Source: Bacteriovorax sp. BAL6_X
Lineage (GTDB): Bacteria; Bdellovibrionota; Bacteriovoracia; Bacteriovoracales; Bacteriovoracaceae
Length of the DNA: 64,000 bases
Direction of reading: 5' to 3'
Assembly: GCF_000443995.1 (NCBI RefSeq)
Contig: NZ_AUMC01000010.1
Coordinates: forward strand, 1-64,000
Shown here piece by piece: positions 1-64,000 of this stretch (within the stretch, counting starts at the first letter, position 1; every line of letters starts with the position of its first letter). The position numbers and the translations under genes are program-made. The notes beneath the pieces are model-generated. The model ran no database searches, had not been told where the DNA came from, and was given only the letters and a program-made list of their open reading frames with translations.

Positions 1-826
<826 letters not shown>

Positions 827-940
827 CTTTTACTTTTAAGTTCACTTCTATTTGATATTGTTTTTTAAGTGTGAAAATATCGCTTAATAGACTTGCAAAG
901 GTCGAAAAAAAGAATTAAATATACCAAGAATTAAATTTTT

Positions 941-1054
941 GGTGTGTCGATAGCGGCGGGGAAACACCTGATACCATCCCGAACTCAGCAGTTAAGCCCG
1001 CTTGCGCCGAAGGTAGTGCCAGGGTAACTTGGTGTGAGACTAGGAAGACGCACC
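941..1054 (+). rRNA. rrf: 5S ribosomal RNA
   Basis: A 114-base stretch starts 'ggtgtgtcgatagcggcggg' and ends 'ggaagacgcacc', so its ends pair as the 5S terminal helix. The centre carries the conserved 'cccgaactcagcagttaagc' block typical of 5S rRNA loop B/C. It lies about 115 bases after the 23S end, in the usual 23S-5S order. No tRNA is seen in the spacer. The ends are good to a few bases. Confidence 0.95.
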
Positions 1055-1062
1055 TTCTATAT

Positions 1063-1097
1063 AAAAAGCCAGATCTTATGATCTGGCTTTTTTTGTT
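1063..1097 (+). terminator. rRNA operon intrinsic terminator
   Basis: A strong hairpin with a 12-base arm (AAAAAGCCAGAT), a CTTATG loop and the complementary arm is followed directly by a T-run. It sits just after 5S and ends the rRNA operon. Confidence 0.93.
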
Positions 1098-1170
1098 TGT
1101 GGCCATAAATTCTTTTAAAAATCATTATTTGTTTTTGTCTTGCTTCTAGAAGGGTTTTCGGCCTTTTCTT

Positions 1171-1204
1171 TTGCCTTTACTTACATTTCATATACAATAG
1201 ATAT
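1171..1204 (+). promoter_or_regulatory. Putative leaderless promoter of ftsK
   Basis: TTGCCT (1171-1176), a 16-base gap, then TACAAT (1193-1198, within TATACAAT) resemble -35 and -10 boxes. A start point 6-7 bases downstream would fall on the ATG at 1205. There is no Shine-Dalgarno-like sequence before that ATG, which fits a leaderless transcript. Inferred from sequence only. Confidence 0.45.
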
Positions 1205-3649
1205 ATGAAGAAAAATATCCTTAAAACTCAACTAGTTATCCTATTTATCTTAACTTTATTCTCTTTTATTTCTTTCTATTTTGGAAATGATTTACCGGAT
1301 AATTACTTTACGATTACATCAGATAACTCGGGAAATATTTTAAGTTACTATTTCTTCTCACTGATTAAGTTTGGTTCTTATTTTAGTGGTCCTTGGGTTC
1401 TGATTCCTTTTTTTGTATTTTCTCTTTGCCATACATTCATTTATGACAAGCGTGAATATATGGTTGATGTCTTAAACTTTTTTCCATTAGTCTTCTTCTC
1501 TGGGACTGTATCATTTTTCTTTTTTCATGATGCACTTGGGATAGGCTTACAATATATTTTAAAGAACGCTTTTACTTCACTTTGGTTAGGGATCTATACA
1601 GGCGTTGCTTTTGGCCTGTTTCTATTTGGTACATTTAGAGGTGGATTTAAAGAATGTATTATTAAGGCTTTTAATTTTACGAAAGCTGTTCCCGCTAAAA
1701 CTATACAGATAAAGCAAACATTAGCTGCTCCTTTTGAGAAGAAAAAGCCTGTTGCTCAAATTGAACACGACAACAGTCTTCGTAAAAGAATGGATAGTAT
1801 TCTCAAAGATGATAAGAAAAAAGAAGAAGATAAGAAAGAAAGTTCTCTCTTTGCTTCACTTAATAAGATAAAGCCACAAAATATTTTAAAAACAAAGACA
1901 ACAGCTGAAGAAGTATCAGTTGATGAAGATGATGATATTGAAGATGCTGTAATTAAACCTCAGATAACTCGTCCTACATTCGATGAATCTAATACAGTAG
2001 TTAAAAGTTCTCAAGAAAATGCTGATGCTTTAAAGACGAGTGATGAAAATAATAAACAATCTGAAGAAGCTGTAGAGAGAGAGCCTCAAGTTAAAAAGAT
2101 TCTTGTTACAGCTCCTCTTAATCGTATGGCCGATACATCTACTGATAATCAATACTTTAATATTGTCGATACTGCTACTGAAGCAACAATTGAAAAAGTT
2201 TCAAATGAACCTGATAAGGCCTACTTTGAACAAATCATTACTCTCTTGGAGTCAAAGCTTACAGAGTTTAAAATTGAAGGTGAAATTGTAAACGTATTAA
2301 AAGGTCCAGTTGTTGATACTTTCGAGTTTAGACCTGGAGCTGGTGTTAAGGTTTCGAAAATTGCAGGTCTCGCTGATGATTTATCTCTAGCTCTTTATGG
2401 GGCTCCTATTCGTGTTGTTCCTGCCATGATGGGTAAGGATACTGTCGGTGTTGAAGTACCAAGAAATCCTCGTGATATCATATATTTAGATGAAGTGTTG
2501 AGCTCTAAAGAGTTTCAGAATGCTAAGTATTCACTTCCAATTGCTATGGGTAAGAACGCTTTTGGTGAATCTTTTGTTATTGATTTAGCGACGTGTCCAC
2601 ACATGCTAGTTGCTGGTGCAACTGGTGCTGGTAAGTCAGTATTCATTAACTCACTTCTTGTTTCACTACTAGTTAAGAAGTCACCTAAGAAAATGAAGCT
2701 CATACTTATTGACCCTAAACAGCTAGAAATGGCACTTTATGCAAAACTTCCACACTTGTTAATGCCTGTTGTAACTGATGCTAAAACTGCATCAATAGCG
2801 CTTCTTTGGGCCTGTCAGGAAATGGATCGTCGCTATGGAATTCTTGCTGACTTTGGTGTTCGAAACATTTCTGGCTTCAATGAAAAGCTTAAAAGAGCGA
2901 CTCCAGAAATGCTTGCTAAAATTCACCATCACTATGAAGACACAACTGCTGAAGATTATGAGCTACCTTATATTGTAATTATTGTTGATGAATTTGCTGA
3001 CCTTGTATTAACTAAAGCAGGGAAAGAGATTGAAAATAATATTGCTCGTATCGCTGCCAAGGCCCGTGCTGCAGGTATTCACCTTGTTCTTGCAACACAA
3101 AGACCTTCTGTTGACGTTATTACAGGTGTTATTAAGTCAAACTTTCCGACACGTGTTGCCTTTAGGGTATCTTCACGTACCGACTCAAGTACGATTCTTG
3201 ATAAAATTGGTGCTGAAAGACTACTTGGTAAAGGGGATATGCTTTATAAACATGGTATTAACACTCAACGTGTTCACTCTTCATATGTCGATGAAGTAGA
3301 AATTGAGGCCCTAACGCAGAAGCTAGAGGCCCTTGATTCTGGTTTTGATGAAAAAGCAATGGAATTTCTTGAGAATGGTGGAGAAGTTGAAACAGATGAA
3401 TACTCATATGGTTCACATATCACACCAGCATCTTCATCAAATTCAGGTGATGCACTTTATGATGAAGCCGTAAAGGTTGTTATGGAATCTCGCTCAGCAT
3501 CAGCATCTATGTTACAGAGAAGATTAAGAATTGGTTATAATAGAGCAGCAAATCTTATTGAGGAACTTGAAAAACGTGGGGTTGTAGGTCCTGCTCAGGG
3601 AGCTAAGCCGCGTCGCGTTCTCGTTGATGGAAACTCACCAACACTATAA
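1205..3649 (+). CDS. ftsK: DNA translocase FtsK
   Basis: Septum-anchored ATPase that pumps double-stranded DNA to finish chromosome segregation at division. The 814-residue protein has about four N-terminal membrane segments (roughly residues 9-145). An acidic and lysine-rich linker follows to about 330. Next comes the RecA-like motor, with Walker A GATGAGKS near residue 470 and a Walker B region ending VDEFADL near 590-600. The C-terminal winged-helix gamma domain (about 748-810) is the part that normally reads polar KOPS sites. Length and order are typical of FtsK/SpoIIIE. It stands alone after the rRNA operon. The ATG at 1205 has no ribosome-binding site; a promoter-like element directly abuts it. 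Confidence 0.96.
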   Translation: MKKNILKTQLVILFILTLFSFISFYFGNDLPDNYFTITSDNSGNILSYYFFSLIKFGSYFSGPWVLIPFFVFSLCHTFIYDKREYMVDVLNFFPLVFFSGTVSFFFFHDALGIGLQYILKNAFTSLWLGIYTGVAFGLFLFGTFRGGFKECIIKAFNFTKAVPAKTIQIKQTLAAPFEKKKPVAQIEHDNSLRKRMDSILKDDKKKEEDKKESSLFASLNKIKPQNILKTKTTAEEVSVDEDDDIEDAVIKPQITRPTFDESNTVVKSSQENADALKTSDENNKQSEEAVEREPQVKKILVTAPLNRMADTSTDNQYFNIVDTATEATIEKVSNEPDKAYFEQIITLLESKLTEFKIEGEIVNVLKGPVVDTFEFRPGAGVKVSKIAGLADDLSLALYGAPIRVVPAMMGKDTVGVEVPRNPRDIIYLDEVLSSKEFQNAKYSLPIAMGKNAFGESFVIDLATCPHMLVAGATGAGKSVFINSLLVSLLVKKSPKKMKLILIDPKQLEMALYAKLPHLLMPVVTDAKTASIALLWACQEMDRRYGILADFGVRNISGFNEKLKRATPEMLAKIHHHYEDTTAEDYELPYIVIIVDEFADLVLTKAGKEIENNIARIAAKARAAGIHLVLATQRPSVDVITGVIKSNFPTRVAFRVSSRTDSSTILDKIGAERLLGKGDMLYKHGINTQRVHSSYVDEVEIEALTQKLEALDSGFDEKAMEFLENGGEVETDEYSYGSHITPASSSNSGDALYDEAVKVVMESRSASASMLQRRLRIGYNRAANLIEELEKRGVVGPAQGAKPRRVLVDGNSPTL

Positions 3650-3655
3650 TTAAAA

Positions 3656-3682
3656 GGCCCTTTCTTTCAGTAAGTTAGGGCC
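3656..3682 (+). terminator. Weak hairpin after ftsK
   Basis: A perfect 6-bp stem (GGCCCT with AGGGCC) has a 15-base loop, seven bases after the ftsK stop. There is no T-run, so it is at best a weak or Rho-assisted end, or a 3' stabilising stem. Confidence 0.35.
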
Positions 3683-3750
3683 AATAATTCCTCTAAAAAT
3701 ATTACAAAAAAATATTGAATCCGCAGTGTCATCGTGTTAAAAATGCACCA

Positions 3751-3834
3751 TCGCAATATCGCGAAATAAACAGCTGCTCGAAGGGTTGGTCCATTCGGTT
3801 CGAGTCAGTGTATTTAACCAACTGTGGAGTTCGT
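3751..3834 (+). promoter_or_regulatory. rpsB leader with pseudoknot-like fold
   Basis: CTCGAA (3777-3782) pairs with TTCGAG (3799-3804). Inside that loop GTTGGT (3785-3790) can pair with ACCAAC (3817-3822), giving an H-type pseudoknot whose last strand ends four bases before the Shine-Dalgarno GGAG (3826-3829). A small TCGC/GCGA stem (3751-3764) lies upstream. Ribosomal protein S2 is known to repress its own leader in enterobacteria. A similar feedback role here is inferred from the placement. Confidence 0.55.
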
Positions 3835-4614
3835 ATGTCAGAATTAAACATTAATGATCTTTTAAAAGCAGGTGCACACTTTGGTCACCAGACTCACAAG
3901 TGGAATCCTAAGATGAAGCCATATGTATTTGGTGAAAGAAACGGGATCTATATTGTTGACCTTGCTAAAACTATTCCTTTAGCAAAAAAAGCTTATGACT
4001 TCCTAAAGAAGACTTCTTCTGAAGGTAAGCCAATTCTTTTCGTAGCTACAAAAAGACAAGCTTCTGAAACTGTTAAGACTGCTGCTAAGTCATGTGGTGC
4101 ATATTATGTAACTAACAGATGGCTAGGTGGGATGCTTACAAACTACAAAACAATCAACCTTTCAATCGATAAGCTAAGAAAAGTTGAGAAAATGAAAGAA
4201 ACAGGTGACTTCGAGTTACTAACTAAGAAAGAAAGAATTAAAGTTGGTAAAGAAGTTGAAAAGCTAGAGAAAAACCTTGGTGGTATCAAGGATATGAGAA
4301 AGCTTCCAGGTGCAATCGTTGTTGTTGATCCAAACAATGAAAGAATTGCTGTTAAAGAAGCTAATAAGCTAGGTATTCCTGTTGTTGCAATCGTTGATAC
4401 TAACTGTGACCCAGAAGGTGTTGACTACGTTGTTCCTGGTAACGACGATGCAATCAAGTCGATCACTCTTTTCTCTGATTACTTCGCAGGTGCTATCGCT
4501 GGTAGCGCAAGCAAAGCTAAAGCAGCTGGTAACCAAGTTACTGATAAAGCTCTAGAAGAAGAAATTCTTTCTAAGTATGAAAAAGACATCGATTTAGCTG
4601 GTGAAGAAGAATAA
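3835..4614 (+). CDS. rpsB: 30S ribosomal protein S2
   Basis: Small-subunit protein S2, which joins late in 30S assembly and helps recruit S1. The product starting MSELNINDLLKAGAHFGHQ is 259 residues, with the family signatures GAHFGH near residue 13, TNRWLGGMLTN near 95 and PGAIVVVDP near 150. An upstream in-frame ATG at 3715 would add 40 residues unlike any S2 and would run through the structured leader. The ATG at 3835, behind GGAG, is the true start. It is followed 26 bases later by tsf, the near-universal rpsB-tsf pair. Confidence 0.98.
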   Translation: MSELNINDLLKAGAHFGHQTHKWNPKMKPYVFGERNGIYIVDLAKTIPLAKKAYDFLKKTSSEGKPILFVATKRQASETVKTAAKSCGAYYVTNRWLGGMLTNYKTINLSIDKLRKVEKMKETGDFELLTKKERIKVGKEVEKLEKNLGGIKDMRKLPGAIVVVDPNNERIAVKEANKLGIPVVAIVDTNCDPEGVDYVVPGNDDAIKSITLFSDYFAGAIAGSASKAKAAGNQVTDKALEEEILSKYEKDIDLAGEEE

Positions 4615-4640
4615 TTAATAATTAATTAGCGAGGTAAAAA

Positions 4641-5525
4641 ATGGCTATTACGGCAAGTGCTGTTAAAGAATTAAGAGAAAAAACTGGTGCAGGTATGATG
4701 GACTGTAAGAAAGCTCTTACAGAAACTAATGGTGACCTAGAGGCAGCAGTAGATTTCCTAAGAACTAAAGGTCTAGCAAAAGCTGCTAAGAAAGCAAGCC
4801 GTGTTGCTGCTGAAGGTACAGTTGTATCTGTAGTAGAAGGTAACAAGGGTGTTATTCTTGAAGTTAACTGTGAAACTGACTTTGTTGCTAAAGGTGACGA
4901 TTTCCAAGGTTTCGCAAGTAATGTTGCTGCTTGGACTCTTTCAAATAAGCCAGCTTCTATTGAAGAACTTAAAGATGCTAAGAATGCTGAAACAACTGAA
5001 CTTACTATGAAATGTGGTGAGAAAATCGACCTAAGAAGATTTGCTGCAGTTGAAACAACAGGCGTTCTTGGTTCATATAACCACGGTGGAAAAATTGGTG
5101 TTCTAGTTGAGCTAGGAACTGATAAGACTGATGCTCCTGAAATTGCGGAACTTGCAAAAGATATCGCAATGCACGTTGCAGCGGCTAACCCATCTTTCTT
5201 AACTTCAGATGATATTGACGAAGATTACAAAAAGAGAGAGGAAGAAGTTTACCGTGCACAACTTAAAGAAGAGGGTAAGCCTGAAAACATGATCGATCAG
5301 ATCGTTAAAGGTAAACTTGGAAAACTTGCTAAAGAAGTATGTCTAATTGAGCAAGTATTCATTAAGAACCCAGACTTTACTATCAAGAAGCTTGTTGCTG
5401 ACGTAGCTGGTAAAGTTGGTGGTGACATTACTGTTAAAGCTTTCCATAAAATCAACCTTGGTGAAGGGATTGAGAAGAAAGAAGACAACTTAGCTGAAGA
5501 AGTTGCTAAGATGACTCAACAGTAA
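4641..5525 (+). CDS. tsf: Elongation factor Ts
   Basis: Guanine-nucleotide exchange factor that releases GDP from EF-Tu during translation. The 294-residue protein begins with the UBA-like N-terminal domain carrying LREKTGAGMMDCKKAL (about residues 10-25). The conserved CETDFVAK core motif sits near residue 77-84, with the dimerisation region after it. A GCGAGG ribosome-binding site precedes the ATG. It is co-transcribed with rpsB, and a strong intrinsic terminator lies directly downstream. Codon use is strongly biased, as expected for a very highly expressed gene. Confidence 0.98.
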   Translation: MAITASAVKELREKTGAGMMDCKKALTETNGDLEAAVDFLRTKGLAKAAKKASRVAAEGTVVSVVEGNKGVILEVNCETDFVAKGDDFQGFASNVAAWTLSNKPASIEELKDAKNAETTELTMKCGEKIDLRRFAAVETTGVLGSYNHGGKIGVLVELGTDKTDAPEIAELAKDIAMHVAAANPSFLTSDDIDEDYKKREEEVYRAQLKEEGKPENMIDQIVKGKLGKLAKEVCLIEQVFIKNPDFTIKKLVADVAGKVGGDITVKAFHKINLGEGIEKKEDNLAEEVAKMTQQ

Positions 5526-5545
5526 AATTAATTACTAAATATAAG

Positions 5546-5573
5546 AAAGGGCTTTTTTAAGCCCTTTTTTTTT
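5546..5573 (+). terminator. Intrinsic terminator after tsf
   Basis: The 9-bp stem AAAGGGCTT/AAGCCCTTT with a TTTT loop runs into a T-run. It ends the rpsB-tsf unit 20 bases after the tsf stop. Confidence 0.92.
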
Positions 5574-5588
5574 GCAATTTGATTGTAG

Positions 5589-6311
<723 letters not shown>

Positions 6312-6328
6312 TTTATAAGAGGTATATT

Positions 6329-6886
6329 ATGATTAATGAAATTAAATCATCATTAGAAACTGGTATGTCAAAGTCAATTGATTCACTAAAGCATCAATTA
6401 ACAAAAATTAGAACTGGTCGAGCATCAGCTTCTGTATTAGATGGTGTTACTGTAGATTACTATGGTTCTCCAACTCCAGTTAATCAAGTTGGGCAGGTTT
6501 CAACTCCTGAAGCAAGGCTTCTTCAAATTCAACCATTTGATAAAACTCTTATCAGTGAAATTGAAAAATCAATCATCAATGCAAACTTAGGGCTTAACCC
6601 ATCAAATGACGGTAATCTAATTAGAATTGCATTCCCTGCACTTACTGAACAAACAAGAAAAGAGCAGGTAAAAGAAATTAAAAAGATTGGTGAAGATAGT
6701 AAAATCGCAATTCGTAACGCTCGTCGTGACGGAAATGAACTTGTAAAGAAAGCTGAAAAAGCAAAAGAAATTTCTGAAGATGATTCAAAGAAGTTTCAAA
6801 CTGAAATTCAGACTGTAACAGATAAGTATACAAAGCAAGTAGATGAGATCATTGCAGCAAAAGAGAAAGAACTTCTAACTCTTTAA
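6329..6886 (+). CDS. frr: Ribosome recycling factor
   Basis: Splits post-termination ribosomes together with EF-G and IF3. The 185-residue protein is the standard length. It contains the hallmark KIRTGRASASVLDGV near residue 27-41, the LLQIQPFD segment, and a C-terminal long helix rich in lysine and glutamate. An AGAGG ribosome-binding site precedes the ATG. It sits 17 bases after pyrH, as in most bacteria. Confidence 0.98.
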   Translation: MINEIKSSLETGMSKSIDSLKHQLTKIRTGRASASVLDGVTVDYYGSPTPVNQVGQVSTPEARLLQIQPFDKTLISEIEKSIINANLGLNPSNDGNLIRIAFPALTEQTRKEQVKEIKKIGEDSKIAIRNARRDGNELVKKAEKAKEISEDDSKKFQTEIQTVTDKYTKQVDEIIAAKEKELLTL

Positions 6887-6901
6887 TCTTTACTTGAATA
6901 A

Positions 6902-7657
6902 ATGATGAACTTTCAAACGTCTAAATTAAAACATGTTGCAATTATTATGGATGGCAATGGGCGCTGGGCACAGAACCGCGCTCATCGTCGTGTATGGGGA
7001 CATGTGCGTGGAAGTTCTGTTGTTAGTGATGTTGTACAAAAAGCTGACGACATGGGAATTAAGGCCCTGACTCTTTATGCTTTCTCTACTGAGAACTGGG
7101 GCCGCCCACCTTCTGAAATTAGAACTCTTTTTCTTCTTTTAAAGAAATTTCTTATTAAAGAGAGAACGAGGGTTTTAAAAAATAATATTAAGTTCAATAT
7201 TATTGGTGATATTTCAAAACTTCCTAAAGATACAATTGAAATTATTAATCGACTAAAAGATGAGTCGAAAGATAATACTGGTTTAAAACTTACTTTTGCA
7301 TTTGGTTATGGTGGACGCGCTGAAATTATTAGTGCTGTAAACAAACTAATTGCTGAGGATATTGAAGTTACTGAGGAAAATATTTCTCAGGCCCTTCACG
7401 CCCCTGAATTAGGTGATGTTGATCTAATGATTAGAACTGGGGGAGATCAAAGAATCTCAAACTTTCTTTTATGGCAAATTGCATACGGTGAATTATATTT
7501 CACGGAAACGATGTGGCCAAATTTCACATGTAAAGAATTTGAAAATATTATTTATGAAGTCGAAAAACGCGAAAGACGTTTTGGGCAAGTTTGTGAAACT
7601 GAATCACTGGCCGCTTCAAAAAATAAGATTAGAAAGAATATTAGATTAATAAATTAA
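6902..7657 (+). CDS. uppS: Isoprenyl transferase (undecaprenyl diphosphate synthase)
   Basis: Condenses isopentenyl diphosphate units onto farnesyl diphosphate to make the C55 carrier used for peptidoglycan and O-antigen synthesis. Catalytic Asp17 lies in IIMDGNGRWA. The conserved segments TLYAFSTENWGRP, IRTGGDQRISNFLLWQ and ELYFTETMWPNF follow in order. At 251 residues it is normal length. Two adjacent ATGs (6902 and 6905) could start it and neither has a clear Shine-Dalgarno, so initiation may lean on coupling to frr, which ends 15 bases upstream. Confidence 0.96.
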   Translation: MMNFQTSKLKHVAIIMDGNGRWAQNRAHRRVWGHVRGSSVVSDVVQKADDMGIKALTLYAFSTENWGRPPSEIRTLFLLLKKFLIKERTRVLKNNIKFNIIGDISKLPKDTIEIINRLKDESKDNTGLKLTFAFGYGGRAEIISAVNKLIAEDIEVTEENISQALHAPELGDVDLMIRTGGDQRISNFLLWQIAYGELYFTETMWPNFTCKEFENIIYEVEKRERRFGQVCETESLAASKNKIRKNIRLIN

Positions 7658-7668
7658 ACGGACTTAAA

Positions 7669-8487
7669 ATGACAAATACTCAAAAAAGAGTCCTATCTGC
7701 CATTGTAATGATAGGTATCGTCGCATTAGCATATTCAATTGGAGTTGTTGGTATTGAGGCCCTTCTAATTGTTGTTAGTGCAGCTTGCTTCTATGAATTC
7801 GCAAAAAACTTTCTTTCCCTCAAGGTAACAAGTATTTTTACACTTATTAACTTTGTTCTTTTACTTGGAATACAGTTTTGGGCGATGAATAACAATCACT
7901 TATTTGATGGACTTCTTATTCCTTCTATTGGGTGCTTTTTAAATCTTGTTCTAATTGGCTACTTGTTCATTTCTCCAATGGACTCGATGAATTTTGTTAA
8001 TCTTCTAAAACGAGTAACAATTTTAAGCATGGTAATATTCTTGATTCCATTTCTTAATCTTCATTCACTTCTTAATCGTGCCAATTGGCAAGCTCTTGTA
8101 ATTATTCTATTAGTATTTAACTTTGGTATGGATACTGGTGCTTGGTTTTTTGGAAAGAACTTTGGAAAGACGAAGCTGTGGCCGACTGTAAGCCCTAATA
8201 AGACTGTTGAAGGTTTAATTGGCGGGGCCACAACATCAGGCCTATTGGGAACTTTAGTATGGTATTATTTAATAGGTGATTTTGCGGTAAAATATATACT
8301 GATCTTTTTTATTTTAGGTATTTTGAGTCAAGTTGGTGACTTAATTCAGTCTAAGTTGAAAAGACAAATAGGTGTAAAAGATAGCTCGAACTTAATTCCT
8401 GGGCACGGTGGAGTTTACGATCGAATTGATAGTCTTCTCTTTGTTATACCGTTTTACACACTATTATTGAGTTACAAGATTTTATAA
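7669..8487 (+). CDS. cdsA: Phosphatidate cytidylyltransferase
   Basis: Inner-membrane enzyme making CDP-diacylglycerol from phosphatidic acid and CTP, the branch point for all phospholipids. The 272-residue protein is mostly hydrophobic, with about seven or eight membrane segments. The family signature near residues 223-255 reads GDLIQSKLKRQIGVKDSS and continues into PGHGGVYDRIDS, carrying the metal-binding acidic residues. SPNKTVEGLIGG lies before it. It follows uppS by 11 bases in the same operon; pssA downstream uses its product. Confidence 0.96.
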   Translation: MTNTQKRVLSAIVMIGIVALAYSIGVVGIEALLIVVSAACFYEFAKNFLSLKVTSIFTLINFVLLLGIQFWAMNNNHLFDGLLIPSIGCFLNLVLIGYLFISPMDSMNFVNLLKRVTILSMVIFLIPFLNLHSLLNRANWQALVIILLVFNFGMDTGAWFFGKNFGKTKLWPTVSPNKTVEGLIGGATTSGLLGTLVWYYLIGDFAVKYILIFFILGILSQVGDLIQSKLKRQIGVKDSSNLIPGHGGVYDRIDSLLFVIPFYTLLLSYKIL

Positions 8488-8495
8488 GGATTAGT

Positions 8496-10046
8496 ATGTT
8501 AGAGAAAATTATTATATTTATTTTATTTTTAGGTCCTCTCGTATTTTTTCATGAGCTAGGGCATTTTTTATTTGCAAGACTCTTTGGTGTAAGAGTTGAA
8601 GTCTTTTCAATTGGTTTTGGTCCAAAATTATTTAGATGGAAAAAAGGTGATACTGAGTATGCCATCTCTTTAATTCCTCTTGGTGGATATGTGAAGATGT
8701 TTGGAGATGATCCATTTAACAAAGATGGTATCTCTGAAGAAGAAAAGAAGTTTTCTTTTATTCATAAGAAAAAGTGGCAAAGATTTTGGATTGTTTTTGG
8801 AGGTCCACTTGCTAACTTTATTCTTGCATTCTTTATCTTCTTTGCTCTTTTCTTAACAGGTGAAAAAGTTCCAGAAATTAAAATTGGAAATGTTGCCAAA
8901 GAGACACGTTTTTATAAGTTAGGCTTTAGAAGTGGCGACATTGTTAATAAAGTTAATGAACATCTGGTAACTTCTCCAAGTGATATCGTACTGGAGAGTG
9001 ATGGCCACATTAGTTCTTTAACTGTTGTGCGCCTTGGTCGTAAAGAAGTTGTGAAGGTTGATATGAAGCCTGAACAATTCTTTGAAGAAATGGTGAAGTA
9101 TCCTCCATTCTTACTACTCCCAATTGTTAAATCAGCAGATGGTAATCTATTTATTGTTTCTAAAGGCAATAAACCAAATACTGACTATAGCTTAGAAGAA
9201 TTGGCCATTGAAGCTGGGCACCTCGATCTATTTCCTGTGAAGTCTATCGATAGTGAAACAAGTCAGCCGATATTTGATAAGGAAGCTAAGGCCGTTGCAC
9301 ACTTAGATGTAACGAATGGACTTAAGCACGCTCTTTTTACTCATAACTACTTTCCTATGGACTTAGTTGTTAAAAGTGTTCAAATGAAGTCTCCTGCAGA
9401 TAAGGCAGGTCTTTTGGCCGGAGATATTATTACTTCGGTAAATGGAAAAGAAGTTAACTCATTTGATGAGTTAAGAGGTGAGATCCAAGAAAATGAAGGT
9501 CAAGCTTCACTAAAAGTTATAAGAAAGGGTGAGGTTAAAGAGTTTAACATTACTCCTGACGTTAGAACTGAAAATGGAAAAACTGTTAAGCTAATTGGTG
9601 TTTACAGCCACGGTATTTATGCCGCTGGTAAATATGTTACAACTGAGCCAATGAATTTCTTCAAAGCTATTCCAAGAAGTTTATATCGTACATGGGATGG
9701 CGTTGTTAAAACATTTGAAGGTTTTAAAAAACTAATTACAGCGGAAGTTTCATTAAAGAATATTGGTGGGCCACTAACTATAGGTAAAGTTGCTTCAGAT
9801 TCTTTCAATACTTCAATTTCTTATTTTTTCCAGTTGATGGCGTTAATTTCTATCAACCTTGGTGTTATTAACTTATTCCCAATTCCTGTATTAGATGGTG
9901 GGCATATTGTCTTTCTAATTTTAGAGGCCATTAATGGTGGTCCACTATCAAGAAGAAAATTAGAGATTGCTCAGCAATTTGGTCTTTCAATTCTTCTACT
10001 ACTAATGATTGGGGCGTTGTTTAACGATTTTACGCGATTCTTCTAA
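8496..10046 (+). CDS. rseP: Site-2 intramembrane metalloprotease RseP
   Basis: Membrane-embedded zinc protease that cleaves membrane-spanning substrates, classically an anti-sigma factor in the envelope stress response. The zinc motif HELGH is at residues 19-23 in the first membrane helix. The second catalytic motif, ending PIPVLDGGH, is near residues 461-469. Two PDZ-like regions lie between (about 130-200 and 290-370). The 516 residues make it longer than the roughly 450 of Escherichia coli RseP, the extra length being in the periplasmic part. The gene order cdsA-rseP is common. No substrate gene is evident nearby. Confidence 0.94.
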   Translation: MLEKIIIFILFLGPLVFFHELGHFLFARLFGVRVEVFSIGFGPKLFRWKKGDTEYAISLIPLGGYVKMFGDDPFNKDGISEEEKKFSFIHKKKWQRFWIVFGGPLANFILAFFIFFALFLTGEKVPEIKIGNVAKETRFYKLGFRSGDIVNKVNEHLVTSPSDIVLESDGHISSLTVVRLGRKEVVKVDMKPEQFFEEMVKYPPFLLLPIVKSADGNLFIVSKGNKPNTDYSLEELAIEAGHLDLFPVKSIDSETSQPIFDKEAKAVAHLDVTNGLKHALFTHNYFPMDLVVKSVQMKSPADKAGLLAGDIITSVNGKEVNSFDELRGEIQENEGQASLKVIRKGEVKEFNITPDVRTENGKTVKLIGVYSHGIYAAGKYVTTEPMNFFKAIPRSLYRTWDGVVKTFEGFKKLITAEVSLKNIGGPLTIGKVASDSFNTSISYFFQLMALISINLGVINLFPIPVLDGGHIVFLILEAINGGPLSRRKLEIAQQFGLSILLLLMIGALFNDFTRFF

Positions 10047-10642
10047 TGATTTACTTATTTATTGATACATCACATCTTCTCCACTTTGGAATTTTAGACG
10101 AAAACTTCTCTTGGATTGAAGATGTTGTTGTTGAAACAAAAAAGACTTCTGAAGTTCTTCATGAAAATATTCACTCTCTACTTTCAAAGCACGGCCTTGA
10201 TGTGAGTCATATTAAAGGCCTAATCTCAATTGCTGGCCCTGGCTCGTATACCGGAATGAGAGTGGGAGAGGGATTTGCTCAAGTTTTTGAGCTAGATGAT
10301 ATTGAAGTTTTCTCATTTTATAGCTCTGATATTCCAAGTATTCTTGGACAGGATTCGACTCATTGGATGTTTCCTGCATTTAAGAAAGAGTATTATATTC
10401 GTACAAATGAGGAAGAGAAGCTTCTATCACAAACTGAATTTGATGCATTTTACTCGGGTATTGTGGATAAGTCACAATTATATACTCATGGTGTAAATGA
10501 GCTTTCTGCGTATTGTGAAGGAGATACTCGTGATGTACTTCGCAAGAATCCCGGACCGGTTTTTAGAAAAGTTGTAAGTGAAAGAATGAGGCAGAGGCCT
10601 TATTATTTTCGTCCTCTTCATGTCGAATTTAAAAAGTCTTAG
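10046..10642 (+). CDS. tsaB: tRNA threonylcarbamoyladenosine synthesis protein TsaB
   Basis: Non-catalytic ASKHA-fold partner of TsaD in making the t6A modification at position 37 of ANN-reading tRNAs. The 198-residue protein has the N-terminal IDTS element at residues 6-9 and the diagnostic GPGSYTGMRVG near residue 66. The C-terminal half is divergent and a little shorter than in Escherichia coli (231 residues). Its ATG overlaps the rseP stop by one base (TAATG), implying translational coupling. Confidence 0.85.
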   Translation: MIYLFIDTSHLLHFGILDENFSWIEDVVVETKKTSEVLHENIHSLLSKHGLDVSHIKGLISIAGPGSYTGMRVGEGFAQVFELDDIEVFSFYSSDIPSILGQDSTHWMFPAFKKEYYIRTNEEEKLLSQTEFDAFYSGIVDKSQLYTHGVNELSAYCEGDTRDVLRKNPGPVFRKVVSERMRQRPYYFRPLHVEFKKS

Positions 10643-10678
10643 TATGACATGTCAGTTGAATATTGATAAATTATTAAA

Positions 10679-11266
10679 GTGAAAATATTTTATCTATCTA
10701 AGTCCACAATCAACTTTATTATAGTAGTAGCATTTCTGTTATTACTATTATTCGGCTTTTACTTATTTTTGATTTACCTTGTAATTGTAGGTGTATTTCT
10801 ATTCCTTTTTAGAAGGAAATTGAGCTCATTTAAAGAAGATCAAGTAACTACTCGTGGATCAATTTATGCTCCTGTAACAGGGAAAGTTATTGGTATTAGT
10901 AAAATATCTGATAACGTTTCTGAGCTATCAATTAGAATGGGACTATTGAGTGGATTTGGGATATATTTACCAATTTCGGCGAGAGTAGATAACGTTGTTT
11001 TTAATGATAAAGACTTTGGTACAAAAGTTACCTTAGAAGACTCTAATGATAGAAAGATTAGACTATTTTTTATAAATTCATTTTTTAAACGTGATCCAGA
11101 GCTAATTGTATTACCAGGGGATCTTGGAAGAAGACAAGTTGACATTGGTTTCTATCCATTTGGTGCTACTGTTAAGATGCAAGTTGAAAACTCTGAACCC
11201 CTTGTGGCCATGAATGAAAAGGTTAGGGGCGGAGAAACAATCATAGGTCGCTATTTAGAAGAATAA
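10679..11266 (+). CDS. Phosphatidylserine decarboxylase-like protein lacking the pyruvoyl serine
   Basis: Two hydrophobic N-terminal stretches (about residues 10-45) precede a domain resembling the short archaeal-type phosphatidylserine decarboxylase. APVTGKVIGI near residue 62 matches the usual APADGKV. The C-terminal GFYPFGATVKM plus VRGGETIIGRY matches the proenzyme cleavage region, where the family normally has FGS or LGST. Here codons GGT GCT ACT put alanine in place of the serine that self-cleaves to form the pyruvoyl group. The usual substrate-site histidine region is also changed. It lies 13 bases before pssA, whose product the true enzyme would decarboxylate. The start is a GTG with a poor ribosome-binding site. 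Family membership is likely; catalysis is doubtful. Confidence 0.7.
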   Translation: MKIFYLSKSTINFIIVVAFLLLLLFGFYLFLIYLVIVGVFLFLFRRKLSSFKEDQVTTRGSIYAPVTGKVIGISKISDNVSELSIRMGLLSGFGIYLPISARVDNVVFNDKDFGTKVTLEDSNDRKIRLFFINSFFKRDPELIVLPGDLGRRQVDIGFYPFGATVKMQVENSEPLVAMNEKVRGGETIIGRYLEE

Positions 11267-11279
11267 GAAGGAAATTCAA

Positions 11280-12041
11280 ATGACAAGATATGACGGACAA
11301 CCACATAAGCTAACTTTTTTCTTACCAAATGTTTTTACAGCATTAAATATGGGATGTGGATTTGCCTCAATTATTATGGCAACAAAGGGTATGTTCTATC
11401 CTGCTTGTATGATTCTACTACTGGGTGCAATCTTTGATAGTGTTGACGGAAGAATTGCTCGCCTTACAGGGACTCAGTCTCAATTTGGTGAACAATTTGA
11501 CTCTATTAGTGATGTTATCTCTTTTGGTATGGCACCGGCCTTAATTATTTACTTTAAGTATTTTCAAAATCTTGGAAGACCAGGAGTTGTTATCTCGTTT
11601 TTGTATCTACTATGTGGTGCTCTAAGACTTGCAAGATTTAATGCAAATATTAATAAGGTACCATCTAATTACTTCCAAGGGCTTCCAATTCCTGGAGGCG
11701 CCTTAGCGATTATTGGCTTTATTATGGTGACACTAGAGTTCAACTTTGGTGAGTATCAGAGCTATTATGCAGCGGCATACGTGATTTTCTATTCCCTACT
11801 AATGATCTCAAATATTCCGTTTAATTCATTTAAAAATTCGGATTATGTAAGAAAAAATCGCCGCAAGGTTCTTGCGATGATTCTTCTCATTCTAGTATTA
11901 ATCCTTATTTACGAGCAACTGATGATTTTTGTGCTGATTACTGCCTATGTTGTTGGATGTTTAGTGTATAATATTTTTAGTAAGGATACTAAAGTTGAAT
12001 TATTCGACTGGGAAGAAAAAGATGAAGAAAGCGAGTCTTAA
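11280..12041 (+). CDS. pssA: CDP-diacylglycerol-serine O-phosphatidyltransferase
   Basis: Membrane enzyme joining serine to CDP-diacylglycerol to give phosphatidylserine. The CDP-alcohol phosphotransferase signature DG-x2-AR-x8-G-x3-D-x3-D is intact around residues 52-80 (DGRIARL, then GEQFDSISD). Several membrane helices follow. The 253 residues fit the type II family of Bacillus and many other bacteria rather than the Escherichia coli type. AAGGAA before the ATG is the ribosome-binding site. It sits with cdsA and a decarboxylase-like gene, completing a phospholipid block. Confidence 0.93.
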   Translation: MTRYDGQPHKLTFFLPNVFTALNMGCGFASIIMATKGMFYPACMILLLGAIFDSVDGRIARLTGTQSQFGEQFDSISDVISFGMAPALIIYFKYFQNLGRPGVVISFLYLLCGALRLARFNANINKVPSNYFQGLPIPGGALAIIGFIMVTLEFNFGEYQSYYAAAYVIFYSLLMISNIPFNSFKNSDYVRKNRRKVLAMILLILVLILIYEQLMIFVLITAYVVGCLVYNIFSKDTKVELFDWEEKDEESES

Positions 12042-12996
12042 AAAATTCTTAATTTGTACATTATTAGTTGTTGGTGGGAATAGTTTTTCTGTTGATTTTA
12101 ATCAACCTCTTCCTGGAGAGTTAGATTCATCTTCTTCTCCTTATGAAAATGATAATGATAGAAGTGAGGAGGAAGATAAGAATTCTATTCCAGATATCTT
12201 TGGTTCAACTCCTCAGCAGTATACAGATGAAGAGCTTAAAAATGCTGTAATGAGTTCTCAAGATAAGGAGTGGTTAAAAACGGCCACTGATGAAGATTCA
12301 ATTTTAAGAGATCCAAGCCCAAACTCATATGTTGAGTATAAGACTGAAGATTTATTAAAAAATACTTATCAACAATCTGATTCTCAAATTGGTTTTACGT
12401 ATATCTACGATACTTACGATTATTCAGATAGTACGGGAACTTTCGAATCAACATTTCAAAATGATGACTCAGAAGCTGACTCGATTCAGGCAGGTTATCT
12501 TACATTTAATTATCGAAGTTATTTTCAAAGAAATATTGTCTCGACCTTCTTTCAAGGAAATCTTGGTGTTTCTTTTAACTCTGGAAAGGGGAAGTTTGGA
12601 GGCGGATCAATTTCTAGAACTACATTTAATCTATGGTTATTCCCAATCGATTTGAATCTTGGTGCAAAGTTAAACTTTGGAAAAAAAGTTTCTATTACTG
12701 CCCAAGGTGGGCCAGTAATTGCTCCTATTTGGCAAAATAGAGATGACCGTGAACAAGGTGATGATGACAAGGATATACGCCAAGTTGGTTATGGTTATAA
12801 TGCCTCAGCTTCAATAGACTTTTCGATTTATAATATCTTTCCAAGTTTTGGAATGGACTTGAAAAAATTTAGTGATGTTAGTGAAATGAGTATTAGTCTT
12901 ATGGCCAAGACAATGGATATTTCAGGATTTAAAAGAGAGGACTTTAGCGTAAGCGGAGTTTCTTTTGGTATAGGCTTTAACTTTGAGTATCTATAA
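12022..12996 (+). CDS. Exported outer-membrane beta-barrel-like protein
   Basis: A protein of unknown function of 324 residues from the ATG at 12022 (MKKASLKKFL...). This start gives a clean signal peptide of about 23 residues; an upstream in-frame ATG at 11995 would bury it. The first third of the mature chain is acidic and Ser/Asp/Glu-rich. From about residue 130 the sequence alternates polar and aromatic residues, and the chain ends GIGFNFEYL, with aromatic residues near the terminus as in many outer-membrane barrels. It overlaps pssA by 20 bases and truA by 14, so it is embedded in the operon. Confidence 0.7.
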   Translation: MKKASLKKFLICTLLVVGGNSFSVDFNQPLPGELDSSSSPYENDNDRSEEEDKNSIPDIFGSTPQQYTDEELKNAVMSSQDKEWLKTATDEDSILRDPSPNSYVEYKTEDLLKNTYQQSDSQIGFTYIYDTYDYSDSTGTFESTFQNDDSEADSIQAGYLTFNYRSYFQRNIVSTFFQGNLGVSFNSGKGKFGGGSISRTTFNLWLFPIDLNLGAKLNFGKKVSITAQGGPVIAPIWQNRDDREQGDDDKDIRQVGYGYNASASIDFSIYNIFPSFGMDLKKFSDVSEMSISLMAKTMDISGFKREDFSVSGVSFGIGFNFEYL

Positions 12997-13747
12997 AGTT
13001 ACGTTTTCTTACGATGGAACAGATTACTTTGGATGGCAGAAGCAGATTGGCCAGCAAAGTATCCAAGGTGAAATTGAAAAAGTTTTAAAACAATTATCTA
13101 AGTCTGATGATATACAAGTTGTTGGTTGCGGAAGAACTGATACAGGCGTTCACGCAATTTCTCAAGTTACTCGTGTAACTCTTCCAATTGAAATTGATCC
13201 AAAAGCACTTATGCGTGCGCTTAATAGTCAATTACCTGAAGCAATAAAAGTTTTAGACTCTGAATATGCACCTGACGATTTTCAACCAGTTTTTAACGCT
13301 GAGAGTAAGACATATCGATATGTATTCTCAATCAAGAAACAGCCTAATCCTTACTTAAGGAATTATGTAACTTATCTTGGAAATGATTTGGAGTTAGATA
13401 AGTTAAATGAAGCATGTCAGCTATTTATCGGTGAGCATGATTTTGAGGGCTTTTCTACGAAAGGAACACCTGTTAAGTCGACAATTCGCAAGGTGACAAG
13501 CTGCTATGTATTTGAAAGTGAAATGAGTTATGGGCCAGGGCTTAAAGAAAATGTCTTTATTATGGAAATAACTGGTAACGGCTTCTTAAAGCAGATGGTT
13601 CGCTTAATTGTTTCTAGTATCTGGTCGTACGCTCAAGGAAAGATTTCAAGAGAAGTTATTGTGGGCCAGTTGACAACTCCGAGTGTTAAAAAGGTTGCTC
13701 CGACAGCACCACCACAGGGCCTATTTTTGGTTAAGGTAGAGTATTAG
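12983..13747 (+). CDS. truA: tRNA pseudouridine(38-40) synthase
   Basis: Converts uridines 38-40 of the tRNA anticodon arm to pseudouridine. The catalytic aspartate is Asp53 in GCGRTDTGVHA. SYDGTDYFGWQ at residues 9-19 and NGFLKQMVR in the C-terminal half are family signatures. At 254 residues it is normal length. The start is TTG at 12983, inside the end of the preceding gene; no ATG or GTG closer to the conserved N-terminus is available. It is probably the last gene of the run beginning at pyrH. Confidence 0.95.
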   Translation: MSIYKVTFSYDGTDYFGWQKQIGQQSIQGEIEKVLKQLSKSDDIQVVGCGRTDTGVHAISQVTRVTLPIEIDPKALMRALNSQLPEAIKVLDSEYAPDDFQPVFNAESKTYRYVFSIKKQPNPYLRNYVTYLGNDLELDKLNEACQLFIGEHDFEGFSTKGTPVKSTIRKVTSCYVFESEMSYGPGLKENVFIMEITGNGFLKQMVRLIVSSIWSYAQGKISREVIVGQLTTPSVKKVAPTAPPQGLFLVKVEY

Positions 13748-13771
13748 GCCATTTGAAACCCCTTATATTCA

Positions 13772-13800
13772 TTGACTTTTTGCCATATTCTAGCTAATTT
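13772..13800 (+). promoter_or_regulatory. Sigma70-type promoter of tig
   Basis: TTGACT (13772-13777), exactly 17 bases, then TAATTT (13795-13800). It lies about 50 bases before the tig ATG, with a GTGAGGA ribosome-binding site just upstream of that start. Confidence 0.65.
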
Positions 13801-13850
13801 CGGCTATTCATAATGTTAATATTGTCGCATAGCGAAGTGAGGATTTATTC

Positions 13851-15131
13851 ATGACTTATAAAGTAGAACAAGTTAATGACTGCACAAAAAAATTATCTTT
13901 TTCATTCGATAACCTAGATCTATCTGAGCAAATTTCAGTTGCTCTTAAAGAGAAGCAAAAATCAGTTTCAATCAAAGGTTTCAGAAAAGGTAAAGCGCCA
14001 ATCGCTATGGTTGAAAAACTATACCGTCCACAAGTTGAAGGTGATGCTCTAAATCGTTTCGTTCAAAAAGAACTTTTTGAAGCAATCAATAAAGAAGATC
14101 TTAAAGTAGTTGGTTACCCTAACTTTGAAAATATGGATTACAAAGATGGAAAGTCTGTATCATTTGATGCTGTTGTTGAAATCTTCCCAACTGTAGAACT
14201 TAAAGATTTCTCAAAACTATCTTTCACAAAAGATACAGTTGAAGTAACTGAAGAAGATGTTGATAAAGTACGTAAGAACTACCTTGCTCCAAAAGCAGAA
14301 ATGGTTGAAGCAGCTGAAGGTACAGCACTTGCTAACGGACTATTCGCTGTTATGAACTTCGAAGGTGAAAAAGCTGATGGTGAAAAACCTGAAAATATGA
14401 AAGGTGAAGAATACCTTTTAGAGATTGGTTCTGGTCAATTCATCCCAGGATTCGAAGAACAAATGACTGGTATGAAAGCTGGTGAGAAGAAGACTCTAGA
14501 AGTAACTTTCCCATCAGAGTATCACGTAGAAGAACTGAAAGAAGCAAAAGTTAAGTTCCATGTTGAACTTCTTGAAATCAAAGAAAGAAAACTTCCGGAC
14601 TTTACTGATGAAGTAGCTAAAGAGCTAGGTTTTGAATCTGTAGAAGATTTTAAAGCTAAAACTCAAGAGAACTTAACTAAGCAAAATGAAAGACAAGCAG
14701 CTGAGAAGTTAAATCAAGAAATTCTTGAAAAACTAATCTCTGAAAATAGCTTTGACGTTCCATCAACTATGATTGCTCAACAAAAAGAGCACCTAAAGAA
14801 TGATCTTGCAAATAATCTTAAGCAACAAGGTTTCACTGAAGATATGCTAGGTGAGTACTTTGAAAAATGGGCAGGTGACTTAGATGAAAAAGCTCTTTTC
14901 CAAGTTAAGTCAGGGCTAATTCTAGACCACCTTGCAAATAAGTACGAAGTTGAATCAACTGATGCAGACTTTGATGCAAAAATCGAAGAAAGCGCAAGCC
15001 TTTCTGGTCTAACTGCTGACCAAGTAAAAGAATTTTACACAAAAGATGAGCGTATGAAAGCAAATCTTATGTATGCAATCCGTGAAGAAAAAACTTTTGC
15101 AAAACTTCACTCAGAATTAAAAATTAAATAA
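13851..15131 (+). CDS. tig: Trigger factor
   Basis: Ribosome-bound chaperone and prolyl isomerase that meets nascent chains at the exit tunnel. The ribosome-docking loop GFRKGKAP is at residues 43-50. The FKBP-type isomerase domain (about 155-245) includes GSGQFIPGFEEQ and MKAGEKKTLEV. The C-terminal helical cradle fills the rest. The 426 residues are typical. It has its own promoter and terminator, and strong codon bias suits high expression. The usual neighbours clpP, clpX and lon are not present here. Confidence 0.97.
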   Translation: MTYKVEQVNDCTKKLSFSFDNLDLSEQISVALKEKQKSVSIKGFRKGKAPIAMVEKLYRPQVEGDALNRFVQKELFEAINKEDLKVVGYPNFENMDYKDGKSVSFDAVVEIFPTVELKDFSKLSFTKDTVEVTEEDVDKVRKNYLAPKAEMVEAAEGTALANGLFAVMNFEGEKADGEKPENMKGEEYLLEIGSGQFIPGFEEQMTGMKAGEKKTLEVTFPSEYHVEELKEAKVKFHVELLEIKERKLPDFTDEVAKELGFESVEDFKAKTQENLTKQNERQAAEKLNQEILEKLISENSFDVPSTMIAQQKEHLKNDLANNLKQQGFTEDMLGEYFEKWAGDLDEKALFQVKSGLILDHLANKYEVESTDADFDAKIEESASLSGLTADQVKEFYTKDERMKANLMYAIREEKTFAKLHSELKIK

Positions 15132-15136
15132 TACTA

Positions 15137-15168
15137 AGGGCCCGCTTTCTGCGGGCCTTTTTTTTTCT
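15137..15168 (+). terminator. Intrinsic terminator after tig
   Basis: GGCCCGC (15139-15145) pairs with GCGGGCC (15151-15157) over a TTTCT loop, followed by a long T-run. Confidence 0.93.
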
Positions 15169-15225
15169 ATCTTTAAATTATCTAAAACTCCAATATAATT
15201 TAATAAATTAATTATAGGAGAGTTT

Positions 15226-15972
15226 ATGAGATTTCTTAGTTTCTTATTAGTATTAGTTACATTCGTAGGTTGTGCTCAGCTTGATTACAATATTCCTACT
15301 GCTCGTATGGATAGTCCTGAAACTACTGGTGGGTTAGGTAAGGTCGATATCGCAATAGGTGTTGCTAGCGGCTATGATGTCGATCTTGCTGAAGGCTATG
15401 ACTTTATTATTAGTGGTACAACTACAGCGGAGACTGTTAGTGGGCCTGAGCCTCTTTTGTCATTTAAAGGTGATGTCGGGCTACTTCCAAGACTTGATAT
15501 TGGACTACAAACTTATCCTGATACTTCTGATCTTTTAAAAGTTAAATATCAATTTATTGGTGGTGACAGAAAAACTGTTGGTTTAAAGATGTCTCTTCAA
15601 GGAGAGTTTGGCTTTGGCTATCATGAAGATGGCTCACTAAATACTGATTCGACAGTATATACTACTGATTTGAAGGCCAAGTCACTTGGAGCAGCTTTGA
15701 ATATTGGTTATCGTGCTAATCCATCGGTTCTATTCTATTTAAATACTGTATTTATGGAGTACAAAGTTGATGGTGTCCTAAAGGATGGAGCAACAATCTC
15801 TTATGACGGAGAACAGTCTCCGGAGGTTATTTTAGTACTTCCTGGTGTAAGATTTGATTTTGATAGGGTATATATTCAGATGGAGACAGGTTACTCATTT
15901 TTGAATTCTTCTTACGATAATAAGAATTCAGATGATTTCACTTATGGCCTAAATTTAGGCTATATGTTTTAG
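15226..15972 (+). CDS. Lipoprotein with barrel-like body
   Basis: A 248-residue protein of unknown function. The N-terminus has a lipoprotein signal with lipobox FVGC and lipidated Cys16. The mature part is glycine-rich with alternating strands (LDIGLQTYP, GFGYHED, YLNTVFMEYKV) and ends GLNLGYMF, suggesting an outer-membrane-associated barrel. AGGAG before the ATG is a good ribosome-binding site. It appears monocistronic, ending at a terminator shared with the convergent gene at 16009. Confidence 0.75.
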   Translation: MRFLSFLLVLVTFVGCAQLDYNIPTARMDSPETTGGLGKVDIAIGVASGYDVDLAEGYDFIISGTTTAETVSGPEPLLSFKGDVGLLPRLDIGLQTYPDTSDLLKVKYQFIGGDRKTVGLKMSLQGEFGFGYHEDGSLNTDSTVYTTDLKAKSLGAALNIGYRANPSVLFYLNTVFMEYKVDGVLKDGATISYDGEQSPEVILVLPGVRFDFDRVYIQMETGYSFLNSSYDNKNSDDFTYGLNLGYMF

Positions 15973-15979
15973 ATAAAAT

Positions 15980-16002
15980 AAAAGCCGTTTAAAACGGCTT
16001 TT
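15980..16002. terminator. Bidirectional terminator
   Basis: An 11-bp near-palindrome, AAAAGCCGTTT/AAACGGCTTTT, with A- and T-runs on both sides sits between two convergent genes and can act for both strands. Confidence 0.85.
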
Positions 16003-16008
16003 CTATTT

Positions 16009-16662
16009 TTAAATTTCATTCATTTCGTAAATTACTTCGAATCTCTTACCTGTAAAATCAGTTTTCACTATGCTTTCACCTTCGCAGAAAAAGTTAGAAG
16101 CTGTTGCTTTGTACTTCTTCTTTGTATTAGCATCAATTGCATTTAGCGCTAAATCAACCTTGCGGCACTCTTTATTTTCTACAATTACTTTAGATACATT
16201 TTCAATATCCATATAGCTTGAACAATAGTAATCAAGATGAGGAGCATGTTTTACAGAAGTTGTACTATTAAATCTAATACTATCAAGATTCGTAATTCCT
16301 CTCATGAGAGTGCGACCAAACTTACTAACTTCTTCGTTTCTATCATGGAATTGTTGATAGTCACCTTCAATAACATTTGAATAAAAACTTCCTGTCGCAT
16401 AGCCTGATTTGATAAAGTCTTTGTCGCTTTTAACCTGTTCTTGTTTTGCTTCTTTTAACATTTCAAAACATTTATTAAAGCTTAGTTTTTCAGCTTCTCT
16501 TACTGAGGAGCTACCACTGCCACTTAGGATTGAAGCAAGTCCATTTCTTAAGTTATTAGACTGAGAAGGTGAAAGATTTAAATTTGCCGTAAGGTTATCA
16601 AATAGATCCGCTTGGGCCGTAGCTCCTGTTAGGATCATAGCTGTAATCAGTAGTCTTTTCAT
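16009..16662 (-). CDS. Exported protein of unknown function
   Basis: A 217-residue protein with a clear signal peptide (MKRLLITAMILTGATAQA, cleavage after about residue 18). The mature chain has four cysteines (in NKCFEM, DYYCSS, NKECRK and NFFCEG) that could form disulfides in the periplasm, and is otherwise polar and helical at first. I recognise no domain. GAGGAA precedes the ATG. It stands alone, convergent with the lipoprotein gene at 15226. Confidence 0.65.
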   Translation of the reverse strand: MKRLLITAMILTGATAQADLFDNLTANLNLSPSQSNNLRNGLASILSGSGSSSVREAEKLSFNKCFEMLKEAKQEQVKSDKDFIKSGYATGSFYSNVIEGDYQQFHDRNEEVSKFGRTLMRGITNLDSIRFNSTTSVKHAPHLDYYCSSYMDIENVSKVIVENKECRKVDLALNAIDANTKKKYKATASNFFCEGESIVKTDFTGKRFEVIYEMNEI

Positions 16663-16765
16663 AAAAATTCCTCTTCTTTATTAAGGTGTGTTCAAGGAAA
16701 TATTAGCGAAAATTGACAGCAAGGTGGTCAAAAATGGAAAAATTACTAGGGGTGTATAGATAGTA

Positions 16766-16787
16766 TTCAAGCCCCTAAGGGCTTGAA
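16766..16787 (-). terminator. Hairpin after the aromatic-degradation operon
   Basis: The perfect 9-bp stem TTCAAGCCC/GGGCTTGAA lies nine bases past the flavin-reductase stop. The following T-run is poor, so the terminator is probable rather than certain. Confidence 0.6.
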
Positions 16788-16795
16788 ATTATTAA

Positions 16796-17425
16796 TTATT
16801 TTTGAATTTGGGCCTTCATTAAACGCTCAATTTGAACCCTGTGATCACAGACGATCCAGTCATTTCCTGCGCCTCTACCTATTGGGGCATATTTATCTTG
16901 ATCGATTCTACCACTATCAAGGAGTTCGTCTTCCACGTGAACACGAACAACTTCACCTGTCACGAAAGTACCTGTTCCTGGAATATCTCCATAGCTTAGT
17001 GTATCCCTAAGTTTACACTCAAAGTGGATTGGTGACTCTTTCATTCTCTTTGGCGTTACAACTTCAGAATCTAATTCTGTAAGTTTAGCAAAGTCGAATT
17101 CTGATTCACCATGAGGAAGCTCTGTTGAACATAAGTTTACTTTTTCGTAGTTATGTTGAGTCACAAAGTTTACGACGAACTCTTTTTGGCGAAGAATATT
17201 CTTTAGAGTGTCTTTTTGTTCTCCGTCGCTTGAGCGAATCATTGGAGTGAATCCGATGATCATTGGATTTGCACTTACCACTGTGAAAAATGAGAATGGT
17301 GCAATATTACTTGTACCATCTTCATTAACAGTTGAAACAACAGCGATTGGCCTTGGAACAACTGAGCCGATTAATAATTTATAATTGTCTTTAAAATCTT
17401 GTTTCGTTGTATCAAAAATTGCCAT
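16796..17425 (-). CDS. Flavin reductase-like FMN-binding protein
   Basis: A split-barrel FMN-binding protein of the flavin-reductase family, which reduces free flavin with NAD(P)H or serves as an FMN enzyme. RPIAVVSTVNEDGTSNIAPF near the N-terminus and the paired glycine/proline turns are typical. The ATG at 17425 (MAIFDTTKQDF) sits two bases after the preceding stop. A TTG at 17437 would add four residues and overlap that gene. It is last in the homogentisate operon, where such proteins often travel with HGD and FAH genes; its substrate there is not known from sequence. Confidence 0.8.
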   Translation of the reverse strand: MAIFDTTKQDFKDNYKLLIGSVVPRPIAVVSTVNEDGTSNIAPFSFFTVVSANPMIIGFTPMIRSSDGEQKDTLKNILRQKEFVVNFVTQHNYEKVNLCSTELPHGESEFDFAKLTELDSEVVTPKRMKESPIHFECKLRDTLSYGDIPGTGTFVTGEVVRVHVEDELLDSGRIDQDKYAPIGRGAGNDWIVCDHRVQIERLMKAQIQK

Positions 17426-17427
17426 AA

Positions 17428-18534
17428 TTACATCCAACTTTTCCAGTAGTCTTTGTTTTCATTTTCTTCAAACCATTTAGTTGGTTTTAAAGGATAGCGA
17501 GTATCAACCATGACAGCATACTCATCTGTGTATAACTTATCTTCACCTGCTTCGAAGGCCTTTGGGTGCGGACCATGGTGAACACCCTGAGGGTGAAAAG
17601 TTAAAGCACCTGCATCGATATTATCACGTGAGAAGAAATTCCCTTGGTGATAGAAAAGAACCTCATCAAAATCGATATTTGAATGATAGAAAGGAACCTT
17701 TAAAACTTTATGTTTCTTATCCTCAAGAGGCCTTTCAACAAAAGAACAAACAACGAAGTTTCTTGCTACAAAAGTTGTGTGCCCTGATGGTGGAATATGA
17801 TAACGGTGGCTCATGATTGGACAGATATCATAGATTGAGATCTTCCATGGATAGACAGAACCTTTCCAGCCTTTAGCAGTAAGAGGATTAAATGGATATG
17901 TAATTGTTGTGATTTCTCCAAGTCTTTTTACTCTTACATCATACTGTGGCCAATCTTGATCACTTCCAAGTGCTGCTTCAGGTGTGAACTTTGCTGTTTG
18001 ATCATAAAGGGCATTGGGACCAAGAAGTCCACGTGAAGGTTCTTCAAATTCAGAGTTTGATTCAACTTGAAAGAACTTTGCAGCTTGTGAAATTTTCACG
18101 GTATAAGTTGTTCCACGAGGTATAACGATGTAGTCACCTTTTACAAATGGTACATGGCCATAGGTTGTTTCAAAAGTACCACTACCTTCGTGTACAAAGT
18201 AGAGCTCATCAAAGTCAGCATTTCTTAAAAAATAATCGAGTGATTTTGTTAATGTTCCTAGACTAAGTTCACAGTCATTATTTGTTAAAATTGCACGGAA
18301 ATCATCCTGTAGGTCATTATGACTAAAAAGAGATGGAAGATTCTTTGGTTTTAAATCTCCTGAAATATTAGTCCAGTTGACAGGAGGTTGAGTATGGTAG
18401 AGTTGGCTTACACGGCCAAAAAAGCCATTTCGTCCATGTTCTTCTTCGTATAAGCCTTCCGGAATATCAACGTGAGCTTGCTTTGTATAAACACCACTTG
18501 CTTTGAAGCTTTCCATTTTATTATCTGTTGCCAT
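17428..18534 (-). CDS. hmgA: Homogentisate 1,2-dioxygenase family protein
   Basis: Iron(II) cupin enzyme opening the ring of homogentisate to maleylacetoacetate in tyrosine breakdown. Residues matching the iron ligands are visible in the C-terminal half. One is HSNIDFDE (His and Glu, the HxxxxxE pattern); another is HHGPHP. An earlier cupin block has ELYFVHEGSG and GDYIVIPRG. The 368 residues make it shorter than the roughly 440 of the human enzyme, matching a short bacterial form. It shares its start region with the end of the fumarylacetoacetase gene (one-base overlap), so the two are tightly coupled. Confidence 0.87.
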   Translation of the reverse strand: MATDNKMESFKASGVYTKQAHVDIPEGLYEEEHGRNGFFGRVSQLYHTQPPVNWTNISGDLKPKNLPSLFSHNDLQDDFRAILTNNDCELSLGTLTKSLDYFLRNADFDELYFVHEGSGTFETTYGHVPFVKGDYIVIPRGTTYTVKISQAAKFFQVESNSEFEEPSRGLLGPNALYDQTAKFTPEAALGSDQDWPQYDVRVKRLGEITTITYPFNPLTAKGWKGSVYPWKISIYDICPIMSHRYHIPPSGHTTFVARNFVVCSFVERPLEDKKHKVLKVPFYHSNIDFDEVLFYHQGNFFSRDNIDAGALTFHPQGVHHGPHPKAFEAGEDKLYTDEYAVMVDTRYPLKPTKWFEENENKDYWKSWM

Positions 18535-19538
18535 TATCTTGTACCTCTTTGTGGTCCAATCTTGTTTGTTAGTTTTCCAATCCCTTCTACTTCTAGAGTG
18601 ATTTCATCGCCTGGCTTAAGCCACTTATCAATTTCTAAACCACATCCAGTTCCAACAGTACCCGAGCCGAATAGGTCTCCAGATAATACCCATTCATCTT
18701 GCGAGACGTGAGCAATCATTTGTGCCCAGCTATAGTGAGAGTCTCCAGAGAATCCTTCTGACCATTTTTCACCGTTAACTGTTGCTGTCATTTTAAGATT
18801 TGGCTCTTTAAAATCGAATTCATCAAATGTTGTGATTACTGGTCCAATGACAGAACAAAAGTCTTTACCTTTTGCTGGTCCAAGGCGTACGGCCATTTCT
18901 TTCTTTTGGATATCACGGGCCGAAATATCATTTAGAATTGTAAATCCAAAGATGTGATCTTTTGCATCTTCTTCGCGAATATTAATACCATCTTTTGCAA
19001 TGACCATTCCTAGTTCTAACTCGTAGTCTAGAATATTTGTATAATGTGGCCATAGAACTTCTTGGTTGTGTCCAATGAATCCATGTGTTGGCCCTTTGTA
19101 GTAAGCCGGGATTTCATACCATGCTTCCGGAATTGGCTCATTTCTTTTTTTAAAACCAGCAGCGACGTGCTTTTCATGTGCGTAGAAGTCGCGGTAGTTT
19201 GGGATTTTATCAATTGGTGCTTTAAGATTAATCTCATCAGATTTAAAAGCAATTGGTGTTCCATCTCTAAGAGTAAGGTCACCAACTTTTTCTAAGAATA
19301 GGTAAAGGCCATAACATTCACCCAGGAAGTCGATAGGATCATCTTTCGTTTGTAAAACTTCTAAAAGAGAAGGTGGGCAAGTATGGTTAGCTCTTTGCCA
19401 AAAGTTGAAATATCCTTCTCTTTCATAATCACATGCCCAAACATTATTAGGGTCAATTACGAGTCCATTGTCTAATAAGATACCTAGACGAGGTTCTGGG
19501 CGATGAGTTCCATGATTTACATATTGGCAAATTTTCAT
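18534..19538 (-). CDS. Fumarylacetoacetate hydrolase family protein
   Basis: Probably cleaves fumarylacetoacetate to fumarate and acetoacetate, the last step of tyrosine catabolism. Features seen are a histidine in FYAHEKHVAAG (catalytic position), metal-binding ELELGMVI, and the block FTILNDISARDIQKKE with GPAKGKDFCSVIGP. The 334-residue size fits the compact bacterial fumarylacetoacetase rather than the roughly 420-residue animal enzyme. It overlaps both neighbours by one to four bases in the operon. No maleylacetoacetate isomerase is nearby, so that step is encoded elsewhere or uses a glutathione-independent route. Confidence 0.87.
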   Translation of the reverse strand: MKICQYVNHGTHRPEPRLGILLDNGLVIDPNNVWACDYEREGYFNFWQRANHTCPPSLLEVLQTKDDPIDFLGECYGLYLFLEKVGDLTLRDGTPIAFKSDEINLKAPIDKIPNYRDFYAHEKHVAAGFKKRNEPIPEAWYEIPAYYKGPTHGFIGHNQEVLWPHYTNILDYELELGMVIAKDGINIREEDAKDHIFGFTILNDISARDIQKKEMAVRLGPAKGKDFCSVIGPVITTFDEFDFKEPNLKMTATVNGEKWSEGFSGDSHYSWAQMIAHVSQDEWVLSGDLFGSGTVGTGCGLEIDKWLKPGDEITLEVEGIGKLTNKIGPQRGTR

Positions 19539-20671
19539 GCAAGTTCCTTTCTAAATCTTTTATTATATGCTGGTAGTACGCGATCGAACGCTTCATAGAA
19601 GTGATACATTTCATCCTTCGTTCCAATACTGATACGAATAAATTCTGGCATCTCGTTAGCGACTAACTTTCTAATAATGACGCCTTCATTTAGAAGCTCT
19701 TCAAATATAAAGTCACTTGCTTCACTACTACCAGTTTTAATTGTAACAAAGTTTGTAACTGACTTTATTGGAGCAAAATGTCTCGCTGTTAAAAACTCCA
19801 TAAGTTCATCATAACGCTTGCGATTATTTCTAAGTGTACGCTCAAGGTGTGGCCTATCTTCAAGAGCACCCACTGCTCCTAGTTGTCCAATTAGATTTGG
19901 TTCAAAAGGTAGTTTCACTCTTGTAAGGTAGCCAATTAATTCAGGGTGACCAAAGCCATAGCCGACACGAATACCTGAAAGTCCATAAGCTTTAGAGAAT
20001 GTTCTAAGTGTAAGAACATTGTCATAACGGTAGTTCATCGAATCAGGGTAATCATCAAACTCTTGAGCAAATTCAAAATAAGCTTCATCTAGAATTACAA
20101 GAACATGAGGAGGCACGAATTTCATAAGGTAATCGAACTCTTCTTTTGTAATATAAGTTCCTGTTGGATTATTAGGATTTGCAATATAAATGATCTTAGT
20201 TTTATCAGATATATTCTCTGCAAGTGCTTTTACGTCGAAGCGGTAGTCTTCTGTCAGTGGGACTTTATTAAGTTTTGCTCCAACACTTCTGGCAAGAATA
20301 TAAAAGCCAATGAAAGTATTATCACAAGTTAGAACTTCATCATCTGGCTTAAGGAAGGCGCGAGCAATATAGGCCATAATTCCTTCTGAACCATTTCCAA
20401 GAATAATATTGTCGAGTTGTAGATCATACATCTTTGCTAGTTTTGATTTTAGCGCATAGGCATGCATATCTGGATAGCGGTGAAGGTCCCAGAGTCCACG
20501 AGTCATTTCACGAATAGCATAAGGAGATGGCCCAAGTGGGTTTTCATTCGAAGCTAGTTTAGAAACTTTTGTGAGTCCCTTTTCTCTAACTACTTCATCG
20601 ATTGGTTTACCAGCTTGGTAAACTTGTAGATTTTTTAAGTATTCTGGTACGAGATCTTTATGATGCATCAC
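19535..20671 (-). CDS. HisC-like aminotransferase (class I/II)
   Basis: PLP-dependent aminotransferase closest in pattern to histidinol-phosphate/aromatic aminotransferases. NENPLGPSPYA near residue 38, YIANPNNPTGTY, LDEAYFEFA, and the PLP-lysine motif TFSKAYGLSGIRVGYG are all intact. The 378 residues are normal. As first gene of the operon with FAH and HGD, and with no histidine genes around, it more likely transaminates tyrosine or phenylalanine (inference). It overlaps the FAH gene by four bases. Confidence 0.85.
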   Translation of the reverse strand: MMHHKDLVPEYLKNLQVYQAGKPIDEVVREKGLTKVSKLASNENPLGPSPYAIREMTRGLWDLHRYPDMHAYALKSKLAKMYDLQLDNIILGNGSEGIMAYIARAFLKPDDEVLTCDNTFIGFYILARSVGAKLNKVPLTEDYRFDVKALAENISDKTKIIYIANPNNPTGTYITKEEFDYLMKFVPPHVLVILDEAYFEFAQEFDDYPDSMNYRYDNVLTLRTFSKAYGLSGIRVGYGFGHPELIGYLTRVKLPFEPNLIGQLGAVGALEDRPHLERTLRNNRKRYDELMEFLTARHFAPIKSVTNFVTIKTGSSEASDFIFEELLNEGVIIRKLVANEMPEFIRISIGTKDEMYHFYEAFDRVLPAYNKRFRKELA

Positions 20672-20794
20672 TCTTCCTATTTCATATTTTAGTTTAATTA
20701 AATTTGAGAAATTCTATCGTCTTTAAGGCCGATTGAATAGTTTTGGTCATTGCATCATGTCTAAGAGAATGAGATGAATTAGACTTAATCTACT

Positions 20795-21199
20795 ATGAAT
20801 GATTATTACTTTGGACAATTTACTACTGAGCATCTTGAACTAATCCAAGAGGGGCTTAACTTATTTAATACAGGTCATTACTGGATGTGTCATGAGGTTG
20901 TTGAAGACCTTTGGATGGATTCCATTGGAGACAATGCGCGTTATGTGTATTGGGTTGTGATTCAACTTGCAACAGCACTTTACCACCATGAAGATGACAA
21001 TCTTAATGGAGCGAGTGGGATGGTCAATAAGGCCAAAGGTAAAATTGACTTCATTGAAAAAAATCATGTGGAGTCGGATATAATGGATAGGTACTTAGAC
21101 TGGCAGAATTTAAAAAGTATTGTGAAGGCCATTCCGACAAAGGCAACTTTAAGAGACTTTTCAAAATTGAAAGCTTTTAAATTCCCAGTTCAAAATTAA
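20795..21199 (+). CDS. DUF309 family protein
   Basis: A small helical protein of 134 residues with the DUF309 signature: GHYWMCHEVVEDLW (about 27-40), then WVVIQLATALYHHEDDNLNGA. The paired His-Glu and the later double His suggest a buried polar cluster, but no biochemical role is established for the family. It is divergent from the aminotransferase operon and ten bases upstream of the EI24-like gene, likely in one operon. Its ATG lacks a clear ribosome-binding site. Confidence 0.8.
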   Translation: MNDYYFGQFTTEHLELIQEGLNLFNTGHYWMCHEVVEDLWMDSIGDNARYVYWVVIQLATALYHHEDDNLNGASGMVNKAKGKIDFIEKNHVESDIMDRYLDWQNLKSIVKAIPTKATLRDFSKLKAFKFPVQN

Positions 21200-21209
21200 T
21201 GGAGTCAAA

Positions 21210-21950
21210 ATGATTGGAAAACTTCCATATTTCTTTTTTCGTTCAATGAATATTCTTAAGTCAGACAAGAAAATTATCTTGATCGCTCTTTGTCCGGTCT
21301 TAATTGGTTTTATACTTTATTATTCACTAGGGCACTATGCCTTTAGTGAAGTCTCGACTTGGGGACATGGTTATATCAATGAGAAGTACCCTGATCAGGG
21401 CTGGGTGAGTACTGTCTTTTCTGGAGTTTTAATTATTCTTCTAGGGGTCATTATTAACTGGACATTCTTTATTGTGGTCTCAGTTATTGCTTCTCCTTTT
21501 AATGATATGCTCAGCTCGCGAGTTGAGATGATTTATAAATTACAAAAAGATACGAGTGATACACTTGCTCAGACTTTAAAAAGACTACCTAGTATTCTCA
21601 TGAATGAACTTAAAAAAATTGGTGTGATTGTAATTCTATCTATTATCAATATTGGTATTGGGTTTTTCTTTCCTCCGATTACATTTGTTCTCGGAGGACT
21701 GATCCTTGCGATTTCATTTATTGATTATTCTTGGTCTAGAAATAACCTAACTTTTGCGGAGTGCATAGGGGATGTAAAATCTGGTTTTCTACCTTATTTA
21801 CTAGGTGGAGTTGGATTTATGATCCTTATTTCTGTTCCAATCTTAAACCTATTCTTTCTTCCACTTGCTGTTGTTTTCTTTACAGTAATTTACTGTGAAT
21901 TAAGAATTAAAGAGAGGGCTCCAAGTGAAGAAGTTCCTACTCAGGATTAA
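21210..21950 (+). CDS. EI24/CysZ-like membrane protein
   Basis: A 246-residue inner-membrane protein with about four to six hydrophobic helices. The motif VISVIASPFNDMLSSRVEMIY (about 91-111) is the SPF-D-LS-VE pattern of the EI24 family, which includes the sulfate permease CysZ. No cysteine-biosynthesis gene is adjacent, so sulfate transport is not supported by context. GGAG precedes the ATG. Its end overlaps the next gene by 26 bases. Confidence 0.75.
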   Translation: MIGKLPYFFFRSMNILKSDKKIILIALCPVLIGFILYYSLGHYAFSEVSTWGHGYINEKYPDQGWVSTVFSGVLIILLGVIINWTFFIVVSVIASPFNDMLSSRVEMIYKLQKDTSDTLAQTLKRLPSILMNELKKIGVIVILSIINIGIGFFFPPITFVLGGLILAISFIDYSWSRNNLTFAECIGDVKSGFLPYLLGGVGFMILISVPILNLFFLPLAVVFFTVIYCELRIKERAPSEEVPTQD

Positions 21951-22857
21951 AGGTGATGAAGCAGAATTCGCTTCGATCTTACCTGTAGTGAATGCCATTC
22001 TTAAAGAGCATGAGGATAATCAAGTAGCAATTGTTTATACAGATGTAACTCGGATAGATGATTTTTGGTTACCTGAAAGAAGTTGGGCCTATTCCATTTC
22101 AAAGAAAGAAACGGAATCAATGTTTGCGGCCCATAAGTTTGCAGCAAATCTACACGAAGTCTTTAATACAGATTACTATATTGATTATGTAAATGATATG
22201 TACTCGGCAGTTCTTGGGCTAGCTTTTAGAGCAAATGTGAAGATAGGTTTACAAGGTGGACCAAAAAGTTTTTTTTATCAAGTATCATTACCAGAGTATA
22301 GTGGAGACTACTTAGATGAAAAGAAAGTGAGTGCTTTAAAGGCAGTAGAAGGTGATTTCAAATGCTCTAATATTGATCACACTTTTACACATAAGAAAAT
22401 CTCAAATATATTTATTAATTATCCACATAAATATGATGTCGAATTTGTAGAAAGGATGAATTTTCTAGCGGAGTGTTTACCGACTTTGAAACTACATGGG
22501 TATATTCCAAGTGAAGCACTAGAGGCTTATGATGGAGTTAAGGTAAGTAAAAGAATAAGTTTATTTAGTGAATCTTCAAATATTCTTCGTCGTCGTATTG
22601 ATGAGTTTGATGCTGTGATTACTAAATCACTTGCAACAGCACAAATGGGCCGTAATCGTGGCCAAGTAGCCTTCTTAGTTGGTGATGAAGAGCAGACAAT
22701 TCCTGAATGGAAGCATATGCCTGAGACAATTGGTCGTCTTTGTTTTAGTGGATCAACGCTTTTATCATACGGAATTAACGAATTAATTCAGCTAAAAACT
22801 TTTCCGGATCTAGAAGATTATATACTTAATTATCAGTCACTTAGACTAGTTCCATAG
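21925..22857 (+). CDS. GT9 (heptosyltransferase)-like protein
   Basis: A 310-residue protein whose N-terminus (FLLRIKGDEAEFASILPVV) resembles the start of ADP-heptose:LPS heptosyltransferases (family GT9). GLQGGPKSFFY follows in the middle. The C-terminal nucleotide-site motifs are not obvious, so it may be a divergent or inactive member. The GTG at 21925 is chosen because GAGAGG lies seven bases upstream, inside the EI24-like gene. Such a 26-base overlap suggests coupled translation. The role may be in LPS core assembly. Confidence 0.6.
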   Translation: MKKFLLRIKGDEAEFASILPVVNAILKEHEDNQVAIVYTDVTRIDDFWLPERSWAYSISKKETESMFAAHKFAANLHEVFNTDYYIDYVNDMYSAVLGLAFRANVKIGLQGGPKSFFYQVSLPEYSGDYLDEKKVSALKAVEGDFKCSNIDHTFTHKKISNIFINYPHKYDVEFVERMNFLAECLPTLKLHGYIPSEALEAYDGVKVSKRISLFSESSNILRRRIDEFDAVITKSLATAQMGRNRGQVAFLVGDEEQTIPEWKHMPETIGRLCFSGSTLLSYGINELIQLKTFPDLEDYILNYQSLRLVP

Positions 22858-22909
22858 TTCTAAAAAAGACATGTTTGCGAGGCCGCTATAATATTGCTAA
22901 AATATTTCT

Positions 22910-23446
22910 ATGGTGGCCGCAAAAGATCTCACATTTGCTCCTTTTGAAATCGTTCCTGTGGAAGTGGATGATATCAAGTCATTGGCCAGAATCTATGTTG
23001 ATTGCTTTTGGGAAAATTACAAAGGCATTCTCTCTAAAGATTATCTCTATTCTTTAAAGTATTCAGATGTACAACAAGTTTGGGAACGAAAAATTCCTCG
23101 AAGGCCCACGGAGGGGGGAACTCTTGTCTTTCATGCACCAGATGGTGATGTGGTTGGTTTTATTGATTATGGGCCAGCTCGTGAGCATGAACATGGTATT
23201 CCAGGTGAAATCTATGACTTTTATATATTAAAAAAGTATCAGAAGTCTGGCATGGGACAAAAGCTATTCGAAGCTGTAATTAAAGACTTTAAAAATCGAG
23301 GATATGATTGTTTTTACCTTTGTACCTTTAAAGAAAATCCTTCAAAAGGATTCTTTATTGAAAATGGAGGAAAAGTTTTAAAAGAGTCACCCTTCGAGTT
23401 TAATGGTGAGATTTATCAAGAAGAATATTTTTATTTTGAGATATAA
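22910..23446 (+). CDS. GNAT family N-acetyltransferase
   Basis: A 178-residue acetyl-CoA-dependent acyltransferase. The acetyl-CoA loop is KKYQKSGMGQKLFEAVI near residues 107-123 (pattern Q-x-x-G-x-G/A), preceded by EIYDFYILKK on the central strand and followed by LCTFKENPSKGFFIENGG. This resembles RimI-type or small-molecule acetyltransferases; the acceptor cannot be told. A TATAAT-like element lies at about 22886-22891, 20 bases before the ATG, so a short-leader promoter is possible. Confidence 0.85.
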   Translation: MVAAKDLTFAPFEIVPVEVDDIKSLARIYVDCFWENYKGILSKDYLYSLKYSDVQQVWERKIPRRPTEGGTLVFHAPDGDVVGFIDYGPAREHEHGIPGEIYDFYILKKYQKSGMGQKLFEAVIKDFKNRGYDCFYLCTFKENPSKGFFIENGGKVLKESPFEFNGEIYQEEYFYFEI

Positions 23447-23477
23447 AAAAGGCCCTAATCATAGGGCCCTTTTTTTA
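23445..23477. terminator. Bidirectional terminator between GNAT gene and valS
   Basis: GGCCCT/AGGGCC with an AATCAT loop is flanked by A6 on the left and T7 on the right. It overlaps the last codons of the convergent valS and can serve both strands. Confidence 0.85.
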
Positions 23478-26141
23478 TGATTTGAATTGTTCAATTTGTT
23501 CTTTAAGTGAGTTTAGTTTTTCTTCAAAGTCACTTGCTTTTTGTTTTACTTCAACAACTACTTCCTCTGGTGCGTTTGCCATAAATTTTTCGTTATTAAG
23601 TTTTTTTCCAATCTTATCAAATTCTTTTTGAGTTTTATCGAAATCTTTCTCAAGTCGCTTGATTTGCGCATCAAGATCAATCACACCATCAAGCTTTAAG
23701 AAGATATCAGTGTGAGTCGTTGCCTTCATGATACACTTCTTTGGGTTTTCGCTAGTCTTTGCTGCTATTGATACATCTTTTGCACGAGCTAAATCTTGCA
23801 TACCGGCCATATTGTCTGCAAAGTAAGAAGATGCCTCTTTATCGTCAGTTAGAAGAACTACCTCAACTTCATCCTTCGGTTTTATATTTACTGATTGTCT
23901 AAGGAAACGAATTCCTGAAACAACTTCAATAAATTTATTCATCTTAACTTGTTCACTAGGGAAGTTAAGTGCAGCATCATACTCAGGGTAGTCTGCTGAG
24001 ATTAGTAGGTCTTCACTGTCTTCTTTTAAATAACCCCAAAGCTCTTCTGTTATAAAAGGAGTAATAGGGTGAAGAAGGGCAGTAATCTTTCTAAAACAAT
24101 ATTTTAGAACTGTTGCTCTTTGTACTTTAGATATTTCGTCTTCACCGTTAAGAGTATTCTTTGAAAGTTCGATAAACCAAGAACAGAACTTATCGTAGAC
24201 AAAAGAGTAAACTTCAGAACAAGCATCATCGTAGCGGAAAGAATCGAGAGATTCATTCACAATTTTTGTTGCATCGTTCAGCTCTGATAGAATCCATTTC
24301 TCTTGATCATCAAGGTTTGATGGAAGCTCTTTTTGAGCAAGATCTAAGAACGGAGAGATGAAACGGAAAGCATTCCAAATCTTATTAATAAAGTTTCTAT
24401 AACCAGCTATTCTTTCTGGGTCTAGGTTGATGGCACGGTTGTAACCTGAACCGGCAGCAAGAGTGAAGCGGAAAGCATCTGCTCCATATTGCTCAACCAT
24501 CTCAAGTGGATCAATACCGTTACCAAGAGACTTACTCATTTTGCGCCCTAGCTTATCTCTAACGATTGCGTGGATATAAACCTTATCGAATGGTACTTGG
24601 TTTGAAAACTTAGTTCCCATCATCATCATTCTAGCAACCCAGAAGAAGATAATATCAAAGCCAGTGATTAGTACTGAAGTCGGATAGAACTTATCAAAAC
24701 CGCGCTCTTTCATTCTCTCTTCATTTGGCCAACCAAGTGTCGACATTGGCCATAGCCCTGATGAGAACCATGTATCAAGAACATCAGGATCTTGCGTGTA
24801 ATCTTTTGCGCTACACTTTGGACATGATTCAGGCTCAAGAGCTTCATCTGCCCATTGGTTTTCACAAGAGTTACATGTAAATACTGGAATTCTATGTCCC
24901 CATAGAAGTTGGCGAGAAACACACCAGTTCTTTGGTTCACGTAGCCAAGCAAAGTAAGTATTCTCCCATCCTTTCGGATAGAAACGAGTTGTATCATCCT
25001 CAACTTTTGCTACGGCCTCTGCTGCCATATCGTGAACATTTACAAACCATTGCTTTGAGATCATTGGTTCAATAACAACACCTGATCTCTCTCCGTGACC
25101 AACTTGGTGCACGTGCTTTTCTTCTTTAACGAATAGTTCAAGCTCTTTAAGCTTTTCAATAACACCCTTACGAGCCTTTTTACAAGGTAGGCCTTGCCAC
25201 TCAAGACCGTGCTCATTTAGAGTTCCATCTAGATTAAGGATATTGATGATTTCAAGATTATGTCTCTTTCCAATTTCAAAGTCATTGAAGTCGTGACCTG
25301 GAGTAACTTTTAGGCAACCTGTACCTTTTTCAATATCAACGTGTTCGTCACCAACAATTGGAACTTCACGGTTGCAAAGTGGAACGATTGCTTTCTTACC
25401 AATTAGGTGAGCAAATCTTTCGTCATTTGGGTTAACTGCAACGGCCGTATCACCAAGTAGTGTTTCTGGTCTCGTTGTAGCAACTTCTAATTTGATATCA
25501 CTATCTTTAACAGAGTAGAGAATATGATAGAAGGCACCGTTAACTTCTTTGTGATCAACTTCTGCATCAGAAATCGCTGATTGAAGTTTTGGGTCCCAGT
25601 TAACGATATAGTCTGATTGATAAATTAAACCTTCATTGTAGAGAGTAACGAAAGCGCGTCTTACGGCTTCGTTTGCTTCCGGATCCATTGTGAACATTGA
25701 GTAGTCCCAATCACAGCTTGCTCCCATTACTCTTTGTTGGTTAGCGATTACGCCACCATATTGTTCTTTCCATTCCCAGATCTTCTTTAAGAAGTCTTCA
25801 CGAGAGTAGTCATGCTTAGTTTTCTTTTCTTCATTCCAGATTAGCTCTTCAACTTTTGATTGAGTTGCAATACCTGCGTGATCCATTCCTGGAAGGAAGA
25901 GGGTTTCGTAACCTTTCATTCTTTTAAAACGAATAAGGGCGTCTTGAGTTGTGATATCAAGAGCGTGACCTGCGTGAAGAATTCCTGTGACGTTTGGAGG
26001 TGGCATAATGACGCAAAAAGACTCACCAGTCTTTCCTGCTTTAGGAGTAAAATACTTTTCATTTTCCCATTTTTGATACCACTTCTTTTCTACATCATTA
26101 GAGCTATATGTTTTAGGTAGCTCATCGAAATTTTTTGTCAC
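23475..26141 (-). CDS. valS: Valine-tRNA ligase
   Basis: Charges tRNA-Val and edits mischarged threonine. The HIGH-class motif is HAGH at residues 56-59 after PPPNVTG. The KMSKS motif with SLGNG follows near residue 533. Between them is the editing domain with TTRPETLLGDTAVAV. The C-terminal end is a lysine/glutamate coiled coil (about 820-888), as in other ValRS. At 888 residues it is standard size. The start is GTG at 26141 with GGAAG upstream. Confidence 0.97.
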   Translation of the reverse strand: MTKNFDELPKTYSSNDVEKKWYQKWENEKYFTPKAGKTGESFCVIMPPPNVTGILHAGHALDITTQDALIRFKRMKGYETLFLPGMDHAGIATQSKVEELIWNEEKKTKHDYSREDFLKKIWEWKEQYGGVIANQQRVMGASCDWDYSMFTMDPEANEAVRRAFVTLYNEGLIYQSDYIVNWDPKLQSAISDAEVDHKEVNGAFYHILYSVKDSDIKLEVATTRPETLLGDTAVAVNPNDERFAHLIGKKAIVPLCNREVPIVGDEHVDIEKGTGCLKVTPGHDFNDFEIGKRHNLEIINILNLDGTLNEHGLEWQGLPCKKARKGVIEKLKELELFVKEEKHVHQVGHGERSGVVIEPMISKQWFVNVHDMAAEAVAKVEDDTTRFYPKGWENTYFAWLREPKNWCVSRQLLWGHRIPVFTCNSCENQWADEALEPESCPKCSAKDYTQDPDVLDTWFSSGLWPMSTLGWPNEERMKERGFDKFYPTSVLITGFDIIFFWVARMMMMGTKFSNQVPFDKVYIHAIVRDKLGRKMSKSLGNGIDPLEMVEQYGADAFRFTLAAGSGYNRAINLDPERIAGYRNFINKIWNAFRFISPFLDLAQKELPSNLDDQEKWILSELNDATKIVNESLDSFRYDDACSEVYSFVYDKFCSWFIELSKNTLNGEDEISKVQRATVLKYCFRKITALLHPITPFITEELWGYLKEDSEDLLISADYPEYDAALNFPSEQVKMNKFIEVVSGIRFLRQSVNIKPKDEVEVVLLTDDKEASSYFADNMAGMQDLARAKDVSIAAKTSENPKKCIMKATTHTDIFLKLDGVIDLDAQIKRLEKDFDKTQKEFDKIGKKLNNEKFMANAPEEVVVEVKQKASDFEEKLNSLKEQIEQFKS

Positions 26142-26262
26142 AATTTCTTCCTTTTTTCGATTTAACTAATTGAAATTATATATCATAGGATACACGTTAT
26201 TTCTTTTAAAAATAGATGGGTAAATAGTTGAAATCCCCAAAAAGTACACGCCACCTTTAATC

Positions 26263-27018
26263 TTACTCCCAGTTTTCGACGGGCTCTGGCAGCTCTTGAG
26301 GGGCCTTGTAATCAGGGTCTTTGCTAGGCGCGTTGTTAAAGAGAAGCTTATCAACTTGTCTTCTGGCCTTGATCAGATCAATGTCATTTATCGAGATATA
26401 AGAGATATCATTATCTTTTTTGTAAGTTGCGGCCGTAATACTTAAATTACGATTTAGGGAGTTGAGAATTTCTAGGTTTGTCTTTAATAGTGTTGCATTA
26501 CGAATTGAACTTGGCTTCCTTAGCGTATCAATCCAATATTGTAGATAGCTAATTCGGTTCATGAAGACCTTTAATTCTGGTGAAATTTTTAAATCTCTAT
26601 TTTTAATATAAGCGTTGTACTCTCTTAAATTTCTATTTGTTAATAACTCACCAATATCTTTTAAAATCTTCGCAGATATTGTTTTTGAAAATGGAAAATT
26701 AGCTTCGATGGATTTAATATTCTGATCAAGCTCATTGTAGAGTGCTTGAGAGATATTTACATGCTCATACTGTTTATTCAACTTTGTATTTAAGATAGTG
26801 TTTAGAATCATTAACTCGATAAAATCATTATCAAGAGGTGAGGTCAGATTCTTACTAAGTCCAATAATATACTCTTGGTTTATCTTACTATTAAGATAAA
26901 GCTCTGTTACCAAATTCTTAAGCATCGGACTAAGACTTGGTGAAAATTTAAGCTCTTGTTGTGTTGGTTCAGATGCAAAAATTTTGAATGTGATAAGTAA
27001 TATGATTAGTAATCTCAT
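26263..27018 (-). CDS. Exported helical protein of unknown function
   Basis: A 251-residue protein with a signal peptide (MRLLIILLITFKIFAS, cleavage near residue 16). The mature chain is predominantly helical and Leu/Asn/Lys-rich and ends in a proline-rich tail (KAPQELPEPVENWE). It contains no cysteines and no domain I recognise. Its ATG overlaps the stop of the preceding gene by four bases (ATGA), making it the third exported protein of one operon behind the Fe-S oxidoreductase gene. Confidence 0.7.
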   Translation of the reverse strand: MRLLIILLITFKIFASEPTQQELKFSPSLSPMLKNLVTELYLNSKINQEYIIGLSKNLTSPLDNDFIELMILNTILNTKLNKQYEHVNISQALYNELDQNIKSIEANFPFSKTISAKILKDIGELLTNRNLREYNAYIKNRDLKISPELKVFMNRISYLQYWIDTLRKPSSIRNATLLKTNLEILNSLNRNLSITAATYKKDNDISYISINDIDLIKARRQVDKLLFNNAPSKDPDYKAPQELPEPVENWE

Positions 27019-28067
27019 AGTTTTGATTTAATCTCTTTATTGATACTAAATTTCCCTTCCTTATTCTTTAACAAGTAGATCTTGTCCTTATAAGGAACTA
27101 AGATTGATTTATTATGAAGCACAATATTTGAAATATAGTTCAAATCAGTTCTTTGGTAGAGCTTCTTATCTTCTAGGTTGAAAGACACAATCTCTCTTTG
27201 ATTAAAGAGGTTAGAGTTCTCACTTTTTAATGTCAAAATAAAGAATAGCTCATTATTTAGAATGTTTAAATTGAAGGCCGGTCCTGACTGAGTGTTTATA
27301 AGTGGAGTTCTTTTTGTAAAATCTACTCTTCCTTTTTCTAACTCTGTTAAATCCATATATGGATTCTTACCACCAGATGATTCGAGGATGAATACTTTAT
27401 TGTCGGAACTCGCTAGGCTGATTACCTGATTTGCTTTATCGAACTGGTGAAGAAGATAATTTTTCTTAGAACGATTATTAAAAATATTAAGATTGATTTT
27501 AAATTCAAGATTCTTGTCTGTGTAATAGATAAGACTATCATCAAATATCTCTACTTCACTCTGGTGAAGTATATCTTTTGTTATTAGCGGAATTGAAAAT
27601 CGATCGAGATTGTTTTTTATATTTACGACTTCAATATATAACTTACTTTCGTCTTCTTTTGTGTAAGAGATATAATTACTTTTATGATGAAATTTTGGGT
27701 AGCTACCTTTTCCAACGAAGTCTAATTGATTCTTTTTGATATGATAAAAATATATTTCTGATTCAGAGATGTATGAAAAGTCTTTGTAGTGTTCACCTTT
27801 AACGCTAATGATATAGAGATCATCAGATGCCTTAATAACATCAAATTCACTATCCGTTTTCTTTTCTAAGACTGTGTTGGCGCGATTCTTTGCTGAGTAT
27901 GCTATTGCATTCTTTCCTTTTAAGTAGAAAGTAATTCCATTTAAATCGTCATATTTTAGATTGTGAACGTTTTGCCTCGTGGATAACTCAAGTAGTGCTG
28001 ACTTCGAAAACACACTTATCGCAAGAAGTGATGAAGTAACGAGTTTTGTGAAATTAGTAAAGGCCAT
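27015..28067 (-). CDS. Exported protein, possible beta-propeller
   Basis: A 350-residue protein with a putative signal peptide (about residues 1-24). The body is a series of short beta-type repeats alternating hydrophobic and charged residues (YIISVKGEHYKDF, SLIYYTDKNLEF, NELFFILTLKSEN, SILVPYKDKIYLL), as in propeller-like or WD/PD40 folds. That reading is tentative. No catalytic motif is seen. It overlaps the gene before it by 14 bases and the one after by four, so all are translated together. Confidence 0.65.
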   Translation of the reverse strand: MAFTNFTKLVTSSLLAISVFSKSALLELSTRQNVHNLKYDDLNGITFYLKGKNAIAYSAKNRANTVLEKKTDSEFDVIKASDDLYIISVKGEHYKDFSYISESEIYFYHIKKNQLDFVGKGSYPKFHHKSNYISYTKEDESKLYIEVVNIKNNLDRFSIPLITKDILHQSEVEIFDDSLIYYTDKNLEFKINLNIFNNRSKKNYLLHQFDKANQVISLASSDNKVFILESSGGKNPYMDLTELEKGRVDFTKRTPLINTQSGPAFNLNILNNELFFILTLKSENSNLFNQREIVSFNLEDKKLYQRTDLNYISNIVLHNKSILVPYKDKIYLLKNKEGKFSINKEIKSKL

Positions 28068-29994
28068 ATAACTCCCAATTCTTTAGAGGGCTCAATGTTG
28101 AATACCTAGAAAGAGCAGTAAAGGCATTCGCCCACAATACTGAGCGAGGAGAGTTAATATCATCCATGGCACTTCTAAAGCTTAGGTAAGTGTTATTATT
28201 AATTTCACTGTATCCATCAATAATAAATGGCATTGGTGTACAAACCCCGATCTTTCTGAGTTGATAGTGAGAAGGGTAAATATCCTCTGCACATCCTTGG
28301 CCGTGAATAATTCCATTCTTTTTGTTATCTAAAAAGAACTTTAAAGAAGTAAGTGAATTGATTTCTTGTTCTTTAATATTCAAAACAGATAGAATTCTAC
28401 TGTGAATGTCAGCATCAGATGAGTTATACTTTGTCTTAAAGTAGTCAAAGGTAAGTGAGCCTTCACTCCAGATCTCAAGTGCCTTACGGTTATCAATCAT
28501 CACATCGTATTTACAACTTTCAGAACGACAGGCAAGCTCTTGTGGAACAATCCAGCATCCTGCCTTATACTTAAGGCGAAGCGGGTTATATTGCTTTTTA
28601 GAAACTTGTTCACACTTAATTCTGCTTGAGATTATTTTTGTTTGAAATAGTGCATTTGCAACAACCATATTTAAAGCATTGTAATTTTCTTTTGAATTTC
28701 CAGGAATAAAAGGTAGACACTTTTTCCCATTGTTAGAACTATAGCAAATACGAAGTGGCCACTTTTCTTCTTCATCTGATTCAAGATATAGGCCGTAGAT
28801 TTTCTCGTATGATGGGAAAACGCAGTCTTTGCTCTTAATATCATTAGTTGCAAAATGCTTAATCACTCGTGAACCATTTACGATAGCAAAATTACCAATA
28901 TTTCTTGGGCAGTCATTGAAATTATTCTTTAGTCTCGAAAGCTTTAATGTTTCAGAGATCTCATGACAACTAGGCATTGGGTAGAGGACTGATCCTATTG
29001 CTGGCCCCTGAGTCATACAACGATTTGGTTCTTTTCGTAAAAGTGAAATACATTTTAAATAATCTAGTTCTGACAATTTATCTTCTTCTGAGTTTTTTGA
29101 TAAAATATTACGGCAGCGCACTTCAATGTAATCAGGAGACTTTTGTTTATTTATAATTAATGACCAAAAATCTTGCTTAGAATAGTTTTTACAAAATAAT
29201 TCTTCACGACTTAAGTTACTACAAAAATTCTTAAAATATAAAATGTCTCTTTCGCTAATCTCATCAGTATAGGTCTTAGATTGTCGTCTTAGAGAGTTAA
29301 TATAGCTTCGCTCTGAAATACTAAGTGAATTATCTCTTAATCTTTGTGAGAGGTTATCTGCTAATTTAATTGTGTAGGGGGCACTACAGATATGGTCAAG
29401 ATTGATGTTACTCTTTAAGTCCTTGTATTGATTAAGACACTGAGTTTGATTTTTTGGAAATTTAGGAGTTAACTTTTTGAAAGTATCCTTCAATAGTCCT
29501 TTTTCAAATAGACGAGATTGCTTAAATGAGAGTCGGCAATTGCTCTTATAATAATGCGCCAAGAAGGCATCAATTGGAACGAGGGCCGTTGAAGTAGAGC
29601 TCCCTGATGTAATTGTTGTTTCTACATTTAAAAGAGGTCGATTGTTGATTCTAATTAGACGATTTTTTAATAGGGTATATATTGAGCACTTATTCACATG
29701 AAATAATTCTGTAAAATCTTGTTCACTATAAAGAATGATTGCATTTAATTGCCTCTTTGATAACTCAATGGCCTCTTCATCTTTAAAGTTTTGTCTAAAA
29801 ACTACCTTATCACTTGGAGGGTTAAGAATTTTGTCATTAATCTCATTTTGAAAAGTATTTAACTTTTCTTCAAATGTTTCTAATAGGCTGGTTTGATTTT
29901 CTTGAGTGGTTTGGGCAAGTATTTGATTTTGAAAAAAGCTAGGCCCAGCTAGAACTGAGCCTAGTATAATTGATTTAATCGATAGTTTTTGCAA
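28054..29994 (-). CDS. Large exported Cys-rich protein of unknown function
   Basis: About 646 residues from the TTG at 29994 (MQKLSIKSIILGSVLAGPSFF...), which gives a clean signal peptide. An upstream GTG at 30054 would add 20 basic residues and lengthen the overlap with the Fe-S gene to 80 bases. The mature protein has many spaced cysteines (for example CRSESCKYD and HGQGCAED) consistent with disulfides in the periplasm or outside. I recognise no domain. The C-terminal third includes NGIIHGQGCAEDIYP and GVCTPMPFIIDGY. No close Shine-Dalgarno is seen for either start. Confidence 0.65.
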   Translation of the reverse strand: MQKLSIKSIILGSVLAGPSFFQNQILAQTTQENQTSLLETFEEKLNTFQNEINDKILNPPSDKVVFRQNFKDEEAIELSKRQLNAIILYSEQDFTELFHVNKCSIYTLLKNRLIRINNRPLLNVETTITSGSSTSTALVPIDAFLAHYYKSNCRLSFKQSRLFEKGLLKDTFKKLTPKFPKNQTQCLNQYKDLKSNINLDHICSAPYTIKLADNLSQRLRDNSLSISERSYINSLRRQSKTYTDEISERDILYFKNFCSNLSREELFCKNYSKQDFWSLIINKQKSPDYIEVRCRNILSKNSEEDKLSELDYLKCISLLRKEPNRCMTQGPAIGSVLYPMPSCHEISETLKLSRLKNNFNDCPRNIGNFAIVNGSRVIKHFATNDIKSKDCVFPSYEKIYGLYLESDEEEKWPLRICYSSNNGKKCLPFIPGNSKENYNALNMVVANALFQTKIISSRIKCEQVSKKQYNPLRLKYKAGCWIVPQELACRSESCKYDVMIDNRKALEIWSEGSLTFDYFKTKYNSSDADIHSRILSVLNIKEQEINSLTSLKFFLDNKKNGIIHGQGCAEDIYPSHYQLRKIGVCTPMPFIIDGYSEINNNTYLSFRSAMDDINSPRSVLWANAFTALSRYSTLSPLKNWELYGLY

Positions 29995-32005
29995 GGATTG
30001 AAGCAACGTCTTCAATCTCAAGGTTTTCAGTACCTGTTTTTTCGCTAATTCCACCCTTAAAGTTTATCATACAGAAAGAGCAGGCCGTAGCTAATTTATC
30101 AACTTTCTTTTCACCTACATGCTCTAGGCGTCCAGCAGCTAAATCTGTACCAGCTTCAACTTCATACCACATATTTCCACCGCCCATTCCGCAGCATAGG
30201 GCAGTATCTTCTTTCTTATCCATTTCTTTGATCTCAACACCAGCTGCCTGAAGAATTTCTCTAGGAGCATTGTATTCACCGTGGTGACGACCTAAGTAAC
30301 ATGGATCGTGGAAAGTAAGATTTTCTTCAACTTTCTTTTCTGGCTTTAATTTTCCAGAACGTAGTAGGTCTGCAAGAAGTTCAGTGTGGTGAACTGTTGT
30401 AAAGTCACCATCATCAAATTTAGCATATTCCTTGCCAATTGTATGAAGACAGTGTGGACAGTGAGTTACTACTTTATCGAAGTCGTATTGTCTCATATTA
30501 GCAATATTCTCAATCGCAATTTCAAAGAATGAGTATTCATCTCCAAAGCGTCTGATTGGGTCACCATTACATTTTTCTGTTTTCCCCATAACGGCAAATG
30601 ATACACCTGCTTTCTTTAGAAGCTTAACTGTATCTTGAACAACTTTTTGGTTAGAGGCATCGTATGAACCGGCACAACCAACATAGTAAAGGTAATCAAC
30701 TTTCTTGCCTGCTTCGATTACTGGTACATCAAGACCATCGGCCCACTTGAAGCGATCATCTTGAGAGATACCCCAAGGGTTTCCGTTAATTTGAACTTTT
30801 TGAACTGCTGTTGCAGCATCTGCAGGAATTTCACCAAGGGTTAGAGTTTTGTATCTTTTAGCACCCATAATAATATCAACGTGCTCAATATTTGCTGGAC
30901 ACTCTTCCATACAAGCACCACATGTCGTACATGAGTCTAGCTCGATTGAAGAGTAAGTTGTATTTTCCCAGAAGTCTGCATCAGTTTCGCCTTTGGCCGC
31001 TGTTTCAAAAGCAAGGTCACGAGCTTTTGTAATGATTTTCTTAGGGTCTAGAGGTCGCTCCGCAAGATTTGCAGGACATACTTGTGTACAACGTCCACAC
31101 TCAACACATGCAAGAAGGTCAAGTTTGTTCTTAAGAGTAAGCTCGGAGATTTTACCTAGACCGAAAGTTTCAGCTGTTTCATCTTCAAAGTTCATTGGCT
31201 CAAGAACAGCACCACGTCTTGGTGGAGTTACTAGAGCAGCAAATGGAAGTACGAAGATATGTGAGAACTTTGTTGTTCCACAAGCAGCAACAAATAACAT
31301 TGTATTTGCCATGTGAACCATCCACATTGCGCGATATGAGTACGCCCAAGTTTGTTCTGAAAGTGGGATTGCTGAAAAGATTGTTGCAAGGAACCAACCA
31401 ACCGGCGACCAAGTTGCTTCACCAACAGGCATACCAGTTCCCATAATCCTTACACCTTCAATTAAGTAACCAAGAACAACAAGACAAATTAGCATAGCGT
31501 ACATAAATAACTCTTGCTTTGGTCTCGTTGCTTGTAGGTAATCAGGTTTATCAATATATCTTCTTTTGTAAGCAAGTCCGATTCCTGCAAGAACCATAAG
31601 TCCTGCCATATCAGCTAGGAAAGAGATAACGATATAAACAGGTCCTTTATAAATTTTAAAAGGAGTATCTGCGTGAATGGCAACTAAGTCCGTGGCAATC
31701 CAAAGGATAACAAATCCCCAAAAGATTAGGCCGTGAAAAAGTGCAACATTTCTAAAACGTGGAACTTTACCTGTTAGAAGCATTGTCTTAAAGAATGCTC
31801 CCCAGTTTAGTTTTTCTGGCAGAAGGTCTTTTAGGCCTTTAATGGCATCAACACCTTTCTTTCCAGTGATAAATTGAATTTTTTGATACAGACCTTTGAA
31901 CATAACAAAGACTGCCGCAAAAAATAGGATGTACATGACAACCTTAAACGAGAATGGAATATTCCAAAATATTTCTCGCGTGGCAGCATCAAGAGTTTGA
32001 TTCAT
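29975..32005 (-). CDS. Membrane Fe-S oxidoreductase with CCG domains (EMO/heterodisulfide reductase type)
   Basis: A 676-residue fusion. The N-terminal half has about five or six membrane helices of the nitrate-reductase-gamma/cytochrome b type. Two 4Fe-4S motifs follow (CVECGRCTQVCP near 298, CTTCGACMEECP near 357), then two CCG domains (CAGSYD near 446, and DPCYLGRHHGEY with LCCGMGGG in 575-610). This layout matches proteins passing electrons from ETF or similar donors to the quinone pool. No etfAB genes are adjacent. It is first in an operon with three exported proteins overlapping downstream. Fe-S electron transfer to quinone is likely; the donor is unknown. Confidence 0.85.
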   Translation of the reverse strand: MNQTLDAATREIFWNIPFSFKVVMYILFFAAVFVMFKGLYQKIQFITGKKGVDAIKGLKDLLPEKLNWGAFFKTMLLTGKVPRFRNVALFHGLIFWGFVILWIATDLVAIHADTPFKIYKGPVYIVISFLADMAGLMVLAGIGLAYKRRYIDKPDYLQATRPKQELFMYAMLICLVVLGYLIEGVRIMGTGMPVGEATWSPVGWFLATIFSAIPLSEQTWAYSYRAMWMVHMANTMLFVAACGTTKFSHIFVLPFAALVTPPRRGAVLEPMNFEDETAETFGLGKISELTLKNKLDLLACVECGRCTQVCPANLAERPLDPKKIITKARDLAFETAAKGETDADFWENTTYSSIELDSCTTCGACMEECPANIEHVDIIMGAKRYKTLTLGEIPADAATAVQKVQINGNPWGISQDDRFKWADGLDVPVIEAGKKVDYLYYVGCAGSYDASNQKVVQDTVKLLKKAGVSFAVMGKTEKCNGDPIRRFGDEYSFFEIAIENIANMRQYDFDKVVTHCPHCLHTIGKEYAKFDDGDFTTVHHTELLADLLRSGKLKPEKKVEENLTFHDPCYLGRHHGEYNAPREILQAAGVEIKEMDKKEDTALCCGMGGGNMWYEVEAGTDLAAGRLEHVGEKKVDKLATACSFCMINFKGGISEKTGTENLEIEDVASILAKTID

Positions 32006-32110
32006 TTCTTCCCTCGCTTACTTTTTAAACATGAATATTAATTTTAATAATTTCAATCTTATATATATGATAATATATCATAAGAATCCCTATTTAATGA
32101 GTCGGAAATT

Positions 32111-33103
32111 ATGATGTACGATAAAAAAAACTTAATATTTTTATTACTTCTCGGAATATTTTTTTCATGTTCGAGAGTTAATACGATTAACTTAAAGAAG
32201 CATTCATTTAATAACTATCCACAAAACCTAATCTTTATTCAAATACCCGGTTTAAGTGAAGAACACATGGGTTATCTGCATTTTAAAAATCTAAATTATA
32301 CGGCCAAGACTGAGTTAGAAAACTTCGCCTGTTTTGGAAAAATGTGGTCATATAATATGATGACAATTACTCCAAGTATTGAGGATCAGCTACTGGCCCA
32401 AATTAACGGTTATGGTTTGGCTAATCAAACATGCGATAAATATCAAAGAAAGAGTCTTTGGGATGTGTTTGTTAATTCTGGATATAGTAACTCGGTCATC
32501 TATCGAGGGAAGGCACCGAACTTAGGAAAGATAAATAAGTGTAATGCAAATTTTTATCAAAATACTCGTTTATTCATTTCAGGTGCAAAAACTGTAAATG
32601 AAGCAAAGTCTTTTCATTTTCAAAAGTCAGCTGAGTATAAGATTGGTGAAATATACAAAGACCAGTCTTGTCGTGGTGGTAAATGTTTTTCAAATACGAT
32701 GAATCTTTTTGAGCATATCTTTGATTCAATGAATGATTCAAATCGTCGATTTGTAAACATTGTTGATTACGATCTTTATGAGATCTTAAAAAAACAGGAT
32801 GCAAAGGAGTTTGCAAAATATATGTCTTACCTTAATAATTTCTTAGCTCAGGTAAGAAAGAAGGTTAGTACAACAAACGACTACTTAATTGTTGTAAGCT
32901 CGGTATCTCCAAAGGCTATTGATTGGCGAAAGGTTAATAAGAAATGGAAATCAATTCCGATTGCTTCAAATAAGAAATCACAATTGATGTCTCCTGTTTG
33001 GGCCGATGGTGCACTTGCTGAAAATTTTTGTGGAATTTATCTTGAGTCGGATTTAAACGGCCGCTTCTTCTGGCGATCAGAAGAAACGACTCTTCCGTTT
33101 TAG
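32111..33103 (+). CDS. Lipoprotein, possible degenerate alkaline-phosphatase fold
   Basis: A 330-residue protein with lipobox FFSC and lipidated Cys20. After the signal, NLIFIQIPGLSEEHMGYL resembles the first strand of alkaline-phosphatase-superfamily enzymes, where IQIDG... carries a metal Asp. Later NIVDYDLYEILKKQD and TTNDYLIVVSS resemble that family's C-terminal strands, but the metal-binding Asp/His set is not there. This reading is weak. It stops four bases into the convergent hslO. It is otherwise an unknown cell-envelope lipoprotein. Confidence 0.6.
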   Translation: MMYDKKNLIFLLLLGIFFSCSRVNTINLKKHSFNNYPQNLIFIQIPGLSEEHMGYLHFKNLNYTAKTELENFACFGKMWSYNMMTITPSIEDQLLAQINGYGLANQTCDKYQRKSLWDVFVNSGYSNSVIYRGKAPNLGKINKCNANFYQNTRLFISGAKTVNEAKSFHFQKSAEYKIGEIYKDQSCRGGKCFSNTMNLFEHIFDSMNDSNRRFVNIVDYDLYEILKKQDAKEFAKYMSYLNNFLAQVRKKVSTTNDYLIVVSSVSPKAIDWRKVNKKWKSIPIASNKKSQLMSPVWADGALAENFCGIYLESDLNGRFFWRSEETTLPF

Positions 33104-33948
33104 TGTAGATTTAAAATACTATTTACTTCATCTTTTGTGATTAGATATGCTGTTTTACAGTAATCACACTTAGTTTCAATTGAAGCATCATTGTGAAATA
33201 CATCAGCAAAACCACTAGAGCGAACAACTCCTGCTACACCTGTGACCATACGGTCTCTTGAGCAGTTACACTTAAATTTAATTTCAGTTGATTTTAAAAA
33301 ATCAAAATCGAGTTCTTCAAAAGCTTTTTGAATTTCATTATCCTCATTTAGAGCTTGTTTGAAAATATTATCGAAGTTCTCTTTGTTTTGCTTGATATAA
33401 TCTTTTAAGCTTACAGACTCAACGATCTCTTCTTTATCAACATTTACTTCGGGAAGCTTAGTGAGAAGTATAACCTGATCACTGTCATCACTGATAATAA
33501 CTTGAGACTTCATCTGATAAGATTTATCAAAGAAGTCATTCATAAGCTCTTTGATAGAGCGATTATCGACATTGATAATACTCGTATATGGAGTTTTACT
33601 ATATGGAAATTGTTTTGCTGTTCTAAGCTTGCCACTAATTTTCTCTGGTACGGCCGGAAGATCTTCTGGAAGAATTAGAGTTCTAAAAAAACCGGCCTGG
33701 TTCATCTCTAGCTTAAAGCGAAAGTAAGGGTTTTCAGAATCAATAAAGATTCCCATATTTTCTTGAGGCTTTAAAAAATTAATTATAGGAAGAATTGAAA
33801 GAGTACAATCTCTAAAGAATCCGAAACCCTGATTATTGACACTGTGAATAAGTGCTAGATCATGGATAACTTTTTGACCTTCTAGAAAAGAAATTGCGAA
33901 GGTTTTCTCTTTATTAATGAAGTTGAATAGACGGCTTTCTTTAATCAC
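33100..33948 (-). CDS. hslO: Hsp33 redox-regulated chaperone
   Basis: Cytosolic chaperone switched on by oxidation. The zinc-binding cysteines are CNC near residues 226-228 and CDYC near 262-265, the C-x-C and C-x-x-C pair of the family. The N-terminal part has the usual substrate-binding fold, with divergent sequence. At 282 residues it is normal length. It starts at GTG 33948, behind AAGGAG. The four-base convergent overlap with the lipoprotein gene leaves no room for a separate terminator. Confidence 0.93.
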   Translation of the reverse strand: MIKESRLFNFINKEKTFAISFLEGQKVIHDLALIHSVNNQGFGFFRDCTLSILPIINFLKPQENMGIFIDSENPYFRFKLEMNQAGFFRTLILPEDLPAVPEKISGKLRTAKQFPYSKTPYTSIINVDNRSIKELMNDFFDKSYQMKSQVIISDDSDQVILLTKLPEVNVDKEEIVESVSLKDYIKQNKENFDNIFKQALNEDNEIQKAFEELDFDFLKSTEIKFKCNCSRDRMVTGVAGVVRSSGFADVFHNDASIETKCDYCKTAYLITKDEVNSILNLH

Positions 33949-34024
33949 AGTAAAATTCTCCTTGTAGGCGCTTTTGTATATATCGTTTTTTACTTAAAGT
34001 GTCATTTAAAAAGGCTAATATTAC

Positions 34025-36331
34025 GTGTTAAACCTCTATTTATATAAAAATCATTTTGATGAGTTATTTGTAGAAAATGAAAATATTGATAACTGGCAAA
34101 TTATTTGTCCTTCGCCGCAGCGTTCAGACTTGTATCGCGATTATCTTATTCGTAAAGGACATGCGAAGAATAGTGAAACCATTACTGTTGCTAAGTTTCT
34201 ATCGGATCATATTAGTTTAACTGATGAACAAGCTAAGTTGTCAAAGTCTGAGCTTATGGTTGATCTTTGGACATTTTGGAAATCTGCCGTCAATGATGAT
34301 TATGAGAAGTTTCACTTTTGTTTTGAACTATTTACCGAAGTTCGCTCATTTGACTTAAGTGGCGCTCTTATCGAAGAGTTGAGTCAGTTGGCCACACTTG
34401 AAAAAGATTGTATTTCAGGTTTAATGAGATTTCATACTTACCTTGAAACATTTCATATTGTTGATGAACAAAAATCTTATCAATTAGTGAGTGAAAGCTT
34501 TAGGCCGCAAGAGAATGTGGGTTATATATTTATTGGTTTTGACCACCTTAATGCAAACCAGATTGATATGTTAAAAGGGATGGGAAAAGTGGCCAGTGTT
34601 TTTGTCCCATTTGAGAAATCTGTTTTTAATCAATGTGATAATAAAATCTTTTGGCCGAACTGGATTGAGCTTGAACAAGCAAAAGAGGCAGAAGAGTTAG
34701 AGTGGATATCTAGTGAATATATTTCAATACCTTCTGGAAGAAGTGCTGAATATTTAAGTGATTTAATCTCAGGTGAAAAACAAATTTTAAGTTTTTCTAA
34801 TGGTTTAGACTTAACTCAAGTGAACTCAATTCTTCTTGCGCAAAAAAGGTTTAAAACTGACTTTGCACTATTCTTTACTAGTGTTGATCAACTTACTTCA
34901 AAAGTTCAAGAACAGCTTAATTTAAACAAAGGTCATCTAACGGCAGAGGAACTAATTACTTTCCTCGATAAGCTTGCTCTATCTCATATGAATGAAAATG
35001 GCTTTATGCTCTTTAAAACGATTCTAGCTTTCAAGAAAGAAGTGATTAGTTTTAGTGAGAAGGCTACAGTGAATGAAAATATCTATAACGCTGACTTGAA
35101 GCTTTTAAAAGAAGTTCTAGGATTAAATCTTCCAAGAACATCTGTCGTAAATATTTCAATGACTGATACCGGTACAATTGGAACAAGAGATAATTTATTA
35201 ACATTTGAGAATGCTGATCAACAATACCTTTATATTTCTAAAGATGACTTAGGTGCCTTAAGTTCTTCTCAACGATTTTCAAATGACGTGCTTGTTATTT
35301 TTAGTGCGTTTGGCCCTCTACAAAGTAAGAATCTTGATATTGTAATTTTAAGAAATCAAATTAGGCGATTTATAAAGAGTGGTGGAAGCTTAATATTAGA
35401 AGAAGGTTTAACTCATGGGAGTTCGATAGCTGAAAACTTATTTGAGGGTGTTGAACTAAACCCAGAACACATGGATGGAAGTAAAAGAAAGAGTTTTGAA
35501 ACGGTTTATGACCAAAAAGCTACTGTCCCTGAGAAACTATCACCATCTTTTATTCAGACATATATTGATTGTCCAAAAAAATGGCATCTAAAGTACGCCC
35601 AACGTGTTGATCTCGATGTTTCTTCTTCGGCCTTTATTGATCGTCGCTATATTGGAACAATTAATCACAGTGTTATCGAGTCGTACTTAGAATTACATGA
35701 ACATTATGATCGAGGAATACTTAAGGAGCTAATTTCTAATACCTTCAAACGATTTATTGATGAGAAGTCACTACTTCCCGAAAAAATTGATATAGAAAGC
35801 TTAAAGCTCTCTGTTGAATCTTACTGTAGTGGAATTATTTATAAACTACTTGAGATTAAAAATGAAAAAAATGTAGAGTTCTTTTTTGAAAGAGATATCT
35901 CAAAAGTAAACGAAAGCTATAAGGGATCAATCGACTTAGTTATTAAAGATGGAAGTGATTATTATATTTATGACTTCAAGACATCTGGAGGTGCTATTCC
36001 GTCAAAAACAGATATTAATGAATTTCGAAAAATTCAGCTTCTTGCCTATTTTGAGGCTTGGGGCATAGAGCACCACTTAAAAGGTGGAGGCTACCTTTGT
36101 CTTGAAAATTTAAAAGATTCAATATTTCTAGGTGAAGAAAAGTTTTTTAATGAATTCCATTCAAGAACAAATAGAATAGAAAGTTATAATAAAGAAGAGT
36201 TTAATGAGTTTATGAGTGAAACAATGGTTTCAATGAGAAAAGCCGAGTCATGGCCGGCAAATCCCCTGAACTCTAGTATATGTACCTTCTGCGTTGCAAA
36301 TCCAATTTGTGCAAAAGGTGGAGATAAATAA
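34025..36331 (+). CDS. addB: AddB/RexB-like nuclease subunit
   Basis: A 768-residue partner of the AddA-like helicase in double-strand break processing. The N-terminal UvrD-like part has no Walker A lysine (the place reads CPSPQRSDLY), so it is probably a scaffold. The C-terminal PD-(D/E)XK nuclease shows GSIDLVI near 634 and YDFKTSG near 648. Four cysteines are placed as in the AddB iron-sulfur clasp: one at about 516 in DCPKKW, three in CTFCVANPIC near 753-762. It begins at GTG 34025. Its stop overlaps the next ATG by one base (TAATG). Confidence 0.88.
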   Translation: MLNLYLYKNHFDELFVENENIDNWQIICPSPQRSDLYRDYLIRKGHAKNSETITVAKFLSDHISLTDEQAKLSKSELMVDLWTFWKSAVNDDYEKFHFCFELFTEVRSFDLSGALIEELSQLATLEKDCISGLMRFHTYLETFHIVDEQKSYQLVSESFRPQENVGYIFIGFDHLNANQIDMLKGMGKVASVFVPFEKSVFNQCDNKIFWPNWIELEQAKEAEELEWISSEYISIPSGRSAEYLSDLISGEKQILSFSNGLDLTQVNSILLAQKRFKTDFALFFTSVDQLTSKVQEQLNLNKGHLTAEELITFLDKLALSHMNENGFMLFKTILAFKKEVISFSEKATVNENIYNADLKLLKEVLGLNLPRTSVVNISMTDTGTIGTRDNLLTFENADQQYLYISKDDLGALSSSQRFSNDVLVIFSAFGPLQSKNLDIVILRNQIRRFIKSGGSLILEEGLTHGSSIAENLFEGVELNPEHMDGSKRKSFETVYDQKATVPEKLSPSFIQTYIDCPKKWHLKYAQRVDLDVSSSAFIDRRYIGTINHSVIESYLELHEHYDRGILKELISNTFKRFIDEKSLLPEKIDIESLKLSVESYCSGIIYKLLEIKNEKNVEFFFERDISKVNESYKGSIDLVIKDGSDYYIYDFKTSGGAIPSKTDINEFRKIQLLAYFEAWGIEHHLKGGGYLCLENLKDSIFLGEEKFFNEFHSRTNRIESYNKEEFNEFMSETMVSMRKAESWPANPLNSSICTFCVANPICAKGGDK

Positions 36332-39300
36332 TGGCCATTCAATTAAATTCAGAACAAGAAAAAGCAGTTATGCATAATGGTGGTGTACTTCTTAATGCTG
36401 GAGCAGGTTCTGGTAAGACTAGAGTTATTATTGAACACTTAGCATATTTAATTGAGAAGAAATACGATGCTCTTTTCGAAGCTGGTAATACTGACATTTT
36501 AGGACAGCTTAAGTCATACCTCTCTAAGATTGTAGTGATGACGTTTACAAAAGAAGCGGCCGGAGAGTTACAGTCTCGTATGTTTGATCGCTTCTCAAGT
36601 GTGAATGATAGCACTAAGAAAAAAATAATTGATGAAGCTCTTGAGTCACTTGGTATTTCAACTATTCATAGTTTTTGTTTGAAATTAATTAAACGTGGTT
36701 ATATTTTTGGAGCACCGGCCAATCTTGATATTGTTGATCGTTTCAAAATAAATGTAAAAATTGAAGAACTAACCAAACAATGGTTCGCACGTAACTTGAA
36801 AGAACAAAAGATTGAAATATTCTTAAAGAATATTGATGCGCTTGTAAGTTCGATGCAATTTGTATTTGCAAGCCCTGAACTAAGGTATGAATGGTCAAGT
36901 ATCGATGTAAGTGATGTCTCATTCAATGAGGGTGAATATTTCGATAATATATTAGGTCTACTTGGTTGTAATGAAGTCTTTAGTAACCACTATTCAAGCG
37001 ATACATACTCTGATGAGCATAGCAAGAAAGCTTGGTGGAAGCACCTTAATGCATCTGAATCTTTTTTCTTGTCTAAAAATTATAGTTGGGAAAATATAAA
37101 ACGTTTTTGTGAAATCTATAAGTCTAATAAGCCTCGAAAATCGAAAGGAATACCGTTAGAGGTTGGAGAGCTTATTGATCAATGTAACTCTCTATTAAAG
37201 TTCTATGATAAGGAATCTGAAAACTACGATGCCTTCTTTGAGCATAAAGAAATATACCGTGAGTGGCTAACTCTATATAAAGAGTTATTTAATTATATTG
37301 AAGAACATTATTATAATTACCCTGGAATTGATTTTTCAGATATTGAATACTTAACTCTTAAGTCGTTAGAGGAGAGCGAAGAATCGCGTAGGCTATGCCA
37401 AGAAAATTTTGATTATATTATTGTTGATGAGTATCAGGATACCTCTCCCGGACAGTATCAGATTATAAAACATGTTATTGGTGAAGAATTTAATCGCTTA
37501 ATGTGTGTTGGAGATCGAAAACAGGCCATTTACGGATTTAGAGGTGGAGAAATTGCAGTCTTTAACCAAACAGAACGAGTAATTCCTCAGAATCTCTATA
37601 TGTCTAATAACTATCGTTCTGAAGAAACGGTCGTAAACTTTAATAACCAGTTCTTTGAAACAATTTTTGGCCTAGGGGAAAAGTATCAAGGTCATGATAA
37701 GTATAGTGTGAAAGTGGATTATCAAAGCTACCCAGATGTAAAAGAAGCAGGTTTAGGAACTGTGAAGTGTCACAAAGTAGATCTAGAGCTTGAATTAGAA
37801 AAGAAGTCTTCCACTGTATATGATAATATTGAAGCCTCTGCAATTTGTGAGTTAATTAAACGTAAGCAAAGTGAAAATCCTAGTGAAGAGATATGTATAT
37901 TGTATCGTACTCTTGCGCCCTCGAAACAGCTAATTTCTAATCTTATGTCGGCGTCAATTCCATTTGTGGCCCAAGTTAAAATTCCGTACGGGGAAGATCC
38001 ACTTGTTATTATATTTAAGGCATTTGTGAATTTCTTAATAGAAGGTGTTAAGGAAGGTGCTGACGAAAAAAGGCTTAAAGCAATAGCTCGATATTATAAT
38101 TTCATAATTGAAGGGGTTTGTGGCCACTACTATGAATCATATCAAAGTATGGATATATTAGACTTGATTAAGGTGAAAGATACTTATCTCAATAGTAATA
38201 TTGAATACGCGTTTTGGTCATTTGTTTTTGACCTAGGCCTATCAAGTTCTGCTTACAAAAATAACTCCGAAAAAATTAATGGAATTATTGGTGGTGCAAA
38301 AGGGGATATTGATCAAATATATAAAATTCTTAAATCTCTAGAAAAAGACTCCTATAGTGCAAGCTTCTCTTATCTTTCTCAACCAAAAGTGAGAATTATG
38401 ACGACTCACGCTTCTAAAGGATTAGAGTTTGATACGATTGTTTTAGGTGGTATTCACACAAATGGGCGTACTGTTGTGGATAAATCAAAGTTTGGTGCAC
38501 TTCCTGGTGCACTATCTTGGAGTGCTGATATCAATAGTAAGAAATTAAACTCATCACCTAACTTAATTTTAGAGAAGTTAATAAAGAAACAAAAAGAATT
38601 TTCAGAATCGAAAAGACTTTTCTATGTTGCTTGCACTAGGGCCGTAGAAAATATTGAATATTTTGATATTAGTATTAATGGTGATGATGTTAAGCACTCA
38701 GATAATAGTTGGATTGTCCCACTTCGAAATTATCAAATGAAGGCAGTTTCTCTTGAGAACTTCGATTTAGAATACACTGTTACTGAAACTACGAGACCAC
38801 CAATTTATTTTCTAGATCCTTTAGGAATTAAGAATATTGAAAATAGAGTGGATATTGGCCTAATCTCTGAACTTTCAGTTACAAAGTTATCGGAACTTGC
38901 TCTTTGCTCTAGGAAATTTTACTTAAATCAAGTGTTAAAACTAGAAGATGATCTTAAAGAGTTTGCAAAAGAAAAAGAAATTGATCTACCACATACTCAA
39001 GGTATCTCTGATGTTGATCGTGGAAATCGATTACACTTTTTAGTCGAAAATTTAATTAAAGGTCGTGATCTAAAATTCAATAATAGTAATGAAGTTGAAA
39101 TTGTCGGTTGGGTAGGAGATGAAATTAAGAAAACATCTCATGATAAAATTTTAAGTGAACACCAAATAAAATTTTCTTTCTTTGGTCAAATGATAACAGG
39201 AATTATTGATGGCCTAGTTTATCAAAATGGTCAGGTAGTTGAAATTTGGGACTTTAAGTCAGGATTAATAGATGATGATAAGTTGCGATCATATTTCTTT

Positions 39301-39528
39301 CAGTTAAAGACCTATGCACTTGGTCTAGTATTAGTTGGTGAGCAAGTTACTGAAAAAATTAAGTTAAAGGTCCTCGCACTCGACCAAAAATGCGTAATTG
39401 AAGAGGAAGTTTCAGTAGCAGATCTTGAGAGTGACCTATTTGCGACATGGAGAAACCTTACTGACTTAGTCGGAAAAAGAATTCCACACTGTTCATCATG
39501 CACGTATGGAAATTTATGCCACCAATAA
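36331..39528 (+). CDS. addA: AddA-like UvrD/RecB helicase-nuclease
   Basis: A 1065-residue helicase-nuclease that with AddB resects DNA ends for recombination. Walker A AGAGSGKT is at residues 23-30, the DEYQDTS Walker B near 366, and TTHASKGLEFD near 690. The C-terminal nuclease has GIIDGLV and WDFKSG near 958-976. It also carries the cysteine set C...C-x2-C-x5-C (about residue 860 and 1053-1062), an iron-sulfur clasp pattern that classic AddA lacks but AddB and Dna2-type nucleases have. This makes both subunits look cluster-bearing. Translation is coupled to addB. Confidence 0.9.
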   Translation: MAIQLNSEQEKAVMHNGGVLLNAGAGSGKTRVIIEHLAYLIEKKYDALFEAGNTDILGQLKSYLSKIVVMTFTKEAAGELQSRMFDRFSSVNDSTKKKIIDEALESLGISTIHSFCLKLIKRGYIFGAPANLDIVDRFKINVKIEELTKQWFARNLKEQKIEIFLKNIDALVSSMQFVFASPELRYEWSSIDVSDVSFNEGEYFDNILGLLGCNEVFSNHYSSDTYSDEHSKKAWWKHLNASESFFLSKNYSWENIKRFCEIYKSNKPRKSKGIPLEVGELIDQCNSLLKFYDKESENYDAFFEHKEIYREWLTLYKELFNYIEEHYYNYPGIDFSDIEYLTLKSLEESEESRRLCQENFDYIIVDEYQDTSPGQYQIIKHVIGEEFNRLMCVGDRKQAIYGFRGGEIAVFNQTERVIPQNLYMSNNYRSEETVVNFNNQFFETIFGLGEKYQGHDKYSVKVDYQSYPDVKEAGLGTVKCHKVDLELELEKKSSTVYDNIEASAICELIKRKQSENPSEEICILYRTLAPSKQLISNLMSASIPFVAQVKIPYGEDPLVIIFKAFVNFLIEGVKEGADEKRLKAIARYYNFIIEGVCGHYYESYQSMDILDLIKVKDTYLNSNIEYAFWSFVFDLGLSSSAYKNNSEKINGIIGGAKGDIDQIYKILKSLEKDSYSASFSYLSQPKVRIMTTHASKGLEFDTIVLGGIHTNGRTVVDKSKFGALPGALSWSADINSKKLNSSPNLILEKLIKKQKEFSESKRLFYVACTRAVENIEYFDISINGDDVKHSDNSWIVPLRNYQMKAVSLENFDLEYTVTETTRPPIYFLDPLGIKNIENRVDIGLISELSVTKLSELALCSRKFYLNQVLKLEDDLKEFAKEKEIDLPHTQGISDVDRGNRLHFLVENLIKGRDLKFNNSNEVEIVGWVGDEIKKTSHDKILSEHQIKFSFFGQMITGIIDGLVYQNGQVVEIWDFKSGLIDDDKLRSYFFQLKTYALGLVLVGEQVTEKIKLKVLALDQKCVIEEEVSVADLESDLFATWRNLTDLVGKRIPHCSSCTYGNLCHQ

Positions 39529-39544
39529 GCGACTTAAATTGTAG

Positions 39545-39561
39545 TTAACATCTTATGTTAA
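39545..39561. repeat. Inverted repeat before the gliding-type operon
   Basis: TTAACAT-CTT-ATGTTAA is a perfect 7-bp inverted repeat about 45 bases before the first gene of the operon. It overlaps a TAAAAT -10-like box. It could be an operator or a small stem; AT-rich repeats of this size also arise by chance. Confidence 0.35.
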
Positions 39562-39605
39562 AATAATCTCTGTAAATCCAACTATTTGAAAGGCAGGACG
39601 CTATA

Positions 39606-40319
39606 ATGATTAGGATGATCTTTGTATTATTTTTAACTTTTATGACGATTAAAACTTTCGCAGCAGAAAGTGATCTCTACAATTTTTCATGGCTTGATAA
39701 AGATAAAGAAATTTATGTACTTCAAAATCGTAAGTTCAAAAAACAGCAACGCTTCTTTGTGAGTGGAGGATTCGGCAAGACTCTTTCAGGTGCATTCGTT
39801 GACTCAACCTCAATGCAGTTAAGAGCGGGTTATTTTTTTAGTGAAGAACTTGGAGCCGAGTTTATCTACTCTTCAAATTCAGGTGAAGAAAATGATACGG
39901 CCGCTTCAGTTAGAAATAGTAATGGTGGAGGTAGTGGCTCCATTCCGTTTAGAAGAATTGTAAATGACTATATTGGTGCTATGGCAACTTGGGCACCTTT
40001 TTATTCTAAAATAAATACATTCAATACTATTTTATACGTTGATTGGATCTTTGGTCTAGGTTTCGCAAAACTTAACGAAACAAATAACGGCCCAGAAGTT
40101 AGGGCAGGTTCACCAAACCCAGGTCTAACGATTGACGAATCTCACACAGGACTAATGTGGGATGTATCAACTAAGTTCTATATTAATCAATCTTGGAGTA
40201 TTAGAGCAGATATAAACGGAATCCTATATCAAGCAGCACCTGCAAGGGAGTCAGGTTCAGAAAGTGACCAACTATATTCAAATATTGATCTAACTTTCGC
40301 TGTTCAGTTTGACTTATAA
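39606..40319 (+). CDS. Outer-membrane beta-barrel protein of gliding-type operon
   Basis: A 237-residue protein with a signal peptide (cleaved near AFA-AES). The mature chain starts SDLYNFSWLDKDKEIYVLQNRK, then alternating beta strands (RFFVSGGFGKTLSG, LRAGYFFSEELGAEF), ending TFAVQFDL, the aromatic C-terminus of outer-membrane barrels. The pattern recalls the barrel family common in myxobacteria and bdellovibrios next to TPR and AgmX/PglI-type genes. It is the first gene of the run to 47593. GGCAGGA precedes the ATG. Confidence 0.8.
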   Translation: MIRMIFVLFLTFMTIKTFAAESDLYNFSWLDKDKEIYVLQNRKFKKQQRFFVSGGFGKTLSGAFVDSTSMQLRAGYFFSEELGAEFIYSSNSGEENDTAASVRNSNGGGSGSIPFRRIVNDYIGAMATWAPFYSKINTFNTILYVDWIFGLGFAKLNETNNGPEVRAGSPNPGLTIDESHTGLMWDVSTKFYINQSWSIRADINGILYQAAPARESGSESDQLYSNIDLTFAVQFDL

Positions 40320-40330
40320 AGGAAGCTATT

Positions 40331-41725
40331 GTGTTTAAAAAAGCGCTTATAACATTTCTAATATTGGGTCAGGCTTACGCTCTTGAGTCAATATGGACCG
40401 ATTTAACGAAATCAAAAAACCGCATTACTCGTTATCCAAATATCATTAAACAATTAATTGATAAAGAGATGTACCATACAGCAGTACCTTATGTGAAAGA
40501 GTACTTAGTTACATATAAAGGAAGAACGAATAAGAATTTTGAGTATCTTTTTGAACAAGTTGTATCAAAAGTAGGAGATAGACAGTTTATTCTACTTCCG
40601 GAAAGTTATCTTAAAAACATAGATTCTCCAACACTAAAGTACCTACTTGCAAAAAAACAACTGAAGAGAAGAAAGTACAAGGAAGCACTACAAACTTTAA
40701 ACGGAACTATCCCCGCTGCTCACCCTGTTAAGCCATTTGCCTTACACCTTGAAGGTGTAGCATTTACGATGCTAAGAAGCTTTAAGGCGGCAGTCGGTGC
40801 ATTTGAAAATTGTATTGATCAATCAACAAGTAGTAATGACGAAGTTCGTGCAAGGCAACTTCAAATTAATCAAGACTACTGCTTGGCCGGTATTGCTCGA
40901 GTAAAATATGAGCAAAGAAATCTAGAAGCTTCTGAACTAGCATTTATTGATATTGATAAAAGATCATATATATGGCCTGAATTACTAATTGAAGAGGCTT
41001 GGAATAGTTATTACAAGGGAGACTATAACAGGACTCTTGGTAAGCTTGTAACATACAAAGCTCCTGTTCTAAATTATGTAGTTAATCCTGAAATTAATGT
41101 TTTAAAGGCCCTTAGTTATTATAAATTATGTCTTTATGATGATATGTCCAATATCATCGATGATCATTACAAAGAATTTGATAAGTCTAAGCAAGTAATT
41201 GATAGGATGCTTGCTAAAAAGCATTCACTTGAGTGGTACTTTAAATTTATCAATAGTTATGTTGATGGGAAGAAGTATTACGATTCATTGACGAATAAGC
41301 TTCTTGAGAATGTAAGAAAAGATCCAGCATTCATTCAGCTTTATAAGAGTTATAAAGATGGGCTAAGAGAAATTAAATCAATTAAAAAAGTTAGAAATAG
41401 AAGACTCAGAAAAATTCTTGCGATAAACTTAAAAGATTCACTGTTTTTACAGCAGAAGCTTATAGGGTCATATGTAAAGAAGGTTTTTAAGCTAACTTCA
41501 GCTCAGTTAGAAAAATCATTTGTAGGTTTGAGTTATTTAAGACTTGAAGCTTTAAATGCAAGAAAAGCACGCTTGTATAGTGGAATTACTGATACGGGCG
41601 CAAGGGGTGACATTAAATACCTTAAGAGAAACTCAAAACAATACTTTTGGTCATTCAATGGTGAGTTTTGGGCAGATGAATTAGGTGATTATGTATTTGC
41701 TCTTCGATCGGAGTGTCAGAAATGA
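40331..41725 (+). CDS. Exported TPR-like protein
   Basis: A 464-residue protein starting at GTG 40331, behind AGGAAG, with a signal peptide (cleaved near QAYA). The remainder is helical, with repeated TPR-like pairs (HPVKPFALHLEGVAFTMLRSF, DYCLAGIARVKYEQRN, LIEEAWNSYYKGDYNRTL). It presumably acts as a periplasmic scaffold; by type it resembles the TPR proteins of the Myxococcus gliding complex. The next gene begins inside its stop (ATGA), so expression is coupled. Confidence 0.8.
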   Translation: MFKKALITFLILGQAYALESIWTDLTKSKNRITRYPNIIKQLIDKEMYHTAVPYVKEYLVTYKGRTNKNFEYLFEQVVSKVGDRQFILLPESYLKNIDSPTLKYLLAKKQLKRRKYKEALQTLNGTIPAAHPVKPFALHLEGVAFTMLRSFKAAVGAFENCIDQSTSSNDEVRARQLQINQDYCLAGIARVKYEQRNLEASELAFIDIDKRSYIWPELLIEEAWNSYYKGDYNRTLGKLVTYKAPVLNYVVNPEINVLKALSYYKLCLYDDMSNIIDDHYKEFDKSKQVIDRMLAKKHSLEWYFKFINSYVDGKKYYDSLTNKLLENVRKDPAFIQLYKSYKDGLREIKSIKKVRNRRLRKILAINLKDSLFLQQKLIGSYVKKVFKLTSAQLEKSFVGLSYLRLEALNARKARLYSGITDTGARGDIKYLKRNSKQYFWSFNGEFWADELGDYVFALRSECQK

Positions 41726-44550
41726 TTAAGGTTTTATTATTTGCAACTCTTATAAGTTTTAATTCTTTTGGTATCAAACTTAATACTAAAAGAGATCGTA
41801 TTGTTTCAGTAATCGATATGGAGCTTAAAGAGCTTGTACGTATGAAACGATTTTCAAAAAACGATACAATGCTCGATTTACGTATGGCCGAGCTTAATTT
41901 AGAAAAGGGCCGAATCATTCGTGAACAAGAGAATGAGAACTTTTTTAATTTAGATATTAAGGTTAAGAAGCGTATTGATCGTAAGAAGTTTTTTGCAGAA
42001 TCTAGCTCTTACTACAATCGCGCACAACAGATTGGCCTAGCAATCTTAAAAAAGAGACCAAATGCAAAGGCCCGTTCACATATCTACTATATTCTAGCTT
42101 ATAATGAACTAGAGAATGTTCAAATGGATCGTGCAAAGTCATTATTTGTTAAGTCCGTTAAGTCGGCGCCAAAGAATGACCTAATTGGTGTAAAATCACG
42201 TCTTGCACTAGGTGATATCTACTATCGAGAAGGGGACTTTAATAAGTCTAAGAGATACTACGATACTGTCATCTATAAAATTAAAGATGATAAATGGTAT
42301 ACAAAGTACTTATACAATCTAGCTTGGTCAAACTTTAGAGTAGGAAAGAAGAATACTGCGATTAAGCAGATGAAAGAAGTTCACAGCCTATCTAAGAGTC
42401 CAAAGTATATTGATAAGAAAGATATGGCCGGACGTGATGTAGGTTATTTCTATGCTGATAAAGGCGACACAAAAAGAGCACTTCAGTTTTACCAGAATGA
42501 AAAAGGAACTCCTGAGAAAAACTTCTACGATATGGGAATGTTTCTTCTTGATAAACAAAAGTATTCACAAGCCGCTAGCATGTTTAAGTCTGCATTTAAT
42601 GGGAAGAATGAAGAATATAAGGCGAAGTCTTTAGTTCAACTTCTACAAATTTACGATAAGTATAACAATAACAAGAACTTTCTTGTCTTTGCTCGTTCAA
42701 TTACTAAAACAAAATTGAATCCTGAACAAAGAAAAGAAGCGCTTTTTTATGTGACAAAGAGAGCAGCTCATCTTCAAAAAGAATTGGGGATGGCGCACAA
42801 TAAGAAACGCCCAAAAGTCATGAGGTTTAAGGGAAGAATTGCAGCAGAGCTTTACTATATTTCGCAAGAAGTTGACTCTAGCTTAAGTGAGAGAGCGCTC
42901 TTCTACGCTGGCGAATCTTACTATGCGGCAGCTGAATATAAGCAAGCACTCTTTATGTATGACAAGGTTATCTCTTCAGATAAGACGGATAATATATACT
43001 TTAAACGTTCTCTAGCAGGTATGATTGTCGTACTAAATGATAAAAAAACATCTGCATCAATTAGATCAAAGTACTTTGAAAAAGTTTTTTCAACATATAT
43101 TAAGCATGAAGATTCAAAGGTTAAAAAGAATAAGGCCGTTGAAAAATTATTCTCTTATTATGTTGATGAACAAAAAAATACTAAAAAGGCACAGGAATTA
43201 TTCTTTGTTTACGCCAAAGAAAATCCAAGAGCAATTTCAAAGAATGAGGCAATGATTGGTCGAATTGTTGACTTACATAAGTCGCAAAAGAATAAGACAG
43301 ATCTTATGAGCTTTGTTGGGGAATTAAAGTCAACAGGGATTCCTCTTAGAAGGGGCTTTATTACTCATTTAAATAAAATTATTCTTGTTGCTCAGTTTTC
43401 AGATATTCAAAAAGCAAATCAAAAAGGTGACAAGGTCACAGCATTAAAAGGATACCTCTTTATCTATAAAGATAAAGAAAGTACTGCAGAGGCCAAAAGA
43501 AATGCTGCTTATAATATTGCTGTTCTTTTTTATGAATCAGGTAATATTGATTTAATGTCAAAATGGTTAGAGCGCGCAATTGATGAAATGCTTCTTTCTG
43601 AGATTACTAAGTTCTATGAATCATTTAATAGTATTATTAGTGAATTATTTCTAAGGCAAAGAGTTGATGCTGGTATGGGCCTTACGCAGAAGTTATTATC
43701 AAAAACATGTTCAATTAGAAATAAGAATAAAGAGGGGCTCTTAAAAAACTATATTGTTATGGGACTTGCTACTCGAAAAGATAGCGCTGCTGTTAGATTT
43801 GTTGATGAACAATCTAAGTGTCGATTCAAGAACTCAACTTTACTAACATCATATGAACAAATCTTTGATTACTATATTGACTTTAAATTACTAAGTAAGG
43901 CCGATGCGATATATCGTCAACGTTTAAGTGCCTATACAAAGAGCTTATATAAGAAGTCTGAATATGTAGGTAAACTTTCGAAGCTTTCTAGGTCGCAGAA
44001 GAATAGTTCACGTTATGCAGGAGAGCTAAGATATATCTACAATAAAGTGAAAAAGAAGAAGAATCTAGCAATTGAAACAATAGATGAAGTCGCTTTAATG
44101 GAAGTTGATAAGTTAGAGAATGAAGTTAATAACTTTAATTCTATCTCACTTAGTTTTCCAGAGAATAAGTTTAATAACACGATGAAGCTAAAGTTTAATC
44201 GCTTGGATCGCATCCAGGGAACGGTCGCTGGTATCGTAGCAATGGGGTCAGGTGAGGCAATGGTTAAGAGTTACTCTCTTTTAATTAACTCTTTTGATCA
44301 ATTCTCGTCTGCTGTTGGAAATTTTTCACCTACAGGTAAATCTGCTGAATATGTGAAATCTTTTAAGGCAAGCATGGCAAATGTTTCAGTAAACCTTGCA
44401 ACTAAGTCACGTCAGTTAAAAAGAGAATTAGATAACTTAATAAATAAGAACGATGTTCTAACGAAGAACTTTGGGAGTCTGTCACGACAAGGCCTAGGTC
44501 TTCCAACAATGACAGGGCCTGTCTTAATGGATAAAAGGGGGAATCGTTAA
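41722..44550 (+). CDS. Large exported TPR protein
   Basis: A 942-residue protein from the ATG at 41722, eight bases after GGAG and overlapping the previous stop by four. A GTG at 41713 would add three residues. A short signal peptide (KVLLFATLISFNSFG) is followed by many TPR-type helix pairs, for example KSRLALGDIYYREGDF, YNLAWSNFRVGKKNTA and RALFYAGESYYAAAEYKQAL. The C-terminal about 150 residues lack repeats. Likely a periplasmic scaffold linking inner- and outer-membrane parts. The next ATG overlaps its stop by one base. Confidence 0.82.
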   Translation: MIKVLLFATLISFNSFGIKLNTKRDRIVSVIDMELKELVRMKRFSKNDTMLDLRMAELNLEKGRIIREQENENFFNLDIKVKKRIDRKKFFAESSSYYNRAQQIGLAILKKRPNAKARSHIYYILAYNELENVQMDRAKSLFVKSVKSAPKNDLIGVKSRLALGDIYYREGDFNKSKRYYDTVIYKIKDDKWYTKYLYNLAWSNFRVGKKNTAIKQMKEVHSLSKSPKYIDKKDMAGRDVGYFYADKGDTKRALQFYQNEKGTPEKNFYDMGMFLLDKQKYSQAASMFKSAFNGKNEEYKAKSLVQLLQIYDKYNNNKNFLVFARSITKTKLNPEQRKEALFYVTKRAAHLQKELGMAHNKKRPKVMRFKGRIAAELYYISQEVDSSLSERALFYAGESYYAAAEYKQALFMYDKVISSDKTDNIYFKRSLAGMIVVLNDKKTSASIRSKYFEKVFSTYIKHEDSKVKKNKAVEKLFSYYVDEQKNTKKAQELFFVYAKENPRAISKNEAMIGRIVDLHKSQKNKTDLMSFVGELKSTGIPLRRGFITHLNKIILVAQFSDIQKANQKGDKVTALKGYLFIYKDKESTAEAKRNAAYNIAVLFYESGNIDLMSKWLERAIDEMLLSEITKFYESFNSIISELFLRQRVDAGMGLTQKLLSKTCSIRNKNKEGLLKNYIVMGLATRKDSAAVRFVDEQSKCRFKNSTLLTSYEQIFDYYIDFKLLSKADAIYRQRLSAYTKSLYKKSEYVGKLSKLSRSQKNSSRYAGELRYIYNKVKKKKNLAIETIDEVALMEVDKLENEVNNFNSISLSFPENKFNNTMKLKFNRLDRIQGTVAGIVAMGSGEAMVKSYSLLINSFDQFSSAVGNFSPTGKSAEYVKSFKASMANVSVNLATKSRQLKRELDNLINKNDVLTKNFGSLSRQGLGLPTMTGPVLMDKRGNR

Positions 44551-45437
44551 TGAAGTATTTAGCTATTCTTTCAATGCTGCTAATGTTTTCATGTGCTTCT
44601 TCGAATAAGGGGACAACTCAACAACTTGAAGATAGTGAGCATATAGAAAATCTTACAAACGCAGATTTTAAACCTAAGAGTCAGATTCGCTATAATGCAG
44701 ACGCAGACTATCATTTAATTAATGACCTCGTTGATGATGTTCTCGAGGATGAGTCTCTAGACAAAGTAAAGTTAGATAAACTAGAAGAAATTGATTCAAA
44801 TAAAACGGGACTTGTTGGTCTTTGTTATATGGGAAATACGAAAGAAGGACTTGCTCAACTCGATCAAATGTATGAGAAGTACAAGGCCAATCCTTCATAT
44901 TGGAATCAACAAGGTATCTGCTCTTATAAGTCTGGAAATAAGAGGCTTGCAAAAGTATATTTCAACAAAGCTGTTGCTTTAGACGATAAGTATATCCCAG
45001 CAATTAATAATATTGGTGTGGTCTACGTAGATGAAGATAAAGATGCGAAGGCCATTGCAGCCTTTAAGCAAGTTTTAATTGTTAAGAAGAACAATAAGAC
45101 GGCAATGTTTAACCTGGCCAATATTTACATTAGATATGGACTGTATTCAAAGTCGACTTCATTACTTAAGCGACTTTACTCGCTGAATAAGAATGATCGT
45201 GATGTAATTAATTCATTAGTTTATTCTTACCTTTTTGATGCTAAACCTAAGTATGCTTATACAATTCTTAAAGAAATGAACTCCGATTATATTGATATCC
45301 CAAGTCTTAAGATTGCGCTTTACTACTCTTTAAAGCAATTAAAGAGTGAGCATGCAATCACAATTCAAAGCGATTTAGATACTACTGATATGAACTCTAA
45401 AGATAAGGCGTTCTATCAACAAATTAGGAAGATGTAA
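44550..45437 (+). CDS. TPR lipoprotein
   Basis: A 295-residue lipoprotein with lipobox MFSC and lipidated Cys15. After an acidic linker it contains several TPR repeats. These include PSYWNQQGICSYKSGNKRLA, AINNIGVVYVDEDKDAKAIA and AMFNLANIYIRYGLYSKS. Outer-membrane or periplasm-facing assembly protein by analogy with TPR lipoproteins of gliding and pilus machines. One-base stop/start overlaps on both sides place it firmly in the operon. Confidence 0.83.
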   Translation: MKYLAILSMLLMFSCASSNKGTTQQLEDSEHIENLTNADFKPKSQIRYNADADYHLINDLVDDVLEDESLDKVKLDKLEEIDSNKTGLVGLCYMGNTKEGLAQLDQMYEKYKANPSYWNQQGICSYKSGNKRLAKVYFNKAVALDDKYIPAINNIGVVYVDEDKDAKAIAAFKQVLIVKKNNKTAMFNLANIYIRYGLYSKSTSLLKRLYSLNKNDRDVINSLVYSYLFDAKPKYAYTILKEMNSDYIDIPSLKIALYYSLKQLKSEHAITIQSDLDTTDMNSKDKAFYQQIRKM

Positions 45438-45697
45438 TGATGAAAGTTTTAATGTCTGCCATGTTGTTATTATTTACTACTCAAGCTTATGGACAAAAGT
45501 CTGTTAAGGAAAAAGTAGTCTATAAATATAAGAAGTTTGAACAATTTAATCTTGAAGAGATTAGTGTTGATGGAGAATTAGGTGCTCCTGGTGAAATTAC
45601 AGTTTCGAGTCGCTACCTTCGTCAATTTAAAAATAAATTACCTTCAAAACCAAATTTTCATCTTGAAATGATGAAAGGTTTGGATCGTATACGCTAG
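45437..45697 (+). CDS. Small exported protein of gliding-type operon
   Basis: An 86-residue protein with a signal peptide (MMKVLMSAMLLLFTTQAYG). The mature part of about 67 residues is basic (KSVKEKVVYKYKKFEQFNL), followed by a mixed segment ending HLEMMKGLDRIR. I recognise no family. Its position between the TPR lipoprotein and the FHA-TonB protein, with one-base overlap upstream and nine-base gap downstream, suggests a structural partner. The related machines of Myxococcus also contain small accessory parts. Confidence 0.7.
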   Translation: MMKVLMSAMLLLFTTQAYGQKSVKEKVVYKYKKFEQFNLEEISVDGELGAPGEITVSSRYLRQFKNKLPSKPNFHLEMMKGLDRIR

Positions 45698-45706
45698 GGA
45701 GTAGAA

Positions 45707-47593
45707 GTGGATCAAGGAAGATCATTTTATTTAAAAGGTAAAAAAGATATTCGTCTACCTCAGAAAAATCGTATTATCTTAGGGGCAAGTGACTCTTGTG
45801 ATGTACGAATGAGAGGTGCTGGTATAGATGATATCCATTGTCTTATTGAGTTTGCGGACAAGGTATCAATCTACAGTATGTCTTCATTAAAACCTGTACT
45901 CGTAAATGGTGAGGAAATTGTTACAACTGAACTTAGAGGTGGGGAGACTATTACTATAGGTAATTATTCGTTCACATTTGATTCGACTGCACAACTCCCT
46001 CCTCAACAACTAATTCACCCTCAAGAGGTTGTGAAGAACTTACCAAAGCAGCCAAAATTTAATGATGAGAGAATTAGAAAGGATGAAGAGTATCAAGTTA
46101 ACTATCCTCTAAGTATCGATGATAATGTAAAATTTTCTGAATATATATTTGAAGAGCCAGATGAAATTTACCCTATCTTTAAATATAGTATTGATAAAGA
46201 AGCAGCTGAAGTCATTATCCTTTTTAATGGAAAAATTGTTTCACTAGATTATGTTCCTCACAAAGATGGAAAATTCTACTTAGTAGGCTCAAATGCTAGT
46301 GGGAATGATATTGAGTTTCCATATCTAGGCAAGAAGGAAAAAGTTGAACTCCTAGATATTAGAAAGAATGATGTTGCAGTAGGAACTATTCCTGGATTTA
46401 AGCATCGTACATTCTTAAATAATAAAAATGCTAAAAGTTCTCTTCGCCGTGATGATATTCATATTTTTGAAAAAGATAATTTAAAAGTTTTTATTAGGGG
46501 AACTGAAGCTCCTCCAATTGTTAAGACGGCTCCAATCTTTAGACGTGATAAAGAATTAAGGAAATATCTTGTTTTCTGTCTTCTTTTCTTTATAGTCTTT
46601 GCAGCTGGAATGCTGAATTTTAAAGTTGATAAAGAAATAGAAAAAGAGAAGGTTCCAGAAAGAATCGCAAAAATTCTTTATCGACCAAAACAACTTCGTG
46701 TTACTAAGAAAAAGAATGTTGTTAAAAATGAAGTTAAAAAGAAAGTTGAAAAGAAGGCACCAGTTAAGCAGGCCGTCTCTAATGTTGAGAAACCAAGAAA
46801 GGTGACAAAGAGTAAGGGAGATCCAAGACAGAAGTCTACGTCTACTCCGAAAAAAGGTAAGGCCAGACAAGGCAAGCCAAATGATAAGCAAGTTGTAAGA
46901 CAAAAGAAAAAGAAAGCATCTAAACCTGCACGTACAACAAATAAGAAAACAACGGTGAAGAAGTTGGCGACAAATAGAAAAAGTCGCGGAAAAGTTGATG
47001 TTTATAAATCAACATCTTTTACCTCTTCAATGAACTCTCTAATGGCCAAGGGCGGAGCTCTAAACTCTTTTAAAGCTGGCTCTGGCGCAAGTGAAAGTTT
47101 TGCAGATGATAACTCTGCACTATCGACAGGTGATTCTGCACAAGTTCAAAAAGCAGATGTAAAGGCGGAAGTAGGTTCATTAAGTAGTAAGGCGAGTGGA
47201 AAACTTTCATCATCATTTGGCACAGATGGACTTGTTCAAAAGAAACAAGTTTATATTGCTGGTGTACCGTATCGTGAGGTAATCTTAGGTTCAATGGATC
47301 GAAATGATATTATGCGAATTCTGATGGAAAACGTTCCACAGTTTAGATACTGTTACCAAAAAGAACTTGATGTTCAACAGAAAGGTATTTCTGGAGTACT
47401 TGGAATGGAATTTGTTATCGGTGCCTCTGGTAACGTGACAAAGGCAAGTGTTGCCAAAGCTGACCGAGGTGTTCCGCCAAGTGTAAAAAATTGTGTTGTT
47501 AACCATCTCAAAACAATTCAATTCCCACGTCCAAAAGGTGGGGCCGAAGTTGGTGTTCACGTACCACTTAACTTAAATTCAAGCGCTTACTAA
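45707..47593 (+). CDS. FHA-TM-TonB-like protein (GltG/PglI type)
   Basis: A 628-residue inner-membrane protein with the order of Myxococcus GltG/PglI. A cytoplasmic FHA domain (about residues 1-95, LGASDSCDVRMR, DDIHCLIEF, VLVNGEE) reads phospho-threonine in known proteins. A second globular region runs to about 270. One membrane helix (about 285-303) is followed by a long Lys-rich linker (about 310-430) and a TonB-like AgmX/PglI C-terminal domain (about 527-628). The linker could cross the periplasm to the outer-membrane barrel. It starts at GTG 45707 after GGGAG and is followed by a terminator. Confidence 0.85.
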   Translation: MDQGRSFYLKGKKDIRLPQKNRIILGASDSCDVRMRGAGIDDIHCLIEFADKVSIYSMSSLKPVLVNGEEIVTTELRGGETITIGNYSFTFDSTAQLPPQQLIHPQEVVKNLPKQPKFNDERIRKDEEYQVNYPLSIDDNVKFSEYIFEEPDEIYPIFKYSIDKEAAEVIILFNGKIVSLDYVPHKDGKFYLVGSNASGNDIEFPYLGKKEKVELLDIRKNDVAVGTIPGFKHRTFLNNKNAKSSLRRDDIHIFEKDNLKVFIRGTEAPPIVKTAPIFRRDKELRKYLVFCLLFFIVFAAGMLNFKVDKEIEKEKVPERIAKILYRPKQLRVTKKKNVVKNEVKKKVEKKAPVKQAVSNVEKPRKVTKSKGDPRQKSTSTPKKGKARQGKPNDKQVVRQKKKKASKPARTTNKKTTVKKLATNRKSRGKVDVYKSTSFTSSMNSLMAKGGALNSFKAGSGASESFADDNSALSTGDSAQVQKADVKAEVGSLSSKASGKLSSSFGTDGLVQKKQVYIAGVPYREVILGSMDRNDIMRILMENVPQFRYCYQKELDVQQKGISGVLGMEFVIGASGNVTKASVAKADRGVPPSVKNCVVNHLKTIQFPRPKGGAEVGVHVPLNLNSSAY

Positions 47594-47613
47594 GTTCATA
47601 AAAAAACGCTAAC

Positions 47614-47645
47614 GCCCCTTGTTGTAAAATAAGGGGCATATTTTC
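47614..47645 (+). terminator. Terminator after the FHA-TonB gene
   Basis: GCCCCTT (47614-47620) pairs with AAGGGGC (47631-47637) over a 10-base loop, followed by ATATTTTC. A moderately strong intrinsic terminator that separates the gliding-type operon from the LolA-like gene. Confidence 0.75.
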
Positions 47646-47752
47646 AATAATTTAATGAATCCATTGTCATTATCACGAGTAAATGTTCAATCATTGTGTT
47701 GTGAATGCTACTATCTGATGGGAAAACATACCGAAAAAACACGAGGTTTCTA

Positions 47753-48514
47753 ATGAAGATAGTTAAACTTTTATTAATGTTATTAACACTTTCTGTATTT
47801 GCTAATGATAAAGGCCTAGAGATCGCTAGGAAAATGGATCAAGCGAATAAAGGTTATATTGGTGACACATCAACGATGGAGCTTGTCCTAGTTGATTCAA
47901 GTGGTGTTGAAATTATCCGCGAAATGCTAGGAGCTTCAGGAGAATTTGATGGCGTTGACAAGAGCTTAATGGAGTTTAAAAAGCCACTTGATGTTAAGGG
48001 AACTAAGCTACTTACTTGGACATGGAAAAATGAAAAAGATGATGACCAATGGCTTTATCTTCCGTCTTTAAAGAGAGTGAAAAAAATTAACTCACGCTCA
48101 AAAGGAAGCTCGTTCATGGGCTCTGAGTTCTCGTTTGAGGATATCGGTGGTCAAACAATTGAAAAATATAATTATAAATATCTAAGAGATGACAAGGTTG
48201 GAGGACAAAAAGTTTGGGTACTTGAAAGAGTTGCAAAGGCAAAGAGTTCTTACTCTAAGGTAGTTCTTTATGTTTCTCAAAAGTATTTAGCACCAGTTAA
48301 GTCAGAGTATTACAACAAAAGAAATGAACATATAAAAACTTCTACAATGGATGACTTCAAATCTTACACTGTTGGTAAGAGAAAGATGTGGCGTGCTAAT
48401 AAAATTCTTATGCTAAATCTTAACAATAAGAAGCAGTCGATTTTTAAGTGGAAGAATAGAGTTATTGGTAAGACCGTTAATGAGAATGATCTTACTAAGA
48501 GGAAGTTAAAGTAA
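47753..48514 (+). CDS. LolA-like outer-membrane lipoprotein-sorting protein
   Basis: A 253-residue exported protein from the ATG at 47753, behind CGAGG. An upstream in-frame start at 47705 would spoil the signal peptide MKIVKLLLMLLTLSVFA. The core (TSTMELVLVDSSGVEIIREM, then DDQWLYLPSLKRVKKINSR, SFMGSEFSFEDIGGQ) is the LolA-like fold annotated as outer membrane lipoprotein-sorting protein. This is distinct from classical LolA and often sits beside RND permeases. Here its partner is the barrel gene two bases downstream; no permease is present. Confidence 0.8.
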   Translation: MKIVKLLLMLLTLSVFANDKGLEIARKMDQANKGYIGDTSTMELVLVDSSGVEIIREMLGASGEFDGVDKSLMEFKKPLDVKGTKLLTWTWKNEKDDDQWLYLPSLKRVKKINSRSKGSSFMGSEFSFEDIGGQTIEKYNYKYLRDDKVGGQKVWVLERVAKAKSSYSKVVLYVSQKYLAPVKSEYYNKRNEHIKTSTMDDFKSYTVGKRKMWRANKILMLNLNNKKQSIFKWKNRVIGKTVNENDLTKRKLK

Positions 48515-48515
48515 A

Positions 48516-49799
48516 TTGAAAACACTAATATACGGATTAATCACAGGTGCACTTACTCTATCAAGTCTTAGCTCTCTCGCTGATGGTAGAGGAGAGGTTT
48601 CGTTAAACTTTAGAGGTTATATTGATGATGCTCAAACTCTTTTAGGTGAGGATCAGCCAAATGAATTGGCCTTTGTTAAAGTTGCTCTAGAAGATAGAGG
48701 CGACTGGAGCGGATGGGAGTATAACCTTTCTCTAATTGGTCGTGCTGATGAGAAGTACCAGGATAATAGCTATGTTGACTTCAATGAGTTTAATATAGGA
48801 CGAAGTTTTGGGAATTGGCAGGCATCAGTTGGTCAGCATATGTTTATGTGGTCACGTCTAGAAGCATATCATGTTGTGGACGTCATCAACTCTCGTATCA
48901 ATGATGGCAATATTGAACGATTTGAAAAGCTTGGGGAAACTTCTGTTGTTCTAAGTCACTACACAAGTATTGGGACGATGAAGTTTATCTATATGCCATA
49001 TTTTAAAGAAGGTTTCTATCCAGATTCTAAAATGAGAATCTTTGATGGCCTTAGTCCTCAGAAGCAAAATGTCGTTAAAGGCAATAAAATTACGGACTCT
49101 GATGAAGATAATCAATTTGATCAATTCGCAGTTTACTATGCTCATCAGTTTGGTGATCTAGACTTAACTGTCTTTGCAATGGATCATATCGATCGTACTA
49201 GACCTATCTTTGCAGCTGCATCAGTACCTGATCTATTAGCAGGAAATATCAATGCTTATTATCTAGATGTTGCTGATTATGGTACCGCTGCTACTTATTT
49301 TTGGGGTGAGCAAACTTTTAAATTTGAATATCTTTATTCAGACTTTAACGTAAATGATTCAGTATCAATTATTGACTATACAGGTGGGCAAAGAGAAATC
49401 TTTAATTATCAACTAGCGTCTATTGGTCATGAGTATACTTATAATTACGATAATAACTGGAGCTCAGGGTTCTATACTGAATACCAGCGTGTTCTAGGTG
49501 TTGGGAAGAATAAGAGAAGCCAAGCTCAGATTTTTCAAAATGACCTCTTTATTGGTCATCGTCTAGCTCTAAACGATGCGTATTCTAATGAATTTATGTT
49601 AGGCCTCTATATTGACCTTGAAAGAGCAGGGGAGACTCTATACTACTTAAGTTATGAGCGTCGTTTAAACAATGCTTGGAAGATGAAGTTAAACTTTCGT
49701 GGAGTGACTATTGGTGATGATGCCAAGGCCGACAATCGAGGACTGTACGTCCTTGATGGTGATGATGAGTTTGGCGTTACATTAACGAGATTCTTTTAG
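48516..49799 (+). CDS. Porin-like outer-membrane beta-barrel
   Basis: A 427-residue protein with a signal peptide (cleaved near SSLA). The body is made of alternating strands (VSLNFRGYIDDAQ, WEYNLSLIGRADEK, WQASVGQHMFMWSR) and ends GVTLTRFF, with terminal Phe as in outer-membrane barrels recognised by BamA. The pattern resembles the DUF1302-type porins that accompany LolA-like proteins. It starts at TTG 48516, with AAGAGGA 15-20 bases upstream, two bases after the LolA-like stop, so the two form a pair. Confidence 0.75.
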   Translation: MKTLIYGLITGALTLSSLSSLADGRGEVSLNFRGYIDDAQTLLGEDQPNELAFVKVALEDRGDWSGWEYNLSLIGRADEKYQDNSYVDFNEFNIGRSFGNWQASVGQHMFMWSRLEAYHVVDVINSRINDGNIERFEKLGETSVVLSHYTSIGTMKFIYMPYFKEGFYPDSKMRIFDGLSPQKQNVVKGNKITDSDEDNQFDQFAVYYAHQFGDLDLTVFAMDHIDRTRPIFAAASVPDLLAGNINAYYLDVADYGTAATYFWGEQTFKFEYLYSDFNVNDSVSIIDYTGGQREIFNYQLASIGHEYTYNYDNNWSSGFYTEYQRVLGVGKNKRSQAQIFQNDLFIGHRLALNDAYSNEFMLGLYIDLERAGETLYYLSYERRLNNAWKMKLNFRGVTIGDDAKADNRGLYVLDGDDEFGVTLTRFF

Positions 49800-49812
49800 A
49801 GCTAATATAACC

Positions 49813-49838
49813 GAAAGCCGCGCCTGCGGCTAGCTTTC
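49813..49838. repeat. GC-rich hairpin 1 between convergent genes
   Basis: AGCCGC (49816-49821) and GCGGCT (49826-49831) form a perfect stem over a GCCT loop. The flanking GAAAGC/GCTTTC allows an alternative longer pairing. It is much richer in G+C than neighbouring DNA. On the plus strand it could act as a terminator for the porin-like gene, but the T-run is short. Confidence 0.6.
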
Positions 49839-49855
49839 TCCTGTCACATTCATTT

Positions 49856-49894
49856 GTGCGCCAAAGCTTGCCGTCGGGCAATCTTTGATCGCAC
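49856..49894. repeat. GC-rich hairpin 2 between convergent genes
   Basis: An interrupted 15-bp stem: GTGCG/CGCAC, then CAAAG/CTTTG, then TTGCC/GGCAA, around a short GTCG loop. It lies directly before the stop of the minus-strand TolR-like gene. No T-run follows on either strand, so its role is unclear. Confidence 0.6.
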
Positions 49895-49898
49895 GATG

Positions 49899-50408
49899 TT
49901 ACTCTTGCCCTAAAACAACGAATTTATACTGTTGAAACCCCGCTTCTGCAGCAGTATGCATAAGTTTCTTAACATAATTATACTTCAAAGATTTATCAAT
50001 AACGAGATTCACAATACCCGAGAACTTCTTCGCATTAGGTGTCATCTTTGCAAGATCATCAATTTCTTTCTTCTTTGCAACGAGCTCGTTATATAGTGGA
50101 ACAATAAGCTTCCCACCTTGAGAGTAGAGTTGTCCTTTGAAAGTTTCAGTATTAAGGACTTCTTTATCATCAACCCAAACGATCTTTGTCGAAACTTGAA
50201 CAACAACACCTTGCTCATTAATAGACTTTGAGGCCGAGTGTGGAATTGTAATATCTTTTGGAATATTAAGAATTACACCCGTTGTATCATAACTGCGAAT
50301 TAGGAATACAAGAAGAATAACAAGAATGTCGAGAAGGGAAGTGATATCTATATCAAAGGGTTCCTTCTTTCTTCTGATTCCTCTATTTCTAATTGAACGA
50401 TTTCTCAT
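49899..50408 (-). CDS. TolR/ExbD-like motor protein (AglQ/AglS type) 1
   Basis: A 169-residue single-span inner-membrane protein. A basic N-terminus leads into DIDITSLLDILVILLVFL, whose Asp27 is the proton-carrying aspartate expected in TolR/ExbD/MotB-type stators. The rest is periplasmic and resembles the ExbD C-terminal domain (NLVIDKSLKYNYVKKLMHTAAEAGF). It is one of two TolR-like genes after one TolQ-like gene, as with AglR-AglQ-AglS of Myxococcus. CAGG precedes the ATG. Confidence 0.87.
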   Translation of the reverse strand: MRNRSIRNRGIRRKKEPFDIDITSLLDILVILLVFLIRSYDTTGVILNIPKDITIPHSASKSINEQGVVVQVSTKIVWVDDKEVLNTETFKGQLYSQGGKLIVPLYNELVAKKKEIDDLAKMTPNAKKFSGIVNLVIDKSLKYNYVKKLMHTAAEAGFQQYKFVVLGQE

Positions 50409-50429
50409 AATAAACCTGATTCTTTATTT

Positions 50430-50957
50430 CTACGATTGTGTATCGCCAAAAATAATATTGTTAAAGAGCTCAAGAACTTTTACGTCCTGCCCATCTCTCT
50501 TTGTCCAAACTTCTGGATCTGTTTTCTTAATATCGCGAACAGCATCCATAATTTTAATTAGTTCTTCGTAAGAGATATTTGCATTTGGGATGAAGATAAC
50601 TTCTTTCTCATCGACATATCTCTTCTTAAGGTCAATTAACTTTTCTCTTAATTTGAATAGATCATATTCTCCTTCAGCTGTTTTTCCGGCCGTGAAAATA
50701 CGTCTCTCATTCGGGCCAGAGTGAAGAGTAATACTACTTGTGTTAATCTTTAGAGTTAGGTCTAATCTTTCTTTTTTCTTCTTTGGGGGAGTAGAGTTAG
50801 AAATGATAGGAACATCAGATCCAATCTCGTAAATTCTCACAAAGTTTGCAGACATTAAAAGAAAGAAGATAAAGATAAAGACCGAATCTAAAATTGGAAT
50901 TAGATTCAGTCTCTCAACTTTCTTATTCTTATATTTTCGACTCGGTTTTCTATACAT
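50430..50957 (-). CDS. TolR/ExbD-like motor protein (AglQ/AglS type) 2
   Basis: A 175-residue second ExbD/TolR-type protein. NLIPILDSVFIFIFFLLM contains the membrane aspartate Asp24. A short proline/lysine stretch and the periplasmic domain follow (NANISYEELIKIMDAVRDI). It is clearly diverged from its neighbour, so the pair is not a recent duplication. Its start lies two bases after the TolQ-like stop, so it is co-translated. Confidence 0.87.
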   Translation of the reverse strand: MYRKPSRKYKNKKVERLNLIPILDSVFIFIFFLLMSANFVRIYEIGSDVPIISNSTPPKKKKERLDLTLKINTSSITLHSGPNERRIFTAGKTAEGEYDLFKLREKLIDLKKRYVDEKEVIFIPNANISYEELIKIMDAVRDIKKTDPEVWTKRDGQDVKVLELFNNIIFGDTQS

Positions 50958-50959
50958 AA

Positions 50960-51610
50960 TTACTTACTTTCTTCTGTATTTAAGATGTCCATTAACTTAA
51001 CTGAATACTCATCGATCTCATTGATGATCTTTTCTGACTTTGAACTTAGGAAAGCGTGAATGATCATAATAGTGATTGCAACAAGTAGACCAAGGAATGT
51101 TGTGTTCATCGCTTGTGAAATACCTTTTGCAAGAAGCTCTGCTTTTTGTGTAGGGTCTGCAGCAGCAACGGCCGCAAATGAAGCGATTAGACCTTGAATT
51201 GTTCCTAGTAGTCCAAATAGTGTTGAGATATTTGCAATTAGCTGTAAGTAGTTAAGTCTTAGTTCAACTTTTGGAATAACTTCTAAAGCTGTAGCATCGA
51301 TTGCATTTTGAATTTGCTCTGGTTTAGCAGAAGCTCTTTCAAGTCCACTTCTTAATACCTTTGGTAGAGCAGCGCTTGATCCTGAACATACACGCGAGGC
51401 ACCTTCAACATCATTTGCCATAATATAGCGACGAAGTTCATTCATAAATGAAGCCCCATCAACATCAAATTTAAAGCTTAGTTTAAAGAATCTTTCTAAT
51501 CCAATGGCCAGACCTACTGCCCAAATAAAGAGAATGATCCACATGAAGATTCCACCGTTTTGAAAAAAAGCAGCGATCGTGTTTACCGATGATACAGCTG
51601 TGCCTTCCAT
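50960..51610 (-). CDS. TolQ/ExbB/MotA-type proton channel (AglR type)
   Basis: A 216-residue inner-membrane channel subunit. Three membrane helices are visible. The conserved polar and glycine residues of the second and third lie in STLFGLLGTIQGLIAS and AMNTTFLGLLVAIT, as in ExbB, TolQ and MotA. It forms the stator with the two TolR-like proteins and converts proton flow to mechanical work. AAGGAG precedes the ATG. First gene of the minus-strand motor operon, convergent with the operon at 39606-49799. Confidence 0.92.
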   Translation of the reverse strand: MEGTAVSSVNTIAAFFQNGGIFMWIILFIWAVGLAIGLERFFKLSFKFDVDGASFMNELRRYIMANDVEGASRVCSGSSAALPKVLRSGLERASAKPEQIQNAIDATALEVIPKVELRLNYLQLIANISTLFGLLGTIQGLIASFAAVAAADPTQKAELLAKGISQAMNTTFLGLLVAITIMIIHAFLSSKSEKIINEIDEYSVKLMDILNTEESK

Positions 51611-51721
51611 TTATAGCTCCTTAAAATTATGTACTAACTTAAGAATATTTTAACTCATATTCGCGTCAAGCACTTGATTTTAAAGACTTGGAATAAACTG
51701 CCGATTCTTACTCGTAATTCT

Positions 51722-52303
51722 TTAGTAATTTTGAGGGAAAACTTGGCGCTCAATTCCCTCTATGAACGTATGAATAATTTTAATATGCATTTCTTGAATG
51801 CGATCAGAAAGATCTGCTTCAATAACGATAGGGAAGTCCACAAGATCTTTCATCTTTCCACCGCCTTTTCCAAGAAGACCGACTACTTTCATCCCTTTTT
51901 CATGAGCAGATTTTACGGCCTCAAGGCAATTTGGTGAATTACCTGAAGTTGAGATGGCAAGAAGGACATCTCCTTTGTGTCCATGGGCCTCAACATATTT
52001 TGAAAAGATATATTCAAAACCATAGTCATTGGCCACACATGTGATATGAGAAGAGTCGGCGATAGCAATAGCTGGCATTGCCGGGCGATCTTTACGAAAA
52101 CGTCCTGTTAGTTCTTCTGCGAAGTGCATAGCATCGCACATTGAACCACCATTTCCACAGCTAATGACACGTCCTCCATTTTTAATGGCCGTAACCATTT
52201 CGTTTATCGCTTTCTCCATAGTGGCGAAGTTTTCTTCATTTGCGATAAATTTAGTTAGAGTTTCTTGGGCGTGATTAAATGCGTGGGAAATAAAGTTTGA
52301 CAT
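51722..52303 (-). CDS. gmhA: Phosphoheptose isomerase
   Basis: Isomerises sedoheptulose 7-phosphate to glycero-manno-heptose 7-phosphate, first step to the heptose of LPS core. The SIS-domain sugar-phosphate site appears as CGNGGSMCDAMHFAEELTGRF near residues 49-69 and AISTSGNSPNCLEAV near 116-130, and the catalytic C-terminal IQEMHIKIIH follows. At 193 residues it is standard length. Its presence means an LPS with heptose, consistent with a GT9-like gene elsewhere in the window. AAGGAA precedes the ATG. Confidence 0.94.
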   Translation of the reverse strand: MSNFISHAFNHAQETLTKFIANEENFATMEKAINEMVTAIKNGGRVISCGNGGSMCDAMHFAEELTGRFRKDRPAMPAIAIADSSHITCVANDYGFEYIFSKYVEAHGHKGDVLLAISTSGNSPNCLEAVKSAHEKGMKVVGLLGKGGGKMKDLVDFPIVIEADLSDRIQEMHIKIIHTFIEGIERQVFPQNY

Positions 52304-52322
52304 AAATTCCTTCTCAAAAAAG

Positions 52323-52347
52323 AAAAGCCTCTATCGTAGAGGCTTTT
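52323..52347 (-). terminator. Terminator after trxA
   Basis: The 11-bp perfect stem AAAAGCCTCTA/TAGAGGCTTTT with a 3-base loop is followed on the minus strand by CTTTTTT. It separates trxA from gmhA. Confidence 0.9.
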
Positions 52348-52348
52348 A

Positions 52349-52672
52349 TTACATAAGTTCTTCTAAAGACTTCTTAATTTCTTCTTTAGTTTGAACACCA
52401 ACAAGAGTTTTACTTGCTTGACCGTCTTTAAAGAAGATCATTGTTGGGATCCCTCTAATTCCGTATTGTTGAGCAAGTTCACCGTTATCATCAACGTTCA
52501 CTTTTAAGATTGTTGCAGTTTCACCAATTTCTGATGCCACTTCATCAAGTACTGGCCCAAGAGTTTTACAAGGTCCACACCACTCTGCCCAGAAGTCTAC
52601 TAGAACTGGCTTCGCGCTTTTTAGTACATCAGATTCAAAGTTTGTTACGTCAGTTTTACCAACAGTACTCAT
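52349..52672 (-). CDS. trxA: Thioredoxin
   Basis: Small disulfide reductase, the electron donor for ribonucleotide reductase and many others. The active site WCGPC is at residues 31-35, and the cis-proline loop GIRGIPTMIFF near 72-82. At 107 residues it is the normal single-domain size with no signal peptide. It has a strong GGAGG ribosome-binding site and its own terminator, so it is monocistronic. Confidence 0.97.
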   Translation of the reverse strand: MSTVGKTDVTNFESDVLKSAKPVLVDFWAEWCGPCKTLGPVLDEVASEIGETATILKVNVDDNGELAQQYGIRGIPTMIFFKDGQASKTLVGVQTKEEIKKSLEELM

Positions 52673-52868
52673 ATAATTATCCTCCAGAGCGTATGTGCTC
52701 TATTTAGTCTCAGTCTAAAGTTATATATTAAAATCCTATTTTTGGCTATTAATCAAAGTCTATTGACTGATAGAGAAGTTAAGCATTTCTTTAGTTAATA
52801 TCTATTGTTTGGACTAGGTGCAAAAAATGCCTTGTTTTCTAATAAAATTCATAGGATAAGATAATTGT

Positions 52869-53366
52869 ATGGATAGAAAGTACCTTTTAAAGTCGGCCAT
52901 TAAGGTTGCACGTTATTCACGCATACTCGCAAAGGCAATTGACCTTTTTATTGTCGTTGTCTTGTCTCTATTCTTGTATCCAATTGGTATTCTTCTTTCG
53001 ATCGTCTATCTAACTTTTGCTGACTCAATTCAAAATGGACAGTCTGTTGGTAAGAAGTTTATCGGCTTTAGGGTCATTTCTTTAGTTGATGGATCACCTT
53101 GTTCTCTTAAGCAAAGCTTTATTAGAAATCTGCCTTTTATTATTCCATTAGTGTTTGCCATTATCCCTGTCGCTGGTTGGTTTATGGCAGTAATAGTAGG
53201 GATTCCAATTGTTGGGATTGAGTTATATCTTCTTTATAAGTTAGACTCAGGCCATAGGTTAGGTGACGTTATGGCCGACACAACTGTTATGGCAAACGAT
53301 GATACGATGCTTGCAATTAAGAAGCGTAAAACAAATTGGTTTGAAGACCAAGGATCGCAGGCTTAA
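52869..53366 (+). CDS. RDD family membrane protein
   Basis: A 165-residue inner-membrane protein with three or four hydrophobic helices. The RDD-like features are an arginine near the start (ARYSRILAKAIDLF), the central VGKKFIGFRVISLVDGSPCS and the C-terminal GHRLGDVMADTTVM. No function is assigned to most RDD proteins; a few have been linked to salt tolerance or cation exchange. Its stop overlaps the convergent sulfoxide-reductase gene by four bases. Confidence 0.82.
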   Translation: MDRKYLLKSAIKVARYSRILAKAIDLFIVVVLSLFLYPIGILLSIVYLTFADSIQNGQSVGKKFIGFRVISLVDGSPCSLKQSFIRNLPFIIPLVFAIIPVAGWFMAVIVGIPIVGIELYLLYKLDSGHRLGDVMADTTVMANDDTMLAIKKRKTNWFEDQGSQA

Positions 53367-53833
53367 TTAAGAAAAATAGTATTGATAATCTCTTCTAAAT
53401 TAGATTTATCAATTTCATTGAAGCTTGCAAGTCTATCGCTATCAACATCAAGAACTGCAATTAATTTTTTATTTTCAATTACCGGAATAACAATCTCTGA
53501 CTGACTCTTTGGGTCACAAGTGATGTGGTTGGCAATTGCATGAACATCTTCAACGATTTGTGTTTCAAGAAGTTGAGCAGCAGTTCCGCAAACCCCCTTA
53601 CCAAAAGGGATGCGAAGACAACCAAGCGTTCCTTGGTATGGGCCAACGACAAGCTCTTGTTCCTTATTTGGGTCAACCATGTAGAACCCACACCAGTAAT
53701 AATGTGAAAATGCTTGTTTTAAAACACAAGAAATTGTGGCCATTTTTGCGATAGTGCTACTTTCGCCCTCACAAATAGCAAAGATATCACGCTTTACTCT
53801 ATTATAAATCTCAATCTTTTGTGCATTGTCCAT
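53363..53833 (-). CDS. msrC: Free methionine-(R)-sulfoxide reductase
   Basis: A GAF-domain enzyme reducing free L-methionine-(R)-sulfoxide with thioredoxin. Three cysteines at residues 72, 82 and 106 keep the exact spacing (10 and 24) of the three active cysteines of the Escherichia coli enzyme (84, 94, 118). They lie in LGCLRIPFGKGVCG and HITCD. At 156 residues it fits. The nearby trxA supplies a plausible electron donor. GGAG precedes the ATG. Confidence 0.92.
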   Translation of the reverse strand: MDNAQKIEIYNRVKRDIFAICEGESSTIAKMATISCVLKQAFSHYYWCGFYMVDPNKEQELVVGPYQGTLGCLRIPFGKGVCGTAAQLLETQIVEDVHAIANHITCDPKSQSEIVIPVIENKKLIAVLDVDSDRLASFNEIDKSNLEEIINTIFLN

Positions 53834-53906
53834 GGTCGATTCTCCATATTAATCATTAACAGATTCAACATAATTGGCTAGATTTATAGCATAAATTGGA
53901 GATTTT

Positions 53907-56564
53907 ATGTCAAAGAAAAGATTAATCGTCGTCGACGTCAGTAATTTTATATTCCGTGCATTTTTTGCAATTCGTTCAATGAATGCTCCGGATGGAACAC
54001 CAGTTAATGCTACTTATGGTGTACTTTCAATGTTATTAAAAATTATGGCCAATTATAGGCCAACACATATGCTTCTTGCTCGAGATACTTCGGGCGGCTC
54101 TTTTAGAAATGAGCTTTATGATCAGTATAAGGCCAATCGTTCTGAACCACCTGAAGAGCTTGTTCCTCAGTTTGCACTTATTAAAGAACTTATCGACAAG
54201 ATGGGGCTTCTCAATGTTGCAAATGAAACATATGAGGCCGACGATATTATTGGGTCAACTGTTATTCAATGGAAAGATGACTTTGATGAAATCCTAATTG
54301 CCTCAGGAGATAAGGACCTTATGCAATTTGTTGGTGACAATATTAAGATGCTCGATACGATGAAGGATGTTACTTATGATGAGAAAGGTGTCTTTGAAAA
54401 GATGGGGGTACGCCCTGATCAGATCGTAGATTACTTATCAATGGTTGGGGACACTTCTGATAATATTCCAGGTATGCGTGGTATTGGTGCAAAGGGAGCT
54501 GCAAAGTTACTTGCCGAGCACGATACTCTTGAGAAATGTTTTGAAGTTTCAGATACATTTAAAGGTAAGAAATTAACAACTGCTTTTACTGAACATGTTG
54601 AGGATGCGAAGCTTTCGAAAGAATTAATTAAAATTGTTACAGATATTGATTTAGAATGTCAGGCAGAGGATTCTGAGATTAGATTCTATCCTTCAGAGGA
54701 GCTTCTGACATTTTTAAAAGATCTTGGTATGAATTCAATGATTAAGAGAATGGAAGATCTAAAATACCAACTTTCTATTGCTAATGGCGATGAAGGAGAA
54801 GGTGAAGAGCTGACATCTCCATTTGAGCACAAGGTTACGACTCTTGAAGAATTAAAAGCGATTCTTAAAGATCAAGCGGCCCTTGCGGTCCAAACTGAGT
54901 TTGATAGTGAAGATATTCATGCTCGTAATCTTGTAGGTTTAAGTATTTCATTTGATGATAACAATTCATTCTTTGTCGAAGTGAATGATTCTAATGAAAA
55001 AGAATTACTAGAGTTAATATGGGGTAATGAGTCGATAGAGGTATATAGCGAGCATTCGAAACGTGACTATTCTCACTTACTTCGACGTGGACTAGTTTTT
55101 AGGGCCAAGAATTTTGATGTCACTTTGGCCCACTATAATGTAAGCCCAAGTACAAGACATAATCTTGAAGTTATCGCATCTAATGTAAATGTAAAAGTAA
55201 CGACTCTTGATAAGAAGACTCCTTTCATTACCTCACTTGAAACGAGTGAAGATAAGGCTTCTTATTCTGGGCTAAGATCGATCGCAGTCTTTAGGCTTGC
55301 AAATCAGCTAAAAGAAGAACTTAAAGAAAAAGAACTTGTTAGTGTATATGAAGATATAGATAACAAGCTAATTTCAATATTAGCTGAAATGGAGTTTGAA
55401 GGTGTACACTTAAATAAAGAATACCTTTATGAAATGGCAAAAGATCTGCAAGAGTCTTTAGATAAAATTCAAAAGAAAGTTGATTCATATTCAATGAATG
55501 ACACAATTAATTTGAATTCACCAAAACAAGTAGGGGAGTTCTTATTTAATGAATTATCATTCCCTGTTGTTAAAAAGACGAAGACAGGTTACTCAACAGA
55601 TTCATCTGTACTAGAGGAGCTTGATTCAAAAAATATTAACGAGGTCCCAGGCTTAATTCTACAGTATCGTGAATTAGGAAAGATTCTTTCAACATATGTG
55701 AAGGCCCTTCCTGAAATTGTAAATGCTAAAACAGGAAAGGTTCATACAAGCTTTAATCAGCACGTTGCTCAAACTGGCCGACTTTCAAGTGTGAACCCAA
55801 ACCTTCAAAATATTCCAATTCGTTCCGAAACGGGACGACTTGTGAGAAAGGCATTTATAGCTACACCTGGTAACTTACTTTTAGCTGCCGATTATTCACA
55901 AGTTGAACTTAGAATCCTTGCTCACTATAGTGAAGATCCAACAATGATTAAGGCATTCAATGAAGACAAAGATATTCACGCGCAAACGGCAAGTGAAATT
56001 AACGGCATTGCCCTTGAGGAAGTTACAAGTGATGAGCGTTCAAAAGCTAAGGCAGTAAACTTTGGCCTTATGTATGGACAGTCTTCATTTGGTTTAGCTT
56101 CGGCCCTTAAAATTTCAAGAAAAGATGCTAAGGCGTATATTGAAAAATACTTTGAGAGATTCTCAAAGATCAAAGGCTTCTTAGATGGGCTTAAGGAAGA
56201 TGCTGAGAAAACAGGTTATTCAATTACAATGTATGGAAGAAAGAGATTCCTTCCTGACATTCATTCTAATAATCGAACAGTGAAGGCCAATGCCGAGCGT
56301 ATGGCCATTAATTCACCTATTCAGGGAACAGCGGCTGATATCATTAAATGTGCAATGATTAATATCGATGCAGAAATGAAGAAACGTGGCCTTAAGTCTA
56401 AAATGATTCTTCAGGTACACGATGAGCTTATTTTTGATGTTCTTGAGTCAGAGCTTGATGAGATGAAGACTCTTATTAAAGAAGGTATGGAAAACGTTGT
56501 CGAATTAAAAGTTCCACTAAAAGTCGATCCTGCATTTGGTGTTAACTGGTACGATCTAAAATAA
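53907..56564 (+). CDS. polA: DNA polymerase I
   Basis: An 885-residue repair and Okazaki-fragment polymerase. The 5'-3' exonuclease (about 1-290) and polymerase domain (about 480-885) look complete: motif A DYSQVELRILAHYSEDP near 660, motif B RSKAKAVNFGLMYG, motif C QVHDELIFD near 835. The middle 3'-5' exonuclease domain has lost key metal ligands. The Asp-Thr-Glu of Escherichia coli reads Gln-Thr-Glu, and the later Asp of exo III is absent (YSGLRSIAVF). It is therefore probably unable to proofread, as in Bacillus stearothermophilus and Taq. GGAG precedes the ATG. Confidence 0.96.
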   Translation: MSKKRLIVVDVSNFIFRAFFAIRSMNAPDGTPVNATYGVLSMLLKIMANYRPTHMLLARDTSGGSFRNELYDQYKANRSEPPEELVPQFALIKELIDKMGLLNVANETYEADDIIGSTVIQWKDDFDEILIASGDKDLMQFVGDNIKMLDTMKDVTYDEKGVFEKMGVRPDQIVDYLSMVGDTSDNIPGMRGIGAKGAAKLLAEHDTLEKCFEVSDTFKGKKLTTAFTEHVEDAKLSKELIKIVTDIDLECQAEDSEIRFYPSEELLTFLKDLGMNSMIKRMEDLKYQLSIANGDEGEGEELTSPFEHKVTTLEELKAILKDQAALAVQTEFDSEDIHARNLVGLSISFDDNNSFFVEVNDSNEKELLELIWGNESIEVYSEHSKRDYSHLLRRGLVFRAKNFDVTLAHYNVSPSTRHNLEVIASNVNVKVTTLDKKTPFITSLETSEDKASYSGLRSIAVFRLANQLKEELKEKELVSVYEDIDNKLISILAEMEFEGVHLNKEYLYEMAKDLQESLDKIQKKVDSYSMNDTINLNSPKQVGEFLFNELSFPVVKKTKTGYSTDSSVLEELDSKNINEVPGLILQYRELGKILSTYVKALPEIVNAKTGKVHTSFNQHVAQTGRLSSVNPNLQNIPIRSETGRLVRKAFIATPGNLLLAADYSQVELRILAHYSEDPTMIKAFNEDKDIHAQTASEINGIALEEVTSDERSKAKAVNFGLMYGQSSFGLASALKISRKDAKAYIEKYFERFSKIKGFLDGLKEDAEKTGYSITMYGRKRFLPDIHSNNRTVKANAERMAINSPIQGTAADIIKCAMINIDAEMKKRGLKSKMILQVHDELIFDVLESELDEMKTLIKEGMENVVELKVPLKVDPAFGVNWYDLK

Positions 56565-57038
56565 TTGTGCAGTATATATTTCCTCTCCACAGTAAATAAG
56601 CTCTGGGGAGGAAAATGTATCAGCATATCCTCTTTTAAAAAATATAATTGCATCGTGCTTATTCGGGCACAAATCTTTATAGAGTAATTTCTTAATTTCC
56701 ATAGAGCGACTTGAAACAAGATCATAGGGAGAGTTGTAGTTGATTGAAATAAAGTCCGCTGTGTAAAGGTAAGTGATAAACTCATCAAGAGTTATCAATT
56801 CATTTGGATGCAGGTAGGTTGTTATATTGTTGAATATAAATGTAGAGTTGACTGAGTCAGAAAAACATTCATCACAAATAGCTTCTTCAATTATGTCTGA
56901 ACTTTGTCCATCAAGGCAACCTATATTAGAACACTCTAGGTGTAGCTCTTTTGTAAAGCCTGGTGTCCAAATAATATTAACACTTAATGCATAAGTGCTA
57001 ATAATTGGTAAGAGAAATAATAGTATTATTGGTCGCAT
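56556..57038 (-). CDS. Exported protein of unknown function
   Basis: A 160-residue protein with a signal peptide (MRPIILLFLLPIISTYALS). The mature chain has several cysteines, in LHLECSNIGCLDG, EAICDECFSD, KDLCPNK and LIYCGEE, suggesting disulfides. I recognise no domain. Its start overlaps the end of the preceding large gene by 13 bases. Its last nine bases overlap the convergent polA. The 3' end contains an imperfect stem (about 56577-56614). Confidence 0.65.
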   Translation of the reverse strand: MRPIILLFLLPIISTYALSVNIIWTPGFTKELHLECSNIGCLDGQSSDIIEEAICDECFSDSVNSTFIFNNITTYLHPNELITLDEFITYLYTADFISINYNSPYDLVSSRSMEIKKLLYKDLCPNKHDAIIFFKRGYADTFSSPELIYCGEEIYTAQLF

Positions 57039-59656
57039 GATGAAAATAACCTCGCAAAATTTTGCTCTACTCTAACAGTTAAATCATTTTTACATTCTCT
57101 GACTTTAAATTTGTAACCATTAACAACTCTCTTCGAAGCGAATATAGTTAAATTTTTCTCAAGAACTGCCTCTACAGCTAGTTTCTCCTCTTGATTACTT
57201 AAACAGTGGTTTCCATTTAAAAGAGTCGAACGGCATCTCTTGGGAATCTCACCAAAACGTTGATATGTGGTTTTAAGTTTTTCTAAGTCTAGCTCCCATC
57301 TTCTAGGGATATTATCAAAATCAGTTAGGCCCTTATATAAACTGTAAAGTGCCCTTGCCACATAGAAGAATGGACCGAGTTTAGAATTAAAGTAGGTGAG
57401 TGTGTTAGATATGCCTTCAAAGTTGATTCGACATGCAGCACATGCAGCTCGTCGATTAGGATCTGTAGAAGATACATCAGATCCACTATTTGCGATTATG
57501 TCACCACCGCCACGATCAAAGCAAGCACCAACAGAGATACCTCTGAAATGATATAAATTCGTCGGGCTCTTAGTGCTCCCTGTAATTGATAGTGCACAAG
57601 GAACTCCAATCAATGGCCCAAATTCAGTAATTAGCTCAACGTTAACTTTTGATTTTTCATAGTCTTTATTAAATTCTATTTGCCCATCTTTTATCATCTT
57701 ATTAAAGGAAGTAACGTAGCCAGGTGTTAAGCTCACTCTTGTATAAAGAACACCAGGAGTGAAAAAACTCATTAATCCCTGACCAATATCTGACACAAAT
57801 TGAGTCATGACTTGCTTTGTTTTAAAGTAAGGATCATATACCTTGCAAGAGACTCGATCTGCGTAGGGGTTAATTAAATCTGCTGAAGCTTGTGAGAACT
57901 TTGCCTTCCAGAAAAGGTCCCCGTAGTAACTAGCGCGAGACGTTTCTATAATATTGATAATAGACTTTCTTAAACAGTGACTTATTGAACGACAAATGAT
58001 GTCTCCATTCTCATAAGTTATAAAATCTTGCGAGAGCGCGTCACTCTCGTAGTGTTGTTCTGGAAATGTTTCAAAAGTTTTTGCTGCTCTGGTCTTATCT
58101 ATATACCACTGATGAAAGCCCTCAAGCTCGATATCAAATTCACCATTCCAAATGTTTTTTTGATCTAGGCTTTTACAGTAGGCACGAGTTTCATCCATTA
58201 GGGACTTATAATAATCGATAACATCATCATAAGGCTTCTTTGAAAAAATAAGGTCAAGGTTGTCGATAAGATCTGTTCCTTTAAGGCCTTCGATATGTTT
58301 CTTTGTGAAACTAAAGATGTCATCCGAAATAACAGAAGTTTCCGCACATAGGTAATAAAGATCATTTTTGATCGTATTACCATCTAAGTTCCTAAAATAA
58401 AATGCGAGCTGTTCTTTAACTTCTTCTGGCTTAAGACGATTTCTCACAAGGGAGAAGAAAGTTAATGAATCAATGAGTTTATTTTTAACGTAGTTCTTAG
58501 TTTGAGTTTGATTTTTGAATATATGTTCTATCCATTTATCAGCATCGTTATACGAGGCGATATCGAGAATATCCTGATTAACACTCGTAAATGGATCTTT
58601 TAGAAGATCATTTTGAACCCCTTCAGATATAGGGGACAAGATGTCGAGTTCAAGAGCATCCTTCTCAAAATTCTTACGGGAGAACTCTCTAAATGAGTTT
58701 TCTGCGAGTCTTTTGTTATTACAAGCAGGAATGATGTCACTCTTACATCCACTAGGTGAAAACAGTATATAGTCTTGGGTATTCGAATTTCTAATAATTT
58801 GTTCGTATTTAGAGTTCTCAACTTTCAAGTTTTTCATTGCCCAAGCGAAGTAGAGTTTCATCGAGTTCCAGTAATCAAACCCAATTTTTTTCTCCCAATA
58901 CCTCTTTTTTATTCCTTCTATATCAAACTGGTAGCCAGATACTTGTAGGTTATCAATCTGGTCGATATCTTCTAGTCGACAATCAGTTACTCTTTCGTCT
59001 AGGTCTAGTAACTCTTGTGCGATACGGTTAAGGTCTTGAACAGAAGGCTTTTGGCCAAAAAGATTTGCTTGTAGTGGGCCAAACTTTTTTATTCTAATAC
59101 ACTTAAATGTTTCATTTTCTTTGACATATTTTTTCTGAATATAATTACTATCTTCAAAGCTATCATATAGTCGATGTTTTAACTTATGTGAGCTTGTCCA
59201 TAGTGCATCCATGTAATTATTGAGCTTTGGACACTCTAGTTTGCCATAACACTCTTTTAAGATCTTTTGATATTTGACAGGAATATTGTTTTCACTATCT
59301 AGGTAGGGTAGGAGTGGAATTTCTTGATGAATGAGTTTTTGATGAATTTCATAGAGAAGGCGCGTTACCTTATTTCGATAATCTCTAATTAGCTCTTTAA
59401 TGACTTTTGTTTTGTCTTGACCAGTACGATTTGCGAGACGATATGCTGCTTTAGCAGGTATTGTATTATTTAAGAAAACAAACATTGATGTTGTGGGTTT
59501 CTTAGAATCGATTGCGCAGGAGGCACGGTTGTTTAAGTCGATTGTTGTTAGTGGCGTAATCAAGTCATATAACTCTTGATGTTGCCAATCATGCCATTTG
59601 ATTTTCGCATAGGCCGTAAAAGTAATTAAGAATAGAAATAAAAAACCTCTCAACAT
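57026..59656 (-). CDS. Large exported protein of unknown function
   Basis: An 876-residue protein with a signal peptide (MLRGFLFLFLITFTAYA). The body is rich in tyrosine, asparagine and charged residues, with cysteines that increase toward the C-terminus (RRAACAACRINFEG, GNHCLSN). SVGACFDRGGGD and LYHFRGIS are notable short blocks; I know no family for them. The ATG at 59656 lies in the loop of a 10-bp terminator-like hairpin and lacks a Shine-Dalgarno. It overlaps the next gene by 13 bases. Confidence 0.65.
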   Translation of the reverse strand: MLRGFLFLFLITFTAYAKIKWHDWQHQELYDLITPLTTIDLNNRASCAIDSKKPTTSMFVFLNNTIPAKAAYRLANRTGQDKTKVIKELIRDYRNKVTRLLYEIHQKLIHQEIPLLPYLDSENNIPVKYQKILKECYGKLECPKLNNYMDALWTSSHKLKHRLYDSFEDSNYIQKKYVKENETFKCIRIKKFGPLQANLFGQKPSVQDLNRIAQELLDLDERVTDCRLEDIDQIDNLQVSGYQFDIEGIKKRYWEKKIGFDYWNSMKLYFAWAMKNLKVENSKYEQIIRNSNTQDYILFSPSGCKSDIIPACNNKRLAENSFREFSRKNFEKDALELDILSPISEGVQNDLLKDPFTSVNQDILDIASYNDADKWIEHIFKNQTQTKNYVKNKLIDSLTFFSLVRNRLKPEEVKEQLAFYFRNLDGNTIKNDLYYLCAETSVISDDIFSFTKKHIEGLKGTDLIDNLDLIFSKKPYDDVIDYYKSLMDETRAYCKSLDQKNIWNGEFDIELEGFHQWYIDKTRAAKTFETFPEQHYESDALSQDFITYENGDIICRSISHCLRKSIINIIETSRASYYGDLFWKAKFSQASADLINPYADRVSCKVYDPYFKTKQVMTQFVSDIGQGLMSFFTPGVLYTRVSLTPGYVTSFNKMIKDGQIEFNKDYEKSKVNVELITEFGPLIGVPCALSITGSTKSPTNLYHFRGISVGACFDRGGGDIIANSGSDVSSTDPNRRAACAACRINFEGISNTLTYFNSKLGPFFYVARALYSLYKGLTDFDNIPRRWELDLEKLKTTYQRFGEIPKRCRSTLLNGNHCLSNQEEKLAVEAVLEKNLTIFASKRVVNGYKFKVRECKNDLTVRVEQNFARLFSSCDQ

Positions 59657-59667
59657 AGAGAGGTTTT
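59642..59667 (-). terminator. Terminator-like hairpin enclosing a start codon
   Basis: Reading on the minus strand: AAAACCTCTC, loop TATGTT, GAGAGGTTTT, then TTTATTTC. The 10-bp stem plus T-run has the form of an intrinsic terminator for the gene at 59713. The ATG at 59656 of the next gene is inside the loop. Confidence 0.7.
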
Positions 59668-59691
59668 ATAATTTTGAATCTTTTTTAACAA
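59663..59691 (-). promoter_or_regulatory. Putative leaderless promoter of the 876-residue protein gene
   Basis: On the minus strand TTGTTA (59691-59686) is followed after 15-17 bases by TATAAAAC (59670-59663). A start 6-7 bases beyond would fall at or just before the ATG at 59656, so the 5' arm of the hairpin would be largely absent from the new transcript. Sequence-based guess. Confidence 0.35.
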
Positions 59692-59712
59692 TTAAAGAAA
59701 AGCTTAATTAAT

Positions 59713-60237
59713 TTAGCTTCCATTATTTGCTGTACAGCCACTTGCTCTTCCTATGATCGTTGTATAGAAAAGGATCATTGCTTCATCAGCAGGAGTGAAG
59801 CCACGGCGTGTATTACCATCTGTGTCAAGTAGACCATACATATAACGGTTAATAGCAATATAAACAGACCTAGGTACCTTAATACGTTGAGTACATTTAC
59901 CGTTGTAGTATCTAACGTTAACTCCCCAGTATTCTCCACTGATTTGGCCACCGTAACCTCCTGTATAGATATTTACTCCACTTCCTGCTTGTTGATTCAT
60001 TCCTTCACCGATATTGAAGCCAACTTCAAAACCAGCAAACTTATTCTCATTTGAAAAGAGAGTACATTCACCTTTACGACATGAAACCTTAATATCCTCT
60101 TCAATTCGTAGCAAAATCTCTTCATTAGAGAATTTTTCAAATTCAAATTGATCCTCTCCGCCTCCAAACATGTTGTCGACATCATTTGCATAAACAGATG
60201 ATGTCATAATTAAAAATACTAACAGTAATCTTTTCAT
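59713..60237 (-). CDS. Exported protein of unknown function
   Basis: A 174-residue protein from the ATG at 60237, behind GAGGAG; an upstream in-frame start at 60258 would place seven charged residues before the signal peptide (MKRLLLVFLIMTSSVYA). The mature part has an acidic start, then VSCRKGECTLFS, a glycine-rich segment (GMNQQAGSGVNIYTGGYGG) and a C-terminal helical region with RASGC. Four cysteines could pair. No family recognised. A terminator-like hairpin follows 45 bases later. Confidence 0.65.
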   Translation of the reverse strand: MKRLLLVFLIMTSSVYANDVDNMFGGGEDQFEFEKFSNEEILLRIEEDIKVSCRKGECTLFSNENKFAGFEVGFNIGEGMNQQAGSGVNIYTGGYGGQISGEYWGVNVRYYNGKCTQRIKVPRSVYIAINRYMYGLLDTDGNTRRGFTPADEAMILFYTTIIGRASGCTANNGS

Positions 60238-60262
60238 CTTTGTTCTCCTCAATTCCATGCTG

Positions 60263-61909
60263 TTAAAAGTCTATGTCACCAATGCCATCGTTATCATCCC
60301 AGTCATCGTCGTCACTATGGTCAGTTCCTGGTTTCATACATGTTGAAAATGGTGGTTCATAAGCTTCGATTAATTTGTTCCCTTGTACGTTTGATAATTT
60401 TTTGTATGTCAAATACTCCACTTTAAATCTATCTTCATCCTTGGATACTTTGAATTGTACCTTTAGTGTAAGTTGGTGATCTTTAGTATTTATACATTTT
60501 TTATTATGACAGTATCTCTGTATATATGGTGGCCACAAAAAGTCTTTAAATACTCGGCTAATTGAATTAACACTATTCTTAACTGCCACATGTGTATTAC
60601 CTGTGAATCTTAAATAGTCGAAGACAGGAAATTCAGGAAGTGATTGAAGTACTTCAATACTGTTGAATTCGTTTAGTGCTCTAAGCGCACCTGCTTCTCT
60701 ATCGATTTCAGGGATCGTTTTATTATTTAGTTTTAGTCTACTCGTGATACTATTTTTAAACATGAGGTAGTAAAACTCTTGATCTTCTAAATTGATTTCT
60801 AACTCATATACAGCACCTTCTTTGAAAGTATTCTTTGGTAGTAGTTGTCCTGCTCCATTGAGTAAGCCTGACCAATTACTTGGTGTAATTCCACCATCAT
60901 ACCAAAGAGAAATAAATTCTCTTTCACCATCCTTTTTTACTTCACTTAACAGGTACTCACCAACGACTGGTTGAGTATAACTACATGGTGATGAGCATAT
61001 TCCATTAACGCATGTTTTTTGACATGTGTTATTTATGAAAACACTAGAATCTAGTTTTATTGATTCATTACCATGTCCACTTACTTTAATCTTACCCATT
61101 TCTATATTGTTAACATGCCACTCTATTGGCCACTTTGGATCATTCTCGAGTACTGTTTTCTCACTCTTAATAATTCCTTCTGCGGTTGCAGTAAGTCTTA
61201 GCTTGTAGTCTTTAACGAATTTTAGTTTTGGTGAACTACCACTGTCATCTCCGGAAATATAGAAGTCTAAAGTGGCAAGTACATCTTGAAGTTCCATTTC
61301 TCGTTCTCGATAAAACTCTTCATTAAGACACTCGTCTTTTACAGAGAAGTCTAACTCAAATTTCGAGTCAATATAAGGTTTTGCAAAACAAAAGTAGCCT
61401 TCAAAAATTGCTGTGTGATTGTTGACTTTATTTACTATGCATCCATTCTGATTGAGGGAGATGTTTAAACCTTTTTTTGAATAATCTGTTATTTTAAGCT
61501 CTGTACATTTGCTTATTAATTCTCGTCTGTTTAGTAGGCGCTTGTGTAAGAAATCAACGCTAATAGATAAGTTATCATTGTATTTGTCTTCAATTCGACA
61601 ATACTTAGTGTTTTTGCTATTTATCGTGTTCATGTCATTAATGCTGTATGTTTGAACACTGTCATCGAACATATTATTTTCAACACCTAAACTTATCATA
61701 AGATATTCATCGTTTGCAGCCGTTGGTATACAGTCAGTTATATCAAATTTGATACCATCCTTAAGTTCGTTCCCCTTTTCGTTGTAAATAAACTTCGAAC
61801 TTTGAAATGGTGAGAAGGTGATATTTAACTCTTTATTAAGGGAGTTGACTTTACACGCAAAGGCCATTGAAAATAATGCATGAATTATTGTTATGATAAG
61901 TATTTTCAT
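60263..61909 (-). CDS. Exported protein with acidic tail, unknown function
   Basis: A 548-residue protein with a signal peptide (MKILIITIIHALFSMAFA). The mature chain appears mostly beta-stranded with scattered cysteines; CQKTCVNGICSSPC near residue 298-311 is a dense cysteine knot. The last about 20 residues are a run of Asp with Trp and Gly (HSDDDDWDDNDGIGDIDF), resembling calcium-binding acidic tails. I recognise no domain. It shares the strand and spacing of the exported-protein run 56556-62991. Confidence 0.65.
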   Translation of the reverse strand: MKILIITIIHALFSMAFACKVNSLNKELNITFSPFQSSKFIYNEKGNELKDGIKFDITDCIPTAANDEYLMISLGVENNMFDDSVQTYSINDMNTINSKNTKYCRIEDKYNDNLSISVDFLHKRLLNRRELISKCTELKITDYSKKGLNISLNQNGCIVNKVNNHTAIFEGYFCFAKPYIDSKFELDFSVKDECLNEEFYREREMELQDVLATLDFYISGDDSGSSPKLKFVKDYKLRLTATAEGIIKSEKTVLENDPKWPIEWHVNNIEMGKIKVSGHGNESIKLDSSVFINNTCQKTCVNGICSSPCSYTQPVVGEYLLSEVKKDGEREFISLWYDGGITPSNWSGLLNGAGQLLPKNTFKEGAVYELEINLEDQEFYYLMFKNSITSRLKLNNKTIPEIDREAGALRALNEFNSIEVLQSLPEFPVFDYLRFTGNTHVAVKNSVNSISRVFKDFLWPPYIQRYCHNKKCINTKDHQLTLKVQFKVSKDEDRFKVEYLTYKKLSNVQGNKLIEAYEPPFSTCMKPGTDHSDDDDWDDNDGIGDIDF

Positions 61910-61937
61910 TTCCCCACCCCATAGTTTCTTTGAAAAG

Positions 61938-61960
61938 AGGGCAAGGCGTTAGCCTTGCCC
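61938..61960 (-). terminator. Terminator after the amber-interrupted gene
   Basis: The perfect 9-bp stem GGGCAAGGC/GCCTTGCCC with a GTTA loop ends 20 bases past the TAA at 61981-61983. On the minus strand it is followed by TCTTTTC. Confidence 0.8.
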
Positions 61961-61980
61961 AGTGTACTTAAAATTAATTC

Positions 61981-62991
61981 TTAGTAAGATAAGTGTTTAG
62001 ATGTGATAGCTGTATCAGTACAGATATTTGCACCATGTAGCTTCCATCTTCTTACTGTATCGATTGGATCTCTACCACGTGTTTTTTCTTTGAAAGTGTA
62101 TCTAACCATACAACCCTTAAGGTCGCTTTTGTTGAAGATATCTGTGAAATCTGCAATATCGTTTACGGAAAGATCTTTCTTAGCAAATCCAAGAGAGTAG
62201 TGACCACCGTAACCTTTATCAACACAGAAGATTTCTGACTTAACTTTTAAGTTAGCAAGTTCTTGGTATGTTTGGTTTGCCCATACATCACCATAGCGTG
62301 GGAACTTGTCACCAGTGTAGTCATTTGGACTCTTAAGGTCTGTAACAGTTACCTTTCTTTCAAACTTGTATTTCGGCTTCTTGTTACCAAAATCGATCTG
62401 AGTTGCTCTGTAACAAATGTCAACGAAGTACTCAGCACCATATCTTTCTGAAGATAGGTTAACCGTAAGTTCTTTGATTCTATGGTCGAATTGCTAAACG
62501 TGTGGTAGAAGTGTTGCATAGTTACCAGAGTGATTGTCTGCAACAGCTTTCTTGTACCATGAGTAACCTTGTGGATCACCGTGATCTTTCCATTTTGTGA
62601 TTTTTGCTTTCATGAAATCAATTGTTGCTTCATGATCCCCATTTTGTTCACCAGTACAAACACAGTCACAACCTTCACCTGTTTGAGGGTCACACGAACC
62701 GTTGTAAGACTCTGGTTGAGCGTCAAGTCCTGCAAAAAGATTGTCTAGTCCATCTCCATCTCCGACTAGAGGTTCTGCTCCACCATAGCCACCACCGCGT
62801 TTCGGCGTACATGACTCATAGGTATTTGGGTTATAACAAACTTGTCCTCTCGGCTCTTTGTGCTTAATACCGGCATTACACGGATAAATTGATGAGCCTG
62901 ATGAATATACATCAAAATTAAATTGTACTCTCGCCGCTTGCGTCGAGAAGGCTCCCATTAAAAGAGCCGAAGCTAATAGTAATTTTTTCAT
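61981..62991 (-). pseudogene. Full reading frame of an exported protein interrupted by one in-frame TAG
   Basis: Read through, this frame encodes 165 residues, a TAG at 62496-62494, then 170 further codons to TAA at 61983-61981. The second part looks fully coding, with even codon bias and residues such as ERYGAEYFVDICYRATQ and DKFPRYGDVWANQTYQ. It has no ATG, GTG or TTG near its start from which to be made separately. One TAG is the only break: no frameshift and no other stop. The codon after the stop is CAA followed by TTC. Either a nonsense mutation, a base error in the assembly, or a leaky stop. TAG ends several neighbouring genes, so the code is not changed here. Confidence 0.75.
62494..62991 (-). 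CDS. Exported Cys-rich protein (upstream part, to the TAG)
   Basis: The 165-residue part before the in-frame stop. It has a signal peptide (MKKLLLASALLMGAFSTQA) and a very strong ribosome-binding site (AGGAGAGGG, about six bases before the ATG). The mature chain has paired cysteines (CDPQTGEGCDCVCTG) and a Gly/Asp-rich centre. The last residues, GNYATLLPHV, run into TAG. The strong ribosome-binding site suggests that this is an expressed gene, not a relic. Family unknown. Confidence 0.75.
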   Translation of the reverse strand: MKKLLLASALLMGAFSTQAARVQFNFDVYSSGSSIYPCNAGIKHKEPRGQVCYNPNTYESCTPKRGGGYGGAEPLVGDGDGLDNLFAGLDAQPESYNGSCDPQTGEGCDCVCTGEQNGDHEATIDFMKAKITKWKDHGDPQGYSWYKKAVADNHSGNYATLLPHV

Positions 62992-63129
62992 TACCCTCTC
63001 CTTTTTAGTTAGGTTGTTAGATAAAAAATATTGATGAATGAATTTGTAGCAATCGTTTTTTTGAAAGTCGAGAGGGTCAAGGTTAGAAGGCTTGAATTTG
63101 TACTTAATTAACCGGCTTTTAAGAAAAGG

Positions 63130-64000
63130 TTAAGTGTTAGCTTCGTTTTCTTTTGATTCTGTTATTTGATAACCAAATTGTTTTACGATATCTTTTGGCG
63201 TGAGAATGCCAATGATTCTTTTTTCATCAAGTCTCGAAACGACTGGTAGACGGGAGATTTGGAATCTTTTTAATCTGTGGAGTGCAATGTATAAGCTTTG
63301 GTCTGGATAGATTTTTATAATTTTTTTCTCGCAAAAATGTTCAATTTTTATATCACCATTTCCTTTTGCAAGTTGAACTTTAAGCTCTGATGTTGACATC
63401 ATTCCAAGTAGTCTTCCATTTTTTAAAACAGGAAATCCTTGAAGTTCAGGATTGTGTTTTTGAATGTCTTTTAGTGTTTCACTAACTGTTAGAGTCGCAC
63501 CATATGTAACGATGTCTTTTATCATTGCATCTTCAACATGTAGCTGATCAAGTACATCGAGATCATCTCTTGTTGGTAAGTGAATTCCATCTTGTGCAGA
63601 AATTTGTTCGTAGATCGATTCACTTTCTGTCGGCTTAGAAGACAGCATATAGGCAATAATATTTGCAATCATAAGTGGCAGAATAATATTGTAGTCTCTA
63701 GTTAACTCAAATACGATTAGGATGGAAGTGAATGGAGCACGTATAACTGTGACAAAGAATGCACCCATACCAACTAGTGCGTATGCCCCAGTATTCGTTG
63801 TAATCTCTGGAAAGAAAACACTTGCAAGGGAGCCTATTAAACTTCCTAGTGTTGCACCCATTAAAAGTGTAGGCATGAATAATCCACCAGAAATCCCTGC
63901 TGAGTAACAAAGAGATGTTGCTAAGAATTTTAAACAAAACATTAAGAATAAAACTTTCGGGTCGAGAATTAGTGAAAGTAATGTGTCTTCTAAAGTTCCG
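63130..64000 (-). CDS. ClC-type chloride channel/antiporter with CBS domains (partial)
   Basis: The C-terminal part of a ClC chloride channel or H+/Cl- exchanger; the frame is open past the window edge, so the start lies outside. GISGGLFMPTLLMGA is the GxFxP selectivity-filter region, followed by the last membrane helices (ITTNTGAYALVGMGAFFVTV and FELTRDYNIILPLMIANIIA). Two cytoplasmic CBS domains cover about the last 130 residues (VEDAMIKDIVTY and ISRLPVVSRLDEKRIIGILTP). The ATG at 63942 is internal, not a start. Confidence 0.93.
   Translation of the reverse strand, partial: GTLEDTLLSLILDPKVLFLMFCLKFLATSLCYSAGISGGLFMPTLLMGATLGSLIGSLASVFFPEITTNTGAYALVGMGAFFVTVIRAPFTSILIVFELTRDYNIILPLMIANIIAYMLSSKPTESESIYEQISAQDGIHLPTRDDLDVLDQLHVEDAMIKDIVTYGATLTVSETLKDIQKHNPELQGFPVLKNGRLLGMMSTSELKVQLAKGNGDIKIEHFCEKKIIKIYPDQSLYIALHRLKRFQISRLPVVSRLDEKRIIGILTPKDIVKQFGYQITESKENEANT

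Follow-up and report, generated by a model that had tools for sequence, protein, structure and literature searches.

Two convergent gene arms

The 64,000 bases analyzed here (the window; bases 1-64000 of contig C10) belong to Bacteriovorax sp. BAL6_X, which has a genome of 3,233,679 bases and is an obligate predator growing inside its prey (PMC4511183). Relatives recovered by sequence, including Bacteriovorax sp. MedPE-SWde (G001) and DB6_IX, served for comparison. The plus-strand operon starts 77 bases past addA, with a gene (39606..40319) for an outer-membrane 8-stranded beta-barrel of the GltA/GltB type (OMP_myx_plus), whose match to TIGR04565 (2e-30, 105.8 bits) passes the cut-off of 60 bits. 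The predicted structure of this protein (pLDDT 86) has 8 strands, and the top PDB folds are those of OmpA and OmpW. Small barrels of this kind serve as substrate channels only unusually. The barrel is kept in 25 related loci and is similar to GltA and GltB, which have been described with an OmpA-type domain (PMC4488436). A profile search of the operon for paired GltA and GltB barrels retrieved a single barrel of the TIGR04565 type.

Three genes coding for TPR proteins follow on the same strand. The periplasmic gltC product (40331..41725) matches the gliding_GltC model NF033756 over profile positions 254-620 of 622 (1.1e-26, 93.8 bits) and does not reach its equivalog cut-off of 450 bits, which was reached by none of the 144 genomes of the phylum. 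The large protein that comes next (41713..44550; Pfam TPR) retrieved no match to a GltD model in the profile search, and both its TPR architecture and its position between gltC and gltE agree with GltD; this position is the same in the type I loci of relatives and in a genome of 3,782,950 bases (G102) that we take to be B. bacteriovorus HD100, to whose counterpart it is 26% identical. The gltE-type protein (44550..45437; TPR 1e-11) is lipoprotein-like, with a signal peptide ending in cysteine (LLMFSC-A), and matches the GltE model NF033758 weakly (8e-4). Downstream of it lies a gene for a small exported protein of 85 amino acids (45440..45697), which we call gltF by position only and which occupies the same place in 34 related loci.

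The last gene of the run, gltG (45707..47593), was identified by NF033760, NF033768, an FHA fold and TonB_C. Its product consists of an FHA domain (residues 5-95), a beta-rich domain, a transmembrane segment (287-305), a disordered Lys-rich periplasmic linker and a TonB-like C-terminus (about 532-622). The match to NF033760 (5e-25, 88 bits) does not reach the equivalog cut-off of 650 bits, and the tail passes the cut-off of 40 bits for NF033768 (3.6e-18, 65.5 bits). Since the FHA domain filled the match list in a fold search of GltG, the tail was judged by profile: its best profile match was PDB TonB (E 0.004), TonB_C was found by weak matches in 20 of 21 relatives, and the TonB-like end carries two invariant cysteines. 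An earlier note on this DNA had listed on the plus strand a barrel, three TPR proteins (one of them a lipoprotein), a small exported protein and an FHA-TM-TonB protein, and all of these open reading frames were recovered. Its description of one-to-four-base overlaps through much of the run held for gltD/gltE (1 base) and gltE/gltF (1 base, depending on the start chosen), but not for gltC/gltD, which overlap by 13 bases, nor for the remaining junctions of the glt and agl genes, which are gaps of 2-21 bases.

The same note had proposed that the FHA domain would allow phospho-signal input. The fold is indeed present (Pfam 7e-7; predicted structure with Z of about 15 to the FHA domains of GarA and EmbR) and R22 and H44 are kept, but the serine of the SxxH motif is lost (DDIH, with Asp at position 41), as is the NG motif (Lys at position 62). 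Among 24 aligned sequences the Ser occurs in 15 and the Asn in 12; the NG motif is absent from the four genus members aligned, and other loci mostly retain NG and/or the SxxH serine. The BAL6_X domain is thus missing two of the three phosphothreonine contacts, and phosphothreonine input through GltG appears doubtful in this genus.

Directly 3' of gltG stands a terminator-like hairpin with a 10-pair stem (47614..47637, + strand; consensus match only), followed by genes for a LolA-like protein and a 427-amino-acid barrel (47705..49799, + strand; PF17131, 1.7e-53). The minus strand then carries two TolR/ExbD-like subunits, one in the aglS position (49899..50408; ExbD 1.5e-14) with membrane aspartate D27 (codon 50330-50328) and one in the aglQ position (50430..50957; ExbD 1.7e-13) with membrane aspartate D24 (codon 50888-50886), and finally aglR (50960..51610; MotA_ExbB 3e-26), coding for a TolQ/MotA-type channel subunit with three transmembrane segments. 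Both aspartates are invariant among the aligned relatives, including HD100, in agreement with the earlier proposal of one TolQ-like and two TolR-like proteins that keep the membrane aspartate.

Linkage among relatives and copy number

The common gene order among relatives was addB-addA-barrel-gltC-D-E-F-G, facing aglS-Q-R, and then gmhA-trx, rdd and polA, so that the set has a chromosomal address common to relatives. The motor is convergent in 22 loci and four more, and co-directional in four (L064, L066-L068); six further loci (L053, L054, L060, L065, L070 and L075) have a type I glt operon with no motor in the downstream stretch covered. Absence of linkage in relatives, which the earlier note had held would speak against its reading, was looked for and not found: glt and agl genes are linked in about 25 related loci, and because the arrangement recurs so often it is far beyond chance. 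The split into convergent arms is therefore real, but it is the usual form of the locus among relatives and not a peculiarity of BAL6_X. The flipped motor may be derived, because the HD100 equivalent, Bd0828-0838, is co-directional.

Other genera of the Bacteriovoracales carry a further set, type II, in the order barrel-gltC-gltF-aglRQS-gltD-E-G. One genome whose type I operon lacks an adjacent motor (G027, locus L075) has one AglR, which falls in the type II identity range; one motor might there serve two Glt sets. In Myxococcus, AglRQS serves both Glt and Nfs.

AglR, GltC and the GltG tail each occur once in BAL6_X, and AglR is also single in MedPE-SWde and G003. HD100 has four AglR proteins and four published Agl-Glt-type sets (PMC3169522, PMC2797640). 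A genome-wide search of BAL6_X found no other Agl-type motor. The regulator MglA is encoded at C9:158739-159323 (77% identity to the MglA of G007), and a protein search recovered MglA from all 73 good genomes in the family. The idea that the type II set is tied to MglA and that BAL6_X has no MglA was rejected, as the Pfam Arf model had overlooked the protein that the protein search recovered. One genus of the same family (L040; genomes G018, G135 and G165-G174) has MglA and no close AglR match; in four members the only match is a weak one.

In a tree of AglR proteins sampled from the phylum, the BAL6_X protein groups with Agl-set proteins and apart from the TolQ and ExbB of its own genome (support 92/95); kinship with M. 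xanthus was gauged only through the GltC, GltE, GltG and tail models. We could not equate the window set with one of the four sets of HD100: the AglR group was mostly of Bacteriovoracales, with no clear single partner, long branches and unsure deep forks.

An Agl-Glt-family machine and its possible roles

These results suggest that the locus codes for the single Agl-Glt-family trans-envelope machine of BAL6_X, which probably gives slow gliding. The Agl-Glt-type composition seen by the earlier note is upheld by the GltC (1e-26) and GltG (5e-25) matches, the tail over its cut-off and the linked one-plus-two motor, and further support comes from the barrel over its cut-off, the placement of AglR, the conserved linkage and the presence of MglA. 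The family assignment thus stood, but gliding itself did not follow with the same force: GltC and GltG lie below their equivalog cut-offs with scores about half those of Bd0828-0838, there is one GltA/GltB-type barrel in the operon, and no second GltG-type tail was found. Gliding is inferred because B. bacteriovorus glides and shows surface induction of aglQ (bd1480; PMC9140294), and because BAL6_X is without another Agl-type motor. A limited literature search turned up no paper recognised as describing gliding by Bacteriovorax or Halobacteriovorax.

By analogy, protons would flow through an inner-membrane channel of AglR and the AglQ/AglS pair, as homology and the two conserved aspartates suggest, and in passing would turn or flex this pair within the AglR ring. 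The channel would then drive GltG, presumably through a contact such as that between AglR and GltG in Myxococcus (PMC3169522), and the periplasmic TonB-like end of GltG would reach GltC, GltD, GltE and the 8-stranded barrel in the outer membrane. The most likely recipient of the work is adhesive or surface material on the outside of the cell, and slow gliding could result on surfaces, on prey, or when leaving a spent prey cell.

A misread Tol-Pal or TonB-ExbBD system is very improbable. A TolQ-like and TolR-like pair with a TonB-like partner would fit one, and tolQ is the best of the named channel models for AglR, but AglR scores 59 bits against a tolQ cut-off of 221, and another TolQ of the genome (207.6 bits) has as neighbours a TolA-like gene and TolR (108.4 bits), in a probable Tol set at C3:449 kb. 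The window TolR-like subunits score 20-22 bits against the TolR model (cut-off 127), and the ExbB model (37 bits, cut-off 206) and ExbD models (at most 21 bits, cut-off 216) are likewise not reached. An ExbB/ExbD-like pair lies at C10:903 kb and another gene of channel type at C6:111 kb; two more MotA/ExbB-family genes lie elsewhere. Besides two TolR-like subunits, the window locus contains GltC and a tail of gliding type that passes its cut-off, and neither TolB nor Pal nor a TonB-dependent receptor was recognised in it. Placement with Tol-Pal or ExbBD, the other outcome that the earlier note had set against its reading, was thus looked for and not found, given the Tol- and Exb-type sets elsewhere, the low equivalog scores and the AglR tree. 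The C6 locus (L006, C6:109642-112980) has a MotA/ExbB-like gene followed by one for a transmembrane protein with a von Willebrand-type stretch, recognised by eye, possibly forming a proton-driven set. It is also quite unlikely that the LolA-like protein and second barrel are extra machine parts in the genus, for example for placing lipoprotein adhesins. In all six genus members seen the pair adjoins gltG, and in the four with long enough contigs it sits between gltG and aglS, but in other genera it is found apart from glt, in most cases with a HAD-type hydrolase gene (family assigned by eye) as its neighbour, and in BAL6_X the terminator-like hairpin separates it from gltG. We judge it to be a genus-specific insertion outside the machine.

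A more serious possibility, though one we hold clearly below gliding, is that the same core machine energises the outer membrane or moves polymer or adhesins in prey attachment, entry or establishment. Core sets are widespread in bacteria with no known gliding (PMC3169522); expression differs among the four HD100 sets, one of which, Bd0412-0420, shows induction in the early part of predation (PMC2797640); Nfs of Myxococcus moves spore-coat polymer, not cells (PMC3858216); and the lower scores of the window GltC and GltG against the myxobacterial models point the same way. On the other side, any gliding by such a machine in BAL6_X must use the window set, as there is no other Agl-type motor, and BAL6_X still has MglA, which regulates gliding in Myxococcus, though it serves type IV pili and predation as well (PMC3983030). 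A tentative and rather unlikely variant has the type I set as the housekeeping Agl-Glt set of the Bacteriovoracales for prey attachment or entry and the type II set as the glider elsewhere; no type II set was found in BAL6_X, MedPE-SWde or G003, and under this reading BAL6_X and its close relatives would use an Agl-Glt machine to invade prey and would not glide.

The kind of machine is already known, and the value of this member lies in being a natural case with a single copy at a single locus. A 2026 review describes the Bdellovibrio gliding machinery as unidentified and its motor as a major open challenge (PMC13104615). Four paralogous sets blur the genetics in HD100; BAL6_X has one set, with MglA, in one 12-kb locus, and the role of Agl-Glt in gliding, prey entry or exit is therefore testable at one locus.

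Comparison with known systems

The gammaproteobacterial core complex and Nfs, which we likened by description, join an AglRQS-type motor to a GltC/D/E/G-type apparatus (PMC3169522, PMC3858216). Two plasmids were rejected as gammaproteobacterial comparisons: that of Vibrio has a TolQ-like beside an ExbD-like gene and an annotation without GltG, and that of Pseudoalteromonas carries a TonB-ExbBD locus.

The Agl-Glt system of M. xanthus (clusters G1, G2 and M1) shares with BAL6_X AglR, two TolR-like subunits, GltC, GltG, a GltE-like protein and an OmpA-type barrel. It differs by its three loci and by having both GltA and GltB, which stabilise one another (PMC4488436), whereas BAL6_X has one locus with one barrel. 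A profile search of the BAL6_X genome for GltI/GltJ with an AgmX/PglI tail found only the tail of GltG. Counterparts of GltI and GltJ, which are essential in Myxococcus (PMC3169522), are unlikely in BAL6_X because the genome lacks a second GltG-type tail.

Closer in layout is HD100 Bd0828-0838 (774-792 kb; PMC3169522), in which the order OMP-gltC-D-E-F-G-aglR-Q-S is the same save for the flipped motor, with TIGR04565 barrels, an FHA-TM-TonB GltG and two Asp-bearing TolR-like subunits. It departs from the BAL6_X locus in having two barrels, in its co-directional motor and in being one of four sets; the AglR proteins are 38-39% identical, and GltC and GltG score 188 and 234 bits against the myxobacterial models, as compared to 94 and 88 bits in BAL6_X. 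Elsewhere in HD100, at about 3493 kb (L144), lies a lone GltC-like gene with no further match to the window set within 19 kb. The type II set of other Bacteriovoracales (for example L082-L085) has the same parts and an AglR 55-60% identical to that of BAL6_X, in a different gene order and with a co-directional motor where that of BAL6_X is convergent.

What the first reader, a model, noticed from the sequence alone, without database searches (positions are those of the whole stretch)
61981..62991. Strongly translated exported protein split by a single in-frame TAG
The frame from 62991 has a signal peptide and a strong AGGAGAGGG ribosome-binding site. It runs 165 codons to TAG at 62496-62494, then continues in the same frame with good coding character for 170 codons to TAA at 61983-61981. 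It is followed by a clean terminator. The second half has no standard start codon near its beginning. Nothing else is damaged, so this is either a very recent nonsense mutation, an assembly error, or a leaky stop giving a short and a long exported form. The stop is followed by CAA TTC, close to known CAA-type readthrough contexts, though that is weak evidence. Several nearby genes end in TAG, so codon reassignment is not supported.
Basis: partly seen in the sequence, partly recalled or inferred. Interest (0 to 1): 0.7.

Follow-up and report, generated by a model that had tools for sequence, protein, structure and literature searches.

The report
Exported-protein gene broken by nonsense mutation
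In this Bdellovibrio-like bacterium a conserved gene for an exported protein carries one in-frame stop codon that its relatives lack at that place, most likely a recent mutation that truncates the protein; it is an ordinary pseudogene-type lesion, though it sits in an uncharacterised gene cluster shared by related bacteria.

Summary
In detail: window 62991-61981 (minus) holds 165 codons, TAG, then 170 codons in the same frame to TAA. Both halves are one gene: in 36 of 37 distinct homologous frames, sequence on both sides of the TAG position lies in one open frame. Of 36 genomes with the family, none other has this stop; one (G048) has a different, independent in-frame TAA at codon 5. The TAG lies in a variable stretch just before the most conserved motif and inside a single predicted beta-sandwich, so the short product would lack the family core. 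TAG is an ordinary stop here (96 of 434 sampled ORFs), RF1 is present, and no CTA-anticodon tRNA or PylS over cut-off was seen. The second half shows no decay. Nothing supports a programmed leaky stop: not conserved, no domain boundary, no unusual RNA structure. Best reading: a recent nonsense mutation (less likely a base error) in the first gene of a conserved, uncharacterised exported-protein cluster. Reads, conspecific strains and proteomics were not available.

The parts
62994..63002 (-). Shine-Dalgarno-like AGGAGAGGG of the split gene
   Evidence: read directly; GGAG within 20 nt before the first ATG of the open frame in 22 of 25 relatives shown
62497..62991 (-). first part, 165 codons: signal-peptide-like N-terminus plus first part of the family domain
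   Evidence: matches the N-part of homologues in G001-G003
62494..62496 (-). in-frame TAG, followed by CAA TTC
   Evidence: no stop at this place in the 37 distinct relatives
61984..62493 (-). second part, 170 codons, with the most conserved motif of the family (NLSSERYGAEYFVDICYR)
   Evidence: keeps 24 of 26 conserved columns
61981..61983 (-). TAA that ends the full frame
61939..61960 (-). terminator-like hairpin GGGCAAGGC-TAAC-GCCTTGCCC with T-tail between gene 1 and gene 2
   Evidence: a terminator-like hairpin follows gene 1 in 26 of 35 relatives
60263..61909 (-). 548-aa exported-type protein, open, second gene of the conserved cluster
   Evidence: only a below-cut-off Pfam match, no NCBIfam match at E<=1
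59713..60258 (-). 181-aa protein, open, cluster member (true start probably a few codons in)
57026..59656 (-). 876-aa protein, open, cluster member
56556..57038 (-). 160-aa protein, open, cluster member

Best explanation
The locus is one ancestral gene for an exported, cysteine-containing beta-sandwich protein of a family found here in Bacteriovorax-, Halobacteriovorax- and Bdellovibrio-type bacteria. In this genome a single recent nonsense mutation has put a TAG at codon 166. RF1 should end translation there almost always, so the main product is a truncated exported protein without the conserved second half of its single domain, most likely unfolded and degraded. The gene is thus a very young pseudogene, or a loss-of-function allele segregating in the species, with at most trace full-length protein from background readthrough. 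A different, independent stop in the same gene of another genome (G048) suggests that losing this gene is tolerated, perhaps even favoured, now and then. Shown: the stop, single-gene ancestry, its privacy to this genome, absence of other damage, normal use of TAG. Inferred: that the base is real, that the short product does not work, and that readthrough is low.
For: Homologues carry both parts in one open frame: G001, G002, G003 of the same genus in 315, 308 and 314 aa, and 36 of 37 distinct homologous frames in all (the exception, L047, has no first half in its frame). Among 36 genomes with a family match of 129 searched, three had a stop flagged in the main gene: this one; G052, where it is the terminal stop; and G048, where a TAA stands at codon 5 after AGGAGG-spacer-ATG, inside the signal-peptide region. 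So this TAG is private to this genome, and gene 1 has been hit independently elsewhere. The gene heads a cluster with conserved order. The stop column is variable in relatives (N 10, D 8, E 4, T 3, S 3, nine residues once each, of 37): no conserved recoding site. The model puts residue 166 in a short helix right before strand 170-178 of one sheet-rich domain (pTM 0.68, mean pLDDT 63), and 48 of 50 listed structural matches run from about residue 27-33 to 332-336. In 464 kb of this genome 96 of 434 ORFs end in TAG and no other ORF has an unexplained in-frame extension of 100 codons or more. RF1 is intact (500 bits, cut-off 423). The second half has no second lesion and keeps 24 of 26 conserved columns, both deviations also occurring in relatives.
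Against: The second half shows no decay, which is also what a translated, selected second half would show. No reads, no conspecific genome and no expression data are held, so 'recent' and 'real' are not proved. The age bound is weak: a second stop would be expected with 95% chance only after about 58 random substitutions in the second half (11% divergence). The genus relatives are only 38-41% identical in this half, so their lack of the stop says little about this species. The comparison with genes 2 and 3 of the cluster flagged stops in several genomes too; I did not resolve which are terminal, so gene 1 is not shown to be hit more often than its neighbours.
Confidence: 0.74

Rival explanations
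1. Base error in the assembly: the organism has an intact gene and the TAG does not exist.
For: Only one codon separates the frame from the uninterrupted arrangement of relatives, and nothing else in it is damaged. The other cluster members are open.
Against: G000 is a good assembly (10 contigs, 99.98% complete), and single-base substitution errors in such assemblies are rare (general knowledge, not tested). In a 464-kb sample no second interruption of this kind was seen. A different stop in the same gene of G048, a 2-contig genome, makes real loss of this gene more plausible.
Confidence: 0.12
2. Functional leaky stop: the TAG is read through at a useful level, giving a short (165 aa) and a long (336 residues) exported form.
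For: Second half intact and coding-like; a strong ribosome-binding site and first place in a cluster followed by a conserved terminator-like hairpin suggest high expression; the stop column holds many different residues in relatives, so an inserted residue would probably be harmless.
Against: Stop in no relative; not at a domain boundary; no unusual RNA structure (z -1.23, 25 of 200 shuffles as stable); local bases do not match the readthrough-prone contexts of an E. coli study (PMC11126739 section 10); TAG is a common stop in this genome; no suppressor tRNA seen.
Confidence: 0.09
3. TAG is recoded genome-wide (reassignment, pyrrolysine, or an amber-suppressor tRNA).
For: None beyond the open frame itself.
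Against: 96 of 434 sampled ORFs end in TAG; three of these have an in-frame extension of 60 codons or more, two of which are the next gene with its own start and the third is this gene. RF1 present. PylS model: no match over cut-off (21 of 178 bits, like most control genomes). 31 tRNA genes found, none with anticodon CTA; the list is incomplete (150 of 200 candidates scored; no tRNA-Ile GAT in it), so a missed tRNA is not excluded.
Confidence: 0.02
4. The two halves are now two separate genes, the second made by internal restart.
For: Both halves are intact.
Against: No ORF of 80 aa or more with ATG/GTG/TTG starts inside the second half; the second half would lack a signal peptide; no relative shows such a split except G036/L047, whose second-half frame of 174 aa has no first half, possibly a rearrangement.
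Confidence: 0.03

Closest known systems
Young bacterial pseudogenes with a single premature stop codon
   Same: one nonsense codon in an otherwise intact, still coding-like gene with uninterrupted orthologues in relatives
   Different: no difference found; expression and base support were not testable
Leaky UAG readthrough (tobacco-mosaic-type UAG CAA context; recalled)
   Same: TAG followed by CAA and a long open in-frame extension
   Different: the recalled CAR-YYA consensus is met only in part by CAA TTC and belongs to eukaryotic ribosomes; stop not conserved; not at a domain boundary; no RNA element found
Uncharacterised exported-protein cluster of Bacteriovorax-, Halobacteriovorax- and Bdellovibrio-type bacteria (in B. 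bacteriovorus kdesi, L077, a few kb from an FHA-GGDEF gene matching PDB 6hbz)
   Same: gene 1 - 548 aa - (paralogue) - 181 aa - 876 aa - 160 aa, in this or a rotated or inverted arrangement
   Different: in this genome the paralogue of about 410 aa is missing and gene 1 has the TAG

Membership tests
Nonsense-mutation pseudogene | orthologues in relatives are one uninterrupted frame across the stop | tested here: met
   36 of 37 distinct homologous frames; conserved gene order
Nonsense-mutation pseudogene | stop is lineage-specific, not a conserved recoding site | tested here: met
   no other of 36 genomes with a match has this stop; G048 has a different one at codon 5
Nonsense-mutation pseudogene | truncated product lacks an essential part | tested here: met
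   most conserved motif and the C-terminal strands lie after the TAG; model confidence moderate (pLDDT 63), essentiality itself not tested
Nonsense-mutation pseudogene | relaxed selection after the stop | tested here: inconclusive
   24 of 26 conserved columns kept, no further lesion; no conspecific sequence to measure selection
Nonsense-mutation pseudogene | the base is real and no full-length protein is made | not testable with these tools
   no reads, transcriptome or proteome held
Functional stop-codon readthrough gene | stop and extension conserved together across species | tested here: not met
Functional stop-codon readthrough gene | stop at a domain boundary so that both products are complete | tested here: not met
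   (moderate-confidence model)
Functional stop-codon readthrough gene | stimulatory context or RNA structure | tested here: inconclusive
   RNA after stop z -1.23, 25 of 200 shuffles as stable; CAA context only recalled from eukaryotic cases
Functional stop-codon readthrough gene | long product detected | not testable with these tools
   no proteomics or ribosome profiling
Pyrrolysine / reassigned TAG | PylS present | tested here: not met
   best match 21 bits against a cut-off of 178
Pyrrolysine / reassigned TAG | tRNA with anticodon CTA present | tested here: inconclusive
   none among 31 tRNA genes found, but the tRNA list is incomplete
Pyrrolysine / reassigned TAG | TAG rare or absent as a terminator | tested here: not met
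   96 of 434 sampled ORFs end in TAG

The most novel reading that the evidence does not exclude
In this species the first and probably most abundant product of a conserved exported-protein cluster is deliberately capped by a leaky TAG, so that a small, tunable amount of full-length beta-sandwich protein is made beside a short form, perhaps making up for the paralogue that its genus relatives keep and this genome lacks; the separate early TAA in G048 would be another form of the same throttling of gene 1.
Probability: 0.06. Interest if true: 0.55.

Novelty: new member of a known kind. Interest (0 to 1): 0.17.

Why it matters
As a recoding candidate it would have mattered; as a nonsense mutation it is ordinary. 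Worth keeping is the context: an unnamed exported protein family, without a Pfam, NCBIfam or solved-structure match at the thresholds used, that heads a conserved cluster shared by Bacteriovorax-, Halobacteriovorax- and Bdellovibrio-type bacteria, with a terminator-like hairpin after the first gene in most relatives, and whose first gene is broken by two unrelated stops in two genomes. If real, these natural null alleles are a handle on whether the cluster matters for predation.

Tried and rejected
Codon reassignment, pyrrolysine and suppressor tRNA: see rivals. Internal restart: no suitable start.

Hit-locus idea: the Bdellovibrio homologue lies near 108 kb of the kdesi chromosome, which suggested the bd0108/bd0109 host-interaction locus, where mutations allow prey-independent growth (PMC3818213 and PMC5430801, passages seen). 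No tad-pilus gene was recognised by eye among the ORFs of L077; one neighbour matches PDB 6hbz, a GGDEF domain protein (E 6.8e-182), and one passage of PMC6733907 places a calcineurin-like gene bd0740 in the operon of dgcB/bd0742, which fits L077 by eye. Idea dropped.

Literature on the cluster: searches for locus tags bd0726-bd0741 and bd0747-bd0752 (bd0742-bd0746 not searched) listed 0 to 4 papers each; I opened only a passage of PMC2797640 (bd0736 and bd0737, putative lipases) and of PMC6733907. The HD100 tags of the cluster are not known to me, so this is no proof that it is unpublished. 'Bacteriovorax' with 'premature stop codon' gave 0 papers. Searches were otherwise seen as listings only; PMC11126739: passages and section 10.

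Same site in other DNA of the species: a 32-base pattern with the stop codon left open gave 0 matches in viral contigs; second half in phages, no match; read-through protein in plasmids, no match. Genome contigs gave 13 relatives, at most 37% identical.

Named fold: Foldseek had no match at E<=0.001; VIA-align best Z 7.2 (3wso_A, 124 residues, 3.9 A), in the range the tool calls common; only 'beta-sandwich' is claimed. A family profile found nothing in PDB sequences at E<=1.

Paralogue loss as a cause: the paralogue of about 410 aa that lies between genes 2 and 3 in five relatives gave no match of its own in this genome, but it is also not seen in L073 and is moved in L069, L075 and L080, so no link to the TAG is claimed.

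Corrected on re-check: I had taken the stop flagged in G048 for its terminal stop; searches show it is an early TAA. For that reason the odds moved slightly (nonsense mutation 0.72 to 0.74, base error 0.14 to 0.12). Genes 2 and 3 as a control: 37 of 129 genomes each have a match and several matches carry flagged stops; these were not resolved one by one.

Full report
What is there. On the minus strand, ATG at 62991-62989 opens a frame of 165 codons to TAG at 62496-62494, and the same frame goes on for 170 codons to TAA at 61983-61981. An AGGAGAGGG site precedes it and a 9-bp hairpin with a T-tail follows at 61960-61939. No start codon gives an ORF of 80 aa or more in the second half. Chance does not explain the open second half: about 1e-5 for 170 codons from composition, and its in-frame codon score (0.240) is like that of the first half (0.219) and within the range of 13 other window genes (0.12-0.39), with all other frames negative.

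One gene, one lesion. Searching each half apart in the genus (6 genomes, this one included) found both halves in one frame in three of the other five: G002 (308 aa), G001 (315 aa) and G003 (314 aa); the other two (87% and 73% complete) gave no match. Over the order, the second half matched 33 of 129 genomes; a family profile matched 36 of 129. Of 42 homologous loci examined, 37 were distinct; in 36 of these one open frame spans the TAG position, and the remaining one (L047, G036) has only the second half. L071 is cut by the contig start and L076 by a contig end, but both span the site. Besides this genome, one search flagged a stop in the main gene of two: in G052 it is the terminal stop; in G048 it is a TAA at codon 5, after an AGGAGG site and ATG, inside the signal-peptide region, where same-genus relatives read on. 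So the TAG is private to this genome, and a different stop has hit the same gene elsewhere. Whether G048 restarts at an ATG five codons on is not known.

Where it falls. The TAG column is variable in relatives (N 10, D 8, E 4, T 3, S 3, nine residues once each; 37 rows, gappy region), a few residues before the most conserved motif, NLGSERYGAEYFVDICYR. An AlphaFold model of the read-through frame from 12 sequences has mean pLDDT 63 and pTM 0.68; residue 166 lies in a short helix right before strand 170-178, and strands come from both sides. Structural matches are middling (best Z 7.2), but 48 of the 50 listed run from about residue 27-33 to 332-336, so the model is one beta-sandwich made of both parts. 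The first part alone is therefore not a complete domain. Confidence is moderate and coordinates were not inspected.

Is the second half decaying? In a leave-one-out count over 36 sequences (L047 and L071 left out), at columns where 85% of the others agree this gene keeps 18 of 18 before and 24 of 26 after the TAG; relatives keep 17-26 of 26-28 after it, and both deviations occur in relatives. About 5% of random substitutions in the second half would make another stop, so its absence bounds neutral divergence only loosely (50% point 13 substitutions, 95% point 58). The stop is young, or the second half is still selected.

Is TAG read differently here? In the window 10 of 56 ORFs of 100 aa or more end in TAG. 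In 464 kb of this genome (the window plus 400 kb in blocks that I chose), 434 ORFs of 80 aa or more end in TAA 291, TAG 96, TGA 47. Twenty-seven have an in-frame extension of 60 codons or more; in 24 another listed ORF overlaps the extension (23 on the same strand, one on the other). Three are not so explained: this gene (170 codons), one TGA case (76) and one TAA case (81, with its own ATG near the beginning). RF1 is present, the PylS model has no match over its cut-off, and none of 31 tRNA genes has a CTA anticodon, although 50 of 200 first-look candidates were not scored and tRNA-Ile(GAT) is not in the list.

Is there a readthrough signal? The 100 nt after the TAG fold at z -1.23 against shuffles. 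The base after the stop is C and the five before it are ACGTT. In an E. coli reporter study readthrough followed TGA > TAG > TAA, G near the stop raised and T lowered it, and predicted mRNA structure did not correlate with it (PMC11126739, passages and section 10). Nothing here marks a leaky site, though background readthrough of TAG is expected and the inserted residue would probably be tolerated.

Context. The gene is the first of a cluster of exported-type proteins: gene 1, 548 aa, 181 aa, 876 aa, 160 aa. Genes 1, 2, the 181-aa and the 876-aa gene keep this order in all five relatives compared (G001, G002, G003, G007, G008); the 160-aa gene was matched in four (in G008 with the Bdellovibrio copy only), and not in G001, where the 876-aa homologue is in two ORFs near the contig end and the 181-aa gene is doubled. 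Of 13 named loci from genome contigs, eight hold gene 1, 2 and the other members, some rotated or inverted, among them Halobacteriovorax and Bdellovibrio; four short or cut contigs hold part; L081 shows gene 1 alone. Pfam gave one below-cut-off match, for the 548-aa protein; NCBIfam one far below cut-off, for the 181-aa protein (the 160-aa protein was not given to it). In the five relatives a paralogue of about 410 aa sits between the 548-aa and 181-aa genes; this genome has none. A terminator-like hairpin after gene 1 is found in 26 of 35 relatives (duplicates, L047 and L076 left out), mostly with different sequences, against 2% of mononucleotide shuffles. I infer that gene 1 is made in excess of the genes behind it. 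As a control for lesions, profiles of genes 2 and 3 each matched 37 of 129 genomes; several matches carry flagged stops that I did not resolve into terminal and internal ones, so no excess in gene 1 is claimed.

Verdict. The best reading is a recent nonsense mutation that truncates an exported protein, with a base error as the main alternative and functional readthrough unlikely. No reads, conspecific strains, transcripts or peptides are held, so base reality and expression remain open. Interest is low; the conserved cluster, and the two unrelated stops in its first gene, are the parts most worth following.

Noticed in passing
L068 (G048:C1 near 2207109, minus strand): In genome G048 the same gene has a different in-frame stop, TAA at codon 5 within the signal-peptide region after AGGAGG and ATG; an independent lesion.
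   Followed up: partly
window 56556-62991 (-); L069-L081, L084-L088: Conserved cluster of exported-type proteins (about 335, 548, 181, 876, 160 aa) without Pfam match over cut-off, shared by Bacteriovorax-, Halobacteriovorax- and Bdellovibrio-type genomes; in B. bacteriovorus kdesi it lies a few kb from an FHA-GGDEF gene matching PDB 6hbz.
   Followed up: partly
window 61939-61960 (-) and the 90 nt after gene 1 in relatives: Terminator-like hairpin right after the first gene in 26 of 35 relatives, mostly of different sequence (2% in shuffles), suggesting that gene 1 is produced in excess of downstream genes.
   Followed up: yes
window 60258-60263; L084 12181-13416: A second paralogue (about 410 aa) between genes 2 and 3 in five relatives is missing here; also not seen in L073, and elsewhere or inverted in L069, L075, L080.
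   Followed up: partly
L047 (G036:C43 near 6933-7388): In genome G036 only the second half of this gene was found, next to a family-like frame on the other strand; a rearrangement or an assembly artefact. A second gene-2 match in G036 (C65) carries four flagged stops.
   Followed up: partly
window 62698-62796 (-): The first half of the split gene has an insert of about 33 residues, rich in Gly and Asp (residues 66-98), whose columns are filled in at most 6 of 35 relatives.
   Followed up: partly
L088 8436-12332 (G001): In G001 the 181-aa gene is doubled in tandem and the 876-aa homologue lies in two ORFs of 574 and 282 aa.
   Followed up: no
L077 12321-13469: The paralogue in B. bacteriovorus kdesi holds a long Gly-Asn repeat in its middle.
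   Followed up: no
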